Shown here: positions 1 to 64,000 of the stretch, in pieces
Layout: each line of letters opens with the position of its first letter
Position numbering within the stretch: the stretch's first letter is position 1
Source of the DNA: Acidobacteriota bacterium
GTDB lineage: Bacteria > Acidobacteriota > Blastocatellia > Pyrinomonadales > Pyrinomonadaceae
Assembly (NCBI GenBank): GCA_019639235.1
Contig: JAHBSG010000001.1
Location: 1-64,000, forward strand
DNA length: 64,000 nt
Reading direction: 5' to 3'
The notes under the pieces: model-generated
What the model was told of the DNA's origin: nothing
Databases searched by the model: none
What the model saw: the letters and a program-made list of their open reading frames with translations, nothing else
Program-made: the position numbers and the translations under genes

Positions 1-1
1 T

Positions 2-196
2 AACCCGAACGAACTGAGCGGTGCACGCAAGGCCCCGGCGGCGACCCCGGCCGATGCCAATACGAACACGGCGAACGCCAATACGAATACGGCGTCGAAT
101 GCGAACGCTGCTGCCAATGCTCCGGCGAATGCGGCAAACTCGGCACCGGCAAACGCGGCGAATGCCAATTCGGCTAACGCCAACGCCGGCAAATAA
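2..196 (+). CDS. C-terminal tail of a protein cut by the window edge (Asn/Ala-rich)
   Basis: An open frame enters from the left edge and stops with TAA at 194-196. Its 64 visible residues are almost only Ala, Asn, Thr and Pro, in short NANANT- and ANSANA-type repeats, ending in NAGK. Nothing catalytic is visible, so function cannot be assigned. Similar Asn/Ala or Asn/Thr runs occur as linkers in the RodZ-like protein (about 4380) and the PASTA protein (about 45840), which suggests a flexible extracytoplasmic tail common in this genome. The start lies outside the window. Confidence 0.6.
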   Translation, partial: NPNELSGARKAPAATPADANTNTANANTNTASNANAAANAPANAANSAPANAANANSANANAGK

Positions 197-284
197 CATC
201 GCCCAAGGGGCGTTTTACCATAACGCCACGGGGTGGATCGCTTGAGGTTCTTTGCGGTCCGCCCGTGGCATTTCTAGTCTCGCG

Positions 285-2234
285 ATGCTGTTCAGATTCG
301 GCGACATTACCAAGAGCTACGGCGGCACTGAGATCCTCCGCGGCGTCTCGTTCCAGATAAATCCAGGCGAAAAGGTCGGGCTTGTCGGGCGAAACGGGGC
401 GGGCAAGACGACCGTTTTTCGTTTGCTGACCGGGGCCGAGTCGCCCGATACTGGCGAGATCGCCAAGATCAACGGCCTTCGGCTCGGGCTCCTCGACCAG
501 CATGTCGATTTTGCTGCCGGCGAGACTGTGCATACCGCCGCTCTTTCGGCGTTCAAAGAGATCCACGACATTGAGGCCGAGATGCGGCGGCTCGAGAAGC
601 AGATGGAGACGGACCATTCGGCCGAAACGCTCGACCGCTATGCCGACCTCCAGATCCGCTTTGAGCAGGCCGACGGCTTCACCTATGCCGCTCGTGCAGA
701 AGCGATCCTCCTCGGTCTCGGCTTTGCACGCGAGCAGTGGTCGCTCGATACCGGCATTCTCTCGGGTGGGCAGAAGAACCGCCTCGGTATGGCTCGCCTG
801 CTTCTCTCCGGTGCCGATGTCCTCTTGCTTGATGAGCCGACGAATCACCTTGACGTAAATGCCGTCGAATGGCTCGAGAGCTTTCTATCGGAGTACGACA
901 AAGCCTACGTCGTCATAAGCCACGACCGTTATTTTCTTGACCGGACGACCGACCGGATCATCGAGATCGAGAACGGCAGGGCAGTAAGTTATAAGGGCAA
1001 CTACTCGAAGTTCCTTGTCGAGCGTGAGCTCCGCCGCGAGCAGCAACAGCGGGAGTACGAGAACCAGCAGGCCCTGATCAACAAAACGCAGGAGTTCATT
1101 CGCCGCAACATCGAAGGCCAAAAGACCAAGCAGGCAAAATCCCGCCGCAATATGCTCGAGCGGATGGAACGCGTCGAGGCGGTCATCGCGGACCGGTCGG
1201 GCGGCAGCTTTGGACTAAAGAAGGTCGAACGAACGGGCAATAACGTCCTGATGGCTGAGGACCTTTCGATCGGCTATGGTGACAAGATCCTCGCATCGGG
1301 CATCAATCTCTCGCTTCACCGCGGCGAAGCTCTCGGCATAATCGGGGCGAATGGCACCGGCAAAACAACATTTCTCAAAACCATTCTCGGACAGATCCGC
1401 GAACTCGACGGAAAGTTCATCTGGGGCACGAAGGCCGACATCGGCTACTATGCCCAGAACCTCGACGATCTCCACCCGGCGAACGAGATCGTCCAGGAAC
1501 TTCGCCGGGTCGATCCGCTCGCTGATAATGGCACGCTCCGCTCTTTTCTTGCCCGGTTCCTGTTCTTTGGCGAGGATGTGTTCAAACGTGTGGGCGACCT
1601 TTCGGGCGGCGAGAAGGGAAGGCTGGCACTTGCCAAGCTGATCTATTCGCGAAAGAACGTCCTGGTGCTCGACGAGCCGACGAACCACCTCGATATCCCG
1701 TCACGCGAAGCACTCGAAGATGCGCTCCGCGAATATGACGGCACGATCATCACCGTCAGCCACGACCGCTTCTTCCTTGATAAGATCGCGACGCAAATTC
1801 TTGCATTTGAGCTGGACGGCGTGGATTGCTTCAGCGGCAACTACACGGAATATCACGACTGGAAGGTCGGCAAGCGTCCGGCAACCGCCGTCGCAGCGAA
1901 CGTTGGTGCGGCCGTTTCAAGCCCTGCGGATCTAGCGGCCGACGCTGCACCTCCAGCGAATGGTTCGGCCTCTTCGCCCGCGGCTAAGGCAGCCGAAAGC
2001 CGTTTCAGCAAAAACCAGCTTCGTCAGATGAAGGAACGCGTCGCCCGGCTTGAGGAGTTGATCGCTGAAGCAGAGGACCGGCTCGCCCGGTATTCGGCCG
2101 AGATGTCCGAACCCGCAGCGGCCGCCAACGCCGAACGCATCGCCGAACTCGCCCGCCTGATCACCGAGACCGAGTCCGAGATCGAACACCATACCCTTGA
2201 ATGGGAAAAGCTCTCCATCGACCTCGAAACCTGA
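285..2234 (+). CDS. ABC-F family ATP-binding protein (Uup/YheS-like)
   Basis: A soluble protein with two ABC ATPase domains and no membrane segments, the layout of ABC-F translation factors that act on ribosomes. Domain 1 has Walker A GRNGAGKTT (about residue 35), signature LSGGQKNR (about 159) and Walker B LLLDEPTNHLD (about 180). A charged linker follows, then domain 2 with GANGTGKTT (about 354), LSGGEKGR (about 438) and VLVLDEPTNHLD (about 461). The last 75 residues are Glu/Arg-rich and look like the Uup-type C-terminal coiled coil, joined by an Ala/Pro linker. I take ATG 285 as start; an in-frame TTG at 252 is possible but adds residues unlike the family. It converges on guaB with 14 bp between stops. 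Ribosome action is a family inference; the exact subclass is not resolved. Confidence 0.93.
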   Translation: MLFRFGDITKSYGGTEILRGVSFQINPGEKVGLVGRNGAGKTTVFRLLTGAESPDTGEIAKINGLRLGLLDQHVDFAAGETVHTAALSAFKEIHDIEAEMRRLEKQMETDHSAETLDRYADLQIRFEQADGFTYAARAEAILLGLGFAREQWSLDTGILSGGQKNRLGMARLLLSGADVLLLDEPTNHLDVNAVEWLESFLSEYDKAYVVISHDRYFLDRTTDRIIEIENGRAVSYKGNYSKFLVERELRREQQQREYENQQALINKTQEFIRRNIEGQKTKQAKSRRNMLERMERVEAVIADRSGGSFGLKKVERTGNNVLMAEDLSIGYGDKILASGINLSLHRGEALGIIGANGTGKTTFLKTILGQIRELDGKFIWGTKADIGYYAQNLDDLHPANEIVQELRRVDPLADNGTLRSFLARFLFFGEDVFKRVGDLSGGEKGRLALAKLIYSRKNVLVLDEPTNHLDIPSREALEDALREYDGTIITVSHDRFFLDKIATQILAFELDGVDCFSGNYTEYHDWKVGKRPATAVAANVGAAVSSPADLAADAAPPANGSASSPAAKAAESRFSKNQLRQMKERVARLEELIAEAEDRLARYSAEMSEPAAAANAERIAELARLITETESEIEHHTLEWEKLSIDLET

Positions 2235-2248
2235 TTTTTCCTTCCGGC

Positions 2249-3730
<1,482 letters not shown>

Positions 3731-3737
3731 CTATTTA

Positions 3738-3764
3738 CAAAAAAGCCCGCAGCTATCTGCAGGC
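3738..3764 (-). terminator. Rho-independent terminator after the RodZ-like gene
   Basis: Read on the minus strand, an 8-bp stem (GCCTGCAG / CTGCGGGC, one G-T wobble) with loop ATAG is followed by TTTTTTG. It lies 60 bp beyond the stop of the RodZ-like gene and just before guaB, in the right orientation to end that transcript. Confidence 0.7.
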
Positions 3765-3823
3765 GGCGCAAATCATGTGTTTTGGCGAAGTTTTGTGCGT
3801 TTCGTTAGGCGCGTATCGCATCA

Positions 3824-4813
3824 TTAGGGCGTTGGCGTTGCCGCGGGCCTCGGCGGTTGCGTTGCACGAGCGGCCGGTGTCGCGGTTCTGGCCGGAGCCG
3901 GCGTTGCAGCGTTTCCTCGAATCACCGGGCCGGGACTAAGTCCGGGCGTCGATGGAGCCGTCGGAGGCGGGGTCGCGGTCACGGCCGTAGTCGGCGTCGC
4001 AACGGGCGTCGCCGTCGGGCTTGCCGTGGGTTCGCCGGCCTCTACAAAGCGGCCCGCCGTGTAGATCGCCTCCGCATTCGTCTTATCGATAGTGAACGTC
4101 ACCGGGCCTCCGCGTGCCGGAGCGGGCGGCGGCTGTATCGCTTTACCGTTAAGCTTAAGTTCTACCTTATCGGCAAAACCTCGGTAGTAACTGAGCCTGA
4201 TGCTCTCTCGAGCGGTTATTACCTTTGCCGTTCCGGTCGGCACGACCTCTGAGATCTGCCTGCCGTCAACCACCGAGGTCAGGCTGATCGCTTCCACCGT
4301 CGGCGTGAACTCGACCTTAATCTCGTTAAAGCTCGGGGCCGGCGTCGGTGTCGGTGTCGCGGCCGCCCGGTTGGCATTCGCATTGGCGTTCGCGTTCGCT
4401 TCCGGGGTCGAAGGCTGGTTTTGCAGATAATTGACCAGGAAAAGAACGCCGCCCGTGACCACCGCGAGCACGATGCCGGCGAAGATCAGGGTCGGGACCA
4501 TCGAACCCGCAACGTTGTCATCTGTCAGTACCTCAGATTTGTAAACGCGTAGTTCCTTATCTTCAAGCCCCTCGGTCTTGGCAACGATCCGCGAATATTC
4601 CTGAACGGCGTCGTTCTCATCAAGCCCAACGAACTTTGCGTAGGACTTTACGAAGCCCTTATTGAAGATACCGCCCGGGAGCGGCTTGTAGTCGTCGCGT
4701 TCGATCGATTCAAGGTAGAGCGGCGAAATGCGCGTTTGCTCCGCCACCTCGCCGATCGATAAACCTCGCTCCTCGCGAGCCTCTCGCAGTTTTTCTCCAA
4801 GGGATTGAGACAT
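3824..4813 (-). CDS. RodZ-like membrane protein: HTH domain, TM helix, DUF4115-like domain
   Basis: Residues 1-75 form a helix-turn-helix of the RodZ type (LGEKLREAREERGLSIGEVA, then RISPLYLESIE and LPGGIFNKGFVKSYAKF). One membrane helix follows at about 103-125. Then come an Asn/Ala linker with a TPTPTP run, a DUF4115-like periplasmic domain, and a long Pro/Thr/Ala-rich tail. RodZ links the MreB cytoskeleton to the cell-wall elongation machinery, so a shape role is inferred from domain order. ATG 4813 is chosen because the HTH starts right after it; the frame runs upstream to 5020, but that 69-residue extension is low quality and would overlap the promoter region of the divergent BMC operon. 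Confidence 0.85.
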   Translation of the reverse strand: MSQSLGEKLREAREERGLSIGEVAEQTRISPLYLESIERDDYKPLPGGIFNKGFVKSYAKFVGLDENDAVQEYSRIVAKTEGLEDKELRVYKSEVLTDDNVAGSMVPTLIFAGIVLAVVTGGVLFLVNYLQNQPSTPEANANANANANRAAATPTPTPAPSFNEIKVEFTPTVEAISLTSVVDGRQISEVVPTGTAKVITARESIRLSYYRGFADKVELKLNGKAIQPPPAPARGGPVTFTIDKTNAEAIYTAGRFVEAGEPTASPTATPVATPTTAVTATPPPTAPSTPGLSPGPVIRGNAATPAPARTATPAARATQPPRPAATPTP

Positions 4814-5037
4814 TTTTTTCGATCGGTAGGCCGTTCCGGAGCCATTTGCGGCCGACGTTTCCGTAAACTTGAAATATAGCCCTGAAAACAACGTGATGTC
4901 AATTGGATGCCTCGTCGCGGCTTTCGGCGGGGTTGCTTGATTATTCCGCGCTACGCGTGATACGTTTACACATTGATCAAATACGGCAGGGAAGCCATCT
5001 CGGCGGCCTTGCCGCAACACAACAGGGAGCTAGATCG

Positions 5038-5430
5038 ATGAGTTTAGAGGCACTTGGAATGGTCGAGACCAAAGGTTTCGTCGGCGGCGTTGAGGCCGCA
5101 GATGCGATGGTCAAGGCCGCAAATGTTCAGCTGGTCGGCAAAGAATATATCGGCGCCGGATATGTGACAATATTCGTCCGCGGCGACGTCGGTGCGGTCA
5201 AGGCCGCGACAGATGCCGGTGCCGCAGCGGCACGCCGTGTGGGCGAACTTATCAGCGTCCACGTTATTCCGCGTCCGCATCAAGAGGTCGAGCGCGTCAT
5301 CCCGAAGGGCGGCAAGGTCGGCTACAGCCCGGACGAAAAGGCCCTTCAGGGCGGCGGCAAGCAGCTCGCTTCCGGCTCGGGCAGCTCTGAGATCTCAGAG
5401 AACGACCGCAGCAAATTGAAGTCCAAATGA
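5038..5430 (+). CDS. Bacterial microcompartment hexameric shell protein (BMC-H, PduA/EutM-like)
   Basis: A shell protein whose hexamers tile the facets of a bacterial microcompartment. The family signature is clear: [19 protein letters not shown] at the start, then [16 protein letters not shown] and [16 protein letters not shown]. The 130 residues are about 30 more than a minimal BMC-H; the extra is a Gly/Ser/Lys-rich C-terminal tail. The start at 5038 is set by the domain and by AGGGAG about 10 bp upstream; the open frame from 4903 is a spurious extension. It opens a tight operon, with the aldehyde dehydrogenase 35 bp downstream. No BMC-P (pentamer) or trimer gene is in the window, so other shell genes must lie elsewhere if a compartment forms. 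Confidence 0.95.
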
Positions 5431-5465
5431 TCTCAAGCTCCGGCTCTTCCCGGTAACGGCTGTCA

Positions 5466-7205
5466 ATGGGCGATAAAGATCTTGTAGCTCAGCAAGAGGC
5501 CCGCGACGCGGTCGAATCAGCTCACATAGCCTGGCAGAAGCTCTCGGCTTTTGACCAGGCTAAAGTTGATGCGATCTGCGATGCGATGTCGGCGGCTGCC
5601 CTTCGTGAAGCGGGACGGCTCGGCACACTCGCGCATGAAGAGACCGGTTTTGGCCGCCCCGAGGACAAACGCGAAAAGAACCGCTTTGCCGCCGAGGACG
5701 TTTGGAACCACTTTCGAAAGCTCAAGACCGTAGGCGTCGTCGCCGACCACGGCGATGTCGTTGAGATCGCTTCGCCACGAGGCGTTGTCGCCGCGATCAT
5801 CCCCTCGACCAATCCGACATCGACCGCGATCTTCAAGATCATCATTGCCATCAAGTCGCGTAATTCGGTCGTACTTTCGCCGCACCCTTCTGCCGCACGC
5901 TGCATCGCCGAAACGACGAGGGTAATGCGCGAAGCGGCGATCGCGAACGGGCTTCCTGCCGAGGCGATCTGGTGCCTCGAGACCTCGAGCATCGAAGGCA
6001 CCGAGGCACTGATGCGGCACAAGCATACGGCCGTAATCCTTGCTACGGGCGGCATCGGGCTCGTTCGTGCGGCTTATTCTTCGGGCAAACCCGCATTCGG
6101 CGTCGGGCCGGGAAATGTGCCGGTTTACATCGATTCATCGGCGGATATCAAAAAGGCTGTTGCCGATATTCTGACCGGAACCTGCTTTGATAACGGCACC
6201 ATCTGCGCTTCAGAACAATCGGTCGTCGTTGATCGTTCGGTCGCGGAGGCCGTTCGTGCCGAGTTTGCGGCCCAAGGCGGCCACTTTCTTGACCGGGCTT
6301 CGGCAGATGCTGTCGGCAAGATACTTCTCACGCCGCAACGGACGCTAAATGCTGCCATCGTCGGCAAGTCCGCGGCTCATATCGCGGAGCTGGCCGGAAT
6401 TTCGATCCCGCAGGGCGTCCGCTGCCTTCTCGCCGATTGCGACGGCGTTGGCCGCGATCATCCATGGTCTATCGAGAAACTCTCGCCGACGCTGGCGTTC
6501 TTTGTTGTTGATGGTGCCGAGCAGGCCGCAGCACGCTGCCGCGAGATACTTCAATTCGGCGGAATGGGCCACACCGCGGGAATGCATTCGAGTGACCGAG
6601 CTGCCGCGATCCGCTTTGGCGAACTTATGCCCGCCTCGCGTATCGTCATTAACTCGCCAACGACCCATGGTGCCATCGGCCTTTCGACCGGTCTTCCGCC
6701 TTCGATGACGCTTGGCTGCGGCTCGTGGGGCGGAAATGTGACCTCGGACAACGTCTCGCCGGTACACCTTATCGATATCAAGCGGGTGGCATTCGAGACA
6801 AAGCCGGTAAATCGCCCGGCTGCGATGCCCGCTCCGGCACGTGCCGAGTCGCCCAAACCCGGCCGCAACATCAGCCGCGATTCGATCGCGACGCTGGTCG
6901 ATTCTTTTCTTCGGGAAAAGCTCGCAAGTGCACCGGCAGCTGCCGCGCCGCCGCCTGCACCCGAACCAAAGCCCGTTCCGCCAGCTCCTGCTCCCGTTGC
7001 CGAGAGCCCGGTTCGGACCATAATCCACGAACTCCGGCCGACTCAGGCCGAAAGCAAGCCGCGGGTCGCGGTAGATTTCGTCAGCGAAGCTGATGTTCGT
7101 ACGGCTTTGGATAAGGGCGAGAAGATCTTCATCAACAGCAAGACGCTCATAACCCCGGCGGCTCGCGATCTCGGGGAAGAAAAGGACGTATTTGCCCGCG
7201 TGTAG
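5466..7205 (+). CDS. BMC-associated CoA-acylating aldehyde dehydrogenase with C-terminal targeting extensions
   Basis: Converts an aldehyde, CoA and NAD to acyl-CoA and NADH, the central step of aldehyde-processing microcompartments (EutE/PduP/AdhE-N family). The core spans about residues 1-450, with [18 protein letters not shown] and the catalytic Cys in [12 protein letters not shown]. Two additions follow. A predicted amphipathic helix at 469-489 ([20 protein letters not shown]), flanked by Pro/Ala linkers, resembles an encapsulation peptide. A final module at about 536-579 ([23 protein letters not shown]) resembles a short element of EutQ-type BMC proteins. At 579 residues it is about 110 longer than EutE. 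The adjacent BMC-H gene supports encapsulation. The aldehyde is unknown because no signature lyase or diol dehydratase is nearby. Confidence 0.93.
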
Positions 7206-7212
7206 CTTTCTG

Positions 7213-7848
7213 ATGTTTCGAGCAGCGACAATTGCCGTCATCGCAGTGTTCTCGCTTTGCGGGCCGGTCAAGGCTCAATCGCCCCAAGGCGAGAGCGTGC
7301 CGGCCGGCCGTTCGGTCGGATTTTTGATTGACAATTCGGGTACGTTCCGGCGGGTGCTTGACCGTGCGATCCGTATCGCAGCGGGAGTTGCAGAGGGGCT
7401 TCCTGATGGCTCGGCGGGCTTTCTGATCACCTATACCGACCAGGAAAATATCTTCCTGAAGCAAGACCTGACGAACGACCGCGAGATGCTGGCCGATGAG
7501 ATCGAGAATATCTTTGTCCGGCCGGGCCGCACGGCGGTTTGGGACGCGATCGGGGTCGCGGCCGACCACTTCAGGAAAGACACTCCTATCGATGGCCGCC
7601 GAACTTTGATCGTTTTCACCGACGGCGACGAATTAGGGAGCGTTTCAAAGCCCGACCAGGTGATCAAGGATCTTCAGGAATTGAAGGTCTCCGTGGTCGC
7701 CGTCGGGCTTGCCGAAAGACAGGTCAACCAAAAAATGATCGATCGCCTCGTCCGCGAAACCGGAGGCTCGAAGATCGTTCCGCAATCGGGCGGTGAAGCC
7801 AAGACGGTCGCGGCGGAGATCCTGGCACGTTTGAACGATGGAAACTAG
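7213..7848 (+). CDS. Secreted von Willebrand factor A domain protein
   Basis: A VWA-fold protein behind a signal peptide (MFRAATIAVIAVFSLCGPVKAQ, cleavage after AQ). The metal-site motif is IDNSGT near residue 37, followed by PGRTAVWDAIGVA and the strand LIVFTDGDELGS, typical of VWA domains that bind partner proteins through a divalent metal. ATG 7213 is preferred over an in-frame codon at 7192 because the signal peptide starts there. It begins 8 bp after the aldehyde dehydrogenase and its end overlaps the next gene by 11 bp, so it is co-transcribed with the BMC genes. Whether it works with the compartment is unknown; a periplasmic VWA protein is an unexpected partner. Confidence 0.85.
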   Translation: MFRAATIAVIAVFSLCGPVKAQSPQGESVPAGRSVGFLIDNSGTFRRVLDRAIRIAAGVAEGLPDGSAGFLITYTDQENIFLKQDLTNDREMLADEIENIFVRPGRTAVWDAIGVAADHFRKDTPIDGRRTLIVFTDGDELGSVSKPDQVIKDLQELKVSVVAVGLAERQVNQKMIDRLVRETGGSKIVPQSGGEAKTVAAEILARLNDGN

Positions 7849-8242
7849 CACGGTAGAAAACCAGGCCCAGCAGATCATCTGCACCTCGTGCGGTGTGGAG
7901 ATCCGCGACGGAGCGATGTTCTGCTATAACTGCGGGACCGCGGCTCCGAGTGCGGAGGAGACCGAGTTTCTGGAAGCGGCGGTCGCGGAGGCCGAATCCG
8001 AAGCTCAACTCCTTGAGGAAAAGCAGGCCGAGGCTATCGATCCGGCAAGCGTCAGTATTCCGGTTGGGAGTGCTCGCAAGCCGGCCTCGGCGATCAAGCG
8101 ACGCGAATGGCGGCGTCCTGCAAAACCCCAAGCTGTCGAAATCGTCCCGCGGAGCGGTTCGCAATGGCCGTTCGTCGCGGCCGCCGGCGTACTCTTCCTG
8201 ATCGGCTTCGTGATAGTCATTCTCGCTCTGTACTTCAAATAA
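7838..8242 (+). CDS. Zinc-ribbon protein with a C-terminal membrane anchor
   Basis: An N-terminal zinc ribbon (CTSCG, then CYNCG, residues about 14-35) is followed by an acidic helix, a basic stretch (KRREWRRPAK) and a single C-terminal hydrophobic segment (WPFVAAAGVLFLIGFVIVIL) ending in YFK. It is therefore probably a tail-anchored membrane protein with its ribbon in the cytoplasm. The start overlaps the VWA gene by 11 bp, indicating translational coupling. No enzymatic function is visible. A similar ribbon-plus-membrane architecture appears in the gene at 63443-63991. Confidence 0.8.
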   Translation: METSTVENQAQQIICTSCGVEIRDGAMFCYNCGTAAPSAEETEFLEAAVAEAESEAQLLEEKQAEAIDPASVSIPVGSARKPASAIKRREWRRPAKPQAVEIVPRSGSQWPFVAAAGVLFLIGFVIVILALYFK

Positions 8243-8249
8243 CTAACGA

Positions 8250-8351
8250 ATGGAAATCGCGATCCTCATCTTTTTTGCCGCCGTTTTGGGCGTGGCCGCC
8301 ATTCTCCTGATCGGCGTGCTGATTCTTCTCTATCTCAGGAAACGCAAATAA
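8250..8351 (+). CDS. 33-residue single-helix membrane peptide
   Basis: A very short frame, ATG 8250 to TAA 8351, encodes one long hydrophobic helix ending in the basic tail YLRKRK, so it should insert with its C-terminus in the cytoplasm. It starts 8 bp after the zinc-ribbon gene and is followed directly by a terminator hairpin, which makes it the natural last gene of the BMC operon. No known family is recognised. The hydrophobic composition across the whole frame and the tight spacing support it as real, but it could be chance. Confidence 0.5.
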   Translation: MEIAILIFFAAVLGVAAILLIGVLILLYLRKRK

Positions 8352-8354
8352 GAA

Positions 8355-8375
8355 CGGCCGCCTCGTCAGCGGCCG
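8355..8375. terminator. Bidirectional hairpin terminator
   Basis: A perfect 7-bp stem CGGCCGC / GCGGCCG with loop CTCGTCA, followed by CGTTTCTT on the plus strand and by TTCTTATTTG when read on the minus strand. It lies between the end of the BMC operon (plus) and the VWFA gene (minus), so it can end both transcripts. Confidence 0.65.
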
Positions 8376-8400
8376 CGTTTCTTGATTCCCGAGTGTCGAT

Positions 8401-9480
8401 CTAATTCCTTTGCAGCGTCGGTGCTGCTCCGGTCGGTGTTGCGTAGCGGCCTGTGCGGGTGACTGCGATCCGCCGCTCGCGGTTCGGGCCGTCCTTGATC
8501 ACAACGCGGATTCTCCGAAACGTTCCGTCGTTGCTCTCGTTGGTCGGGGCATAGCCGATCGAGTACTGCATCCTCATCTCGCTCGAGATGGAGGCGGCAA
8601 TATCGTTGAGTTCATTAACGCTCGTGGGGAAGTAAGCGCGACCGCCCGTTTCTTCCGCCAATTTCGTCAGCAGGTTTTTCGCACGGCCATAAGGGCTCTT
8701 TCTGATGAACCCACCTTCTTTCGGAAGTTCTTCGAGAAATCCGATCGTGTAGATCTGGACGTCAATCTCCTTGAGCAAAGCGAAAAGCTGCTCCTCTTTG
8801 AAGTAGCTATCGCGATCCTCGCCGTCGGAGACGACGATCAGTGCACGCCGCTTCCGGTCGTTCGGCCCCACGCTTTTTTCGTAATCGTTAACGTTCTCCG
8901 CAGCCAGGTAAACGGCATCAATGATCGCCGTCTGCCCGCCTTCGGTATAAAGGTCATCGAGCGTCTCGCTCAGGTACGTCTTGTTCGTCGTGAATGGCTG
9001 TTTCACTTCGATCTTGGTCGAGCTGACAAAGCGGATTATCGATGTCTCGTCCTCCGGACGGTTCGCATTAACAAGTATCTTGCCGGCCTCGATGACCTTC
9101 TCGATCTGCTGACGAAGCGAATTAGAGTTATCAATAACGAGCGAATAATTCGTCGGCACTTCCGAACGGGAGAAGAACTCGATCTGCTGGGCGACATTGT
9201 CCTCAAAGACGGAGAAATCCGCCTGCGAGAGGTTGTTTATCGGCCGGTTGCTGCGGTCAACCACGCGGACATTCAGATTGACGAGTTCGGTCTCGATCTT
9301 GATCGGCTCGTCCTCGTCGATCGTCGGAGCAGGCGTCGGTGTCGGTGTGGCAGTCGGGCCAACGTTTACCGTCCGCTCGCGATTCGAATCCTGAGCCGCC
9401 GCCTGATCGGAAAAATACAGGCCTGAAGCCGCAAATAACGCGGCAGCAAGCAAAGTGCTGAGAAACTTAAGCTTATTCAT
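8401..9480 (-). CDS. Secreted VWFA-related protein (acidobacterial type)
   Basis: A 359-residue exported protein: signal peptide (MNKLKFLSTLLAAALFAASG), a TPTPTP linker, then an N-terminal beta domain (KIETELVNLNVRVVDRSNRP, DFSVFEDN) and a VWA domain with metal-site motif DNSNSLR and strand ALIVVSDGEDRDS. The combination of an lvnvnvrV...fsvfEDg-type front domain with VWA is typical of the VWFA-related proteins expanded in Acidobacteriota; function is unknown, probably adhesive or scaffolding in the periplasm. It is a paralogue of the next gene, 15 bp away on the same strand, so the two are likely co-transcribed. Confidence 0.88.
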   Translation of the reverse strand: MNKLKFLSTLLAAALFAASGLYFSDQAAAQDSNRERTVNVGPTATPTPTPAPTIDEDEPIKIETELVNLNVRVVDRSNRPINNLSQADFSVFEDNVAQQIEFFSRSEVPTNYSLVIDNSNSLRQQIEKVIEAGKILVNANRPEDETSIIRFVSSTKIEVKQPFTTNKTYLSETLDDLYTEGGQTAIIDAVYLAAENVNDYEKSVGPNDRKRRALIVVSDGEDRDSYFKEEQLFALLKEIDVQIYTIGFLEELPKEGGFIRKSPYGRAKNLLTKLAEETGGRAYFPTSVNELNDIAASISSEMRMQYSIGYAPTNESNDGTFRRIRVVIKDGPNRERRIAVTRTGRYATPTGAAPTLQRN

Positions 9481-9495
9481 CGTATCCGGCCCGCC

Positions 9496-10494
9496 CTAGC
9501 GGTATGTTACCTGCGGAGTGGCGTAGTAGCCCTCCCGGCTCCGAACCGTTAGACGCGGCAATCCGCGAGGGGGTTTGACCCGAACTTTGACCTTACGCCA
9601 TTTTCCGTCCGGGCTGAAATCGGGCGGGGTGTAACCGACAGAGTATTGGTGACGAAGCTCGAGGGCGATCCGCTCGAAGATCTCGTCCATCTCGACCGCC
9701 GTATTCGGATAGAACGCCCGCCCGCCGGTAACACTTGCAAGCTCATCGAGAAAAGCCTGGCCCTGCATACCGAGCTGCGAGGAAACGTCTCCGCGATCCT
9801 GAATCCCGACGGCATAGGTCACAACGTCCGATTCCTTCATCAGCCGCTTTACTTCGTTGAAATTATATCGCGAGGCATTGTCCTGTCCGTCGCTGATTAT
9901 CAACAAGGCCTTTTTCTGATGCGTCCCGCGGGTCACGCGGTCAAGCCCAAGGTAAACGGCGTCATAAAGTGCCGTATTTGCACGCGGGTTTACGAGTGTT
10001 AGCTTTTGCAGGACGGCGTCACTGTCGCGGGTCCGGTCGAGCAGGAGCTGGGCACGGCTGTTGAAGCCGATCAGGAAATACTCGTCGTTCGGGTGGCTGG
10101 CCTCGATGAAGCGGCGGAGTGCCGTCCGGGCCTTGCCGATCTTTTCTCCGCTCATCGAGCCGGAAACGTCGAATAGGACGCCGACTGAAACAGGCGAATC
10201 GCTATCGCTGAAGAAAGTGATCGTCTGTTCCTGATTATTGTCGAAAACGCGGAACGAGTTTTTTGATAGCCCGGAAACATAGCGTCCGTAGAGGTCGGTG
10301 ACGGTCAACGTTAGAGTTACAAGGTCGGTTCGGACGGTAACAGGGCGCGTCGGGTCGTCAGGCGGCGGAGTTGCCTCCGGCTCGGGCTGCTGAGCGAAAA
10401 CCGCGGCCGAAAACAACATCATGAGGCCGAGTGCCGCCAGCGGTCCGCGAAGAAAACCGCACCGGAACACCGACATAACGGAAAAAACACGCAT
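9496..10494 (-). CDS. Secreted VWFA-related protein (acidobacterial type), paralogue
   Basis: A 332-residue exported protein with the same plan as its downstream neighbour: hydrophobic leader ending in AVFAQQ, front domain (RTDLVTLTLTVTDLYGRYV, then FRVFDNNQEQTI) and VWA domain with the complete metal-site motif DVSGSMS and ALLIISDGQDN. It ends in SREGYYATP, typical of this family. The N-terminus could begin at the second Met (MSVFRCGF), giving a shorter leader. The two VWFA genes probably arose by tandem duplication and are transcribed away from gspF. Function is unknown. Confidence 0.88.
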   Translation of the reverse strand: MRVFSVMSVFRCGFLRGPLAALGLMMLFSAAVFAQQPEPEATPPPDDPTRPVTVRTDLVTLTLTVTDLYGRYVSGLSKNSFRVFDNNQEQTITFFSDSDSPVSVGVLFDVSGSMSGEKIGKARTALRRFIEASHPNDEYFLIGFNSRAQLLLDRTRDSDAVLQKLTLVNPRANTALYDAVYLGLDRVTRGTHQKKALLIISDGQDNASRYNFNEVKRLMKESDVVTYAVGIQDRGDVSSQLGMQGQAFLDELASVTGGRAFYPNTAVEMDEIFERIALELRHQYSVGYTPPDFSPDGKWRKVKVRVKPPRGLPRLTVRSREGYYATPQVTYR

Positions 10495-10531
10495 AGCGTC
10501 TCCTGTTAGCTTGTTACTATCTTAGAAAAAA

Positions 10532-10543
10532 GGTACACGTACC
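10532..10543. promoter_or_regulatory. 12-bp palindrome in the divergent VWFA/gspF spacer
   Basis: GGTACACGTACC is a perfect inverted repeat with an AC centre, flanked by an A-run and a T-run, 38 bp upstream of the VWFA start. The loop is too short for a terminator. It could be an operator; nothing else supports this. No other structure was seen in the 232-bp spacer. Confidence 0.2.
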
Positions 10544-10726
10544 GCAAGATTTTTCTTTGATGAAGAATGTTCCGAAGTGGTTGTTCGTGTCTCAGGCCGG
10601 GCCGCGACTTTTTGCGCTTTGGAACAATTTCTTCCCGCGTGCGTGTTATAATTCTGGAATTCCGAACCGGCCCGGCGGCCTCGGGTTTGACCGAGTGCAT
10701 ACCGATGGCCAGTTTTTCCTTTCTTT

Positions 10727-11965
10727 ATGCCCGAATTCGTTTGCCGGCTTGGCACTCCGTCCGGAGAGATCGTAACACGAATCGTCGAGGCCCACGCCGC
10801 GGGCGAGGCTCGCGCCGAACTCGAGCGCGAAGGATACCGCGTTTTTGACGTAAGCTCGGCCGAGGGCGGCATCGGGTCGCTCTTCGCCATGGGCGGCTCC
10901 GGGGCGAAACAGAAGGTCAAGCAGTCCGATTTTCTGCTTTTCAATCAACAGCTTTCCGCATTGCTTCGTGCCGGCATTCCGGTTCTGCAGGCGATCTCGC
11001 TGCTGAAGACGCGTTCGCCCTCGGCCTCGCTCCGTGCCGTTCTCGGCAACGTTGAGGAAAAGATCAAGAATGGCGTTCCGCTCTCGCAAGCCTTCGAGTC
11101 TCAAGGTATCTTTCCGCGCATTTACACGGCATCGATCCTCGCGGGCGAGCAGAGCGGCTCGCTGGACGAGGTGCTGCACCGCTTCGTCGAGTATCTCCGC
11201 CGAAGCGTTTCGATAACCCGGAAGCTCCGCGGGGCACTCGCCTATCCGGCATTCTTGCTAGTCGCGGCCGGCTTCATGATCGCGTTCTTGACGCTTTACA
11301 TCGTGCCGAGAATGTCCGACCTCTTCCGCGGGCTCGATGCCAACCGCGGTCTGCCGGCGATCACGAACTTTGTCCTCGCGGTTTCGACGGGTTTAACAAA
11401 GAACATTTGGTGGATATTGCCGCTTGTCATCGTCCTTATTGTCAGCCTCGTCGTATGGCTTAGGACAGCGAACGGCCGGTTGGTTCTGCATAAACTGTTA
11501 CTCAAGCTCCCGGTCGCCGGCACATTGATCCGCCAAATGGCGGCCGCACAGCTTGCCCGCTCGCTCTCGACGCTGCTTTCGGGCGGTATAACCGTGCCGG
11601 ATTCGTGGGAGATTGCCTCGCAGGCGATATCAAACACCGAGCTTAGGCGGCGAAGCGAATCGGTACTTCAGCTTATCCGCGAAGGCCGCGGATTTACCGA
11701 ATCGCTTGAGCAGGCCAATTGGCTACCCGAGCTTGCACTCGACATGATCGGTATCGGCGAGCGTTCAGGCAGCCTTCGCGAAATGCTCGACGAGGTCGCC
11801 AAGTTTTACGACGCCGAAGCTGAGGTCAAGCTCGAACAACTGACTACGCTGCTTGAGCCGGCGATCCTGCTTGTAATGGCCGGCGTGGTCGTCGTCATCT
11901 TGCTGGCGATCTACCTTCCGATCATCGATACGATCTCTGCCGGGCCGACCTCGGGACGGAGATAG
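10727..11965 (+). CDS. gspF: Type II secretion / type IV pilus inner-membrane platform protein (GspF/PilC family)
   Basis: The platform protein connects the assembly ATPase with the pseudopilus in the inner membrane. The 412 residues contain two GspF repeats: FLLFNQQLSALLRAGIPVLQAI with ILAGEQSGSLDEVL, then RSLSTLLSGGITVPDSWEIA with IGIGERSGSLREML. Membrane segments lie after each repeat (LVAAGFMIAFLTLYIVPRM, IWWILPLVIVLIVSLVVWL and a final VMAGVVVVILLAIYLPI). The gene precedes gspE by 11 bp, the reverse of the common E-F order. No pilin, secretin or prepilin peptidase lies in the window, so pilus versus secretion use cannot be decided. Confidence 0.93.
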   Translation: MPEFVCRLGTPSGEIVTRIVEAHAAGEARAELEREGYRVFDVSSAEGGIGSLFAMGGSGAKQKVKQSDFLLFNQQLSALLRAGIPVLQAISLLKTRSPSASLRAVLGNVEEKIKNGVPLSQAFESQGIFPRIYTASILAGEQSGSLDEVLHRFVEYLRRSVSITRKLRGALAYPAFLLVAAGFMIAFLTLYIVPRMSDLFRGLDANRGLPAITNFVLAVSTGLTKNIWWILPLVIVLIVSLVVWLRTANGRLVLHKLLLKLPVAGTLIRQMAAAQLARSLSTLLSGGITVPDSWEIASQAISNTELRRRSESVLQLIREGRGFTESLEQANWLPELALDMIGIGERSGSLREMLDEVAKFYDAEAEVKLEQLTTLLEPAILLVMAGVVVVILLAIYLPIIDTISAGPTSGRR

Positions 11966-11976
11966 CCCTTGAAAAA

Positions 11977-13659
11977 ATGAACGTGGATACGACACAAACA
12001 ACTACGAACGTCTCTTCGCCAAAGATCGAGCTTTCCGACTTTCTTGAGAACGAGCCGCCGGAGGTCGTCCAGGCAAAGCAGATGGCCAAGCGGTATCGGT
12101 TGCCGTATATCGACCTGCTTCCGCCGGATGCTCCCTCGCCGATCGATTACGACGAGCTGGCAAAGATCCCTGTCGATATGATGCTTCGCAATCATTTCGT
12201 CCCGCTCAAGCGCGAGGGCCGCGAGCTTCACGCCGCGATGGCCGACCCGACCGACCTTGAAAAGCTCGACGAGATGGAGAACGCTTTGAACGTTCGCATT
12301 GTGCCGTACATTGCGACCCAAGGTGCCATCGATGTCGTGCTCAAGAAGGGCGATGCGACGCAGCGTGTTTTGCAGGAAGCGGCTTCGGGCTTCAAAATCT
12401 CGCTCGTCAAAGAGACCGAGCACGGGGAAGAGGTACTCGACCTCGACCGGCTGGCGACCGATGCCGATATGTCGCCGATCATCAAGCTCGTCGATACCAT
12501 TATTTACAACGCGATGGAGTCACGGGCGTCGGATATTCATATAGAAGCCGGCGACCGCGACGTTCGCGTCAAGTTCCGGATCGATGGAGCACTCTACGCC
12601 AAGGTCGACCCGATCGACATCGCATACCACCAGACGCTGATCTCGCGTATCAAAGTGATGTCCGAGCTCGACATCGCTGAGCGGCGCATACCGCAGGACG
12701 GCCGGTTTCGCGTGCGCTACAAGGGCCGGACGGTCGATTTCCGCGTTTCGATACTGCCGGCGGCTTTCGGTGAGAATTGCGTTATTCGTATCCTTGATAA
12801 GGAACAGATCTCCGAAGAGTTCAAAAACCTTAGCCTCGAGGTCGTCGGGTTTGACCCCGAAGACCTTCGCCGGTTTCGCATCTACATCAAGGAGCCGTAC
12901 GGAATGGTCCTCGTTACCGGCCCGACCGGTTCCGGTAAAACGACTACGCTCTACGCCGCCCTCAACGAGATCCGCAACGAAGAGGACAAGATCATCACCA
13001 TCGAGGACCCGGTCGAATATCAGCTTCAGGGCATTATGCAGATCCCCGTCAACGAGAAAAAGGGTTTGACCTTTGCCCGCGGCCTTCGCTCGATACTCCG
13101 CCACGACCCGGACAAGATAATGGTCGGCGAAATTCGCGACGAAGAGACGGCGCAGATCGCCATCCAATCGGCGCTTACCGGGCACCTCGTATTCACGACC
13201 GTACACGCCAATAACGTCATTGACGTCATCGGCCGCTTCCTGAACATGGGAGTCGAGCCCTACAACTTCGTCTCGTCGCTCAACTGCGTGCTCGCCCAGC
13301 GGCTCGTCCGCCTGCTTTGCCCGACGTGCAAACGGCAATACGACCCGACCGAGGAAGAACTCAGGGAATCGGGCCTGCGTCCTGAAGAAGTGAAGGATCG
13401 CGTCTTTCTACGTAACGTCGGCTGCGATGCCTGCAACCATACGGGCTACCGCGGCCGAACGGCGATACACGAGCTTCTCGATATGTCGGACACCATTCGG
13501 GAAATGATCATCGAACGCCGGCCGGGCTCCGAGATCCGCCGCCAGGCCGAACGCGAAGGGCTCTCGAGCCTGCGCGAATCCGCGATGAAGAAGGTGTTTG
13601 CCGGTCAAACAACGCTTTACGAGATCAATCGTGTGACCTTTGTTGAAGAGGCGAAATAG
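11977..13659 (+). CDS. gspE: Type II secretion / type IV pilus assembly ATPase (GspE/PilB family)
   Basis: Hexameric cytoplasmic ATPase powering pseudopilus or pilus assembly. The N-terminal domain (about 30-130) is the MshEN/GspE-N type (PYIDLLPPDAPSPIDYDELA). The motor domain has Walker A GPTGSGKTT, the Asp-box ITIEDPVEYQL, Walker B-type IMVGEIRDEETA and the His-box TGHLVFTTVHAN. A four-Cys zinc site (CPTCK, then CDACNHTGYRGR) is present, as in GspE and PilB. At 560 residues the length is normal. It follows gspF by 11 bp and is followed with no gap by a secreted protein, so the three form an operon. Confidence 0.95.
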   Translation: MNVDTTQTTTNVSSPKIELSDFLENEPPEVVQAKQMAKRYRLPYIDLLPPDAPSPIDYDELAKIPVDMMLRNHFVPLKREGRELHAAMADPTDLEKLDEMENALNVRIVPYIATQGAIDVVLKKGDATQRVLQEAASGFKISLVKETEHGEEVLDLDRLATDADMSPIIKLVDTIIYNAMESRASDIHIEAGDRDVRVKFRIDGALYAKVDPIDIAYHQTLISRIKVMSELDIAERRIPQDGRFRVRYKGRTVDFRVSILPAAFGENCVIRILDKEQISEEFKNLSLEVVGFDPEDLRRFRIYIKEPYGMVLVTGPTGSGKTTTLYAALNEIRNEEDKIITIEDPVEYQLQGIMQIPVNEKKGLTFARGLRSILRHDPDKIMVGEIRDEETAQIAIQSALTGHLVFTTVHANNVIDVIGRFLNMGVEPYNFVSSLNCVLAQRLVRLLCPTCKRQYDPTEEELRESGLRPEEVKDRVFLRNVGCDACNHTGYRGRTAIHELLDMSDTIREMIIERRPGSEIRRQAEREGLSSLRESAMKKVFAGQTTLYEINRVTFVEEAK

Positions 13660-14340
13660 ATGAGCCGACGAATTCTAATCCTTCTCGCGATAGTTACTTT
13701 CTCAACCGCGGCCTTCGGCCAGATGGAAGGGAACCCGTCCAACTGGTGCCGCGGCGGCTTTTTCGCTTCCGAATCGGAGAACTTCTCGATCGGAACCGTG
13801 AAGGGCAGGCGCGGAACGCGGTCCTACTTTTACAACGATGACCGCGAAGATTGCCCGGCGGGCAGGAACTGTCGTGCGAGGTCATACGTCGTCGCGGGTG
13901 ACGAGGTCATCGTAAATCGCAAGTTCAACGGCTTTGCCTGCAGTTGGTTTCCGGGCAAGAACGGCGGAACTGTCGGCTGGCTTCGTGTTGAAACGCTCGA
14001 TATGCCGGAAAGTCTTTATGACGCCTCGCCGGCGGCATGGTCGGGCGATTGGGAATATGCCGAAAACTCTATCAAGCTCCAGCCCGAGCCCAATTCGAAT
14101 TGGCTGCGGGTGACCGGGAACGCCTTCTGGAAAGGCCTCGGCGACAACATACACATCGGCGAACTCGACGGCCGTGCCGAAGCGAAGAACGGCCTCCTGA
14201 AATACTCGGATGGCGACGACGAATACGACTGCAAGGTCACGTTGCGGCTTCTCGGCCGATATCTGATCGTTTCGGATAATCTGAAATGCGGCGGGGTGAA
14301 CGTCTCTTTCTCGGGTGTTTACCTCAAGAGCAAAAAATAA
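13660..14340 (+). CDS. Secreted hypothetical protein with SH3-like segment
   Basis: A signal peptide (MSRRILILLAIVTFSTAAFGQ) leads a 205-residue mature protein with several Cys (WCRGGFF, EDCPAGRNCRAR, ACSWF, CGG), consistent with disulfides in the periplasm. The stretch VVAGDEVIVNRKFNG...GGTVGWL resembles a bacterial SH3-like fold. No catalytic motif is seen. The ATG immediately follows the gspE stop, so it is translated from the same message; a link to secretion is possible but only by position. Confidence 0.7.
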   Translation: MSRRILILLAIVTFSTAAFGQMEGNPSNWCRGGFFASESENFSIGTVKGRRGTRSYFYNDDREDCPAGRNCRARSYVVAGDEVIVNRKFNGFACSWFPGKNGGTVGWLRVETLDMPESLYDASPAAWSGDWEYAENSIKLQPEPNSNWLRVTGNAFWKGLGDNIHIGELDGRAEAKNGLLKYSDGDDEYDCKVTLRLLGRYLIVSDNLKCGGVNVSFSGVYLKSKK

Positions 14341-14348
14341 ACGAAACG

Positions 14349-15257
14349 CTATCCGAGAAGTGAGCAGTAAACCGCAGGATCGACATTTCCACCGCTGACG
14401 ATTAGACAGATCTTCCTTCCCGCAAAGCGTTCGGGCTGTTCGAGCAAAGCCCCGAGTGTTAAAGCTCCGGTCGGCTCGGATTTGAGGTTCACGAGGCCGT
14501 AGTAAAGACGAACCGCCTCGGCGATCTTTTCGTCCGAAACCTCGATGAAATCCTTCACACCGTCGCGGATGATCGGCCAGTTAAGATTGCCGAGCGAGAT
14601 CGTCCTCGCCCCATCGGCAAGCGTCATCGGCTCGGTTTCGTTAGGTATCAACCGGCCCTCTCTGAACGATCGAGCGGCATCGTTTCCAAGCAACGGCTCG
14701 GCTCCGTAAACCTCCGCCGTATCGCCATTCCGGCAAAGCCCCGTCACCACGCCGGAGATCAACCCGCCGCCGCCGACAGGCACGAGAACGACGTCAAAAC
14801 CCCGCCCGGCCAACTCATCGCCGAGCGTCGAATTGCCCGCGATCACCCATTCATCATCGTAAGCCGAGGCGTGATAGGCATCCGGCATTTGAGCGGCGAG
14901 TTCCGCTACACGCTCGTTCCTTCCGACCTTTTTCGTGTCGATCAGATCGACCGTTGCCCCGAACCCGCGGACCGCATGAATCTTTACCTGTGCCGACGTT
15001 TCGGGCATCACGACCGTGCACCGCTTGCCGAGCAGCTTGCAGGCATAGGCCAAGGCCTGCCCGAAATTGCCGGAAGAAGCCGTCAGTATCTCTTCGTTCG
15101 GTACGTTCAAAGCGAGGTTGTAACTGGCACGGAATTTGAAACTACCGGTGTGTTGGAATGTTTCGGTCGCGATCGTGATATCTAATCCAAGGTGATCGCG
15201 GAGCTTTGATGATACGACGAAAGTCGTCGGGCGAATGGCTTCCTTGAGTGGTAACAT
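14349..15257 (-). CDS. Threonine/serine dehydratase-like PLP enzyme
   Basis: A fold-type II PLP enzyme. The PLP-binding Lys lies in TGSFKFRAS, the substrate loop is SSGNFGQALA, and the phosphate-binding Gly loop is PVGGGGLISG. These match the threonine dehydratase / serine racemase family, which converts threonine or serine to a 2-oxo acid and ammonia. At 302 residues it has only the catalytic domain and no ACT-type regulatory domain, so it is a catabolic-style or racemase-like member rather than classical IlvA. Converges on the gspFE operon (8 bp) and is divergent from the zinc-ribbon gene. Exact substrate is not determined. Confidence 0.85.
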   Translation of the reverse strand: MLPLKEAIRPTTFVVSSKLRDHLGLDITIATETFQHTGSFKFRASYNLALNVPNEEILTASSGNFGQALAYACKLLGKRCTVVMPETSAQVKIHAVRGFGATVDLIDTKKVGRNERVAELAAQMPDAYHASAYDDEWVIAGNSTLGDELAGRGFDVVLVPVGGGGLISGVVTGLCRNGDTAEVYGAEPLLGNDAARSFREGRLIPNETEPMTLADGARTISLGNLNWPIIRDGVKDFIEVSDEKIAEAVRLYYGLVNLKSEPTGALTLGALLEQPERFAGRKICLIVSGGNVDPAVYCSLLG

Positions 15258-15331
15258 ATCTCGAACGAAGTTTAATGCTCCCGGCCGAAGCGGGCAAGTT
15301 CGTCGACGACGCGGCCAGACAAGGTAGCTTT

Positions 15332-15676
15332 ATGAAAAAACCGGAAAAGGATTTGAAGGAGCTTTTGGAGCTCATATTTCTTCAGGCACAGATGCAGTTT
15401 GGGCCGGCCATCCGCTCGAGGTGGCTCCACGCGGAAGACGACTGCCCGGGCTGCGGCGGTGAGCTGAACGTCGTCAAATTCAAGAAAAAGAAGGCACTCT
15501 CGCTCAATGCTTTTATTTTTCGCGAACACGGCGTGCTGATCGCATATATGCTCTGCAGCAAATGCGCCAATGCCGTGATAAAGCTCGGCGAAACGCATCC
15601 GCACGGAACGACGCCGCTCCATCAGGAGATCGAAAAGAACCTGAAGGCGGCATATCTGAAACACCAGGGACACTAA
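15332..15676 (+). CDS. Small putative zinc-binding protein
   Basis: A 114-residue cytoplasmic protein with two Cys pairs (CPGCGG about residue 38, CSKCAN about residue 75), spaced to bind one metal ion. The first half is helical and acidic; the end is helical (LHQEIEKNLKAAYLKHQG). I choose ATG 15332 because AAGGTAG lies just upstream; in-frame starts at 15248 and 15275 would overlap or crowd the divergent dehydratase. It abuts gnd with no gap (TAA then ATG), implying co-translation. I recognise no family with a known function. Confidence 0.65.
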   Translation: MKKPEKDLKELLELIFLQAQMQFGPAIRSRWLHAEDDCPGCGGELNVVKFKKKKALSLNAFIFREHGVLIAYMLCSKCANAVIKLGETHPHGTTPLHQEIEKNLKAAYLKHQGH

Positions 15677-17146
15677 ATGGCGAACGCAGAATTTGGAATG
15701 GTCGGGCTCGGGACGATGGGCCGCAACTTTTTGCTTAATGTGGCGGAAAATGGCTTCGCCGCCGTCGGTTTTGACCTGAGCGCCGATAAGCGCGACCTGC
15801 TTGAACAGGAAGGTGCCGGCATGCCGGTGACGGCGGCGTCCGATTTAGCCACGCTCGCAGCTTCGCTTGAGAGGCCGCGGCGGATCATGATGCTCGTCCC
15901 GGCCGGGCCGGTCGTCGATTCGGTCATCGGCGACCTGCTGCCGCATCTCGAGCCGGGCGATGTCGTGATCGACGGCGGCAACTCGCATTTTCCGGATACC
16001 GCTCGCCGTGAGGCTTTTCTAAAGGAACACGGGATCGCCTTTCTCGGCGTCGGAGTTTCAGGCGGCGAAGAAGGTGCCCGCCGCGGCCCGAGCATTATGA
16101 TAGGCGGCGACCCGGCGGTTTACGAAAACGTAAGCCCGATCCTTGAAGCCGTCTCAGCAAAGGTCAACGGCGAACCCTGCGCCGCCCACGTCGGCCGCGG
16201 TTCGGCAGGGCATTTCGTCAAGATGGTCCACAACGGCATCGAGTACGCGATGATGCAGCTCATCGCCGAAGCCTACGACCTGCTAAAGCGTGTCGGAGGC
16301 CCGACCGTCAGCGAGGGCTCAAGCTTCGGTAGCCCGCACGTAAGTAAGGGCTCATCGCAAAAAACAAACACCGAGATCGCCGACATCTTTGCCGAATGGA
16401 ACCGAGGCCGCCTGAATTCCTTCCTCGTCGAAATAACCGCGACCGTCCTGCGAAAGACCGACGCCGAAACCGGAAACTCGCTCGTCGATATGATCCTCGA
16501 CACCGCCGGCCAAAAGGGCACCGGCAAATGGACCTCGCAAGCCGCAATGGATCTCGGCATCCCGATTCCGGCGATCGACGCGGCTGTAACAATGCGGCAG
16601 ATCTCTGCCCAAAAACCATTCCGCGAAGAACTAAGCAGCCAATTTCCCCCAATTGGCAATTGGCCGATTGACAATTGTCAATTGGAAGAAAAGGAGGTCG
16701 AAACCGCGCTATACACTTCGTTCATCGCGGCATATGCACAGGGCTTCTCGCTGCTCCGGGCGGCTTCGGACGAGATGGGTTTTGAATTTGATATGATCGA
16801 GATCGCCAAGATCTGGCGAGGTGGTTGCATCATCCGGGCCGCGATGCTTGAGGATATTCGTGCTGCCTTTTCAGAGGAACCCGGACTCGAAAACATGATC
16901 GCGTCGCCTCGGTTTCAGTCTTCACTCTCCACCGGCCGGGAAGACCTTCGCAGGGTTGTTGCTGCGGGAGCGGTCGCGGGTATTCCAACGATGGCCTTTG
17001 CCGCGACGATGAATTACCTAACTGCCCTCGCCACCGAACGCCTCCCGGCCAACCTGATCCAGGCCCAGCGCGACTTCTTCGGAGCCCACACATACCAACG
17101 CACCGACCGCGAAGGCACGTTTCACACGGACGACTGGGACATGTAG
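15677..17146 (+). CDS. gnd: 6-phosphogluconate dehydrogenase, decarboxylating, with an in-frame hairpin insertion
   Basis: Oxidises and decarboxylates 6-phosphogluconate to ribulose 5-phosphate with NADP in the pentose phosphate pathway. The Rossmann start is GLGTMGRNFLLN; the family signature is VIDGGNSHFPDT, with GVGVSGGEEGARRGPSIM, the catalytic Lys/Asn region HFVKMVHNGIEYA and the C-terminal NLIQAQRDFFGAHTY followed by a conserved FHT. The length of 489 is slightly above the usual ~470. Residues 325-337 (about 16649-16685) are encoded by a near-perfect hairpin related to the repeats flanking the IVP gene at 31.6 kb. They lie where other 6PGDHs have a variable surface loop, so activity is probably kept. 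rpe for the next pathway step is at 46133. Confidence 0.95.
   Translation: MANAEFGMVGLGTMGRNFLLNVAENGFAAVGFDLSADKRDLLEQEGAGMPVTAASDLATLAASLERPRRIMMLVPAGPVVDSVIGDLLPHLEPGDVVIDGGNSHFPDTARREAFLKEHGIAFLGVGVSGGEEGARRGPSIMIGGDPAVYENVSPILEAVSAKVNGEPCAAHVGRGSAGHFVKMVHNGIEYAMMQLIAEAYDLLKRVGGPTVSEGSSFGSPHVSKGSSQKTNTEIADIFAEWNRGRLNSFLVEITATVLRKTDAETGNSLVDMILDTAGQKGTGKWTSQAAMDLGIPIPAIDAAVTMRQISAQKPFREELSSQFPPIGNWPIDNCQLEEKEVETALYTSFIAAYAQGFSLLRAASDEMGFEFDMIEIAKIWRGGCIIRAAMLEDIRAAFSEEPGLENMIASPRFQSSLSTGREDLRRVVAAGAVAGIPTMAFAATMNYLTALATERLPANLIQAQRDFFGAHTYQRTDREGTFHTDDWDM
16649..16685. repeat. 37-bp hairpin repeat inside gnd, related to the IVP-2 flanks
   Basis: The 37 bases form an inverted repeat that pairs at positions 1-14 with 24-37 (13 Watson-Crick pairs and one G-T), with an 8-9 base centre. 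The core CAATTG-N-CCGATT-N-ACAATTG-N-CAAT (16657-16682) matches the left flank of the second IVP gene at 31618-31643 at all but three positions. It adds no stop and keeps the gnd frame, encoding PIGNW, PIDNC, QLE. Confidence 0.8.
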
Positions 17147-17992
17147 CTATTCCAAGATCTCCCAGGCTGATTCGGTTTTCAGGAGTTTGCTCATCAGGGC
17201 GGCGTGGACGGCGTGGCCGCTTTTCTCGGCCGTGATCTTGCCGAGGACGGGAAGGCCGACGAGGGCGACGTCGCCAATAATGTCGAGAATCTTGTGGCGG
17301 ACGAATTCGTCGTCGAACCGAAGCGGCGTTTCGTTCAGCATTCCGTCGGGTGTAAGGACTATTGCGTTATCGAGCGAGCCGCCGAGAGCGAGGTTTGCCT
17401 TGCGGAGCATCTCTATCTCCTCCGTAAACCCAAAGGTCCGGGCCGAGGCGATTTCGCGGCCGTAGCTGCCGTTATCTGCCGTGAACGTAAAACTCTGCCG
17501 GTTGATGAACGGGTGCTTGAAGTCGATTACGCATTCGATCGAAAAGTTCTCCGAAGGCTCGATCGACATCCGCCGGTCGCCCTGCTCGATTTCCACCTTT
17601 TCGCGAACTTTCAGATAACGCCGCGGAGCCTCTTGCTCGGCGATCCCGGCCTCTGCGATCAGCTCGTAAAAATTCTCGCTTGAGCCATCGAGGATCGGGA
17701 TCTCGATATTATCGAGGTCGATGAAACAGTTATCGACGTCCGCACCGCGGAGAGCCGAGAGCAGATGCTCGCAGGTCGAGAGTACAACGCCGCGTCTAAC
17801 GAGCGTGGTGGCATAACTGCAATGGCCAACGTATTCGACCGAGGCCGGAATCTCGAAATCATCAAGGTCGGTCCTGACGAAAATGTAACCCGTATTCGCC
17901 GGTGCCGGCCTAAGCCGCATATTTACCGGAACTCCCGTGTGGAGCCCGACGCCGGTTGCTTCAATGGGTTTTGCGATGGTCGTTTGCCGCAT
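17147..17992 (-). CDS. lpxC: UDP-3-O-acyl-N-acetylglucosamine deacetylase
   Basis: Zinc enzyme that commits UDP-acyl-GlcNAc to lipid A synthesis, so the organism makes an LPS-type outer membrane. Family motifs: start TTIAKPIEATGVGLHTG, zinc ligand His in STCEHLLSAL, then HKILDIIGD with the second His and Asp ligands, and the catalytic His in KSGHAVHAAL. Length 281 from ATG 17992 is close to the family norm; an open frame to 18091 adds a Cys-rich stretch unlike LpxC, so it was not used. It converges on gnd with zero spacing. No other lpx gene is in the window. Confidence 0.96.
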   Translation of the reverse strand: MRQTTIAKPIEATGVGLHTGVPVNMRLRPAPANTGYIFVRTDLDDFEIPASVEYVGHCSYATTLVRRGVVLSTCEHLLSALRGADVDNCFIDLDNIEIPILDGSSENFYELIAEAGIAEQEAPRRYLKVREKVEIEQGDRRMSIEPSENFSIECVIDFKHPFINRQSFTFTADNGSYGREIASARTFGFTEEIEMLRKANLALGGSLDNAIVLTPDGMLNETPLRFDDEFVRHKILDIIGDVALVGLPVLGKITAEKSGHAVHAALMSKLLKTESAWEILE

Positions 17993-18277
17993 TTTCAAGC
18001 ATTTGTTACAAAACCCGTGCCAACTCCGGCGGGCAATAGATTGCATGCATCGGACAAAGGAACATTGCGAAATTGTGGCGCGGTGCAACACCGATTGTGG
18101 TTTTTTAACCTCTTTCGGAATTTTGCGAACTCGTCCCCATCGCCTAGAATTACAGGTTGTCCCTAAGCCCGTAATTTCGACATTTTATGGCCTTATAGTC
18201 CTGATGTATTATCTTTAATGTAGCGTTAAGACCTTGTCAGATTTAAGGGATTAAGCGGATCAAATGATCTTTTACCA

Positions 18278-18532
18278 TTGTCTATTGTGAATACGGTCAT
18301 CGCGGCAAAAGCAATTGAGGGACATAGGCTCCGGCTTACGTTCAGTGACGGCTCAGTGCGGCTGTTTAATGCCACACCATATCTCAAAATGGGCATTTTC
18401 ACCGAGCTGCAGGATCCGAATTATTTTCGCGATTTCAAGATCGCTTTCGGGACCGTCCAATGGCCGAATGAACAAGATCTTGCCCCGGAAACTCTTTATT
18501 TAGAAAGCGAAATACTAGACTTAAAGAAATAA
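18278..18532 (+). CDS. DUF2442 domain protein
   Basis: An 84-residue protein matching the DUF2442 pattern: LRLTFSDGSVRLFNATPYL, then GIFTELQDPNYFRDFKI, then TVQWPNEQDLAPETLY. Such proteins are small, often beside toxin-antitoxin or mobile genes, with unknown role. The start is a non-ATG codon, TTG 18278 or GTG 18287. It sits 3 bp before the next gene. The 285-bp spacer upstream, shared with lpxC, is AT-rich and probably holds divergent promoters, but no strong box is evident. Confidence 0.75.
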   Translation: MSIVNTVIAAKAIEGHRLRLTFSDGSVRLFNATPYLKMGIFTELQDPNYFRDFKIAFGTVQWPNEQDLAPETLYLESEILDLKK

Positions 18533-18535
18533 CAA

Positions 18536-19126
18536 ATGGCGATTCAAACTGCGGGCCAGAAAACCGCAAAGACAGTAAAACTTAAGATCGAGAACGCATC
18601 TTCGCTTGATATGCCAAAGGGCGGCGAGGAGACAATCCGGCAGGTGCTTGATTATGTCCCGATCGAGCAGCTCCGCGGGCTTGAGCGTGTAAAGCTCGTC
18701 GATTTCATCAACGACCCGCGGCTTAAGAACGTGGACGTCCCAATGAAGGGTGATTTGCCGGGGCTTTACCACCCGAAGGTCGGCAACCAGAATGCGTGGT
18801 TCGAGATCGCCATGGGCGCACTGCTCCAGCCGACCGAGGGCTTTGCAAAGCGTTGGATGGCAAAGACTTCGTTCAAAGCGAATATGGCCGGCCTGCTTTT
18901 TTCGCTTATCGGCCAACACTATTACCTGACGCTCCGCCACTCGGTCAAGAAACAAAACCTCGAACCGCAGATTCGGCAATACACTGAAAAGAACCTCCGT
19001 GCGTGGAGCGAGGAACAGAACAAGAACAGCTTCCGGGCAAAGCTCTTCAAACCGATCCGCCCCTTCGTCGAGCGCATGGCGAAATGGCTGAACAAGAAGG
19101 CGGCGAAAGCACAGAAGAAAGTCTAG
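18536..19126 (+). CDS. Conserved-looking hypothetical protein next to the IVP-1 cassette
   Basis: A 196-residue soluble protein with Lys-rich ends. The middle (LPGLYHPKVGNQNAWFEIAMGALLQP, split across about residues 82-108, and GLLFSLIGQHYYLTLRH at about 122-138) looks ordered and helical, with His and Glu residues that could bind metal, but no known family is recognised. It starts 3 bp after the DUF2442 gene. Its TAG stop (19124-19126) overlaps the first unit of the 9-bp repeat array, so the array begins exactly at the gene end. The gene seems intact. Confidence 0.65.
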   Translation: MAIQTAGQKTAKTVKLKIENASSLDMPKGGEETIRQVLDYVPIEQLRGLERVKLVDFINDPRLKNVDVPMKGDLPGLYHPKVGNQNAWFEIAMGALLQPTEGFAKRWMAKTSFKANMAGLLFSLIGQHYYLTLRHSVKKQNLEPQIRQYTEKNLRAWSEEQNKNSFRAKLFKPIRPFVERMAKWLNKKAAKAQKKV

Positions 19127-19188
19127 GAAGTCTGGGAAGTCTCGGAAGTCTGGGAAGTCTCGGAAGTCTGGGAAGTCTCGGAAGTTCG
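19126..19188 (+). repeat. Left arm of IVP-1 cassette: seven 9-bp units
   Basis: Units alternate GGAAGTCTG and GGAAGTCTC (six units, 19126-19179) and end with the degenerate GGAAGTTCG (19180-19188). The array lies between the stop of the upstream gene and the IVP start at 19211. Its reverse complement recurs on the other side of the IVP gene, so a transcript could fold with the gene in the loop. Confidence 0.9.
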
Positions 19189-19210
19189 AAGGTCTGGTTC
19201 GGCGAATGAC

Positions 19211-19594
19211 ATGGCGACATTCAAGCGGTTCGAGGATATTGTTGCATGGCAGAAGGCTCGGGAACTGAACCTTGAGATTTACCGGATCTGTGGCTCCGGG
19301 CCGTTTTCCAAGGATTTTGATCTTCGCAACCAGATCCGTCGAGCATCGATATCGATCGCCGCGAACATTGCCGAAGGACAGGGACGACGCACCGATAAAG
19401 ATTTCGCACATTTTCTTAATATCGCCCTAGGTTCTGTCGCCGAAACGAAGTCGCATTTGTACTTGGCTTTAGACCTTGGTTACATCGACAACAAGATGTT
19501 TGACGAACTATACTCTCGGCTCGATGAGATCGGACGAATGACGTTTGGTCTCATCCAACATTTGCGAAACGCGATCAAGACAATTGAGGTTTAG
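19211..19594 (+). CDS. Four-helix-bundle protein, 23S rRNA intervening-sequence (IVP/S23) family, copy 1
   Basis: A canonical 127-residue member of the IVP family: FEDIVAWQKARELNLEIYR, then QIRRASISIAANIAEGQGR, then FAHFLNIALGSVAETKSHL and a final helix. The family was first found in insertions within 23S rRNA genes; relatives include the Avd accessory protein of diversity-generating retroelements. The biochemical role is unknown. Here it is not in an rRNA gene but between two protein genes, flanked by inverted 9-bp repeats (19126-19188 and 19625-19664). The flanking genes look intact, consistent with insertion into a spacer. No reverse transcriptase or template repeat is nearby. Confidence 0.92.
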   Translation: MATFKRFEDIVAWQKARELNLEIYRICGSGPFSKDFDLRNQIRRASISIAANIAEGQGRRTDKDFAHFLNIALGSVAETKSHLYLALDLGYIDNKMFDELYSRLDEIGRMTFGLIQHLRNAIKTIEV

Positions 19595-19624
19595 GAAACC
19601 CAAGACGGTCCAAAGCTATGCTAC

Positions 19625-19664
19625 GGACTTCCAAGACCTCCTAGACTTCCAAGACTGACTAGAC
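19625..19664 (-). repeat. Right arm of IVP-1 cassette: inverted 9-bp units
   Basis: On the minus strand the region reads as degenerate copies of the left-arm unit: GTCTTGGAAGTC, GTCTAGGAGGTC, GTCTTGGAAGTCC. It lies 30 bp after the IVP stop and just before the EVE gene. Together with the left arm it forms the inverted-repeat frame of the cassette. Confidence 0.8.
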
Positions 19665-19673
19665 AATAAACTT

Positions 19674-20078
19674 ATGAACTACTGGATGGTTAAACAAGAG
19701 CCCGATTCTTACTCTTGGGATGATTTTGTTAAGGACGGTAAGACCGATTGGACCGGCGTGCGGAACTATCAGGCGCGCAACAACCTTCGCGATATGAAGG
19801 TCGGCGATAAGGTGCTTTTCTACCACTCGAATATCGGCAAAGAGGTCGTCGGTATCGCAAAGGTGACGAAGGCCGCTTTTCCGGACCCGACCGCCGACGA
19901 TGAGAAATGGGTCGCCGTCGAGCTCTCGCCGGTCAAACCGCTAAAGAAGCCGGTCGGGCTCGGGCAGATGAAAGAGAACCTCGCGCTTAGCGAGCTGAAG
20001 CTCATCCGGCAATCCCAGCTTTCCGTAATGCCCGTAACGAAAGACGAGTTCGAAGAGATCCTCAGCATGGCTAGGTAA
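19674..20078 (+). CDS. EVE domain protein
   Basis: A 134-residue single-domain protein of the EVE/Thy28 group (PUA-like fold that binds modified nucleobases or RNA). Diagnostic stretches: YWMVKQEPDSYSWDDF, WTGVRNYQARNNLRDMKVGD and VLFYHSNIGKEVVGIAKV. In bacteria EVE proteins are linked to modified bases or RNA modification, but the ligand here is unknown. It starts right after the IVP-1 right arm and is 5 bp before the ATP-grasp gene. Confidence 0.93.
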   Translation: MNYWMVKQEPDSYSWDDFVKDGKTDWTGVRNYQARNNLRDMKVGDKVLFYHSNIGKEVVGIAKVTKAAFPDPTADDEKWVAVELSPVKPLKKPVGLGQMKENLALSELKLIRQSQLSVMPVTKDEFEEILSMAR

Positions 20079-20083
20079 CCCGA

Positions 20084-21442
20084 ATGACACGAAAAGAAGC
20101 CGTTGAGTATTACCATCAGTTGCTCGAGGACGCCGACCTCGTAAGCGAATCCGTCGATGTGCTCGATAGAGGCCTTGAGTCGGCACGTTTGATCTTCGGC
20201 GGCCGCCGCCTGACGCCGTATCTCAGGCCGCATTTCATTACCGCGGACGAATGGGCAATGGCACGACGGGCCTGCGAGACCATTTGGAGTGCTTTGCAGA
20301 AGGTAAAGGAAGCCGCGGTCGAGAGCGATGAACTGCTCGACGAACTTGGCATCACGGAGATCGAAAGGGAATTGGTGAAGATCGATCCGGGCTATCGCCA
20401 AGTCTCGCCGACCGCCCGGCTCGATTCCTTTCTCGGCGAATCGGCCTACAGCTTTGTCGAGCTCAATGGCGAAAGCCCGGCGGGTATTGCGTATTCCGAT
20501 TCGGCCTCGAACATATTTCTCGACCTTCCGATCATGAAGCGGTTCACCGAGCGGTATCCGGTCTCGAAGCTGGAAGGTCGGGCGAAGCTTTTGCAGGTGC
20601 TTCTTGATTGCCACACCGAGTACCTCGGCCGCCAGCCGGACGAGAAGCCCGTAATTGCGATCGTCGATCTCAAGGGCCTTCCGACACAGCAGGAGTTCGA
20701 GCTCTTCCGTGATTTCTTTGAATATTCCGGCTACTCGGCCGTGATCTGTTCGCCGGAGGAGCTAGAGTTCGATGGCGAAAAGCTATGGTACGGCGGAGTT
20801 GCGATCGACATCGTTTACAAACGGCTGCTCGTTAATGAATATCTGCCGATAATGGATAAGGCTCCGGCATTGCTCGACGCCTACCGGGCCGGTGCGGTCT
20901 GCATGGTCAATAGTTTCCGCGGTAAGCTCGTTCACAAGAAAGCGATCTTCGCCGTGCTGACCAATGAACGCTATGCCTCGCTCTTTAATGAGGCGGAACT
21001 TGCGGCGATCGCAGATCATATCCCGTGGACGCGCCGCTTCCGAAATGAAAACACCATAAACGCAGGCACCGAGATCGACCTCGTCGAATGGACTCGGTCC
21101 AATTCATCAAAGCTCGTCTTGAAACCGAATGACGACTACGGCGGCCACGGCATTTACATCGGCTGGAGCCTGAGCGAAAGCGAATGGGATGAAGCGATCG
21201 CGGTTGCTCTCGCGAACGGCGACTATCTGGTCCAGGAAAAGGTCCAGACCGCGAAAGAGCACTTTCCGATGCTGTTTGACGAACACGGAAAATGGGGAAT
21301 GGTCGAGCAGCTGGTTGACCTCGATCCGCTTCTTTTCAACGGCGTCGTCGGCTCCGCGTTCACACGCCTTTCCTCGTCCGAACTGGCGAATGTTTCAAGC
21401 GGCGGCGGGATGGTCCCGACCTTCATTCTGGGAGACGTTTAA
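20084..21442 (+). CDS. Circularly permuted ATP-grasp-like protein
   Basis: A 452-residue cytoplasmic protein. The features LVLKPNDDYGGHGIYIG (nucleotide-binding strand and Gly loop), YLVQEKVQTAKEHFP and the C-terminal GVVGSAFTRLSS fit the circularly permuted ATP-grasp group, whose members ligate carboxylates to amines, such as glutathionylspermidine-synthase-like enzymes. VELNGESPAGIAYSD earlier resembles the metal/substrate segment of the same group. The substrate is unknown. It follows the EVE gene by 5 bp and precedes a protease by 2 bp, so the three are likely co-transcribed. Confidence 0.75.
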   Translation: MTRKEAVEYYHQLLEDADLVSESVDVLDRGLESARLIFGGRRLTPYLRPHFITADEWAMARRACETIWSALQKVKEAAVESDELLDELGITEIERELVKIDPGYRQVSPTARLDSFLGESAYSFVELNGESPAGIAYSDSASNIFLDLPIMKRFTERYPVSKLEGRAKLLQVLLDCHTEYLGRQPDEKPVIAIVDLKGLPTQQEFELFRDFFEYSGYSAVICSPEELEFDGEKLWYGGVAIDIVYKRLLVNEYLPIMDKAPALLDAYRAGAVCMVNSFRGKLVHKKAIFAVLTNERYASLFNEAELAAIADHIPWTRRFRNENTINAGTEIDLVEWTRSNSSKLVLKPNDDYGGHGIYIGWSLSESEWDEAIAVALANGDYLVQEKVQTAKEHFPMLFDEHGKWGMVEQLVDLDPLLFNGVVGSAFTRLSSSELANVSSGGGMVPTFILGDV

Positions 21443-21444
21443 CA

Positions 21445-22914
21445 ATGAGAACTACGGCAATCGCTCTTCTTTTTGTGCTGTTCGCGTGCCTCACCATCGG
21501 CGTTAATGCCCAGTCGCAGGTGCGGTTGTTTTCTATCACTGAAACCGCGAGCCCATTTGCCGAAAGGTCTTCGACCGCTGCAGTTCGTGAATACACGATC
21601 TCGGTAAATTCGGGCGAGGCCATGATGGCGGAGGCTTTGGAGCTGCCGATCGCTGATGGCAAAGCCTACCGAGCCGTGAAGTCGGAATCTGAAGTGCGTG
21701 GCGTCGATGACGTCACATGGCGCGGAAAGATCAATGAAAAGGGCTTTGAAGGCGATGTCATATTGACCTTCCGCAAGGGCCACGTGGCAGGGCTCATTTA
21801 TACCCCGGAAGCAGTTTTTGAGATCGTCCCGCGTGGCAGCCATCACATTCTCGTTGAGCTCGATCAGTCTTTGTTCCCGGAGTGCGGCGGTGCCATTGAG
21901 CCCGGAGAAGCAACGAGACAAGTGACGCCTGAAGGCGGGTTGCTTCAAACCTCATCTGATTCCGGCGACCGCATCGATGTCCTGGTCGTCTTTACAACGG
22001 CGACGAAGAATTTTCTCGGCGGCGAAGCCCAAGCCCAGACCCTTTCGCAGAACGCCATCGACGCGACGAACACAGCTTACATCAACAGCCGGGTTCGTCA
22101 GCGGGTTCGGATGGTTGATGCCAAGGAATGGGTATATACGGAAACCACAAGCGCAAGCACCGACCTAAGCACACTGAGAAATGATGCAGGGGTCCAGGCC
22201 TTGCGAAACGCAGCAAACGCCGACCTTGTCGCAATGATCGGCGAGATCGCCGGGGCTTGCGGGGTCGGTTACCTGATGGGTTCGAATCCTGCCGGAAATC
22301 CGAGCAACGGATACACGGTCACGGCCCGGAGCTGCGCGGTGGGCAATCTTTCGTTTGCCCATGAGCTTGGGCACAACATGGGCAGCCAGCATAATCCGGA
22401 GAACGGAAGCGGAGCGACTCTCCCTTATGGCTACGGCCATTATGTCAACGGCGTGTTCCGGACCGTGATGTCGTATTCGAACCCATGCGCAAATGGGTGC
22501 ACGCGAAGAGCGTATTTCTCGAATCCCTCGATACTTTATCAAGGCTTTCCGACCGGGCTCGACAACGCACGCGACAACGTTCGGGCGATCAATAACACCG
22601 CGGATGCCATCGCGAACTATCGTTACAGCGGCTCGAGCATTACGCTCGTTAACTTCGCTAACGGCGGCTCTTTGCCCCGCGGTATCGGTAGGCCGGTAAC
22701 CTGGAAAACGAATAATCTCGGCGGGAATGTTCGCATCGAAATTTCCCGAAACGAAGGACTGACTTGGTCGACCGTCCTAGCGAGCACGCCAAACGACGGT
22801 AGCGAAGCTGTTGCGGTGTGGGGAACCGCGAGCCGCCGGGCGTGGCTGCGGGTTGTCAGTCTCGATTCACCGACCGTTTCTGATACCTCGACCGGTGCTG
22901 TTTATCTTCGATGA
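21445..22914 (+). CDS. Secreted zinc metalloprotease (reprolysin-like, metzincin)
   Basis: An exported 489-residue protein: signal peptide MRTTAIALLFVLFACLTIGV followed by NAQ, a propeptide-like region to about 170, then a catalytic domain with the extended zinc motif HELGHNMGSQH near residue 307 and a Met-turn region (TVMSYSN). The order matches M12B/reprolysin-type metzincins. After the protease domain comes a beta-rich C-terminal segment (TWKTNNLGGNVRIEISRN) that may be an Ig-like or P-domain-like module. It likely degrades extracellular or envelope protein. Starts 2 bp after the ATP-grasp gene. Confidence 0.9.
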   Translation: MRTTAIALLFVLFACLTIGVNAQSQVRLFSITETASPFAERSSTAAVREYTISVNSGEAMMAEALELPIADGKAYRAVKSESEVRGVDDVTWRGKINEKGFEGDVILTFRKGHVAGLIYTPEAVFEIVPRGSHHILVELDQSLFPECGGAIEPGEATRQVTPEGGLLQTSSDSGDRIDVLVVFTTATKNFLGGEAQAQTLSQNAIDATNTAYINSRVRQRVRMVDAKEWVYTETTSASTDLSTLRNDAGVQALRNAANADLVAMIGEIAGACGVGYLMGSNPAGNPSNGYTVTARSCAVGNLSFAHELGHNMGSQHNPENGSGATLPYGYGHYVNGVFRTVMSYSNPCANGCTRRAYFSNPSILYQGFPTGLDNARDNVRAINNTADAIANYRYSGSSITLVNFANGGSLPRGIGRPVTWKTNNLGGNVRIEISRNEGLTWSTVLASTPNDGSEAVAVWGTASRRAWLRVVSLDSPTVSDTSTGAVYLR

Positions 22915-22947
22915 GCCGGCCTGCGGTCTTTTGATTTATATCCGATC

Positions 22948-24564
22948 ATGACGAAATCTTCCGAGAATCGCCTGCGTGTCCTTACCGATGAATATCTGCA
23001 CCTCGCTGAAAAGCTCCGGCAAGGCGGCGGGCAGGAAAAGGTCGAAAAGATCCACAAGCAAGGAAAGCTGACGGCCCGCGAGCGGATCGGGCTTTTGCTT
23101 GATAAGGACGCTTACGCTCAGGAGATCGGACTTCTGGTCGCCTATGACGAATATGGCGGTCAGGCTCCGGTTGCCGCGGTGGTAACGGTCGTCGGAAAAA
23201 TTCAAGGCCGCGAGTGCGTCGTCATCGCCAATGACGCGACGATCAAAGCCGGTGCCTGGTATCCCGAGACGATCAAAAAGATACTCCGTGCACAGGAGAT
23301 CGCGATGCGAAACCGCGTCCCGATCATCTATCTCGTCGATTCGGCGGGAGTCAATCTTCCGTATCAGGGCGGCGTTTTTCCCGGCCAATACGGTGCGGCC
23401 CGCATCTTCTATTACAACTCGATAATGCGGCGGTATCTGAAGGTGCCGCAGATCGCCGCCGTTATGGGAATGTGCGTCGCGGGTGGTGCATACCTGCCTG
23501 CGCTCAGCGACGTTATCCTGATGGTTGAGGGCACGTCGTTCATGGGGCTCGGCGGAGCGAATCTCGTCAAAGGTGCGACCGGCCAGACCATCGATAACGA
23601 AACGCTTGGCGGGGCGATGACGCACAATGCCATCTCCGGCGTCGCCCATTACCGCACCAAGGACGATGCCGAGTGTATTGCGAAGATCCGTGAGCTCGTC
23701 GCCGAAATGCCGGCGAAAGAGCCTACTCGGGTTTCTGTTGAAGAAAGCCGTGAGCCATTAGCCGTAAGCGATAAGCTTTACGAATTGCTCCCTGAGGATC
23801 ACCGCGCACCGTATGACATGCACGCCGTTCTTGAGACATTTCTGGACGAGGGCGGCATCGATGAATTTCAGGCAGATTTCGCCAAGGAAATGATCTGCGG
23901 AACGGCACGCATCGGCGGCATTCTGGTCGGTGTTATTGCCAATAGCCGCGGGATGTCAAAGGGCAAACCCGGCGAGCCGCCGCGTTTTGGCGGGATCGTG
24001 TATACGGAATCAGCCGAAAAGACGGCGTATTTTATCGAGAACTGCGACCGCCACGGGACGCCGTTGCTTTTTGTTCAGGACGTCTCGGGCTTCATGGTCG
24101 GGGCCGATGCCGAGCACTCGGGCATCATCCGTGCGGGAGCGCGTTTCGTCGAAGCGATGGCGACCGCCCGCGTGCCGAAGATCGTTCTGACCGTCAACCA
24201 CGCCTCGGGTGCCGGATATTACGCAATGGCCGGCCAGGGCTTTGACCCCGATTTCATCTTCTCGCTGCCTACCGGGCGAATGGGTGTGATGGAAGGCGAC
24301 AGCGCCGTTCAGGCGATCTTTGGAACGCAGCTCGAAAAGCTCAAGAAAGAAGGGAAAGAGCCGGATGTGGCGATGCTGGCCGAGATGGACAAAGTGCGAG
24401 CGACTTACGACAAAGAACTCGACGCCAAGCACGCCGCCGCCCGCGGACTGGTCGATGCGATCATTACACCCGAAGACCTCCGCCCGGCGTTGATCCTTGC
24501 ACTTGAGACGTCCCTCAACACATCAACGCCGCACATCGGGGCGTTTGTCCTTCCGACGATATAA
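22948..24564 (+). CDS. Acyl-CoA carboxylase, carboxyltransferase (beta) subunit
   Basis: Biotin-dependent carboxyltransferase of the propionyl/methylcrotonyl-CoA carboxylase group. Features: GKLTARERIGLLLDKD, IYLVDSAGVNLPYQ, the N-lobe oxyanion loop AVMGMCVAGGAYLPALSD, and the C-lobe RGMSKGKPGEPPRFGG, LLFVQDVSGFMVG and TVNHASGAGYYAMAG. The length of 538 matches MCC/PCC beta subunits. It needs a biotin carboxylase/BCCP alpha subunit, not present here. With the B12-binding mutase subunit (37814) and enoyl-CoA hydratases it suggests branched-chain amino acid or propionate catabolism; the acyl-CoA cannot be fixed from sequence by eye. Confidence 0.93.
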   Translation: MTKSSENRLRVLTDEYLHLAEKLRQGGGQEKVEKIHKQGKLTARERIGLLLDKDAYAQEIGLLVAYDEYGGQAPVAAVVTVVGKIQGRECVVIANDATIKAGAWYPETIKKILRAQEIAMRNRVPIIYLVDSAGVNLPYQGGVFPGQYGAARIFYYNSIMRRYLKVPQIAAVMGMCVAGGAYLPALSDVILMVEGTSFMGLGGANLVKGATGQTIDNETLGGAMTHNAISGVAHYRTKDDAECIAKIRELVAEMPAKEPTRVSVEESREPLAVSDKLYELLPEDHRAPYDMHAVLETFLDEGGIDEFQADFAKEMICGTARIGGILVGVIANSRGMSKGKPGEPPRFGGIVYTESAEKTAYFIENCDRHGTPLLFVQDVSGFMVGADAEHSGIIRAGARFVEAMATARVPKIVLTVNHASGAGYYAMAGQGFDPDFIFSLPTGRMGVMEGDSAVQAIFGTQLEKLKKEGKEPDVAMLAEMDKVRATYDKELDAKHAAARGLVDAIITPEDLRPALILALETSLNTSTPHIGAFVLPTI

Positions 24565-24575
24565 AAGAGCGTGAA

Positions 24576-25241
24576 TTATTCGATCGGGGGCTCAATTATG
24601 ATCGTGCTCGTGTAATCGTATTCAGTGGTGGTTCGGTATTTATTTGGGGGAATTGTATCTTCGCTGGCCATACGCAGAAGCATTCCGTCCTCACGGTACC
24701 AGTACTCTTCGACGAACGTTCGTACCAATTTTCTTTCAGCAATCGTGGTCGTCGTTATGGTTTTTCTGTACCGGTCCGCCTTCTGACCATTGATCCGATG
24801 CTTACCCAAATACGCGTACTCGGTTTCGATCCTCGGCGGAGGACCTAGGGTGCCGGTGCCGCGACCGCCCGCAACCGCCGAACCGGGGCCAGAGGAAACT
24901 TCCACTTTCCGCCATCCGTCGTCATTTTGGCGGGCGTAAAAATTACCACCGATCCTGATCGTTTCCGACCTTGTTTCAAAACCTTTTGATGTTCGGCTAA
25001 CCGAGATTCGCATCGCGCCATCCGGTCCGTGGTCGTAAACCGTACGGCTACGGTCTCCTGGCGCATATCCCTCAGTCGTAACTATTACGCGCATCGCACG
25101 ACCAGCACGTAATCGCGTTGCGGTGTTGATCTTGCTTCTGAATTCGCCCTCGTCGATCTTTCTGGTTTGAGCCTGAGCATCGATACATAAGACCGCAGTT
25201 ACGCCGATCAAAACAAAAAGTAATATAGATGTCTTTGTCAT
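24576..25241 (-). CDS. Secreted hypothetical protein
   Basis: A 221-residue protein with signal peptide MTKTSILLFVLIGVTAVLC ending near DAQAQT. The mature part is beta-rich (RSRTVYDHGPDGAMRISVSR, ETIRIGGNFYARQNDDGWRK, ETEYAYLGKHRINGQKADRY), resembling outer-membrane-lipoprotein-carrier-like or LolA/RseB-type folds that appear in many acidobacterial secreted proteins. This is only a shape-level guess. I chose ATG 25241, where the signal peptide begins, over an upstream frame extension to 25376 that would crowd the toxin gene. Confidence 0.65.
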   Translation of the reverse strand: MTKTSILLFVLIGVTAVLCIDAQAQTRKIDEGEFRSKINTATRLRAGRAMRVIVTTEGYAPGDRSRTVYDHGPDGAMRISVSRTSKGFETRSETIRIGGNFYARQNDDGWRKVEVSSGPGSAVAGGRGTGTLGPPPRIETEYAYLGKHRINGQKADRYRKTITTTTIAERKLVRTFVEEYWYREDGMLLRMASEDTIPPNKYRTTTEYDYTSTIIIEPPIE

Positions 25242-25372
25242 TTTTAGTCCATTGCCTCCGGGATGAAGATGTGACTGTTTATCCAACGGTTTCGCCACGG
25301 GCCTTTTCTTTGTCATTATGATTCGGCTTAGCAGAGGATGTGACAACAATAACCTAGAGTTGTCTATTTCCA

Positions 25373-25882
25373 TCAACTCAAACTTGCCCTGATATCTTTG
25401 ATGTTCAGCATCAAGGTTAGTGGCTCGATCGGTGATTCCTGGAATCCGTAACGCAAATAAAATTGTTTTGCGTCTTCATCCTTGGCGTGTGTAAGCATTG
25501 CCCGAAGTCCGGCAATGTCCGCGGCTGCAAGGGTTCTCAACATTGCGTCCTTGAGAAGGCCCTTCCCGAGTCCCTTTCCTTTCTCGCGAACATCGACCGC
25601 CAGCCTCGCCAGCAGGATGACCGGAATTGGATACTGCGGAAGTTGAGCATTTACGGACGGAGTTGCCTCAGCATGGGAAACTGAGCCGAAGGCGAGAGTA
25701 TAATAGCCAACGACACTGTCGCCACGCGTCGCTACATATGTCCGCGAGATCTCATTCTCTTGATTTATGAGGGCGTATTTTTTGAGAAATTGGTTGAGTG
25801 CAGGTTTTCCGCAGGCGAACCGGGAACGGTCATGCAACTCGGTGAGCAACTCTGGCGGAAGCAGAAGTCCGCTATTTTTCAT
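25373..25882 (-). CDS. GNAT-family toxin (TacT-like)
   Basis: A 169-residue GNAT acetyltransferase. The acetyl-CoA motif is LARLAVDVREKGKGLGKGLL, followed by ALRAML-type strand (here AGLRAMLTHAKDEDAKQFYL) and RYGFQESP, matching TacT-type toxins that acetylate aminoacyl-tRNA and stop translation. The N-terminal CGKPALNQFLKKYA fits the same group. It overlaps the upstream DUF1778 antitoxin gene by 11 bp, the usual order for these modules. Toxic activity is inferred from family and context. Confidence 0.9.
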   Translation of the reverse strand: MKNSGLLLPPELLTELHDRSRFACGKPALNQFLKKYALINQENEISRTYVATRGDSVVGYYTLAFGSVSHAEATPSVNAQLPQYPIPVILLARLAVDVREKGKGLGKGLLKDAMLRTLAAADIAGLRAMLTHAKDEDAKQFYLRYGFQESPIEPLTLMLNIKDIRASLS

Positions 25883-26156
25883 CGAAAACGCTGGGCTCCT
25901 TTAGAAGTTTCCTAAGCGCTTCGATGCTTCGCGGCGGAGCGTCTAGAGCGGCGACGAATCTTTTCCATTCGCGGTCAGATAGTTCGAAGTGAGCATCATC
26001 GCGAACGACGGCCTCGGCCGCCGAAAGTGCATTTTCCAGCACGAAATCGCTCAAATTCTTTCGCTCCTTTCGTGCCGCACGCTCAAGCAAAGCCTTGCCT
26101 TCGCTTGTGGTTCTAATGCTGAGCCTCTCTTTCTTTAATTCGATCGTCGTTGCCAT
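25872..26156 (-). CDS. DUF1778 ribbon-helix-helix antitoxin (TacA-like)
   Basis: A 94-residue antitoxin: an N-terminal ribbon-helix-helix (KKERLSIRTTSEGKALLERA) that binds DNA, and a C-terminal helix region (FELSDREWKRFVAALDAPP) that wraps the GNAT toxin. FELSDREW followed by ALDAPP is a hallmark of DUF1778. ATG 26156 is the family start; the frame is open to 26270 but those residues are unlike it. It overlaps the toxin by 11 bp. A palindrome 27 bp upstream is a likely autoregulatory operator. Confidence 0.92.
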   Translation of the reverse strand: MATTIELKKERLSIRTTSEGKALLERAARKERKNLSDFVLENALSAAEAVVRDDAHFELSDREWKRFVAALDAPPRSIEALRKLLKEPSVFDEK

Positions 26157-26182
26157 CGGTCCAATATCCTCTATTTGCCCGT

Positions 26183-26197
26183 GTACATCCAATGTAC
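26183..26197. promoter_or_regulatory. Probable antitoxin operator
   Basis: GTACAT-CCA-ATGTAC is a perfect 6-bp inverted repeat with a 3-bp centre, 27 bp upstream of the antitoxin start. A further half-site (GTACAG, 26211-26216) lies about 14 bp beyond it. Ribbon-helix-helix antitoxins typically bind such short palindromes over their own promoter. Confidence 0.6.
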
Positions 26198-26329
26198 GCC
26201 CATAAAAAGAGTACAGTAATTGTGAACAGAAAAGCAAGAATTTGACCGCGCCCGGCAAGCCGCAGATCAAAAGGGTTCAGGACCAAAACTTACTTACTGT
26301 TTGCCGGGAGTTCTGATAGGATTCGCCTT

Positions 26330-26851
26330 ATGGAGTTTGCCGTCGAAAGATCGGTCGAAATGCTGTCATCCACGCCGGGGACCTTGCGGGCGTGGATTGG
26401 CGGGCTTTCGGACGAGTGGACTGCTTCAGCCGGGAATCGTGACAATTGGGAGCCGTACGATATCGTCGGCCATCTGATCCACGCGGATGAAACGGATTGG
26501 ATCCCGCGGGCAAGGGTCATACTCGCTAAGGGAGAGGACCGAAGGTTTCCACCGTTCGACCGCTACGGCCAGTTCGAACGGCTGCAGGGAACGCCGCTAG
26601 CCGAACTGCTCGATGAATTTGCCGCTGTCCGCAAGCAATGTCTCGATGAGCTAATTGGCTGGAACCTCACACCCGAGCAGCTTGAGCTTTGCGGCATACA
26701 TCCCGAATTTGGCGAGGTTTCCCTTGAGCAGCTTCTCTCGACATGGGTCGTCCATGACCTGACACACATCCGGCAGATCGCGACCGCGATGGCACGCCGC
26801 TATGAAAGGGCGGTCGGCCCATGGAATGCATATCTCAGTATTTTGAATTGA
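26330..26851 (+). CDS. DinB-like protein
   Basis: A 173-residue four-helix protein of the DinB/YfiT superfamily. The metal-binding His residues appear at the expected places: DIVGHLIHADETDW in helix 2 and HDLTHIRQI in the last helices. Members include thiol transferases with mycothiol or bacillithiol, but many have unknown substrates. The stop is 1 bp before the next ATG, so it is co-transcribed with the cupin gene. Start at ATG 26330, the first in frame. Confidence 0.85.
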   Translation: MEFAVERSVEMLSSTPGTLRAWIGGLSDEWTASAGNRDNWEPYDIVGHLIHADETDWIPRARVILAKGEDRRFPPFDRYGQFERLQGTPLAELLDEFAAVRKQCLDELIGWNLTPEQLELCGIHPEFGEVSLEQLLSTWVVHDLTHIRQIATAMARRYERAVGPWNAYLSILN

Positions 26852-26852
26852 T

Positions 26853-27170
26853 ATGAAGTTTACTATTGACGAATTTTTGGGCCGGCTTCCGCTCCCGGCC
26901 AACGAGAAATGGCCCGACGGCGTTTGGGACATCGAGCCATTCGAAAAAGATGGAGTGAAGCTAGTCTTTTTCGCTCCCCGCGGGACCGATCGCCAAACCA
27001 GCCATGACGATGACGAGTTCTACTTCATCGCCCGCGGCAGAGGCGAGCTAGTTATCGCCGGCGAACGGCACTCATGCTCTGCCGGCGATGCGTTCTTCGT
27101 GCCGGCCGGGGTCGTGCATCGGTTCGAGAACTTTACCGACGATTTCGCGACATGGGCGATATTTTTCTGA
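26853..27170 (+). CDS. Single-domain cupin protein
   Basis: A 105-residue cupin barrel. Cupin motif 1 is seen as THS-like SHDDDEFYFIARGRGELVI and motif 2 as GDAFFVPAGVVHRFENF, with a His in each motif for metal binding. Small cupins act as dioxygenases, isomerases or sugar-binding proteins; the role here is unknown. It follows the DinB-like gene with a 1-bp gap and converges on the pyrophosphatase. Confidence 0.88.
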   Translation: MKFTIDEFLGRLPLPANEKWPDGVWDIEPFEKDGVKLVFFAPRGTDRQTSHDDDEFYFIARGRGELVIAGERHSCSAGDAFFVPAGVVHRFENFTDDFATWAIFF

Positions 27171-27194
27171 TCCCGCGGAAGCATTCGGGAAATC

Positions 27195-27812
<618 letters not shown>

Positions 27813-27840
27813 ATCGCTATTATTAAGCCGTAGCCCGCCG

Positions 27841-28416
27841 ATGTCTAACCCGCTTACAACCGAAGCACACGGCGACGCCTTGGTCGTCCGGTTCACGCGG
27901 CCCGATGTGCGGAACCCGCTATCGGCAGACGTCATCGCGGCGTTGAACGATGTGATAGAAAGCCTTTCGCGTGAAACCGAGCGGCTTATCCTCACCGGCA
28001 GCGAAGGCGTTTTCGCCTCAGGTGCAGATCTTCGCGAGGTTTCCAAGCTCGATGCAGCGGCGGCACGGGGATTTGCCGAACTCGGCCAATCGCTCATGAA
28101 TCGCATTTCGAATCTACCGGTGATCACCATCGCTGCCGTTAATGGCCCGTGCTTCGGTGGTGCGCTCGACCTTGCACTTGCGTGTAAAAGGCGGATCGCG
28201 ACGTCGGCGGCCACGTTTTGCCATCCGGGAGCCCGGCTTGGGATCATCACCGGTTGGGGCGGAACTCAGCGGCTACCGCGTCTGATAGGCGAGGCTCGCG
28301 CGCTTGAGATGTTCTTTACCGCCGAGCCATTTCCGGCCGAGTGGGCACTGAACGCGGGCCTGGTCGACCGCGTTACTGAAAACCCTGTCATGGCCGTAAT
28401 TGAGGAGGCATTTTGA
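27841..28416 (+). CDS. Short enoyl-CoA hydratase/isomerase family protein
   Basis: A crotonase-fold protein of 191 residues, about 65 shorter than usual. The oxyanion-hole motifs are present: FASGADLREVSKLD and AVNGPCFGGALDLALAC; RLGIITGWGGTQRLPRLIG follows as expected for the catalytic region. The family's C-terminal trimerisation helices are missing: it ends soon after LNAGLVDRVTE. The stop overlaps the start of the next gene. It may be a truncated but translated enzyme or a reduced form; activity is uncertain. Confidence 0.82.
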   Translation: MSNPLTTEAHGDALVVRFTRPDVRNPLSADVIAALNDVIESLSRETERLILTGSEGVFASGADLREVSKLDAAAARGFAELGQSLMNRISNLPVITIAAVNGPCFGGALDLALACKRRIATSAATFCHPGARLGIITGWGGTQRLPRLIGEARALEMFFTAEPFPAEWALNAGLVDRVTENPVMAVIEEAF

Positions 28417-30293
28417 CCAACGAACGGATCCCTGCACAACATCAGATCATCGCTGTCGCTGTCATCGTGCTTGTCACGCTCGGCGTCTATTACGGGTCGC
28501 TCTCGGGCGAGTTTGTTTACGACGATAACCGGCAGATCGCCCAGAATCCTCTTATTCAGGAGCGTTCTCTTTACGGCACGGCGGTCGTTTCGGACGTCTG
28601 GGCGTTCAAGAGCAGCGGCGAGATCACGGCCAGCAACTACTGGCGGCCGACGTTCACGCTTTGGAGCATCGCCAACAACGAACTGTTCGGCATCGAGCCT
28701 TTCGGCTGGCGCGTCTCGAACCTTGCCATCCATATCGCGGCCGCGGTCGCCGCATTCTACCTGCTTCTTTTGCTCGGGATACCACTGATGCCCGCTGCGG
28801 TTTTTGCTACGGTGTTCGCCGTCCATCCGGCACAGGTCGAATCGGTCGCGTGGATCTCCGGAGCACCAAGCACGCTCGCCGGCCTCTTCCTGATGCTTTC
28901 GCTTGTCTTTGCGATCTGCTCGGCCCGAGAGTCGAAGGGCAAATACTATCTTGCCATCGCTGTCGGAACATTCTTACTTGCCGTCGGAGCGAGGGAATCG
29001 GTCGTCGTCTGCCTGCCGCTGTTTTGGCTAATATATGCCACAAATGGCCTTACGGATTTTTCCGAGCTGAAGACGAGAACGAAGGCCGCAATTTACCCGA
29101 TCGGCCTTTTCACTGCGGCCGCCGTCGCTTTTCTCATTGTCCGGTCTGTCATTTTGGGCGGCGTCGCGTTGCCGGTCGAGAATGCTCCGAGCCTCGCCGA
29201 GGCGATCCTGACCGCTCCGACGATATTTCTGTTCTATCTAAAACAGATCTTCTATCCATCCATAATCGGCCCGAACTATGGCATCCGGGCGATAAGCGAG
29301 ATCGGCATGATGAGCTTCGCCGTCCCTGCCGCACTTTCAGCAGCGATACTTAGCTTTGCAATATCCTTTGCTCGTAGCTCGCCGCGGGCACTGTTTGGCC
29401 TCGGGCTCTTCATTCTTCCGCTTCTGCCGGCCTTTTACATTCCGGCCTTTCGGCCTGAGGAGCTCGTCCACGACCGCTATCTTTATATCTCGATTCTCGG
29501 CCTCTGCATCATGTTTGCTTCGATGATCTACGACCGGTTTGCCGCCTCGATGCAGGGCATCAACTTCAAGGCGGCGTTCACCATCGCCTGCTTCATCGCA
29601 TTTCTGCTGGCGTTTCGTTCGTTGGTCTATTCGGAGGTCTGGCGGTCTGATGAAGCTCTCTGGCGGCACGCCGTTATCGTCGATGCAAATTCGGCGACCA
29701 ACTGGCTCCAACTCGGTGCCGCTCTCGAGGCAAACGGCAAAGACGCTCTCAGCGAATTTGAACGCGCCGTCGCCATCCGCCCCGAACCGCTTGCCCTTAA
29801 CGGACGTGCCCGTGCCCGCATCGCCCGAAACGACCCCGCAAACGCGATTGCCGATGCCGAACGCGTCATCGCCTTGCCCAACGCCAACATCAACGCCTAC
29901 ATGCTATTTCAGGCCTACGAGGCACTCGCATTGGCACTGCAAAACGCCGGCCGTCTCCCCGAAGCCGAGCAGCGGCTGACGGAAGCCCGCGATCGGCTGC
30001 CCATCTACCGGGCCGCCCTCACCGAAAAGATCGCCGTCGTTTTATACCAGCAAGGCCAAAAGGCCGAGGCTCTCCGCGAGCTCGAGTCTGCCCGAGAAGC
30101 GGCCGCTGCGGAGATGATTCCGAGCTCAAAGCTAGTATTCTTGCGGCTCGGAATGCTCTATGCCGAGCTCGGGCGGCGGGACGAAGCGAGGCGGGACGTT
30201 CAGCGATTTCTTCAGGCTACGAGCAAAGACCGCTCGCCGATAATGCGCGGATATCGGGCCGAGGCCGAAAACCTCTTGAGGTCGTTGAACTAG
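28413..30293 (+). CDS. Multi-pass membrane protein with C-terminal TPRs (TMTC/glycosyltransferase-like)
   Basis: A 626-residue protein with about 10 membrane segments in the first 420 residues, then tetratricopeptide repeats (TNWLQLGAALEANGKDALSEFERAVAI, in pieces, and ALALQNAGRLPEAEQRL). The front, with FVYDDNRQI, YWRPTFTLWSIANNELFG and HPAQVESVAWISG, resembles bacterial TMTC-type proteins and GT-C mannosyltransferases, with Asp residues in the first periplasmic loop. A role in protein or lipid glycosylation is inferred. The start is TTG 28413 with a strong GAGGAGG ribosome site; it overlaps the previous stop by 4 bp. It overlaps the convergent next gene by 4 bp. Confidence 0.85.
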   Translation: MTNERIPAQHQIIAVAVIVLVTLGVYYGSLSGEFVYDDNRQIAQNPLIQERSLYGTAVVSDVWAFKSSGEITASNYWRPTFTLWSIANNELFGIEPFGWRVSNLAIHIAAAVAAFYLLLLLGIPLMPAAVFATVFAVHPAQVESVAWISGAPSTLAGLFLMLSLVFAICSARESKGKYYLAIAVGTFLLAVGARESVVVCLPLFWLIYATNGLTDFSELKTRTKAAIYPIGLFTAAAVAFLIVRSVILGGVALPVENAPSLAEAILTAPTIFLFYLKQIFYPSIIGPNYGIRAISEIGMMSFAVPAALSAAILSFAISFARSSPRALFGLGLFILPLLPAFYIPAFRPEELVHDRYLYISILGLCIMFASMIYDRFAASMQGINFKAAFTIACFIAFLLAFRSLVYSEVWRSDEALWRHAVIVDANSATNWLQLGAALEANGKDALSEFERAVAIRPEPLALNGRARARIARNDPANAIADAERVIALPNANINAYMLFQAYEALALALQNAGRLPEAEQRLTEARDRLPIYRAALTEKIAVVLYQQGQKAEALRELESAREAAAAEMIPSSKLVFLRLGMLYAELGRRDEARRDVQRFLQATSKDRSPIMRGYRAEAENLLRSLN

Positions 30294-31231
30294 CGCGTTC
30301 GCGGCTCTTCGGCCTTTACGTCAACGTCCGGCCGTGAAAATCGGGTGTATTCAAAGACGGCCCGAACGTCGAGCTTGCTCCGTTGCTGCTTACGAATTAG
30401 CGTGAAAAATTCGTGCGTGATCTTCGCCGGCGTGTTGATGCCGAACTCGCTCGGCTGATATTCGAGCACGACCCGCGAGATCAGAACCGCCCGGACAAAT
30501 CCCGCGGGACGGACCGTCAGTTCGCGGACCTCGTGAACCACCCGTTTGCTTTCCGCATCGACCCAGAGCGAGCCCCGAAGCCTTCCATTGAAGGCCTCAC
30601 GCGAGTTGTCGTCGATCTCAAAACTGACAACCGCTTCCTCGCCGCTTGTCGAACCGCGGTTGACCGTGATGTACGGGCTTTCTCCCGTCTGCTCGTAATC
30701 AAGCCGAATCATGGGCCCGCCGTCCGTCGACTGCCGAAATGCCATCACCCCGCGGACCTTTTGCGAAAGAGCCACGGCCTGAAAGAGCGTGAAGCCGTTT
30801 ATCCGCATTCCCTCGTCAAACCGCGTACTTTCTAGCTGCAGCTTTTCGAGCTCTTTCCGCGAGGAGCCGAGCTTCGTCAGCTTTGCAAAAAACTCCTCCG
30901 AGCGAAGGTCCGCCTTTTCCACCGCTTTGCCATCGACCCGCAGCACGTGCCGATACTCGGCCGCCCTGCCCTCGCCGCCGAGCTCATAAACGATAAAATT
31001 CGATTCGACCACACGCGTCTTCCGAACCCGTCCGTTCGACCCGTAAAACTCGAACGTCTTCCGTTCCTCGGCAAGCAGGTCGCGGAACTTCGCCAGGTAT
31101 TCCCGCGTCGAGGCATGAACGCCGTCGACGAGCGCATCCGTTTCCGCCTGCCCAAAAGCCGGCGACAGCCCGAGCAGCATGGCCATCGCCACACCGATCC
31201 AACTGCATTTCCGCTGCCTGTCAGCCATCAA
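30290..31231 (-). CDS. Secreted hypothetical protein
   Basis: A 313-residue exported protein with a leader ending near SPAFGQAE. The mature part alternates helical (REYLAKFRDLLAEERKTF) and long beta stretches (VVHEVRELTVRPAGFVRAV, VVLEYQPSEFGINTPAKI), resembling LolA/outer-membrane lipoprotein sorting folds seen in many acidobacterial secreted proteins, but no family is firmly recognised. It could start at either of two adjacent Met codons. Convergent overlap of 4 bp with the TMTC-like gene. Confidence 0.7.
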   Translation of the reverse strand: MMADRQRKCSWIGVAMAMLLGLSPAFGQAETDALVDGVHASTREYLAKFRDLLAEERKTFEFYGSNGRVRKTRVVESNFIVYELGGEGRAAEYRHVLRVDGKAVEKADLRSEEFFAKLTKLGSSRKELEKLQLESTRFDEGMRINGFTLFQAVALSQKVRGVMAFRQSTDGGPMIRLDYEQTGESPYITVNRGSTSGEEAVVSFEIDDNSREAFNGRLRGSLWVDAESKRVVHEVRELTVRPAGFVRAVLISRVVLEYQPSEFGINTPAKITHEFFTLIRKQQRSKLDVRAVFEYTRFSRPDVDVKAEEPRTR

Positions 31232-31285
31232 AATAGAAGTTCCCCGGCCTTTCGGCTATATTTATCAAAAGGCTGGTAAAAAGCT

Positions 31286-31624
31286 ATGAAAGTACAACTC
31301 GTGAAGATCGCACATGCCCGCTCGGGCGACAAAGGCGATACCGCAAACGTCGGACTCATCGCCCTCGAAGATAAATATTATCCGATTCTCGTCCGCGAGG
31401 TAACGGCCGAACGCGTCAAAGAGCACTTCGGCGATATGGTCAAAGGCGACGTCGAACGCTTCGAGCTACCAAACCTCGGAGCACTGAACTTCCTGCTCCA
31501 CGGAGCCCTCGGCGGCGGCGGCACGCTCAGCCTAATGACCGACGCCCAAGGCAAGACATTCTCGACCGCACTGCTGAGAATGTATATCGATGTTGAGGAT
31601 ATCGATCTCCCAATAAACAATTGA
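31286..31624 (+). CDS. AtuA-like ferredoxin-fold domain protein
   Basis: A 112-residue protein matching the small AtuA-like partner domain (KIAHARSGDKGDTANVGLIAL, FLLHGALGGGGTLSLMTDAQGK). In many genomes this domain is fused to, or encoded beside, a DUF1446/AtuA protein; here that protein is at 35939-37306, on the opposite strand 4.3 kb away. The pair may act in acyclic terpenoid or branched-chain acyl-CoA breakdown, though the reaction is not established. The stop lies inside the CAATTG-based repeat that flanks the second IVP gene. Confidence 0.85.
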   Translation: MKVQLVKIAHARSGDKGDTANVGLIALEDKYYPILVREVTAERVKEHFGDMVKGDVERFELPNLGALNFLLHGALGGGGTLSLMTDAQGKTFSTALLRMYIDVEDIDLPINN

Positions 31625-31643
31625 CCGATTTACAATTGCCAAT
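31614..31643 (+). repeat. Left arm of IVP-2 cassette
   Basis: CAATTG-A-CCGATT-T-ACAATTG-C-CAAT (31618-31643) matches the core of the gnd hairpin at all but three positions. The piece TTTACAATTGCC is inverted as GGCAAATTGTAAA after the IVP gene. The repeat overlaps the end of the AtuA-like gene and runs up to the IVP start. Confidence 0.75.
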
Positions 31644-31998
31644 GATGAGCGAAAATCCCATTGTCTCGAAATCGTTTGCGTTTGCCCTGCGGACAGTAAA
31701 GCTTTGCCGCATTCTTGCCGATGAGCACAAGGAATATACGCTCAGCCGCGAGCTGCTCTCGTCCGGGACGAACATCGGCCGTTATGTTAAGGCAGCCGTA
31801 AGCGGCGAGTCGCGTGATAGTTTTGTTCAGAACATGGGAAAGGCATTGCAGCAAGCGGACATTACCGAATACTGGCTCCAACTTATCAGCTTTGCCCAAT
31901 TGCTCAATGAAAATGAATACGAGTCCATTGAACGCGACCGAAAAGAACTCGCGAAAATGCTGACCAACATCGTCAAGACATCAAGGGGCAAATTGTAA
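31642..31998 (+). CDS. Four-helix-bundle protein, IVP/S23 family, copy 2
   Basis: A 118-residue member of the 23S rRNA intervening-sequence protein family, divergent from copy 1: FALRTVKLCRILADEHKEY, ELLSSGTNIGRYVKAAVSGE, VQNMGKALQQADITEYWLQL and a final Lys/Arg-rich helix. The NIGRYVKAA..GES..SF pattern replaces the NIAEG motif, a known subfamily of the same fold. Function is unknown. The gene sits between the AtuA-like gene and an enoyl-CoA hydratase, flanked by inverted CAATTG-type repeats. Its 3' end, right repeat and the following gene start are tandemly duplicated (108 bp). Start at the first of two adjacent ATGs. Confidence 0.85.
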   Translation: MMSENPIVSKSFAFALRTVKLCRILADEHKEYTLSRELLSSGTNIGRYVKAAVSGESRDSFVQNMGKALQQADITEYWLQLISFAQLLNENEYESIERDRKELAKMLTNIVKTSRGKL

Positions 31999-32171
31999 AT
32001 TGTCCATTGAAAGATTGTTAATTGGAAGAAGATATGCCCGTTCCAGTCACAGACGATCACGATAATGCTGACCAACATCGTCAAGACATCACGGGGCAAA
32101 TTGTAAATTGTCCATTGAAGGATTGTTAATTGGAAGAAGATATGTCCGTTCTATTGACCACAGATCACGAT
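31956..32171 (+). repeat. 108-bp tandem duplication including the IVP-2 right arm
   Basis: Copy 1 (31956-32063) and copy 2 (32064-32171) have constant offset 108 and differ at few positions over the first 86 bases; the last third is diverged but both end in GATCACGAT. Each copy holds the last codons of the IVP gene or their copy, the right-arm repeat (31987-32025 and 32095-32133), the ribosome site TTGGAAGAAG and a start codon. The ATG in copy 1 (32034) opens only a 31-codon remnant; that in copy 2 (32142) starts the intact hydratase. Confidence 0.92.
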
Positions 32172-32906
32172 TCGATTCGCGTCTTGACCCTAAACCGCCC
32201 CGAGAAGCGGAATGCCCTCAATGATGAGTTGGTGGCGGAGCTTAAGCGGGCGGTGCGGGCGGCGGATGCGGATGATTCGCTGAGTGCGGTCGTTATCCGC
32301 GGGGCGGGGAAGGATTTTTGCTCCGGGGCGGACCTTTCGGCGTTGCAGAAGATCGCCGCGGCTTCGTATGAAGAGAATTTAGAGGATGCGAAAAGCCTTG
32401 CGGAGCTTTTTTCTTTGATCCGCAATGCTCGGGTGCCGGTTATTGCGGCGGTCCACGGGCGGGCGCTTGCGGGCGGATGCGGGCTGGCGACCGGCTGCGA
32501 CATCGTGCTTGCGACCGAGACCGCCCGCTTCGGCTATCCGGAGGTGAAGATCGGCTTTGTCCCGGCGATCGTTATGGCGATTCTCCGCCGCAACCTCGGC
32601 GAAAAGCCCGCCTTTGAGCTTGTCACACAAGGCTTCGAGTTCACCGCACCGGAGGCGAAGGGCCTCGGCCTCGTCAACCGGCTCTTCCCCGAGGAAGGCT
32701 TTGAGGCCGCCGCTCTCGACTACGCCGCCATCTATTCAAAGATCAGCCGCACCGCCGTCGCCCTCAGCAAATCGCTGCTCTACCGAATGGACGCAATGGA
32801 CTTCGCCGCCGCCCTCGCCGCCGGCTCCGAAACCAACGCCCAAGCCCGAATGACCGAAGACTGCCAAAAAGGCATCGCCCGCTTTCTTGAAAGATCGAAG
32901 GAGTAA
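32142..32906 (+). CDS. Enoyl-CoA hydratase/isomerase family protein
   Basis: A full-length (254-residue) crotonase. Oxyanion motifs: AGKDFCSGADLSALQ and AVHGRALAGGCGLATGCD, with the catalytic Glu-type positions in FGYPEVKIGFVPAIV. It hydrates enoyl-CoA in beta-oxidation or branched-chain amino acid breakdown; exact substrate unknown. ATG 32142 is set by GGAAGAAG 5 bp upstream, in the second copy of the 108-bp duplication. An in-frame upstream extension of four codons is not needed. Confidence 0.93.
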   Translation: MSVLLTTDHDSIRVLTLNRPEKRNALNDELVAELKRAVRAADADDSLSAVVIRGAGKDFCSGADLSALQKIAAASYEENLEDAKSLAELFSLIRNARVPVIAAVHGRALAGGCGLATGCDIVLATETARFGYPEVKIGFVPAIVMAILRRNLGEKPAFELVTQGFEFTAPEAKGLGLVNRLFPEEGFEAAALDYAAIYSKISRTAVALSKSLLYRMDAMDFAAALAAGSETNAQARMTEDCQKGIARFLERSKE

Positions 32907-32909
32907 GAG

Positions 32910-33047
32910 ATGATCAAAAATTGTATGAAAGTCGCAATGTTTCTGCTTTTGTTCGCTTCGGCGGCATTCGCGACCTGGCAGATCCCCGACGTCCTAATCT
33001 ACGATGGAAAGGAATATTCGATCTTCGGCGAGCCGAGTCCGCCGTAA
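32910..33047 (+). pseudogene. Short secreted-protein fragment, probably truncated
   Basis: A 45-residue frame starts 3 bp after the hydratase, with AAGGAG upstream. It encodes a good signal peptide (MKVAMFLLLFASAAFA) followed by only about 24 residues (WQIPDVLIYDGKEYSIFGEP) and then a stop. The stop lies in sequence that reads, on the other strand, as a response-regulator fragment. I infer that a deletion or rearrangement near 33034 cut a longer secreted-protein gene. It could be a genuine tiny secreted peptide. Confidence 0.5.
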
Positions 33048-33138
33048 AGACGCTATAACCCTCCGCCTCCAAAAGCCGGCGAAGGATATTCCGCATCAGC
33101 TCCTCGTCCTCAACGATCAGAATCGAACGCTTCCCCAT
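33034..33138 (-). pseudogene. N-terminal remnant of a response-regulator receiver domain
   Basis: The first 35 codons read MGKRSILIVEDEELMRNILR, then RLLEAEGYSVFTADS, a clear start of a receiver domain with its acidic pocket (EDEE). Similarity stops abruptly near 33034 and the frame runs on into unrelated sequence antisense to the secreted-protein fragment. The phosphorylated Asp and the rest of the domain are missing, so it cannot function as a regulator. Confidence 0.72.
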
Positions 33139-33269
33139 CACCTCTAGATTCTGCCCTCAATCCGCCCAATAAACAACGCCCGGGGAATCACCCCTAAAAT
33201 ACCCAACTTTTGAAGGGTTTTTGCAAATTGTTGAGGCGACGAAGTATTATTTGCTGTATCTTAAATCCA

Positions 33270-33860
33270 ATGCCAATAAGTTCTTTTACTCGTCACATCC
33301 GAGATCATTTTGAAATTCATGAATGGCGTCACGCGACCGCAATTCTTGAGCGGGATTTTCCGAATGAGTTCGATGAAGTCTGTAGTGTTCTCACGCGTTT
33401 CCGACTCCTAAAGAGTTTTATTGACTCCGGCGGCGGCAGGAAGTCGAAGGTATCCGGCTGGATTGACTCCGAGTTTTATAAATTCGGATGGGTTGAAAAG
33501 AAATTCGATACAAAGATCACAATTGACGAGCAGAAGCTGGAATCGCCAACCCATTCGGTCGATTGTTTCAAGAATCAGATCGCTCTGGAAATCGAATGGA
33601 ACAACAAGGACCCTTTCTTTGACCGTGATCTGAACAACTTCCGCCTGCTCTTTGATCTGCGTGCAGTTTCGGTGGGAATTATTATTACTCGTTGCGACGA
33701 GTTGCAGGATGTTTTTAACGCACTTGGGCGGGGCACGTCGTACGGAGCTTCGACTACTCATATGTCCAAACTGCTTCCGAGAATCCAGGGCGGTGGAGGC
33801 GGCGGATGCCCGATCTTAGTTTTCGGAATTAAAAAGGAGCTATATGTCGATAACGAATGA
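33270..33860 (+). CDS. Type II restriction endonuclease (BglII/BstYI-like)
   Basis: A 196-residue protein resembling the BglII/BstYI family, which cleaves RGATCY-type sites. The catalytic strand is VDCFKNQIALEIEWNNKDP, followed by FFDRDLNNFRLLFDL and GIIITRCDEL, consistent with a PD-(D/E)xK nuclease. It overlaps an MT-A70 methyltransferase by 17 bp, the expected partner. The start is placed at ATG 33270 (MPISSFTRH); an upstream start at 33210 adds a Cys/Arg-rich tail. Base composition is visibly AT-richer than the surroundings, suggesting horizontal gain. Specificity is inferred from family only. Confidence 0.82.
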   Translation: MPISSFTRHIRDHFEIHEWRHATAILERDFPNEFDEVCSVLTRFRLLKSFIDSGGGRKSKVSGWIDSEFYKFGWVEKKFDTKITIDEQKLESPTHSVDCFKNQIALEIEWNNKDPFFDRDLNNFRLLFDLRAVSVGIIITRCDELQDVFNALGRGTSYGASTTHMSKLLPRIQGGGGGGCPILVFGIKKELYVDNE

Positions 33861-34587
33861 ACCATTCCTGAGCGACCCGGCGCGCGATCTCCTCGAAAAG
33901 TTTACCGGAAAATTTTCCACGATTCTTGCGGATCCCCCATGGCAATTTGACAACCGCACCGGAAAAATGGCCCCGGAACACAAGCGACTCCTTAGATATC
34001 CAACGATGAAGCTCTCCGAAATTAAGGAGCTTCCGATCAGTGCCTTGGCCGCCGATCCTTCTCACCTTTATCTCTGGGTTCCAAACGCCTTGCTTGAATC
34101 CGGCCTTGAGGTTATGAAGGCTTGGGGCTTTGAGTACAAGACAAATATCATCTGGCATAAAATCCGCAAAGATGGCGGCTCCGATGGTCGCGGCGTCGGA
34201 TTTTATTTCCGCAATGTTACCGAGATGATATTGTTTGGCGTGCGGGGTAAACGCGGTAGAAGGACGCTCGCTCCGGGGCGATCACAGGTAAACTATCTTG
34301 CATCCCGAAAGCGGGAGCATTCTCGCAAACCTGACGAGATTTTCGACATAATTGAAAGTTGTTCGCCCGGCCCGTATCTGGAACTTTTCGCGAGGTTTCC
34401 CCGCGATGGTTGGGAAACATGGGGAAATGAGGATATTCACGAGAATAATGAGGCTGGCGTTGCCCTCCGAAAGGGTCATTTAGCACCACACCTGCGGCTC
34501 GTCGAGCCTCCGAGAAATTATCGCGGCGATACGAAAATCGAGAAACCCGTTTTGTTCGAGGAAATTGCCGCTCGTCGTGTTGGTTAG
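33844..34587 (+). CDS. MT-A70 family adenine DNA methyltransferase
   Basis: A 247-residue SAM-dependent methyltransferase with the catalytic DPPW motif (ILADPPWQFDN) typical of MT-A70 N6-adenine methylases. YLWVPNALLESGLEVMKAWG and SPGPYLELFARFPRDGW complete the fold and SAM site. Overlap with the endonuclease gene indicates a restriction-modification unit in which this enzyme protects the host. No controller (C) protein gene is seen. AT-rich like its partner. Confidence 0.92.
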   Translation: MSITNEPFLSDPARDLLEKFTGKFSTILADPPWQFDNRTGKMAPEHKRLLRYPTMKLSEIKELPISALAADPSHLYLWVPNALLESGLEVMKAWGFEYKTNIIWHKIRKDGGSDGRGVGFYFRNVTEMILFGVRGKRGRRTLAPGRSQVNYLASRKREHSRKPDEIFDIIESCSPGPYLELFARFPRDGWETWGNEDIHENNEAGVALRKGHLAPHLRLVEPPRNYRGDTKIEKPVLFEEIAARRVG

Positions 34588-34681
34588 AACTTCGCACAAA
34601 AATATTAAGTTTGGTGCGGCGGTTGTAAAGCGATTAAACCCAGCGTTCGCGTAAACACCAGTATTTATCGGGTATTGGAAT

Positions 34682-34995
34682 GGTTTGGAGACGTGGCGGA
34701 ACGGTTTGACGGCTTGGACGAACCGGTTGACGGCTAGGGCGAACGGTTTGACGGCTTGGACGAACGGTTTGACGGCTTGGACGAACGGTTTGACGGCTTG
34801 GACGAATGGTTTGACGGCTTGGACGAACGGTTTGACGGTTTGGACGAACGGTTTGACGGTTTGGACGAACGGTTTGACGGCTTGGACGAACGGTTTGACG
34901 GCGTGGCGGAATGGTTTGACGGCTTCGACGAACGGTTTGGCGGCTTGGACGAATGGTTTGGCGGCCTCGGAAATCCGTTTTGCGGCCTGAGAAAA
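34682..34995 (+). repeat. 21-bp minisatellite (about 14-15 units)
   Basis: Units of GGTTTGACGGCTTGGACGAAC repeat every 21 bp from 34682/34703 to about 34976, the end units degenerate. One plus-strand frame reads as perfect heptads (FDGLDER), a coiled-coil pattern, from 34756 to a stop at 35001, but the same frame has a TAG near 34735 and no good start or ribosome site. I treat the array as non-coding or as the relic of a coiled-coil gene. The rest of 34588-35154 holds no other gene. Confidence 0.88.
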
Positions 34996-35154
34996 AAATA
35001 AGCAAAAGCGCTTGAGCTCCGTTCAAAAATCGATTTATACTTACGCCGAATTTGATGGAGCCCACATAGATCAGGTTACTTTTTTAACCCTCCGATCTTT
35101 CCCGCTTCCTCAGTTCAAACAAAAATCAACAACGGTCAGGAGGCTACTTTTAGT

Positions 35155-35850
35155 ATGGCAAGAACGTATTGGCTGCCGAGGAATCGGGCCGCTAGAGTTA
35201 CGCTTTTTACTAATTTTCAGGCGAAGATCGAGACGTATGAGACGACGTTGGGGCTGACGGTGCCGGAGATCACGCGGCTTTTGTTGATCTGCGAGACGTT
35301 TCTGACGCTCGACACCTACGTTGAGAACACGAAGGCGACGATGGAGTCGCTGATCGAATGGCGGGACCGGATCTATGAGGACGAAACGGATAGCAATCCG
35401 CCCGGGCCGGCTCCGACGTTTGGCAGCTACGCGTTGCCGGTCGGCGCGTTTTACGGCATCTTGGACGAGTTTCGGCGGATGGTCGATCAGATCAAAACGC
35501 GGAACGGCTATACGCTCGAGATCGGCGAGGACCTGATGATAGTCGGCAACGAAGTGCCGCCGACGCCGGAGAACATCAGCCCGCAATTGACGCTCGAGGC
35601 ACGGCCGAATTATGGCGTGCGGGTCGCGGGGCTGATGAAGGAAATGAGCGCCGTCCGCATCGAATATCGCCGCAAGGGCGGGCCGAGCTGGACGACCGCC
35701 GGCGTGCTGACCAACCTGCCGAGCGAGATAACCATCGCCCCGCAAACACCCGGCGAACCGGAATCCGGCCACATCCGCGCCATCTACCTAGTAAAGAACG
35801 CCCCCGAAGGCGATTACTCACCCGATTATCCGATAACCATCGACGAATAA
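35155..35850 (+). CDS. Hypothetical two-part protein (helical front, FN3-like end)
   Basis: A 231-residue protein without signal peptide. The first 125 residues are helical (WLPRNRAARVTLFTNFQAKI, ITRLLLICETFLTLDTYVEN). The C-terminal part (TLEARPNYGVRVAGLMKEMS, VRIEYRRKGGPSWTTAGVL, TPGEPESGHIRAIYLVKN) looks like a fibronectin-III-type beta domain. The start is strongly supported by TCAGGAGG (35136-35143) 11 bp upstream of ATG. A comparable layout occurs in uncharacterised proteins of Bacteroidetes and Acidobacteriota; function unknown. It lies beside the 21-bp minisatellite. Confidence 0.75.
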   Translation: MARTYWLPRNRAARVTLFTNFQAKIETYETTLGLTVPEITRLLLICETFLTLDTYVENTKATMESLIEWRDRIYEDETDSNPPGPAPTFGSYALPVGAFYGILDEFRRMVDQIKTRNGYTLEIGEDLMIVGNEVPPTPENISPQLTLEARPNYGVRVAGLMKEMSAVRIEYRRKGGPSWTTAGVLTNLPSEITIAPQTPGEPESGHIRAIYLVKNAPEGDYSPDYPITIDE

Positions 35851-35938
35851 CTCTTTCGTCAATCGTAGATCGTGAATAGAGCACCGTGAGAGGGTCGGGG
35901 TAAGAAAAAGTGCATCAGACGATAAGCTGGTTTGCCCG

Positions 35939-37306
35939 CTAGCACTCGATGATCTCGACCTTGGTCTCGATCAGGTGCTTGGGAATGAGGGCGGGGAAGT
36001 ACGCCATTATCTCCTCGACCTTCGGGCGGCCGCCGGCAAAGCCGGTGACGGCGGGCGGGCCGGTCAGTATGAGCGGTGCGATCTCTTTCGTGAACCGCTC
36101 AACGTCGGCCTTGCTCTGCCCGCGTACGCCGATCCGGAACTGTACTTCGGGGATGTCGGCGGCGGGCTCGCCGGAAAGATGCCCGTGGGTCGCGTTGACA
36201 CCGACGAACTCGCTGAGCACGACGTCGAACTTGAGGCCGAGCCGATCGAGCCGTTCGCGGAGTATGCGGTCGGCGGCCTGGGCCTTCTGGTATGCGTCCG
36301 GCCAGGAATATACGAGCGTACCGACGGCCTTCCAACCATGAGAGTAAGCGATCGAAACCTTATAGAACTCGGTGTTCGGGCTGCCCTTGATGCCGAAAAC
36401 CCGCACGCGGTCGGGACCGGCGTCTTCAAGCTGAATGGACGAGAAATCGGCGACAACGTCCGGCGTAATGTAGGCCTTCGGGTCGCCCATCTCGTAGAGA
36501 AGCTGTTCTTTGACACTCTGCACGTTCACACGTCCGCCGGTGCCGTCGTGTTTGGTGATGATGAACTCGCCGCTCGGCCCGGCCTCAACGATCGGAAAGC
36601 CGACGCGTGCCATGTCGGGGATCGAGTCCCACTCGAACTGGCAGTTGCCGCCCGAGGCCTGGGCGCCGCATTCGATGATGTGGCCGGCGATCGTTCCGGC
36701 CGAGATCAGGTCCCATTGATCGAACTTCCAGCCGAACTCGTGCATCAGCGGAGCAAGCGTAAGGCCCGTATCGGTCAGCCGGCCGCCGACGACGACGCGG
36801 GCACCGCGATCAAGAGCCTCGACCAAGCCGCCGGCACCGAGATAGACGTTCGCCGCCTGAACCTTGTCGCGAACGGCCGAGAGCGGCTCACCGGTGTCCA
36901 TGTTGGTGATCTCAATGCCGCGTTCGGTAAATTCATCAAGCCGCGGAAGAATGTCATCGCCGGTGATCACGCCGATCTTGAGCTTGCCGCCAAGCCCCAG
37001 CTCGCGGGCCGTTTCGCGGATCGCCTCGGCACATCCCTCGACGTTGACGCCGCCGGCGTTCGAGAGCACCTTAATGTCCTTTTCAACGCAATCGGGCAGT
37101 ATCTCGCGCATCAGCGATACAAAGTCGCGGGCATAGCCGGCGTTCGGGTCGCGCTGCCGCTGCTTCTGGACGATCGACATCGTCACCTCGGCAAGGTAAT
37201 CGAGCATGAGGTAGTCGATCGGCCCGCCGCGGACCTGATCCACCGGTGCCGTAAGCATGTCGCCCCAAAAACCTTGTCCGCTAGCAACTCTGACCTTCTC
37301 TTTCAT
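35939..37306 (-). CDS. AtuA / DUF1446 family protein
   Basis: A 455-residue cytoplasmic protein of the acyclic terpene utilisation AtuA (DUF1446) family: [59 protein letters not shown] and [11 protein letters not shown]. AtuA is required for growth on acyclic terpenes in Pseudomonas, and relatives cluster with acyl-CoA carboxylases and enoyl-CoA hydratases; the reaction is not known. Its usual partner domain is the separate gene at 31286. With the carboxylase subunit at 22948 and hydratases at 27841 and 32142 it fits a branched-acyl catabolic theme. Confidence 0.9.
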
Positions 37307-37393
37307 AAGCGTCTCTTAATGAAGTATAAGCGGAAACCGGACCTTTCGGAAAAGGGCGGCTGCGGGAACCGGGAACCAGGGTCGCAGCAAACG

Positions 37394-37414
37394 AAAAAGC
37401 GTCCGGACGGACGC
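37394..37414 (-). terminator. Rho-independent terminator for the small secreted-protein gene
   Basis: On the minus strand, stem GCGTCC / GGACGC with loop GTCC is followed by TTTTTCG. It lies 28 bp beyond the stop of the gene at 37442-37753. Confidence 0.75.
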
Positions 37415-37441
37415 TCATCACGGCAAAGAATGGAATATCCA

Positions 37442-37753
37442 TTAATACAAGATCTTCTTCGAACGGCTTACAACCTTGCGGCCGGTTCGCCACGATTTGT
37501 TGGTCACCCATTTGCCGCCCTTGTAGGTTTTGTAGGCGACCCAACGCGTTCCGTTCCAGATCTGGAGCCCGACGTACTTGCCGCCACGATAGACGCGACG
37601 CGTTACGCCAACCTTGCGCTTCCGCTTTACGGAAGTTTGGGCCTGTGCGGCAAACGAGTCGCCGCCTCCCGTGGCGGAGGAGATGGCTCCGCTAATAAAG
37701 GCCGCCGAAATTATGAGAGCGAAAGCGAAGAATCCGGAGATCAGTTTTTTCAT
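37442..37753 (-). CDS. Small secreted basic protein
   Basis: A 103-residue protein with a signal peptide (MKKLISGFFAFALIISAAFI) and a strongly basic mature part of repeating Arg/Lys/Tyr/Trp motifs (RRVYRGGKYVGLQIWNGTRW, TYKGGKWVTNKSWRTGRK). The YRGGKYV / YKGGKWV repeat suggests a short beta structure that could bind DNA, polysaccharide or other acidic polymers; this is a guess from charge. ATG 37753 begins the signal peptide. A strong terminator follows, so it is probably monocistronic. Confidence 0.72.
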   Translation of the reverse strand: MKKLISGFFAFALIISAAFISGAISSATGGGDSFAAQAQTSVKRKRKVGVTRRVYRGGKYVGLQIWNGTRWVAYKTYKGGKWVTNKSWRTGRKVVSRSKKILY

Positions 37754-37813
37754 CGTGTGTTCATTACTCCCTGTTCGATGTTTCAGGCAATGCGTCGGCA
37801 ACGTCAGCCCGGC

Positions 37814-38218
37814 CTACTCGGCGCTTCTGACGTTCGCCCTGATGTAGGTCACGATATCCTCGGTCGAAGTTCCCGGAAGGAAAACCTCCGAGATGCCTTG
37901 ATCTTTCAATACAGAAATGTCCTCGGCCGGAACTATCCCACCGACAAGGACAAGAGTATCATCCATTCCATTTTCGCGGAGAAGATCAACAATTCGAGGG
38001 CAGAGCGTTTTGTGGGCACCGCTAAGGATAGAGATACCGACGGCATCAACGTCCTCCTGCAAGGCTGCCGAAGCGATCATTTCCGGCGTCTGTCGGAGGC
38101 CGGTGTAAATGACTTCCATTCCGGCATCGCGGAGTGCACGGGCGATGACCTTCGCCCCGCGGTCGTGTCCGTCGAGGCCCGGCTTGGCCACCAAAACCCT
38201 TATCTTGCGTTCGCTCAT
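37814..38218 (-). CDS. mcmA2: Methylmalonyl-CoA mutase, B12-binding C-terminal subunit
   Basis: A 134-residue stand-alone cobalamin-binding domain. The lower-ligand motif DxHxxG is present as GLDGHDRG, with [12 protein letters not shown] and [11 protein letters not shown] completing the B12 site. In archaea and many bacteria the mutase is split into a large catalytic subunit and this small subunit; the large subunit is not in this window. It acts in propionyl-CoA or branched-chain amino acid catabolism, after an acyl-CoA carboxylase such as that at 22948. Confidence 0.93.
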
Positions 38219-38263
38219 AAAAGCGTAAGTATATTACCCGCAAAAGTTTCGGGCAAGCGATGG

Positions 38264-39157
38264 TCAGGCGGCCGCCCGCGATTCGCTGCGGGGTTCGTTC
38301 AGTTCCATGTTTGGCGAACCGAAAATGCACCGAAGCTTTCTGAGCACACCCTTTTGGGAACGCATCGCCTGCCACATCTCTGCCCAACCATGAGTATTGA
38401 TCCAAAGCGGGTTAAAGCTCTTGATAGGCTTGATAATGCCATACCTCGGTTCCTCGGTCTCCGGGACGAAGGATCCAAAAAGCTTGTCCCAGATGATAAG
38501 CACGCCCGCGTAGTTCTTATCGAGATAGGGATTGTTAACGCCATGATGCACACGGTGATGCGAAGGCGTGTTGAGCACATGCTCAAGCGGGCCAAGGTTT
38601 CGAATGAATTTCGTGTGTATCCAGAACTGGTAGATGAGGTTGAACCCGTGCATCAGGGCGAACATCCACGGTGCGAAGCCGAGGAGCATGATCGGCGCAT
38701 AAAATACCCAATGCAGAATGCCGGAGAACCAACTCTGCCGAACCGCGACGCTCAGGTTGTAATGTTCGCTCGAATGGTGGACGACGTGGAAGTTCCAAAA
38801 GAGCCGCATTTCGTGGCTGATTCGATGGAACCAGTAATATGCGAAGTCATCGACGAAAAAGAGGATCGCCCATGTCCACCACGCCTCGGCCGGAAATTTG
38901 TAAGGGGCAAGTTCATAGGCGGCGTTGTATATCACCGCGACAAAAATGCCGAAAAGTGCTCCGAAGGCGACACTCATGAAACCGACGAATATGTTTGTCC
39001 ACGCATCGCGGGTTTCGTAAGCATTGGCGTGCCGCCGATGCGAATACCAAGCCTCGAGCCCAATGAGAAGGGCGAAGATCGGTATGGCAATGACCGTCGG
39101 CTTAAGCATCTCTCCGTATTCTATTACTTTCGGGGAAAAAGTGGGAAGCGAGACCAT
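38264..39157 (-). CDS. Sterol desaturase / fatty acid hydroxylase family membrane protein
   Basis: A 297-residue integral membrane di-iron oxygenase. Three His clusters typical of the family occur: HRISHE, then HVVHHSSEHYN, then HRVHHGVNNPYLDKNYA, with DKLFGSF and PEYG-like PRYGI after them. Several membrane segments precede and separate the clusters. The family hydroxylates or desaturates lipids; no substrate can be named. Divergent from def, with 78 bp between starts. Confidence 0.92.
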   Translation of the reverse strand: MVSLPTFSPKVIEYGEMLKPTVIAIPIFALLIGLEAWYSHRRHANAYETRDAWTNIFVGFMSVAFGALFGIFVAVIYNAAYELAPYKFPAEAWWTWAILFFVDDFAYYWFHRISHEMRLFWNFHVVHHSSEHYNLSVAVRQSWFSGILHWVFYAPIMLLGFAPWMFALMHGFNLIYQFWIHTKFIRNLGPLEHVLNTPSHHRVHHGVNNPYLDKNYAGVLIIWDKLFGSFVPETEEPRYGIIKPIKSFNPLWINTHGWAEMWQAMRSQKGVLRKLRCIFGSPNMELNEPRSESRAAA

Positions 39158-39235
39158 CTATGGCCGAGAATGCAGGTTCCGGGGACAATAGACAGTGGTG
39201 AATATTGGCGGTTGCTCGTGATATCATTAAAGCTT

Positions 39236-39757
39236 ATGTCGGACCTGAAGATCGTTCATTACCCGGACCCGGTTCTGCTAACGGTCGCAAAGCCCGTTAG
39301 CGAGGAACGTTTTGGCAGTGAACTTGAGGAACTGGTCGATCGCATGTTTGCCTTGATGTATCAGGCACGCGGTGTCGGGCTTGCCGCTCCGCAGGTTGGG
39401 ATCTCGGAACGAATCTTCGTGATGGACATTCCGAGCGAGGACGGCCCTTCGCAAAAGCATGCGTTCATCAACCCGGAGATAATTCAGGTTGAGGGCGAGC
39501 AGGTCGGCGACGAGGGATGCCTTTCGTTTCCGGGACTTTATCAACAGGTCAAACGCGACACGCGGGTGATCGTTAGGGCTCACGACGTTACGGGACAGGA
39601 GTTTGAGCTGGACGTCAGCGATCTCGCGGCCCGCTGCGTTCTGCACGAGACGGATCATTGCGACGGGATAGTATTTCTCGACCGAATGAGTCCGCTGAAA
39701 CGGCAGCTCGCGAAACGAAAGATCAAGCGGTTACAGAACACCGGCGAATGGGAGTAA
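39236..39757 (+). CDS. def: Peptide deformylase
   Basis: Removes the formyl group from the N-terminal Met of new proteins. All three motifs are present: GVGLAAPQVG, the metal-binding EGCLSFPG, and HETDHCDG (usually HExDHLDG; Cys replaces Leu). The length of 173 is standard. The true start is ATG 39236; the frame stays open upstream for more than 3 kb antisense to other genes, which is spurious. It begins the run leading to fmt, its functional partner, 2.6 kb downstream. Confidence 0.96.
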   Translation: MSDLKIVHYPDPVLLTVAKPVSEERFGSELEELVDRMFALMYQARGVGLAAPQVGISERIFVMDIPSEDGPSQKHAFINPEIIQVEGEQVGDEGCLSFPGLYQQVKRDTRVIVRAHDVTGQEFELDVSDLAARCVLHETDHCDGIVFLDRMSPLKRQLAKRKIKRLQNTGEWE

Positions 39758-39771
39758 ATTGGAGATACCTT

Positions 39772-41340
39772 ATGCAAACACAAAGAGTTTTAGACGAATT
39801 TAAGAACGAGCCTTTTACAGATTATTCGAAGCCCGAAAACGCTGAAGCGATGCGGGCGGCGATCGAGAAGGTTCGCGGCGAACTTGGACGTGAACACACA
39901 TGTCTTGTGAACGGTGAACGCATTTCCATCGATGCCAAATTTCAGAGCTACAATCCGGCGAAAAAGGATGAGGTCGTTGGGGTCTTTTCTGAGGTCGATG
40001 ATGATCTTTCAATAGTCGAGAATGCGATCGACGCCGCGACCGAGGCGTTCAAAACTTGGCGGTTCGTGCCTGCGGCCGAGCGAGCGGAGTATCTTTTCCG
40101 TATCGCCGATATTATGCGGCAGCGGAAGCACGAGCTCTCGGCGTGGATGGTGTTTGAGGTTTCGAAGACGTGGGCAGAGGCCGATGGCGATACCGCAGAG
40201 GCGATCGATTTCATGGAATTCTATGGCCGCGAAATGATCCGCTGGTCGCGGGAACAGCCGATCACAAAGATCGCCGGCGAGGATAATAGCCTTGAATATA
40301 TCCCGCTCGGCGTCGGAGCGATCATTCCGCCATGGAATTTCCCGCTCGCTATCATGTCCGGAATGGCGATGGCCGCAGTGGTCGCTGGTAATACGGTTGT
40401 GCTGAAGCCGTCATCTGATTCGCCGACGATTGCCGCCAAGTTCATTGAGATCGTTGAAGAGGTCGGGCTTCCTCCGGGCGTTGTGAACTTTGTAACTGGC
40501 GGCCCTCCGACCGGTGAAGCAATGGTCACAAGCCCCAAGACGCGTTTCATATCGTTCACTGGTTCTAAAGGTGTCGGCCTTCACATAAACGAAGAGGCAG
40601 CCAAGGCCCGTCCGGGTCAGATCTGGATCAAGCGGGTTGTGGCGGAGATGGGCGGTAAGGACGCTATCGTCGTCGCCGATGACGCTGACCTAGATTCGGC
40701 CGCGGTCGGCATTGTCCAAGCCGCATATGGATTTCAGGGGCAGAAATGTTCGGCGTGTTCGCGCCTGATCGTCGACGAAAAGGTTCACAACGAACTACTC
40801 GCAAAGGTTGTTGCCTTGACGGAACAGCTCAACGTTGGTCAGCCGACCGAAGGCGATACGAACGTTGCTGCTGTAATTAACAAGCGGGCATTCGACACGA
40901 CCCTTCAATATATTAATCAGGGCGTCGAGGAAGGCGGCGAAATCGTAACCGGCGGCACCGGCGATGATTCGCAAGGTTATTTCATCCTTCCGACAATCAT
41001 CGACAATGTACAGCCCGGAGACACCATCGAACAGGAAGAGATATTTGCTCCGGTGCTGGCCGTTATTAAAGCTCGCGATTATGATCATGCTCTGGAGATC
41101 GCAAACGGCACAGAATTTGGGTTGACCGGAGCGGTCTACTCCGCATCAGAAGAAAGGCTCGAACGTGCTCGACGTGAGTTCCATGTTGGCAATCTCTATT
41201 TGAACCGCAAGTGTACCGGTGCTCTTGTCGGTGTTCATCCGTTCGGCGGTTTCAACATGAGCGGCACGGACTCAAAGGCGGGCGGCCGCGAGTATTTGCT
41301 ACAGTTTATGCAGGGTAAGTCGGTATCTCGGAAGGTGTAA
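39772..41340 (+). CDS. L-glutamate gamma-semialdehyde (1-pyrroline-5-carboxylate) dehydrogenase
   Basis: A 522-residue NAD-dependent aldehyde dehydrogenase of the RocA/PruA type, oxidising glutamate semialdehyde to glutamate in proline and arginine breakdown. Seen: IIPPWNFPLAIMSGMAMAAV, the nucleotide-binding FTGSKGVGL, catalytic Glu in VVAEMGGKDAIVV, and catalytic Cys in GFQGQKCSACSR. ATG 39772 with GGAG 8 bp upstream gives the family-typical start; an in-frame extension overlapping def was rejected. Inserted between def and fmt, it overlaps the next gene by 1 bp. Confidence 0.93.
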   Translation: MQTQRVLDEFKNEPFTDYSKPENAEAMRAAIEKVRGELGREHTCLVNGERISIDAKFQSYNPAKKDEVVGVFSEVDDDLSIVENAIDAATEAFKTWRFVPAAERAEYLFRIADIMRQRKHELSAWMVFEVSKTWAEADGDTAEAIDFMEFYGREMIRWSREQPITKIAGEDNSLEYIPLGVGAIIPPWNFPLAIMSGMAMAAVVAGNTVVLKPSSDSPTIAAKFIEIVEEVGLPPGVVNFVTGGPPTGEAMVTSPKTRFISFTGSKGVGLHINEEAAKARPGQIWIKRVVAEMGGKDAIVVADDADLDSAAVGIVQAAYGFQGQKCSACSRLIVDEKVHNELLAKVVALTEQLNVGQPTEGDTNVAAVINKRAFDTTLQYINQGVEEGGEIVTGGTGDDSQGYFILPTIIDNVQPGDTIEQEEIFAPVLAVIKARDYDHALEIANGTEFGLTGAVYSASEERLERARREFHVGNLYLNRKCTGALVGVHPFGGFNMSGTDSKAGGREYLLQFMQGKSVSRKV

Positions 41341-42263
41341 TGAGCAGATCCATTCTTGATTTATTTCTCATCGTTGCGGTCGCTTGCTTACTTTTCGCCG
41401 GGGCTGAAAGTTCTTTCGGTCAAAGGCGGACGCCCGTTGCGGCAAAGCCTGCGGTCAAGCCGATCATTTTCGCGGTGCTTAACGACGGACAGTTACTTGA
41501 GCCGATCGCTCACGTAGAGAACGGAAAGCTCTCTGAACCGGTTAATGGCAGCGACGAAACCTCATTGATCGAGAAATTCAACGCTTCCTATTATGCGCCG
41601 AAGGCTTCGTATCGGCTAATCTTCGGTGGGGCAAACGCCGGCACCGTAGCGGTTAACAGCTCGGATGCTGGTGTAGAATGCGGGCCAAATTTAGCTCGGG
41701 TAACAACCTCGTCAACAAAAGCCGAACTCAAGGGTAAGCTTATGGCACTAGCCACGAATGCGCCTGCGGGAAAGGGAACTTTCGGCGTCCGTCGCCGACC
41801 GACTTGGCCGGAGAGGAATGAGGTCGACGCACTTGTCCGTGCCGAGTTTGCCAAGAATAACGTCGAGGTTAAGAAACTCGATTATCACAATTTGACCGCA
41901 CTTGATGTCAACGGGGACAAGAAGGCCGAGCTTGTCGGTACTTTCTGGGCAGAAAATGACCCGAAATCCAGAACTCTTCTCTTTTTCGTCGCCGAGCGAG
42001 GAACTGACGGAAAACTCACGATCGTTCACTCGGACCTCCGGAACATCAAGGAGGACGAGGTCATGAACGGTGAGATATCATCGCTTGACGAAGGCGTTTA
42101 TCACGAACTGCTTCTCGATGTTTTTGACTACGATCGCGACGGTACAGCCGAGATATTCACCTACGTTCAGGCGTTCGAGGGAGCGGGTTTCAACGCTTAC
42201 AAACGGATCGGCGATAAGTGGAGTAAGGTCTACGAATTTTCGAACTACCACTGTGGGTTCTAG
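41340..42263 (+). CDS. Secreted hypothetical protein with VCBS-like Asp motifs
   Basis: A 307-residue exported protein (leader ending ESSFGQ). The mature part carries two Asp-rich loops (LDVNGDKKAELVG, DYDRDGTAEIF) like FG-GAP/VCBS or EF-hand-like calcium loops, embedded in a beta-rich region ending NAYKRIGDKWSKVYEF. It may bind calcium and act on the cell surface. It starts on the last base of the dehydrogenase stop (TAATG), so translation is coupled. Confidence 0.72.
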   Translation: MSRSILDLFLIVAVACLLFAGAESSFGQRRTPVAAKPAVKPIIFAVLNDGQLLEPIAHVENGKLSEPVNGSDETSLIEKFNASYYAPKASYRLIFGGANAGTVAVNSSDAGVECGPNLARVTTSSTKAELKGKLMALATNAPAGKGTFGVRRRPTWPERNEVDALVRAEFAKNNVEVKKLDYHNLTALDVNGDKKAELVGTFWAENDPKSRTLLFFVAERGTDGKLTIVHSDLRNIKEDEVMNGEISSLDEGVYHELLLDVFDYDRDGTAEIFTYVQAFEGAGFNAYKRIGDKWSKVYEFSNYHCGF

Positions 42264-42300
42264 CTTCCGGAGTTTTGTGGGTTTCGCGGCCGTTTGTCAT

Positions 42301-42314
42301 AATGCGGCCGCATT
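42301..42314. promoter_or_regulatory. 14-bp perfect palindrome before fmt
   Basis: AATGCGGCCGCATT is a perfect palindrome 8 bp upstream of the fmt start, inside the 59-bp spacer. It may be an operator or a weak hairpin; there is no obvious Shine-Dalgarno sequence between it and the ATG. Confidence 0.25.
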
Positions 42315-42322
42315 TTAATTTG

Positions 42323-43249
42323 ATGAAGATCGTTTTTATGGGGACGCCGCAGGCGGCGGTGCCTAGCCTCGAAAGGCTGGTTGCCGATGGCCACGAGGTT
42401 GTCGCGGTATATACTCAGCCCGACAGGCCATCGGGCCGCGGTCACAAACTTGCGGCTTCGCCTGTCAAAGAGTCGGCATTGCAGTTTGGGCTTCAGGTGG
42501 TCCAACCTTCGAAGCTCAGAACAGATGAGGCTTTAGTGGAGTTCGAGAATTTCGGAGCGGATCTTGCCGTAGTGGTCGCATATGGCCGAATATTGCCGGA
42601 CGCATTTCTGGCGGCGTATCCGAAGGGTTGCGTTAACGTGCATTTTTCGCTGTTGCCGAGATTTCGCGGGGCGGCTCCCGTTAATTGGGCTATCGTGAAT
42701 GGAGAAAGTGTGACTGGAGTCACCACGATGCAAATGGATTCAGGCCTTGATACGGGTGACATTTTGCTGCAAGCGGAAACCGGTATCGGGTCAGAAGAAA
42801 ACTCGATCGAACTGATGGGCCGCTTATCGGTACTCGGTGCGGGACTGCTCTCAAGGACCCTTGACGACCTCGATGGAATAGTTCCGCGCGAGCAAGACGA
42901 TACGATGGCGACGCTCGCCCGGATCCTTTATAAAGAGGATGGCCGTTTCGATTGGGGACTTCCCGCAGCGTCAATCGAACGCCGGATCCGTGGATTCCAG
43001 CCTTTCCCAACGACTTACACCAATTTCCGCGGCAATCGCCTCACACTTTGGAGGGCAAACGTCATTAGGGATCATGCCGGTGCAGCGAGTCCGGGCACAA
43101 TTCTCGAAGCAAAGGGCGATACTCTGATTGTTGCGTGCGGCGAGGGATCGCTGAGGATCTCCGAGCTTCAGATAGAAGGGCGCAAACGTGTCGGTGTTCG
43201 GGATTTCCTCAATGGCGTAAATCTTCAGACCGGCGAGCAGTTTGTTTGA
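42323..43249 (+). CDS. fmt: Methionyl-tRNA formyltransferase
   Basis: Formylates initiator Met-tRNA using 10-formyl-tetrahydrofolate. Start MKIVFMGTPQAAVPSL; the folate motif is NVHFSLLPRFRGAAP with catalytic Asn and His, then GVTTMQMDSGLDTGDIL. The C-terminal OB-like domain (PTTYTNFRGNRLTLWRA) is complete; 308 residues is standard. ATG 42323 fits the family; an upstream in-frame start overlaps the previous gene. The spacing to trhO is 15 bp. Confidence 0.96.
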   Translation: MKIVFMGTPQAAVPSLERLVADGHEVVAVYTQPDRPSGRGHKLAASPVKESALQFGLQVVQPSKLRTDEALVEFENFGADLAVVVAYGRILPDAFLAAYPKGCVNVHFSLLPRFRGAAPVNWAIVNGESVTGVTTMQMDSGLDTGDILLQAETGIGSEENSIELMGRLSVLGAGLLSRTLDDLDGIVPREQDDTMATLARILYKEDGRFDWGLPAASIERRIRGFQPFPTTYTNFRGNRLTLWRANVIRDHAGAASPGTILEAKGDTLIVACGEGSLRISELQIEGRKRVGVRDFLNGVNLQTGEQFV

Positions 43250-43264
43250 TCGATCAAATTCAAA

Positions 43265-44023
43265 GTGTTTGAAGTAATCACATTTTACGAATTCAAGAAT
43301 ATGGCTGCGCTGGGTGATCTGATCAAGATCCGCGGGCTTTTGCGCGGTGCCATGGCCCGTCATTCGATCACGGGAACCATCATTCTAGCCGCAGAGGGCT
43401 TTAATTCGACAGTGAGCGGTAAACCTAGCGATGTATCGGAATTTGTTGCTTCTGCTGAGGCGATCCTGCAGACTACCTTGAGATACAAATCGTCCTTTCA
43501 CGAAAGAAGTCCATTCAGAAAGATCGACGTTAAGATCAAGCCGGAGATCGTCACACTTAAGCGCGAGGTAGATGTCGCAAGCGGAATCGGAACTCACGTC
43601 GGCCCCGATGTGTGGAACCGGATCATTACCGATCCCCACACTCTTGTCTTGGATACACGAAATGACTACGAGTACCGAAGCGGAACGTTCAAAGGGGCAA
43701 TAAATCCGAGAACGACCAAATTTAGTGAACTCCCGGCATTCGTAGAGGAAGAACTGGATCCTTCGCGGCATGAGCGCATCGCAGTGTTCTGCACAGGCGG
43801 GATACGGTGCGAGAAGTTCGCTCCTTATTTATTGGAAAAGGGCTTTCGAGAGGTATATCAGCTAGAGGGCGGCATCTTGAGATATTTGGAAACCGTCGAT
43901 CCTTCAGAATCACTTTGGGAAGGCGAATGCTTCGTTTTCGACGAGCGAGTTACGGTTGATCACCAGTTAAAAAAGGGCATATCCAAGGACCTCTCGCAAC
44001 AGGAACCGGAGAGCGGAGGATGA
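43265..44023 (+). CDS. trhO: tRNA uridine(34) hydroxylase, rhodanese-like
   Basis: A 252-residue TrhO/YceA protein that hydroxylates uridine-34 of certain tRNAs. N-terminal FYEFKNMAALGDLIKIRGLL and IILAAEGFNSTVSG, the middle SPFRKIDVKIKPEIVT, and the rhodanese active site FCTGGIRCEKFAPYL with catalytic Cys are all family hallmarks. The start is GTG 43265. The stop overlaps the rsmB start (ATGA), so the two are translationally coupled in a translation-related operon. Confidence 0.94.
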   Translation: MFEVITFYEFKNMAALGDLIKIRGLLRGAMARHSITGTIILAAEGFNSTVSGKPSDVSEFVASAEAILQTTLRYKSSFHERSPFRKIDVKIKPEIVTLKREVDVASGIGTHVGPDVWNRIITDPHTLVLDTRNDYEYRSGTFKGAINPRTTKFSELPAFVEEELDPSRHERIAVFCTGGIRCEKFAPYLLEKGFREVYQLEGGILRYLETVDPSESLWEGECFVFDERVTVDHQLKKGISKDLSQQEPESGG

Positions 44024-45360
44024 AGATCTCCCCGGCGAGAACCGGAGCATTCGACATTCTAGCCCGAATTGAGGGCGAGAATGCTTTTTCTTCCATTCTG
44101 CTTCCGCAGGTTACCGCCAGGTTGTCTGACGCAGACCGAAGTCTGTGTTATGAGCTAGTACTAGGTTCACTTAGGCGCCAGATTTACCTCGATGCGGTTA
44201 TCAGTCGATTTTCGGGTGATAAGAAACTGGACCCTGAAGTTCGAACGGCGCTCAGGCTCGGGCTTTTCCAGATCATTTTTCTGGATCGTGTTCCTGCTCA
44301 CGCAGCGATCAATGAAAGTGTGAACCTTGTGCTCCGATCAAGGAAAAGATCGGCACGGGGTTTCGTGAATGCCATCCTCAGGAAGGCAAGTGCCGGAGTC
44401 CCGGAGCTCAAGTTTGAAGATCCCGTAGGCGAGATATGCGTAATGACGTCTCACCCCAGATGGCTCGTGTCCAAATGGGTCGCCGATTTTGGTTTCGAGG
44501 CCGCTTCAGCGATCTGCAATGCAAACAATAAACCTGTGTCGCCGGCCTTTCGGCTTACGTCAAGATATTTCAAGGAATTCGGTAGATCCAAGGCAACCAT
44601 AGAGAAGATCTGCAACGATCTGGGACTCAACATCGGCAGCATTCGAGAGTCAGGGCTTGTCGCCGACTGCTATTTTGCCGATGAGGATAGAATACAGCTA
44701 CGGCATGCAGCAGAGAAAGGCTATGTTTATTTTCAAGATGCCGGTTCCCAACTCGTTGCTAACTCTGTGCAATTGCGGTCCGGCGAAAGTTTTTTGGACA
44801 TCTGCGCATCACCGGGCGGGAAAGTCACCAAAATAGTCGCAGAAGCTGAAATCTCCCGTTCTATATTCGTTGCAGCGGATCTCAGTACAAGCCGGGTTTC
44901 GAACCTCAAAGCGAATTGCATGAATCAAGGTCTTGAATCGGTGAATGTGCTACAACTCGATGCGACCCGTGAACTTCCTTTTTCGGGTGGTTCCTTTGAT
45001 GCGGTTCTTGTCGATGCTCCGTGTACCGGCACTGGAACGATACGGCACAACCCGGAAATTCGCTATCGAGTTAACAGCGAAGATATTCACGCAAAACAGG
45101 AAAAACAACGCAGGATACTAGAAAATGCATCAAAGGCCATGAAGGTTGGCGGCTCATTGATGTACGTGACGTGTTCTTTGGAGCGTGAAGAGAACGAGGG
45201 GGTCGTATCATCGTTCTTAACAGGGAACAGAACATTCGCTCTTCGAAAACCGAGCGCTCCGGGACGGTTCATTCAGGAATCGGGACATTTGCGAACGTTC
45301 CCTTCCGATTTCGAGGGCGACGGCTTTTTTATGGCAACTTTCATCCGAAACGCGGAGTAG
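44020..45360 (+). CDS. rsmB: 16S rRNA (cytosine(967)-C(5))-methyltransferase
   Basis: Methylates C967 of 16S rRNA. The 446 residues contain an N-terminal NusB-like RNA-binding domain (RTGAFDILARIEGENAFSSI, PAHAAINESVNLVLR) and a C-terminal SAM domain with FLDICASPGGKVT, the catalytic motif IV DAPCTGTGTIRHNPEI and motif VI YVTCSLEREENEGVV holding the second Cys. It overlaps trhO by 4 bp. The fmt-trhO-rsmB order links initiation, tRNA modification and ribosome modification. Confidence 0.95.
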   Translation: MKISPARTGAFDILARIEGENAFSSILLPQVTARLSDADRSLCYELVLGSLRRQIYLDAVISRFSGDKKLDPEVRTALRLGLFQIIFLDRVPAHAAINESVNLVLRSRKRSARGFVNAILRKASAGVPELKFEDPVGEICVMTSHPRWLVSKWVADFGFEAASAICNANNKPVSPAFRLTSRYFKEFGRSKATIEKICNDLGLNIGSIRESGLVADCYFADEDRIQLRHAAEKGYVYFQDAGSQLVANSVQLRSGESFLDICASPGGKVTKIVAEAEISRSIFVAADLSTSRVSNLKANCMNQGLESVNVLQLDATRELPFSGGSFDAVLVDAPCTGTGTIRHNPEIRYRVNSEDIHAKQEKQRRILENASKAMKVGGSLMYVTCSLEREENEGVVSSFLTGNRTFALRKPSAPGRFIQESGHLRTFPSDFEGDGFFMATFIRNAE

Positions 45361-45419
45361 TTTTATTGGTGCTCGCCTATAAAAATGTTAAGCTTTCACT
45401 TTAAATCAAGCTGTTCTAT

Positions 45420-46124
45420 ATGAACCTCTTCAACCTTGGAATGAGATCGATCGGACGCCTGCTGTTCCTCGCGGGGATGTTGTGTGCGTTCCTTTTTGGA
45501 ATGGCTGCCGTTGTCTACATGTCGCTTTCGGGTGAAGAGGTAAGGGTTCCTGAGCTTGTCGGCAGGGACTTTGTTGAAAGCGAGAAGGAACTCGCAACTC
45601 TTGGATTAAAGATCAAAAAAAGGGCTGACCGGCCAAGCACTGAGAAGATCAATACGATTCTTGACCAATTGCCCCGCCCGGGAGAGACAGTAAAGACCGG
45701 GCAAATGATTTTGGTCGTGGTCAGCAAAGCGGGACTGACGCAGGATGAACGCCCTGATTCCCTAAAAAAGGATATCGAAGAGGACGACACTAAGAAGATC
45801 GAGGAAATGATCTCGGATAAGCCGAAGCGGCAGCGAACGAACACGAACACGAACGTAAACACCAATAGTAACGTAAGTTCGACCCGGAAGGTGGCTGACA
45901 CGGCGAGAGATGTGGGTTCGAACTCAACGACGTCGTCCAATACATCAACGGGTGAAGGTCCGGCAAGAGGGGACGAATCGAATCGTCGAGAGACGCCGGC
46001 GGCAAACAGTACTGAACGCCCGAATCGTAATACGGCCCCGGCTGCAACGCCGCGGCCGCAGTCCTCGCCGGCTGGGGCACGACCAGCGGGAGATACTCGT
46101 CCTCGAACTACTGAACGACCGTAG
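45420..46124 (+). CDS. Membrane-anchored PASTA domain protein
   Basis: A 234-residue protein: a short cytoplasmic start, one membrane helix (LLFLAGMLCAFLFGMAAVVY), one PASTA domain (VRVPELVGRDFVESEKELAT, LDQLPRPGETVKTG) and a long disordered tail rich in Asn, Thr, Arg and Pro (NTNTNVNTNSNVSS). PASTA domains bind peptidoglycan precursors or beta-lactam-like ligands; here there is no kinase or transpeptidase domain, so it may be a wall-sensing adaptor. Lies between rsmB and rpe, 8 bp before rpe. Confidence 0.85.
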   Translation: MNLFNLGMRSIGRLLFLAGMLCAFLFGMAAVVYMSLSGEEVRVPELVGRDFVESEKELATLGLKIKKRADRPSTEKINTILDQLPRPGETVKTGQMILVVVSKAGLTQDERPDSLKKDIEEDDTKKIEEMISDKPKRQRTNTNTNVNTNSNVSSTRKVADTARDVGSNSTTSSNTSTGEGPARGDESNRRETPAANSTERPNRNTAPAATPRPQSSPAGARPAGDTRPRTTERP

Positions 46125-46132
46125 GACCACTA

Positions 46133-46795
46133 ATGTATAGTATTGCACCATCGATACTTTCAGCGAATTTTGTTCGGCTTGAGGAAGAGATAGCTGCGGT
46201 CGAGTCCGGCGGAGCTTCCATATTGCATGTTGACGTGATGGACGGACGTTTTGTGCCAAATATCACGATCGGTCTGCCGGTTGTCAGATCGATCAGGAAA
46301 TCGACGTCCATGACCATCGATACTCATCTGATGATCGTTGAGCCCGGCAACTATGCGGTACAGTTCGTTGACGCCGGGGCCGATATGGTCTCCGTACACA
46401 TCGAAGCGGACCCGCATGTGCATCGGACACTTCAGGGAATTCGCCAGGCAGGAGCGAAAGCCGGTGTTGTTGTAAATCCCGGAACGCCGATAAGCGCTCT
46501 CGAAGAGGCTATTTACCACGCCGATTTTGTACTTTTAATGTCGGTCAACCCTGGTTTTGGCGGACAAAGATTCATTCCTCGTTCGATCGACAGGCTCAGA
46601 GAACTCCGCCAGATGATCAGTGAGCGAGGTTTGGACGTGAAGATCGAGATCGACGGGGGTATCGATCTGACAAATGTCGCAGAGGTAGCAGATGCCGGGG
46701 CGGAGATAATGGTAGCGGGTTCGGCAGTCTTTGGGACTGATGATCCCGCGGAGGCCGTAAGGGCGTTAAGTAATAGGGGTGCGGTTTGGGTCTGA
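46133..46795 (+). CDS. rpe: Ribulose-phosphate 3-epimerase
   Basis: Interconverts ribulose 5-phosphate and xylulose 5-phosphate in the pentose phosphate pathway, downstream of gnd (15677). TIM-barrel family motifs: SILSANFVRLEEEI, VDVMDGRFVPNITIG with metal His/Asp positions, LMSVNPGFGGQRFIP and IEIDGGI. The 220-residue length is normal. It follows the PASTA gene by 8 bp and belongs to the same operon. Confidence 0.96.
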   Translation: MYSIAPSILSANFVRLEEEIAAVESGGASILHVDVMDGRFVPNITIGLPVVRSIRKSTSMTIDTHLMIVEPGNYAVQFVDAGADMVSVHIEADPHVHRTLQGIRQAGAKAGVVVNPGTPISALEEAIYHADFVLLMSVNPGFGGQRFIPRSIDRLRELRQMISERGLDVKIEIDGGIDLTNVAEVADAGAEIMVAGSAVFGTDDPAEAVRALSNRGAVWV

Positions 46796-46836
46796 GCCGG
46801 GACGGCAAAGTGTTCGAGGTTTAATTGGGTTTTAAT

Positions 46837-48336
46837 ATGAAGCGATTGATTTATCTTTCCTCAGTTGTTGCGTTACTCGCGGTCGGGTTTGCATTTGTCC
46901 CTGACGCGGTTGGCCAAGCGCGTCCGGGCGACGGTTCGCCTTCTCAACGGTTGCAGGTGATGCGAGAAAAACTTGAAGCGATCCGCCGGTCTGCGAACGG
47001 TGCTCTTGCTGGGCTTCGACAAGAAGGAAAAGATACGAAGGAAGAACGCGATAACGCAGATTCGCCGGTTGCCCGCCTTCGCTCCGTCGAGCGGGAATCT
47101 TCGAGCCTTCAGAGCGATGTTATCTCTCTGCGGAATAAACTCGACCGCAACGAGAAATACGAGGCTTCTGAGATCGATCAGCTCGAAGCGGCGGTTACAG
47201 AGCTCCAGTCCCGTGCAGACCTTGTGTTTACAGAGACCGCAGCGGCTCGGGCAAATCCGCAGTCAACGGTCGGCCAGCCGCGTGAAGTGAAGAAGAAGAA
47301 AAAGTTTCTCGGTATTTTCGGGGGCGGCGGAAATGATGAATACGATGAGTTGCTTGGCACCGTCTCGCCCGGACGCGATCGAGAACTTTTTGTTTCGGCT
47401 ACGCGGGAAATTAGAAAGAAAAATTTCGATGTTGGCCGCTTGCTCTTTCAGACCATTATCACAACCTATCCCGACTCACCGTATCTCCCGATGGCAAAAC
47501 TCGCGATCGCGGATGCCTTCTTCCTTGAAGGTACGACGAGCGCTCTGATCCAGGCGATAGCGGCTTATCAGGATTGGCTGACATTTTTCCCGACGCATCC
47601 GCTTGCAGATCGCGTCGTGTTAAAAATCGCAGAATCTGAAATGCGGCAGATCGGCCTGCCGGACCGCGATGCGACCCGTGCGAAACGTGCGGAGGTCCGA
47701 CTAAAGGCTCTGCTTGCCAGCTATCCGAATTCCATCTTGAAGCCGGAGGCCGAAAGGCGGCTGGCGGAGGTTCAGAATAATCTCGGCTCGCACAATCTGG
47801 GCATCGCAAATTACTACTACACACTCTCCGTTGATCAACAGAAAGGCGGCCTAAAGGGTGCACAGTCGAGGTACCGGGAGATTATCGAAAAGTATCCGAA
47901 TTTTGCTTACATGGACGAGGTCCTTTACAAGCTCGGTGTCACGTATATGGTCGAGGAAGAGAACGATCAGGCCGTGAGATATTTTCAGCAGATCGTTGCC
48001 GAATATCCGAATAGTGAATTCGTCGCAAAGTCTAAGGAGCAGTTGGAGCTTATCGGAGCATCGGTTCCAGAGCCAAATCCGGATCGAATGAATGTTTTGC
48101 CAGCCCCGAAAGATGGTTTTTTTACGAATTTCCGTAATCAGCTTTTTGGCATCTATCCGATGACGATCGACAAGAACGGCGTGCTAATGACCAAGGACTT
48201 TGACCGAGAGAAGTTCGAGCTGATCGATCAGATCATCGAGAATCAGGGTGATATTCAAACGAACCAGATCCCCCAATCATTTACGACGGTCATTTCAGAT
48301 CGCCGGACGGCGAGCATCACCTCGCAAACCCCGTAG
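46837..48336 (+). CDS. BamD-like TPR protein (outer-membrane assembly)
   Basis: A 499-residue exported protein. After a signal peptide (MKRLIYLSSVVALLAVGFAF) comes a coiled-coil region (LRSVERESSSLQSDVISLRN), a basic linker, and several TPRs of the BamD type (LLFQTIITTYPDSPYLPMAK, LGVTYMVEEENDQAVRYFQQ, IVAEYPNSEF). BamD brings beta-barrel proteins to BamA; that role is inferred from TPR layout. Unlike BamD, no lipobox Cys is visible in the leader. I chose ATG 46837 over a TTG at 46825. Follows rpe by 41 bp. Confidence 0.8.
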   Translation: MKRLIYLSSVVALLAVGFAFVPDAVGQARPGDGSPSQRLQVMREKLEAIRRSANGALAGLRQEGKDTKEERDNADSPVARLRSVERESSSLQSDVISLRNKLDRNEKYEASEIDQLEAAVTELQSRADLVFTETAAARANPQSTVGQPREVKKKKKFLGIFGGGGNDEYDELLGTVSPGRDRELFVSATREIRKKNFDVGRLLFQTIITTYPDSPYLPMAKLAIADAFFLEGTTSALIQAIAAYQDWLTFFPTHPLADRVVLKIAESEMRQIGLPDRDATRAKRAEVRLKALLASYPNSILKPEAERRLAEVQNNLGSHNLGIANYYYTLSVDQQKGGLKGAQSRYREIIEKYPNFAYMDEVLYKLGVTYMVEEENDQAVRYFQQIVAEYPNSEFVAKSKEQLELIGASVPEPNPDRMNVLPAPKDGFFTNFRNQLFGIYPMTIDKNGVLMTKDFDREKFELIDQIIENQGDIQTNQIPQSFTTVISDRRTASITSQTP

Positions 48337-48430
48337 TTGAGCGAAAGGCTCGTCGATCTTAGACACTTTCAGAGCGGGGCCGAGGCTTTAACTTCGGTCC
48401 CGGTTTTTCTTCGTGCCCATATATCAAGCC

Positions 48431-50512
48431 ATGACGCTAAATCGATTGTTGATGCCTCGGCGGAACTCGCTTCTACTGCTCGCCATCTTTACCCTATTCG
48501 GATTCCACTCCGTCGGAGCAAGACAGACGGACGAATGGGAAACAACTATCTCCCGCCTGGAAGCACGAGCAACCAATATCGCGGGCGCAGGTCGCGTTCC
48601 TGTGCCCGAGGCCTATGCGAAACTCCTTGAAGGCCAGAGACACACATGGGCCGCCAAACGGACCCGAAGTGCAGCCCGGGCAAACGTCGCGATACGCGCT
48701 GCCAGAACGGCCTTAGTTGCAGCGGTCGATGCAGACCCGCGCTTGGCAGAGGGCTATACAGCCCTTGCGGAATTAGAGATCCTTCGGCGGCTTGGCGAAA
48801 CGGAGGTCAAAAACTCTATCCGACTCGCGAATCTCGCATTGAGGTTCGATGACAAAAATTTCGGAGCAAGGCGTGTCCTCGGCCGACTTTATTCACTTGG
48901 AGCTAATCTCGCCCGAGGGCAGTTGAACCGCGACAGCGCCGAACTTGCTGTCGGCGAATGGAAGAAAGTTGCTGAACTCGATCCGCGAAACACAGAAGCG
49001 TGGGCTTTTCTCAGCGTACTCTACGAAAAGCTTGGCGAACAGGAGAAACGCATCGAGGCTTTGCGAAAATGGGTTTCTTCGAGTGGGGCTATCGAGAGCC
49101 AGTATTACCAGTTCATCGTCGGTGTTAGCGAGGATCTTGCTCCTGAACGGGCATCGGTGCGCTTGGCGTCAGACCTGATGACTTTAGGACGCATCAATGA
49201 GGCGTTGGACGTGATCGCTCCGGTTGTTTCAGACCAACCGAACAACTCGGTGGCCGTTAACATCCTTAGGGACCTCGCAGAACGGGCGGATGAAAAGCAG
49301 TTTGAAAAGGCGGCCGAGCCTTTAGCACAGGCGGTCGCGACAGACCCTGCGAACGTTGAACTTGCGAACACGTTGGCTCGCCTTTACAAACGTCGAGGAA
49401 TGGCCGAGCGCGCGGAGTCCGTATTTTCGCGAGCTCTTGTGCAGATAAGCAGGGGCGAAAAGCAGGTGAGAACGCGGCTACTCATTGGAAGAGGAGATCT
49501 TCTGGCGAGCTCCGGTAAATATTCAGATTCGATCTCGGCATATTTGGAGGCTCTTGAAGGCTTAGGCGGCAATGTCGGGCCCGGTGATCAAGAGCTTGTT
49601 CGCGAGGCCGCCCGAAAAATGTTACTTACTGCTCGCGTTAAAGGCGATGCCAGCCGTATCGCAAATGCGTTCGACAATGCGTCGAAGATTCTGGGTAGTG
49701 ACGATGTTTCAGTAGTGCTTGAACGGGCGGCACATCTTCGCGAGACGGGGAAGCGAATCGAGGCCCTAGCCTTCATTCGAGCTGCCGGAACGCGCGGTAC
49801 GCGTACGTTTGAGGTTTTTCGAACCGAGATAAACCTGTTGGTAGAAACTGGGAAGATACAGGAGGCGGTCGCTTTGATCGAGAGCTCAACCCGAACTGAA
49901 CTATCGGCCGCACCTTCGGGGCAAGCAGTCTCGAACACACAATTTCTAGATCGATTCACCGCGGCCCTCCTAACGACCGGAGCATACATTTCAGCGAAAA
50001 TGGGCCCGCAAGCGCTTGCCTCGGCTGAGGAGGTTGCGTCGCTAGCACGGGGAAATGAACGGCGTCAACTCGCTGCCATCACCAAAGCTACGGCACTTAA
50101 GCTCACGGGGGACCGAAAGGCCGCGTTGGATGTTCTTCGTGCAGTGCTTAGTGAATCATCCAGCAACCCTATCGCGCTTAATAACCTTGGTTATTATCTT
50201 TTGGACGATGAGCGGTCGCAGGATGAGGCTATCGCCTTGATCAGAAGGGCAGTTTCGATTGATCCGAGAAATCCATCTTATTTGGATAGCCTTGGGAAAG
50301 CGTTGTTACTTAAAGGAGATTTGCAGGCCGCCGAAGGTTTTCTGCTTGAAGCTGTCGCGATCGAGCCCGGGTCCGCGGCAATCTGGGAGCATTTGGGTGA
50401 GCTTTATCGGCGAAAGGGACAACTCGTAGAGGCTAAGGCGGCGACTTCGAGGGCACTTCAGCTTGCCTGGCACGAAGACGACAAAAAGAGGCTCGCCTCC
50501 TTGTTGAAATAA
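48431..50512 (+). CDS. Exported TPR repeat protein
   Basis: A 693-residue protein with an N-terminal leader (LLLLAIFTLFGFHSVGARQ) and many TPR helices: AEGYTALAELEILRRLGETE, AWAFLSVLYEKLGEQEKRIE, LARLYKRRGMAERAESVFSR, LNNLGYYLLDDERSQDEAIA and the final IWEHLGELYRRKGQLVEAKA. Such proteins scaffold envelope complexes; nothing catalytic is seen. It follows the BamD-like gene, which suggests a joint envelope role. An earlier in-frame start at 48413 is possible. Confidence 0.82.
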   Translation: MTLNRLLMPRRNSLLLLAIFTLFGFHSVGARQTDEWETTISRLEARATNIAGAGRVPVPEAYAKLLEGQRHTWAAKRTRSAARANVAIRAARTALVAAVDADPRLAEGYTALAELEILRRLGETEVKNSIRLANLALRFDDKNFGARRVLGRLYSLGANLARGQLNRDSAELAVGEWKKVAELDPRNTEAWAFLSVLYEKLGEQEKRIEALRKWVSSSGAIESQYYQFIVGVSEDLAPERASVRLASDLMTLGRINEALDVIAPVVSDQPNNSVAVNILRDLAERADEKQFEKAAEPLAQAVATDPANVELANTLARLYKRRGMAERAESVFSRALVQISRGEKQVRTRLLIGRGDLLASSGKYSDSISAYLEALEGLGGNVGPGDQELVREAARKMLLTARVKGDASRIANAFDNASKILGSDDVSVVLERAAHLRETGKRIEALAFIRAAGTRGTRTFEVFRTEINLLVETGKIQEAVALIESSTRTELSAAPSGQAVSNTQFLDRFTAALLTTGAYISAKMGPQALASAEEVASLARGNERRQLAAITKATALKLTGDRKAALDVLRAVLSESSSNPIALNNLGYYLLDDERSQDEAIALIRRAVSIDPRNPSYLDSLGKALLLKGDLQAAEGFLLEAVAIEPGSAAIWEHLGELYRRKGQLVEAKAATSRALQLAWHEDDKKRLASLLK

Positions 50513-50731
50513 GCTTCAATTAGTGCATTCAAGGCGATGTTCGAGAGCTTCCCGATCTGCTTTCGTCGGATACACATTTTGCGGACTGGCACTCCTTTAT
50601 TACCGATCAACGCATTTTTCTTTCCTAGGCAATCATCGTTGAGGTCCGACATTCAACTATTGCCTGGGCAGAGGCTCTTTTTGCGATCATCGAAGGCCTA
50701 ATGGATGGAGAAACAACGTCTCAGAATATAA

Positions 50732-50757
50732 AAAGGCCGCCTTTTCAGACGGCCTTT
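50732..50757. terminator. Bidirectional hairpin between convergent genes
   Basis: Stem AAAGGCCG / CGGCCTTT with loop CCTTTTCAGA, with A and T runs on both sides, so it can terminate in both directions. It lies between the TPR gene (plus) and the M48 protease gene (minus). The rest of the 269-bp spacer (50513-50781) holds nothing recognised. Confidence 0.75.
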
Positions 50758-50781
50758 CAATTCCAATAGCGACCACGGCTA

Positions 50782-51951
50782 TCAAGGCTTTTCGGGAGAC
50801 GGAGTGGGCTCCGGAGCCTGATCCCGTCGCTTGAGTTGCGGCGGCTTGCTCGACGAAGAACCCGAGGAGTCAGAACTGTCCGAATCGCTTACGCCCGGTT
50901 CGCCTTCCGGTGAGCGACGCTTGAGGGTCGGCCTGCCGGGCTCACCTTCTGCATCGTCACGCAATATGCCCGCCTTCGCATTCGTTAGCCGCAGCAGGTG
51001 TCCCTTAACCCGCTGGAATTCCGAGGTACTGATAATGTACTCCTCACGCTCAGGGAACCTAGCGACAAGAGCCAGGCTTGCATCCCTACGGTCAAGCGAC
51101 TGCGGATGGGTGGTAAAGATCTTGGCGAGCGTTCCCGGCTTTTTCTTGTTCTTCTCGTTCAACTTTTCGAACATTGTCGCCATTGCGGACGGATCGTAGC
51201 CTGCGGCATAAAGATACTGTACGCCGAGCATGTCAGCTTCCATCTCGGCGTTTCGACTGAATTTAAGAAAGCTCAAAAGCTGGGCAAAGCCGCCCGCATT
51301 TTGCGCAATCGGTGCCGCTATGCCGCCACCAAATATTATTGTTGCGAGCAGCCCATAATTAATGGCCTGAAGCTTACCCTGATTTTCCATCGCGTGTCGT
51401 GCAGCAACGTGGGCAATCTCATGAGCCATTACGCCCGCTATCTCCGCTTCATTGTCAGCGGCAAGGATTAGGCCTTTGTTGACAAAGAAATAACCACCGG
51501 GCAAAGCGAATGCATTAACCTCGTCGCTATCGATAACCTTGATGGTGAAGGGAATCTTCGCATCGGAGTGGAGCACCAAGTTCTGTCCAACCCGATTAAT
51601 GTATTCGGTGACCAGTGGGTCTTCAACCAATTTCGCGGACTGTTCAACCTCAAGGGCCAACTGCCTTCCCAGGGCGATCTCCTTGTCCTGCGACCCACCG
51701 AGCCAGCCGAAGAACTTGTCGGTCCCGCTATTGATCTTACGTTTCCCAATCATAGCCGGATTTTCCTTATCCGAAAGCGGCTTGAGGTTGTTTTGCGAAA
51801 CCAATTGCGACGACTTTGCATCGCTCTTCGACTTGCCCGTTTTGCCATCACTTTTCTGGGCTGTTGCCTGAGACGGCAGAAAGGCAAAACTACCAACGAC
51901 CATCACGAACGAGAGCAGGAACGACAACGCTTTTGACTGTTTGATCTTCAT
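50782..51951 (-). CDS. M48 family zinc metalloprotease
   Basis: An exported 389-residue peptidase: leader LSFLLSFVMVVGSFAF with cleavage near ATAQ, then the M48 domain with the zinc motif HEIAHVAARH and the downstream Glu region (ADMLGVQYLYAAGYDP, EMEAD). TTHPQSLDRR is conserved in the BepA/YfgC group, which checks outer-membrane protein assembly. A Ser/Pro/Glu-rich tail follows (SDSSDSSGSSSSKPP). The BepA-like role agrees with the nearby BamD-like gene, but the C-terminal TPRs of BepA are absent. Confidence 0.92.
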   Translation of the reverse strand: MKIKQSKALSFLLSFVMVVGSFAFLPSQATAQKSDGKTGKSKSDAKSSQLVSQNNLKPLSDKENPAMIGKRKINSGTDKFFGWLGGSQDKEIALGRQLALEVEQSAKLVEDPLVTEYINRVGQNLVLHSDAKIPFTIKVIDSDEVNAFALPGGYFFVNKGLILAADNEAEIAGVMAHEIAHVAARHAMENQGKLQAINYGLLATIIFGGGIAAPIAQNAGGFAQLLSFLKFSRNAEMEADMLGVQYLYAAGYDPSAMATMFEKLNEKNKKKPGTLAKIFTTHPQSLDRRDASLALVARFPEREEYIISTSEFQRVKGHLLRLTNAKAGILRDDAEGEPGRPTLKRRSPEGEPGVSDSDSSDSSGSSSSKPPQLKRRDQAPEPTPSPEKP

Positions 51952-52157
51952 ACGGGTGCCCTTTGATAGGTTTAACTACAATCCTACAGAATTAACCTAT
52001 TGGAATTCAATAGTTTTTCGATGCCTGAACGTGCGATTTGGTTGCGACAATTACGTGCATCGAGCCTTTTTTTGATGGCCGTTCGGGCATTTCACTCGCA
52101 CTGCGAACTTTTCTCTTTTTTCGAGTACCCGATACGTGCTATATTTTAATTCGTGAG

Positions 52158-52178
52158 CAGAGCCCGTACAAGGCTCTG
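52158..52178 (+). promoter_or_regulatory. Leader hairpin before the large ATPase gene
   Basis: CAGAGCC / GGCTCTG (7-bp perfect stem, loop CGTACAA) lies 53 bp before the ATPase start. A TATATTTTAAT segment just upstream (about 52140) could be a -10 box, placing the hairpin near the 5' end of the message. The remaining 279-bp spacer has no other recognisable element. Confidence 0.3.
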
Positions 52179-52230
52179 ACGTCTATCCCGTTTCCCGCCC
52201 GCAACTCTGTTTTGACCATTCCGCAACCGA

Positions 52231-55200
52231 ATGAAGATCCAGGAAAAAGTTAAAGATCTCGTCGAGGTTCGACAGTACAAGGGACTTCGCGATTTTCACG
52301 CTGACCCTACGGCGACGCTCGAAAGCTACTGCTTTACGGACGAGACCGCATCGCTAATGGCCGCATGGCTGGATTCGGCCTCATCGATCGGTCCAGGCCG
52401 AGGCAGATCGCTCGCTCTTGCCGGTTATCGCGGGGTCGGAAAAAGCCACTTTCTTGCAACTTTCGGTTCGATCCTTGCTCTGCCCGAGCTACGGTCGAAA
52501 ATCCAGAACTCGCACGTTTCGACAGCTACACAAGGCCTTCTGCGTCGACATTACCCTCTCTTGAACGTACGCCGCGGGTCGCAGGAAACACTTATCGAGG
52601 AGCTAAAAACGGCAATTTCGGCGTCTATCGGGCCTGAAGCAGCACTCGGCGCAGAGTCGATTACGACGCTGTTGGAACGAGCGGCCGCACGGTCGGGGGA
52701 CGTTCCACTCGTGATAATAGTCGATACTGCGCATGACCGAATCAATCGGGTAGCTAGGAACGATGGGGACGATCTCGCCGAAATGTCCTCCTTCGCTTCG
52801 GAGAATAACGCGGTCCTTGCGGTTGCTTTGGACGACGACATTGCCGGAGCCGACGGTTCGAACTCGGCGATCGTAAGGGCGTTCAATATAGATTTTCTAG
52901 ATCAGCAGCACCTTTTCAAGGTGGTGAACTCGTTCATTTTCCCGAAGAACAACCAAAAGCTCACGCTGATCGAGGAGATTTATGCGTATTTCAGCCGCGT
53001 TGTGCCGAATTTTCGCTGGAGCTCACAGCGCTTTGTTTCATTGTATCCATTACATCCGGGAATCCTAGACGTTGCCCCTTATGTGCGACTGTTCGTACAG
53101 GACTTCGCGTTGCTAGGTTTTGCGGCCGAGGCCGGTGAGAGAATTCTTGGCCGGCCGGCGACATCGCTCATTGCATTCGATGAGGTATTTGACAATGCCG
53201 AGGCAGGGCTAAGGAAGATCCAGGACCTTGAGGATGCCTTTTCTGCGTACGACCGATTGAATTCGGAGGTTGTTAGCAAGGTTCCGGTTATGCAAAGACT
53301 GCAGGCCAAGTTGATCCTCAAGGCTTTGCTGTTGCTTTCCCTGAACGGACGTGGCGCCACGGTTGAAGAGATCTGCGCTTCGATGATGATCTACGACGAG
53401 GCGGACCCAACCAGGGCACTTGAAAGTGTCAACGGCATAATAAGACTTTTTGCCGAGGCCCTCCCGGACGATATTTCGTCGTATTCCGAGGAAGGCGTCG
53501 GCATTCTTTACAGCTTTCGAGCGAACGCAAAGGAAAGTGCGAATAGTGTTCTTGACGCAGCGATCGGAAGGACCGATCCGGTCGTGGCGGTGGATGTTCT
53601 CAGAAAACTGCTGCAGGAGAGATATCCGGACCTGACGCTGACCGCCGCGCCGGATAACCCGGGCCTTTTGTCATCGGAATCGATCGCGGTGTGGCGAGGC
53701 GGCCAAAGACGCGGTCGGTTCTACGTCGCACTCGACGAGAACGGGCTTGAGTCGATCATCAATCAGGAAGAGTCCCTGGATTGGAGGGCAACACTGGATT
53801 TGAGCGGTGTTCTTCGGCCGCGTTCACTGCGAAATGTTGCCCAGGACTGCGTTCTGTGGCAGCCCGACCAACTTAGGAAAGACGAGATAGACACCTTACT
53901 TCGCTATCACGTTTTGCAAACAGAGGCCGACCTCATCGAAACATTCGGTGACCAGCATCGAGCGCTGCTACATTCGCAGAGGGTCGCGGCAGTGAACATT
54001 GCCGAACGCGTTTTCCTTACGAATGGCAATCTGGTTATAAACGGCTTTGATTTCAATTTTACCGAAGAGGCTATTGCTTCGCAGTCGGTTTCAGGGCTGA
54101 TTTCGGCGATGTTGGATCCGATGTTCGAGACACAATACCCTGAGCATCCGGTTTTTGATCGGACGCTTGGAGTAAGGGAAGTTGCGTCGGCTATCACTGA
54201 TTTCTTCGATCCGGCAAAAACAGGATTGGATGAAACGCAAGAACTCGCGGCCGCTTTCCTTATTCCGCTCGGATTGGCCGCAGAGCAGGGAGGAACTATT
54301 GTCCCGATAAATGGAGAAAGGCTCGACGGCCTGCCGTTCATTAGGTCGGTCACAGACTTTCTCGATGCTTCAAGTGACGGTCAGGTAGAGATCTCCAAAA
54401 TTTATCAGTGCCTCAAACAGCAGCCATTTGGGTTTGTTCGGGAGGCCCAACATTTGATCCTCGCTTCGCTGGTCGCCGATCGTCGTATCGAGTTTGTGAC
54501 GACGCGGGGCGACCGCATCAATTCTCGGTCGCTCGACCTGAAAATCGTATGGGGAGACATCGTCGGCATCGCCCGTCCGGCGATTAGTGAGCGCGCGGTA
54601 GTATCGAATATCAAATGGGCACAAATTCTGACGGGCGTTGACGCCGACCTGACGGGTTCGCGAGGATCAGACGAGGTGGTCGCGGCGTTGTCCGCCTGGC
54701 TTGAAGAATGGAACGCAGCAAATCTGTTGAACAGATTTGATAAAGTTCCCGACGCCTTGGTCAATACGAAGATCTGGCTTGATGCTTCTTTCGTAAAGAA
54801 GACCTTGGGCAGGGTCGTCGAGGCTCTCAATCATTTGACAGCGGGAACGTTTGGATTGGACCAGGCACTGGGCGACATAGCTGAAGCATTTTCACACAGC
54901 GAAGGAGAGTTCGAGAAAAGCGTTGCATCGCTCGAACGTATCGAGATGTTTTTGTCGTCGGTAGCAGTGCGTCAGCGCATCGTCGGCTACACGACCCCAT
55001 CTGGGTTTGCTAACGAATCGAGAGCTAACGACACGAAGCGTGCTTTGCTTGCATGTCTCTCGGAAAGCGTGCGTAATCCAGCGTCAGCGAGGAACCGCGA
55101 AACGGGCTATTTGTGGGACGGCTTTCGGACTCAATACCGGGATTCATTTTCCAAGGAGCACATGAACATTATGCGTTCGCATGAGCTTCAAGAAAAGTTC

Positions 55201-55746
55201 GACAGTATCCGACGGACCGATATCTGGTGGGAGTTTGAGTCGCTTAGCGAAATACCACAACTCAGAACGCAGAATTGGCATAAGGCAGTTGAGCTCAGCG
55301 ATCGCATGGCCGAACTTGATTGTGGCTTCGAGAGTGAAAAGGGGCTTGAACATCGAGCGGGATGCATTTGCGGTTTCGATATTTCCGGGGTGGCCGAATG
55401 GGAGGCGATAACGGATAGGATTTGGAAGCACGTTACAGCGGGGCACAATTCCATCCGCGAAACGATAGTCCGGGATTTCGAATGGCTACTGGCCCGGACG
55501 CCGGATGTTTCGGGCGTTTTCGAGAGCAGCGGTGATTATGAGGCTTTCAAATCACTAGTTAATGGCCTTCGTTCCGGTGAGCTTCGCCGCTTGAGCAAAG
55601 CTGAGATCGATCTTCTCCATGTGATGTACCACAAACTCGGTGGGTTAACCGGGCGGCATTCGGGCAACGAGCAGGAACCGAGTCGTCATCTGCACAATGC
55701 ATCCAGCTTCGTCGAAACCGAAGTTGGCGAACTGGCGGCGGTTTAG
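52231..55746 (+). CDS. Giant P-loop ATPase resembling BREX/Pgl BrxC/PglY (DUF6079-like)
   Basis: A 1,171-residue cytoplasmic protein. The start MKIQEKVKDLVEV and the early Walker A in LALAGYRGVGKSHFLATFG (about residues 68-86) resemble the BrxC/PglY/DUF6079 ATPases of BREX and phage growth limitation. The putative Walker B strand is VPLVIIVDTAHDR near residue 160; the usual catalytic Glu after the Asp is Thr, so hydrolysis may be altered. The remainder is long, mixed and unassigned; its C-terminal third has several Cys/His (AELDCGF, HRAGCICGFD). No other BREX, Pgl or DISARM gene lies nearby: it is flanked by an M48 protease and a DUF2520 protein. Antiphage function is therefore only a hypothesis. 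Confidence 0.72.
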   Translation: MKIQEKVKDLVEVRQYKGLRDFHADPTATLESYCFTDETASLMAAWLDSASSIGPGRGRSLALAGYRGVGKSHFLATFGSILALPELRSKIQNSHVSTATQGLLRRHYPLLNVRRGSQETLIEELKTAISASIGPEAALGAESITTLLERAAARSGDVPLVIIVDTAHDRINRVARNDGDDLAEMSSFASENNAVLAVALDDDIAGADGSNSAIVRAFNIDFLDQQHLFKVVNSFIFPKNNQKLTLIEEIYAYFSRVVPNFRWSSQRFVSLYPLHPGILDVAPYVRLFVQDFALLGFAAEAGERILGRPATSLIAFDEVFDNAEAGLRKIQDLEDAFSAYDRLNSEVVSKVPVMQRLQAKLILKALLLLSLNGRGATVEEICASMMIYDEADPTRALESVNGIIRLFAEALPDDISSYSEEGVGILYSFRANAKESANSVLDAAIGRTDPVVAVDVLRKLLQERYPDLTLTAAPDNPGLLSSESIAVWRGGQRRGRFYVALDENGLESIINQEESLDWRATLDLSGVLRPRSLRNVAQDCVLWQPDQLRKDEIDTLLRYHVLQTEADLIETFGDQHRALLHSQRVAAVNIAERVFLTNGNLVINGFDFNFTEEAIASQSVSGLISAMLDPMFETQYPEHPVFDRTLGVREVASAITDFFDPAKTGLDETQELAAAFLIPLGLAAEQGGTIVPINGERLDGLPFIRSVTDFLDASSDGQVEISKIYQCLKQQPFGFVREAQHLILASLVADRRIEFVTTRGDRINSRSLDLKIVWGDIVGIARPAISERAVVSNIKWAQILTGVDADLTGSRGSDEVVAALSAWLEEWNAANLLNRFDKVPDALVNTKIWLDASFVKKTLGRVVEALNHLTAGTFGLDQALGDIAEAFSHSEGEFEKSVASLERIEMFLSSVAVRQRIVGYTTPSGFANESRANDTKRALLACLSESVRNPASARNRETGYLWDGFRTQYRDSFSKEHMNIMRSHELQEKFDSIRRTDIWWEFESLSEIPQLRTQNWHKAVELSDRMAELDCGFESEKGLEHRAGCICGFDISGVAEWEAITDRIWKHVTAGHNSIRETIVRDFEWLLARTPDVSGVFESSGDYEAFKSLVNGLRSGELRRLSKAEIDLLHVMYHKLGGLTGRHSGNEQEPSRHLHNASSFVETEVGELAAV

Positions 55747-55818
55747 AAGACAGAATCGGTATTTGCCGAGCCCCATCGAATCTAGCGAATTTGATCCTGC
55801 CGATGTATCCTAGGGTTC

Positions 55819-56700
55819 GTGAATCAGGCCGCGATCATCGGTGTTGGACGAGTTGGCGGAGCTTTTGCGTTAGCTCTCGACCGGTGCGGCTTCGCGGTAA
55901 GTGAATTGGTGACCCGTGACGGTTCGATTCCGAGTATTGCGGATGATCTTTCCCATGCGCTGAGACTATCCGATATCGGCTCGTCCTCCCAGATTGATGC
56001 CGAAATCGTGATTATTGCTGTTCCTGACCCTTCTATCAGAGAGGTCATGGCTGCGATTAGGACTCGGGTTGCGGAAGGTGCAATTATATTTCATACAAGC
56101 GGGTCGCTGGCTTCTGACGTTCTCATCGGCACTGGCCAGACGGCCCGGAATTACGGCTCACTCCATCCGCTGATCGCGATCAGCGATCCGATCTCAGGAT
56201 CAACCGCGTTTTCGGGGGGTTATTTTTGCATTGAAGGCGGTGAAGAGGCTGTAGCGATCGGGCGGAAGCTCGTCGAAGGTTTGGGCGGACAGGAATTGAT
56301 CGTAGAAACGACGAAAAAGCCGTTATATCACGCGGCGGCGGTTATGTCCGCTGGACATCTAATCGCTTTGCACGCCATTGCAATGCGTTTGTTTGCACAT
56401 GCCGGCATCGACGCAAGCACGGGTAAGGAAGCATTGCTAGCGTTATCGCAATCGGCACTTCGAAATTTGGGAACATCTTCGGCTGAAGATGCATTAACGG
56501 GCACATTTGCCCGGCTCGATATCGAAACGTTTCGTCGGCATCTTGAATCCCTGGATGCTTTCGGCGACGAAATCAGCAAGGACGTATATTTAGACCTTGG
56601 TTTTGCGTCGCTCGGGTTAGTCCCGGAAACGCCGGAAAACTCTGTGGCACGACAAGAATTCGCGCAAGAGTTGAATATGGCTAAAGCGAAGGGCAAGTGA
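55819..56700 (+). CDS. Rossmann-fold protein with DUF2520 domain
   Basis: A 293-residue protein with an N-terminal NAD(P)-type Rossmann fold (IIGVGRVGGAFALALDRCGF, IVIIAVPDPSIREVMAAI) and a C-terminal helical DUF2520 domain (LYHAAAVMSAGHLIALHAIA). The layout is that of F420-dependent or ProC-like reductases, but the substrate is unknown. HTSGSLASDVL is typical of the family. The start is GTG 55819. It precedes the Fur-family gene by 27 bp. Confidence 0.88.
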   Translation: MNQAAIIGVGRVGGAFALALDRCGFAVSELVTRDGSIPSIADDLSHALRLSDIGSSSQIDAEIVIIAVPDPSIREVMAAIRTRVAEGAIIFHTSGSLASDVLIGTGQTARNYGSLHPLIAISDPISGSTAFSGGYFCIEGGEEAVAIGRKLVEGLGGQELIVETTKKPLYHAAAVMSAGHLIALHAIAMRLFAHAGIDASTGKEALLALSQSALRNLGTSSAEDALTGTFARLDIETFRRHLESLDAFGDEISKDVYLDLGFASLGLVPETPENSVARQEFAQELNMAKAKGK

Positions 56701-56727
56701 TAAACTTCAAGTTATAGAGGGCAAAGC

Positions 56728-57240
56728 GTGGTAGAGTTCGAAGAGGAAAAAGAGATCTTTCTTGAGCACATCCGAAAGTCCGGACTCAGGCGGACCGGCC
56801 AGCGTGATTTGATACTTGAGATCTTTCTTAAGACGGAGGAACACCTAACTAGCGAAGATCTTTACTGGCTCGTTCAGAAAGAGGATCCTTCGGTCGGGCA
56901 CACGACCGTTTACCGCACCCTCAAGCTACTGACAGAAGCCGGGCTGGCCCGAGAAGTTCGTTTTGGCGACAATAAGACCTATTACGAGCATCATTACGAC
57001 CACGAACATCATGACCATTTGATCTGTACTTCGTGCGGGAAGGTGGTCGAATTTTTTTCACAGCAGATCGAGGAACTTCAAGACAGCATCGCCGAGCAGC
57101 ACGGTTTCAAGCTTTCGCATCATAGTCTGAGGATGTGGGGGCTCTGCGAAATGTGTTCAAAGTCCGAGGCAGACGTCTCTTCGGTTCCACCGGGGGCTCA
57201 ACCGCGAGTCAGGGTTAAGACGGTCATAGGCGGGTATTAG
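56728..57240 (+). CDS. Fur family transcriptional regulator
   Basis: A 170-residue metal- or peroxide-sensing repressor. The winged helix is [16 protein letters not shown] with [18 protein letters not shown], and the metal sites include [22 protein letters not shown] and WGLCEMC. The Cys pairs bind structural zinc and the His/Glu cluster forms the sensory site. Subtype (Fur, PerR or Zur) is not resolved. Start GTG 56728 with AGGG about 8 bp upstream. Near the Nramp transporter at 60225, but regulation of it is not shown. Confidence 0.94.
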
Positions 57241-57249
57241 CGGCGATCA

Positions 57250-57867
57250 ATGGAAAACGAATCAAACGCATTAGAAGTCGAAGTTGAATTCAAAACGGAA
57301 GGAATTCGGGGGAATGTGCCGACCGGAACGTACCTCATCGACGCTGCGAAACGTCTTGGTGTCAGGTTTCCTATACCGTGCATTTCTGTTTCTGGCGAGC
57401 ACTACTGTTCCGTTGATGTCGAGTCCGGTATCGGTGCACTTTCAGACCCTTCGGACATTGAAAAGGAATTCTATGAACGAGGTACGGCCGTTTTCGGTAA
57501 CAGGCTTGCATGCCAAGCCCGGCTCGAGAAATCGGCCACTATTGTTGTTGAAACTCGTTTTGTCGAAGTTGCGGGCGAACCGAAACCCGAACCCGAGACT
57601 GAGCTGTTCGAGAATTACAAGGAGAGGTTCTCAGCCCTGCCGTTAGACCAGAAGATGTCTGAGATCAGTCAACTTGAAGCGATCGCTCTTGCGGACACCT
57701 TCGGCTTCGTTATGAATGCTCCGTACGCCGTTGGAAATAAGGTAACTGACATTCTCGCCGGCATCGGAATGAAAAAGGACGTCGGAGAAAATACCAAAGC
57801 CAGCGACGAAAATGATGCAGCCGAAACGAGGTCCGGGGATGGGACGGAAGCAACGAGCGGACAGTAA
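57250..57867 (+). CDS. 2Fe-2S ferredoxin-like protein with incomplete Cys set
   Basis: A 205-residue protein whose first 100 residues align in pattern with plant-type 2Fe-2S ferredoxin domains: GTYLIDAAKRLGVRFPIPC, then HYCSVDVESGIGALSD and the last-Cys motif RLACQARLE. Only three of the four usual Cys are visible; the third position of the first loop (CxxxxCxxC) is Val or Ser. The cluster may be lost or use another ligand. The C-terminal half is helical and acidic. It follows the Fur gene by 9 bp, so an iron-linked operon is plausible. Confidence 0.75.
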   Translation: MENESNALEVEVEFKTEGIRGNVPTGTYLIDAAKRLGVRFPIPCISVSGEHYCSVDVESGIGALSDPSDIEKEFYERGTAVFGNRLACQARLEKSATIVVETRFVEVAGEPKPEPETELFENYKERFSALPLDQKMSEISQLEAIALADTFGFVMNAPYAVGNKVTDILAGIGMKKDVGENTKASDENDAAETRSGDGTEATSGQ

Positions 57868-57893
57868 CGGTTCTTGGTACAGGGAATGGAGTT

Positions 57894-58739
57894 GTGAGCG
57901 ATAACGCTATCGAAAAACGAGTGCCGAGCGTGATTAAAGAGAAGGGGCAGTACCTCCTTGCCTTCGGGATCATAGTTTCGATGCTGGCCGTCACCAATAT
58001 CCCATTTCTGGTGATCTTCTTTTTCGGCGTCTTCGCTTATTTTGTGATCAAGCTATTTGCCGGAGGGCCGAAAGCCGACAATCGCGAGATCTTCGAATTC
58101 TACCTGAGTGCAAATGAGATCCTTAGGGACGATGATCGTCGTTGGTTCGGATTCGAACTTCGTGAAACGATAGAGCGCGGTGAGAATATTGTCCGTCGAA
58201 TGGCCGCCGCTCCGCCTTTGGTTTATTTCGCTCTTGGAGCACTTTACAACAAGCTTGGCGAACATAAATCCGCGGTCAAATATCTTTCCCGCATTGTGGA
58301 AAAATCGGAGTCAGACGAATCGGCATACGTCTATCCGACGCCGGAATTACGTCAATACGTCAGGGTGCTTCGGAGGATCGAGCGTGAACCTGCGGACGCT
58401 CCCCTTACCTCGGCGGCAATTCGCTCGCTTGAACGGGCACGTAAGCTCCGTGGGGCCACATTGCTTGAGAATAGCCGTGAGAAGTTCTCAAATGGTGAGT
58501 TGAGCCCGGGTCAGATCGCAGCCGCGGCTCTGCCATTGGGTGTGACGGCAGACGAGTCAGCCGTTCCGCTGGTGTATTCCGAGGAGATCGTGAGAAATAC
58601 AAACACCGTGACGACAGAAGTGAGAACGGACCCGGATGCCGGTGATCAAGTAAGAAAGGATTCTGCTTCGGATCCGTTTTCGGATCGGAAACCGATAACG
58701 GAGCTGCTTCACGACATCTACGATAAGAATCCCCGGTGA
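57894..58739 (+). CDS. Membrane-anchored protein with TPR-like repeat
   Basis: A 281-residue protein: two adjacent membrane segments near the start (LLAFGIIVSMLAVTNIPF, LVIFFFGVFAYFVIKLF), then a soluble helical part with a TPR-like unit (LVYFALGALYNKLGEHKSAV) and a polar C-terminus. The start GTG 57894 has AGGGA and GGAG upstream. It abuts the next, convergent gene with no gap. No known family is recognised. Confidence 0.7.
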   Translation: MSDNAIEKRVPSVIKEKGQYLLAFGIIVSMLAVTNIPFLVIFFFGVFAYFVIKLFAGGPKADNREIFEFYLSANEILRDDDRRWFGFELRETIERGENIVRRMAAAPPLVYFALGALYNKLGEHKSAVKYLSRIVEKSESDESAYVYPTPELRQYVRVLRRIEREPADAPLTSAAIRSLERARKLRGATLLENSREKFSNGELSPGQIAAAALPLGVTADESAVPLVYSEEIVRNTNTVTTEVRTDPDAGDQVRKDSASDPFSDRKPITELLHDIYDKNPR

Positions 58740-60221
58740 TCACTTCTCAAGACCAAAGAACTGCCTTAACGATCTAAGCACACTCTGTTTCCCTGAAGAC
58801 GCTCTTTCGTGGTGCTGATCCTCGATAGCCGAGAGCTCGCCCCGACGTTTCTCGACAATCTCCGCGATTCTCTCAGCAAGCGAAGGGTCTTTTTTCAAGA
58901 TCGGAGCCAATACTTTCTTTCTGATCTCGGTGACCTGCGTTTCGTCATCTGCAACAACGCTTGCCGAACGTTTTTCGCCAGTTAGAAGACTCATCTCGCC
59001 GAAAAAATCGCCGGCACTTAATCGAGCCAAAATGTGCTTCTCGGCGCCATCAGAATGCTCAATTCTGACTGTTCCTTGAGTAACGATGAACATCGAGCCG
59101 CCCGATCTGCCCTGTTCAACAATGACCTCACCCGGGGCAAACACGCGATTTTCAGCATTGGCAGCCAGTAGTTCGAGATCGCCTTCGGAGAGAGGTAAAA
59201 AGATCGGCACCGCCGCAATAATCTCAGACGAACGTTCGAATAGCTCATCCTGAGCAGTTGCCGGTGTCGGGTTTTCGACGTGAACTGTACGGGTCGGAAA
59301 TGCGAAGTTGATACGTTCACGGTTGAACAGATACCAGATCGTCTGTCTGATCAATGCATCGGTATCATTGTGGCGGCGGTAGTCCTCGCACCAGTACTTG
59401 ACCTCCCAGTCGAGACCGTTATCGCCGAGATTCCGAACTCGAACGATCGGCCTTTTCAAGCCTGAAACGTTCGGAACATTCCGGACCGCTTCGCGCACCA
59501 GTTTCGCCGTACGGGATGGTGAAAAACCGTACTCGGTGTTGAAAAACACTAAACGTGCATTCAGGTTGTCCTTCGGGGCAACTTCGATGACCTCTTTTCC
59601 AACAACGGAATTACTGATTATGACCAGTTTGTCCTGAAACGTTCGAATCTTGATGCCACGCCAAGTGACTGACTCAACAACGCCTGTCGCCCGGTTGGAA
59701 ACGGATATTACGTCGCCGACCTGAAACGGATGATCCGCTTGAAGTGCTACTCCTGAAAAGAAATTCCCGAGTGTGTCTTGCAGTGCAAGGCCGACGACGA
59801 TGCCGACTATAGTTGAGCCGGTGAAGATCGCAGCTAGCTCAACGTTCGGAAAGTGCGACTGAAAGATGACGAAAAAGGCTGTGATATAAATAAGAACGGA
59901 AACCACGGTCCGCGTTAATGAAACTATTTCCGACTGTGCGACCGAGCGGAGAACGGTGGCAAGGATGACCATTGTCAGCAACCGGACGATCGCGATGACC
60001 AGTGACATCCAGAAAATTATTTTGAGAACCGGGAAAAGATAAGCGGCGAAGGACCGGAGGCTCCCGACAAACATCTCGGAGGTCACACTTCTCGCGAACA
60101 TCCCGCCGATATAATCGAGTGTTATTGCCTCAACGCGGGGCAAGAGGAAAAGAACAAAAGCGACAAAAACAATGAAGAGGACCGTCGGGAGAAGTCGACT
60201 GAGTAATTTGGTTTGATCCAT
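58740..60221 (-). CDS. MscS-type mechanosensitive channel with cyclic-nucleotide-binding domain
   Basis: A 493-residue inner-membrane channel. Four or five membrane helices precede the MscS pore signature (FTGSTIVGIVVGLALQDTLG, then NFFSGVALQADHPFQVGDVI) and the beta domain (GVVESVTWRGIKIRTFQDKL). The C-terminal cNMP-binding domain (about residues 350-450) has FAPGEVIVEQG and the phosphate-binding cassette FGEMSLLTGEKRSAS. Such bCNG-type channels couple nucleotides to solute release. It is 3 bp from the Nramp gene on the same strand, so they are probably co-transcribed. Confidence 0.93.
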   Translation of the reverse strand: MDQTKLLSRLLPTVLFIVFVAFVLFLLPRVEAITLDYIGGMFARSVTSEMFVGSLRSFAAYLFPVLKIIFWMSLVIAIVRLLTMVILATVLRSVAQSEIVSLTRTVVSVLIYITAFFVIFQSHFPNVELAAIFTGSTIVGIVVGLALQDTLGNFFSGVALQADHPFQVGDVISVSNRATGVVESVTWRGIKIRTFQDKLVIISNSVVGKEVIEVAPKDNLNARLVFFNTEYGFSPSRTAKLVREAVRNVPNVSGLKRPIVRVRNLGDNGLDWEVKYWCEDYRRHNDTDALIRQTIWYLFNRERINFAFPTRTVHVENPTPATAQDELFERSSEIIAAVPIFLPLSEGDLELLAANAENRVFAPGEVIVEQGRSGGSMFIVTQGTVRIEHSDGAEKHILARLSAGDFFGEMSLLTGEKRSASVVADDETQVTEIRKKVLAPILKKDPSLAERIAEIVEKRRGELSAIEDQHHERASSGKQSVLRSLRQFFGLEK

Positions 60222-60224
60222 GGC

Positions 60225-61538
60225 CTAGCCGGTAAAAGTATCAGCAATCGAGTACCCAATCAACATCAGCGACAGTAAGGACACTATTGCCGTTATCGTC
60301 CACGCGAAGAAGTTGAAGTATTTTCCGTTCGCGTGTTCGCCCATTATCTCCGCATTACTCGCAAGCTTCACGATTGCCACTAGAATTACGGGTAACAGCA
60401 GGCCATTGACGCTCTGTGTAAAAATCAGCAGTTTTATCTGTGGAATTCCCGGAATCAGCGCAACGACGGTGCCCACAACGATGAGGATCGTGAACAGGCC
60501 CAAAAAGATCGGTGCCTCACGAAAGGTCCTTGAGAGCCCCTTTTCGAATCCAAGTGCCTCACTCATCGAGTATGCAGTTGCTAAAGGAAGAACCCCCATC
60601 GCCAGCATCGCTGCGCCGAAGAGGCCAATGGCAAAAAGGTACTTTGCGTATTCCCCAACGACCGGAACCAATGCTTGGGCAGCGGTCGCAGCCGAATCAA
60701 CTTCGTAAATTCCTTGCAAATGTAGAGTTGCGGCCGTTGAAATAACTATGAAAGCCGCTATTACGACAGCAAATGTCGTCCCAAACACAACGTCCGCTCG
60801 AGCTATCGGGAGGTCGTCCTTATCGAGCCCCTTCTCGACAACCGTCGATTGTACGTATACCTGCATGAACGGGGTGATCGTCGTGCCGATAAGCGCCATG
60901 ATCGTGAAGAGGTAAGCGGTTTCCGGACGGAATGTGGGCATCACGAAAGCAGTTGCTACATCTCCCCAAACCGGTCGCGCAAGAAACGCCGAAAGCACGT
61001 AACAGAAGAAGACCAGCGACATTGCCAGGAAAACACGCTCGACGCGTTTCTGCGTGCCCCGGACGACCAACCACCAGATCAAACCCGCAGTTATCGGAAC
61101 AGCAACGTATCTGGGCACACCGATGAGTTCCGAAGCCTGGGCAATACCAACGAACTCGGAAATGATGACGCCGGTGTTTGCGACCAGTAACGCAAGCATC
61201 ACCAGAGCGGTCCAGCGAACGCCGAATTGCTCGCGAATAAGATCCGCAAGCCCTTGCCCGGTGACCACGCCCATTCGGACACACATTTCCTGAACGACGA
61301 TCAAGCTGACCACCATTGGAATGAAAGCCCAAAGGAGCGTGTAGCCAAATTGTGCGCCGACGGAAGAGTAAGTAGCGATCCCGCTGGCGTCGTTTCCGGC
61401 GTTTGCGGCGATGACGCCCGGCCCTAGGACCGCAAGGTAGGCATAAAAGCGGTAATTAGACAGACGTTCAGCAAGACGCCCCTGAAGGCGCCGTATCTTT
61501 ACGATCAAGAACTTTGGTGAAAGTTCGCCGAAGATCAT
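60225..61538 (-). CDS. Nramp-related metal transporter with altered metal-site motifs
   Basis: A 437-residue protein with about 11 membrane helices of the Nramp fold. Classical Nramp has DPGN in helix 1 and MPHN in helix 6; here helix 1 reads GPGVIAANAGNDASGIATYS (DASG) and helix 6 reads GTTITPFMQVYVQSTVVE (TPFM). These changes resemble the Nramp-related magnesium-transporter (NRMT) group, which lacks the Met that favours soft metals, so Mg or Mn transport is inferred. I chose ATG 61538; an upstream extension is Cys-rich and unlikely. It precedes the MscS gene, with 3 bp between. Confidence 0.88.
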   Translation of the reverse strand: MIFGELSPKFLIVKIRRLQGRLAERLSNYRFYAYLAVLGPGVIAANAGNDASGIATYSSVGAQFGYTLLWAFIPMVVSLIVVQEMCVRMGVVTGQGLADLIREQFGVRWTALVMLALLVANTGVIISEFVGIAQASELIGVPRYVAVPITAGLIWWLVVRGTQKRVERVFLAMSLVFFCYVLSAFLARPVWGDVATAFVMPTFRPETAYLFTIMALIGTTITPFMQVYVQSTVVEKGLDKDDLPIARADVVFGTTFAVVIAAFIVISTAATLHLQGIYEVDSAATAAQALVPVVGEYAKYLFAIGLFGAAMLAMGVLPLATAYSMSEALGFEKGLSRTFREAPIFLGLFTILIVVGTVVALIPGIPQIKLLIFTQSVNGLLLPVILVAIVKLASNAEIMGEHANGKYFNFFAWTITAIVSLLSLMLIGYSIADTFTG

Positions 61539-61715
61539 TACTGCAACTATCGCTTTCTGACATGTCTGAAGAAAATGCTGACCGGGTCGCGAACAATGAC
61601 TATAACCCGTTTTGGCAAAACCGCAAAGCATCCCACACGACATCATGGTAGATAACCGACCTCACTTGAGATTTCGATGTTTGTTTGCAAACAAGGGCTT
61701 TGCTAAAGTTCCGTT

Positions 61716-63449
61716 ATGATCAGAGCCACCTACCGTCGAGTCGCAACTGCATTCCTGCTTATAACATTTGGTATCACACTTGCAGCACCGGCGGTTTATG
61801 CCTCCGCAGCACGTGAACCTGCCAGGGCCCGGAGCGCGATGGTCGCGTCCCAGCATGAATTGGCATCCAAGATCGGCGTCGAGGTGATGAGACGCGGTGG
61901 TAACGCGGTAGACGCAGCGATCGCAGTCGGCATTGCGTTGGCTGTGGTCTACCCCGAAGCAGGAAACATCGGCGGCGGGGGGTTCATGCTCATTCGATTC
62001 AAAGACGGAAGAACGCACGCTATCGATTATCGAGAAATGGCTCCTGCCGCCGCCCATCGCGATATTTTTGTTGACAAGGACGGTAATGTCATCCGCGGCG
62101 AGGGCGGTTCAACAATTGGATATCGAGCTTCAGGCGTTCCCGGTACCATTGCCGGCTTTGAGATGGCACTTGCCAAATTTGGTTCAGGAAAATTGAAATG
62201 GAAAGACCTTATCGAACCTTCTATCCCATTAGCCAGGGACGGCTACGTGCTCACGAATCGCCTGGCGTCGCTCCTTGAGGGATATAAGGAACATCTCTCG
62301 AAGTATCCGGATAGCAACCGAATATTCTTGAACAATGGCAAGTACTTCAAAGAGGGCGATTTATTCAAGCAACCGGAGTTAGCGATGACCCTCAAACGTA
62401 TTGCGGAAAAGGGCCCTCGCGAGTTCTACGAGGGCGAGACCGCGAAATTGATCGCATCGGATATGAAGGCCAACAATGGCCTCATTACGCTTGAGGATCT
62501 AAAGAACTATAAGGCTAAAGAGCGAACCCCGATCCGAGGCACTTATCGAGGGCACGAGATCATCTCTATGCCGCCGCCGAGTTCCGGCGGTATTGTCATG
62601 CTCCAAGTGCTCAATATGCTCGAAGAGTGGGACATCGCGTCGATGGGACATAACTCAGCCGCCAAATATCACCTTTTTACCGAGGCTTCACGACGGGCAT
62701 TCGCCGACCGAGCTGAGTATATGGCAGATCCTGACTTTGCGGATGTTCCTGCGGCTAGCCTTGTTTCGAAGAGTTACGCCGCGACACGCAGGAAAGGAAT
62801 CGAGCCCAAGAAGGCGTCATTGAGCCGTGAGGTCAAGTTTGGCGAGGTTTCGATCAGCGAAGGGCAGGATACAACACACTACACGGTGGTCGACCCCGCC
62901 GGAAACGTGGTCTCGAATACGTATACCATTAACGACCTGTATGGTTCCCGTGTAACGATAAAGGGAACCGGGATACTGATGAATGACGAAATGGACGACT
63001 TTGCGGCTCGGCCCGGAGTCCCGAATCTTTTCGGATTGGTGCAGGGAGAGCGCAATAAGGTCGAAGGCGGGAAAAGGCCGCTTTCGTCGATGACTCCGAC
63101 GATCGTTCTCAGAAAGGACGGATCGGTCTGGTTTGCGGTCGGGGCACGGGGCGGTCCGCGGATCATTTCCGCGGTAATGCAGACCGTTATTAACGTGATC
63201 GACCACGGGATGAATATTCAACAGGCGATCGACGCGCCCAGGATACATCACCAATGGCTCCCAGACGAGATCTTTCACGAACCTTACGGGCTGTCACCCG
63301 ATACGATGGCGATCATGCGAGGCTTCGGCCATAAGTTCGCGGACAGGCCCGGCAATATCGCCTCAGCGACAGGGATAATGATCGGAAACGACGGTGCACG
63401 TTACGGTGCGATAGATTCAAGGAGCGATGGAGCTGCGATCGGCTACTGA
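61716..63449 (+). CDS. ggt: Gamma-glutamyltransferase
   Basis: A periplasmic Ntn-hydrolase that transfers or hydrolyses gamma-glutamyl groups, e.g. from glutathione. The leader VATAFLLITFGITLAAPAVY is followed by the large subunit (SKIGVEVMRRGGNAVDAAI, GNIGGGGFMLIRFKDG). The self-cleavage nucleophile is the Thr of QDTTHYTVVD near residue 386, with PLSSMTPTIV and the small-subunit end also present. 577 residues is standard. Starts 177 bp from the divergent Nramp gene; its end overlaps the next gene by 7 bp. Confidence 0.95.
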   Translation: MIRATYRRVATAFLLITFGITLAAPAVYASAAREPARARSAMVASQHELASKIGVEVMRRGGNAVDAAIAVGIALAVVYPEAGNIGGGGFMLIRFKDGRTHAIDYREMAPAAAHRDIFVDKDGNVIRGEGGSTIGYRASGVPGTIAGFEMALAKFGSGKLKWKDLIEPSIPLARDGYVLTNRLASLLEGYKEHLSKYPDSNRIFLNNGKYFKEGDLFKQPELAMTLKRIAEKGPREFYEGETAKLIASDMKANNGLITLEDLKNYKAKERTPIRGTYRGHEIISMPPPSSGGIVMLQVLNMLEEWDIASMGHNSAAKYHLFTEASRRAFADRAEYMADPDFADVPAASLVSKSYAATRRKGIEPKKASLSREVKFGEVSISEGQDTTHYTVVDPAGNVVSNTYTINDLYGSRVTIKGTGILMNDEMDDFAARPGVPNLFGLVQGERNKVEGGKRPLSSMTPTIVLRKDGSVWFAVGARGGPRIISAVMQTVINVIDHGMNIQQAIDAPRIHHQWLPDEIFHEPYGLSPDTMAIMRGFGHKFADRPGNIASATGIMIGNDGARYGAIDSRSDGAAIGY

Positions 63450-63991
63450 GGCTTTTCTTCACCATCCAATAGCTTTGTCGTGTTCTCAGTAACGCTGCCC
63501 GGGCGGCGTTCAAGTTCATTTGTGTCCCGCCAGGCCCCTTGTGTCGGAGGGGCGTAGACACTTGCGGGGATCGAACTCTCCTTCGGCAGCTCTTTCGCAC
63601 TTCGGGAAAATTTCGGAAGAAGCGATTGCGATCGCTCCTCGCCGTTAAGTGCCGGCACCGGGTCTGAAGACTCGAACATAAGGGCGTATGCCACGCGGAG
63701 TATGCCTCCGACCGTGAGTATTATCGCAAATGCCGCAACAAGGAAGGGTTCGGCATTAACGGCAACGGTCAGCAAGGCGACCAACGGGACTACTAAGAAC
63801 GACAGCAGAAATATGAACAGGCCCTGATAAATGCCCCTACGACGAGGCGATATCTTCCATTCTTTGTCCGAAGGGAGAAGCTTTCCGCCACCATCGATCA
63901 AGGCGGCGACGCCGCTCATCTCGAAGCCGCAGCGGGAGCAAAACCGAACTTCTCGCGAGATCTGTTGTTGACCGCAGATCGGACAATGCAT
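63443..63991 (-). CDS. Zinc-ribbon membrane protein
   Basis: A 182-residue protein: an N-terminal zinc ribbon (CPICG, then CSRCGFEM), a basic stretch, two adjacent membrane helices (GLFIFLLSFLVVPLVALLTV, LVAAFAIILTVGGILRV) and a polar tail. The plan is like the BMC-operon gene at 7838. Function unknown. The start is ATG 63991, close to the window edge, with a GTG codon one position upstream. The 3' end overlaps ggt by 7 bp (convergent). Confidence 0.75.
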   Translation of the reverse strand: MHCPICGQQQISREVRFCSRCGFEMSGVAALIDGGGKLLPSDKEWKISPRRRGIYQGLFIFLLSFLVVPLVALLTVAVNAEPFLVAAFAIILTVGGILRVAYALMFESSDPVPALNGEERSQSLLPKFSRSAKELPKESSIPASVYAPPTQGAWRDTNELERRPGSVTENTTKLLDGEEKPQ

Positions 63992-64000
63992 CACTTATCA

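Follow-up and report, generated by a model that had tools for sequence, protein, structure and literature searches.

Between the genes of an uncharacterised 196-aa protein and an EVE-domain protein of an Acidobacteriota bacterium (assembly GCA_019639235.1, contig JAHBSG010000001.1, positions 1 to 64,000, this whole 64,000-nucleotide stretch being called the window), a small gene of unknown function is found within two inverted rows of short repeats. The gene codes for an IVP protein (23S_rRNA_IVP, S23p, "four helix bundle protein"). The upstream row consists of six exact GGAAGTCT(G/C) units plus a degenerate one and starts at the stop codon of the upstream gene, which lies inside the first unit. 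The arms are 80-85% complementary over 39-44 nt, and folding of the stretch 19115-19670 closes with this stem, with z = -4.4 as RNA and z = -3.2 as DNA. The features are listed in the table below.

Features of the IVP cassette, its neighbors and other repeats of the window
Feature	Position	Strand	Observations
Upstream neighbor, uncharacterised 196-aa protein	18536-19126	+	no Pfam match; the array supplies its last codon and stop (TAG, 19124-19126)
Upstream arm, 9-bp tandem array (GGAAGTCTN)	19119-19191	+	G-rich on the gene strand; units GGAAGTCTG/GGAAGTCTC x6 at 19126-19179, then GGAAGTTCG; TRF 19119-19185, period 9/18, score 127; copy number differs in the G010 and G031 orthologs
IVP gene, 127 aa	19211-19594	+	PF05635, E=6e-39, 133 bits vs cut-off 33.8; dN/dS 0.06-0.08
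Downstream arm, inverted degenerate copies of the same 9-bp unit (CTTCCAAGA..)	19626-19664	-	TRF score 57; nearly identical in G010 and G031
Downstream neighbor, EVE-domain protein	19674-20078	+	PF01878, E 6e-48; synteny kept in the genus with or without the cassette
CAATTGG heptad array	16650-16685		in frame inside a 489-aa ORF (15677-17146) that looks like a 6-phosphogluconate dehydrogenase
Second, diverged IVP gene (L015) with AATTG-type heptads	31645-31998 and 31952-32151		a 108-bp tandem duplication covers its 3' end and downstream arm
21-bp unit repeated 12.7 times	34699-34965

The first-pass annotation had described these inverted arrays and proposed that the architecture of the intervening sequences (IVS) of 23S rRNA, a hairpin with the gene in the loop, is here placed between protein genes, possibly as a mobile or copied hairpin element. 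The observation is confirmed and the interpretation is supported, since orthologous sites without the cassette exist and IVP genes elsewhere do carry inverted tandem flanks, across phyla. What had been missed is that the unit differs per locus and tracks the protein subfamily, and that gene-less hairpins of the same unit exist, whereas a role at the RNA level is not specifically supported.

The genome (3.84 Mb, 98% complete) contains 17 IVP genes, most of which are flanked by inverted short tandem arrays with a different unit at each locus, among them AGAAGCN, GTGAAAAG, AGTGAGC, GAGGGAC, CGAAAGG and AACGATG. When the two flanks of each locus were aligned with each other and with those of other loci, matched pairs averaged 18.5 against 8.3 for mismatched pairs over 44 loci of the genus, and most loci ranked their own partner first or among loci that share the unit. 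An unbiased census of inverted tandem arrays in 864 kb of this genome revealed four IVP loci, two gene-less hairpins and a few short palindromes, while shuffled sequence gave one hit at the lowest threshold, none above and none at score >=20. Furthermore, of 617 ORFs of similar size in the same 864 kb, only four have inverted periodic flanks (score >=14 and periodic arms), and all four are IVP genes.

All 41 genomes of the genus have IVP genes, and a scan of named genomes gave 80 loci from many phyla. Here, 65 of the 79 testable loci exceed the 95th percentile of mismatched pairs and 22 of 35 loci on viral contigs exceed the 99th, with means of 17.2 for matched and 8.0 for mismatched flanks over the 79 named plus 35 viral loci. 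Six annotated plasmid loci of cyanobacteria also carry inverted heptads (AGGGTGT, AGGGAGT, AGGGAAC, AGAATTC and similar), although three of the six have only short arms (scores 10-12.5). On two plasmids of Calothrix brevissima NIES-22 (plasmids 1 and 2) the IVP gene lies next to a phage-integrase gene, the same gene block being present on both, and related conjugative plasmids of two cyanobacterial genera keep the same IVP site but differ by 14 nt (two heptads) in the upstream arm. By score alone (>=14), 10/16 own-genome, 24/28 genus, 51/79 named and 22/35 viral loci pass, so a sizeable minority of IVP genes, including several of this genome (L010, L011 and L014-L017), have weak or no recognisable arms. 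The period is mostly 7 bp (also 8 and 9), and the polarity of the arms is fixed relative to the gene, with the upstream arm being G-rich in 93 of 100 scored loci (93:7).

The unit tracks the protein. The 4-mer similarity of the arms correlates with protein identity, with a Mantel r of 0.27 over 95 non-redundant loci (permutation maximum 0.08) and of 0.24 within the cross-phylum set (permutation maximum 0.136). MATFxRFEDI-type proteins carry AGTC- or AGTT-containing 8-9-mers, whereas RPHEKL-type proteins carry GTGAATC- or GTGACA-like heptamers. This is the main argument that the protein recognises the unit. However, shared descent of gene and arms as one element contributes to the same signal and is not separated by this test.

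The sites are polymorphic. At the window site, relatives show every state: the same cassette (genomes G010 and G031, with a 73%-identical IVP in G007), a different IVP with a different unit (G033, G026 and G014), gene-less hairpins (G009, G018 and G012) and near-empty spacers of 6-53 nt. At a second site (L007), the genome under study (G000) has a cassette while its two nearest relatives have a 15-nt spacer, and the distant G061 has a cassette of the same unit. At the fusA and L005 sites, close relatives carry different hairpins or cassettes, and G010 and G031 hold a gene-less hairpin of the window's own unit where G000 has another IVP cassette. Only 9 of 17 G010 IVP sites are shared with G000. 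At some shared sites the IVP genes are so diverged that dS is saturated, although the flanking DNA is 79-96% identical, and both arms have changed unit together, which points to replacement of whole elements. The upstream gene of a further locus (L006) had too few orthologs to serve as a synteny probe. A seeding of the unit from the 3' end of the host gene was also considered but is not supported, since close relatives at one site carry different units on both arms at once and the window's unit occurs at unrelated sites.

In the 864-kb sample, four hairpins match units of genus IVP arms, against one for each control arm set; the control hit is the same locus (C44:38767), so three are clean. 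A 24-nt array pattern of the window's unit occurs in 13 of 41 genomes, with no hit to the reversed pattern in any genome, and all seven genomes known to carry a close relative of this IVP are among the 13. The loops differ between copies and look unrelated, so these hairpins do not appear to be simple internal deletions of one element. Other gene-less intergenic hairpin families, of the CCGCAGAGACGCAGAG and GCCCGCGAATNNCGCGAAT types, are present as well (L310 at G000:C14:65800-66010, L257, L262, L276, L278 and L281), for which no cognate gene was identified, and one intergenic space (L265) holds a long composite gene-less array with several units (GGTTTTT, AAATTTG, CCAGAAA).

Orthologous IVP genes show a dN/dS of 0.04-0.10 where it can be measured, so the protein is functional and under strong purifying selection. 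The AF2 model (pLDDT 93) predicts a four-helix bundle, which matches XCC0516 (2gsc) and BT_0352 (2rld) (AF2 model and 2gsc TM 0.79-0.93) and, at lower significance but with a TM-score of about 0.7-0.86, Avd, the accessory protein of diversity-generating retroelements (4dwl, 8ub7). IVP has no recognisable catalytic motif, and no reverse transcriptase (RVT_1 match) was detected in the genome.

Among the closest known systems is the IVS of bacterial 23S rRNA (Leptospira, Coxiella, Salmonella), several of which harbor the S23p/IVP ORF. The Coxiella IVS has a 28-bp terminal stem and tandem GACAGAT heptamers before the ORF whose copy number varies by strain (PMC4990558). In contrast, the cassette described here lies between protein genes, IVP cassettes occur in many copies per genome with units that differ between copies and track the protein subfamily, gene-less hairpins are present, and there is no rRNA link and, in the absence of RNA data, no evidence of excision by RNase III. 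A motif scan found no IVP locus inside 23S rRNA among the loci fetched, so the rRNA link rests on the literature, where IVP ORFs have also been seen in rRNA insertions of CPR bacteria (PMC11270868) and in cas loci (PMC3936711). REP/REPIN elements with RAYT (Y1) transposases (PMC3116915) are likewise intergenic and comprise a protein whose flanking hairpin unit is also dispersed as gene-less hairpins in the same genome; however, the IVP gene lacks a Y1 domain and its unit is a tandem 7-9-bp array, not a single palindrome. Orphan intergenic 7-bp arrays are known as GGGAATC in Xanthomonas, with 70-75 inverted pairs per genome (PMC4692102), and as TAACTGA in Beggiatoaceae, Cyanobacteria and Bacteroidetes (PMC4679880), and no link to an IVP gene was found in those papers. 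The Xanthomonas arrays are a candidate gene-less population for XCC0516, which is from the same species and whose N-terminus (RPHERLDAW) resembles the RPHEKL subfamily with GTGAATC/GAGAATA-like units; this is a prediction, not a result. No paper linking IVP genes outside rRNA to inverted tandem arrays was found, although the search did not cover most subscription journals and is not proof of novelty.

Taken together, we favor, with moderate confidence, the view that the feature is one copy of a widespread class of small (about 0.5 kb) gene-bearing hairpin elements, each with two inverted arrays of a 7-9-bp unit and a single IVP gene in the loop, nearly always oriented so that the G-rich arm is upstream. 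Mobility is shown only indirectly, by site polymorphism; no movement was observed, and no exact target-site duplication or clean junction could be read because the intergenic spacers diverge. It is inferred that the pentameric, Avd-like IVP protein binds its cognate arrays (from the covariation only), as ssDNA, hairpin or RNA, and helps the hairpin to copy or insert itself, probably by handing the looped-out strand to host replication or repair, since this genome has no detectable reverse transcriptase. Host replication as the engine is a guess. The fixed G-rich polarity suggests that one strand is special, and a DNA-level role, for example in lagging-strand ssDNA, is favored. In this view, gene-less hairpins would be non-autonomous passengers, the IVSs of 23S rRNA would be members of this class that inserted in rRNA genes, and insertion at stop codons is tolerated because the array recreates a stop.

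Nevertheless, an RNA-level device, although unlikely, would also fit part of the data. Here, the transcribed stem would be cut by RNase III or would block read-through between the neighboring genes, with IVP binding its own hairpin RNA to control this and any mobility being incidental. 23S rRNA IVSs are excised by RNase III (PMC4990558), the RNA fold is stable, the cassette sits between co-directional genes at a stop codon and Avd, the structural relative, works in an RNP. On the contrary, the arm mismatches show no excess of sense-strand G-U pairs (143 vs 140), which argues against selection for a sense-RNA stem, the cassette can sit antisense inside an operon (nrdB-nrdA on a Nostoc plasmid), and the high turnover between close species fits poorly with a conserved regulatory role.

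It appears less likely still that the repeats are passive, growing by slippage and snap-back copying and being spread by another enzyme, for example the Y1/RAYT proteins, with the IVP gene as cargo tolerated in the loop. Gene-less hairpins exist, arrays change copy number and ten Y1_Tnp genes are present in the genome, but most of these are flanked by ordinary palindromes of the REP type and not by tandem arrays, no other gene type was found inside such arrays in the 864 kb examined, the units covary with the IVP subfamily across phyla and IVP is under purifying selection. A retroelement mobilised by a reverse transcriptase acting in trans, with IVP as the Avd-like partner that loads the hairpin RNA, is suggested by the fold shared with Avd of DGR ribonucleoproteins, yet it appears similarly unlikely given that this genome with 17 IVP genes has no RVT_1 match, and no adenine-specific variation was noticed in the arrays on inspection.

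A further-reaching possibility, which is tentative, is that IVP proteins are the specificity factors of an unrecognised, bacteria-wide class of hairpin mobile elements, in which each protein subfamily reads its own 7-9-bp tandem unit and maintains both gene-bearing and gene-less hairpins; rRNA IVSs and the orphan heptamer arrays in cyanobacteria and xanthomonads would then be parts of the same class. IVP genes are common and have no known function. A protein-repeat code conserved across phyla makes this function directly testable, in the sense of which unit is bound by which protein. It would also explain orphan heptamer arrays and rRNA IVSs, and would supply many natural protein/unit pairs for studying how repeat recognition evolves.
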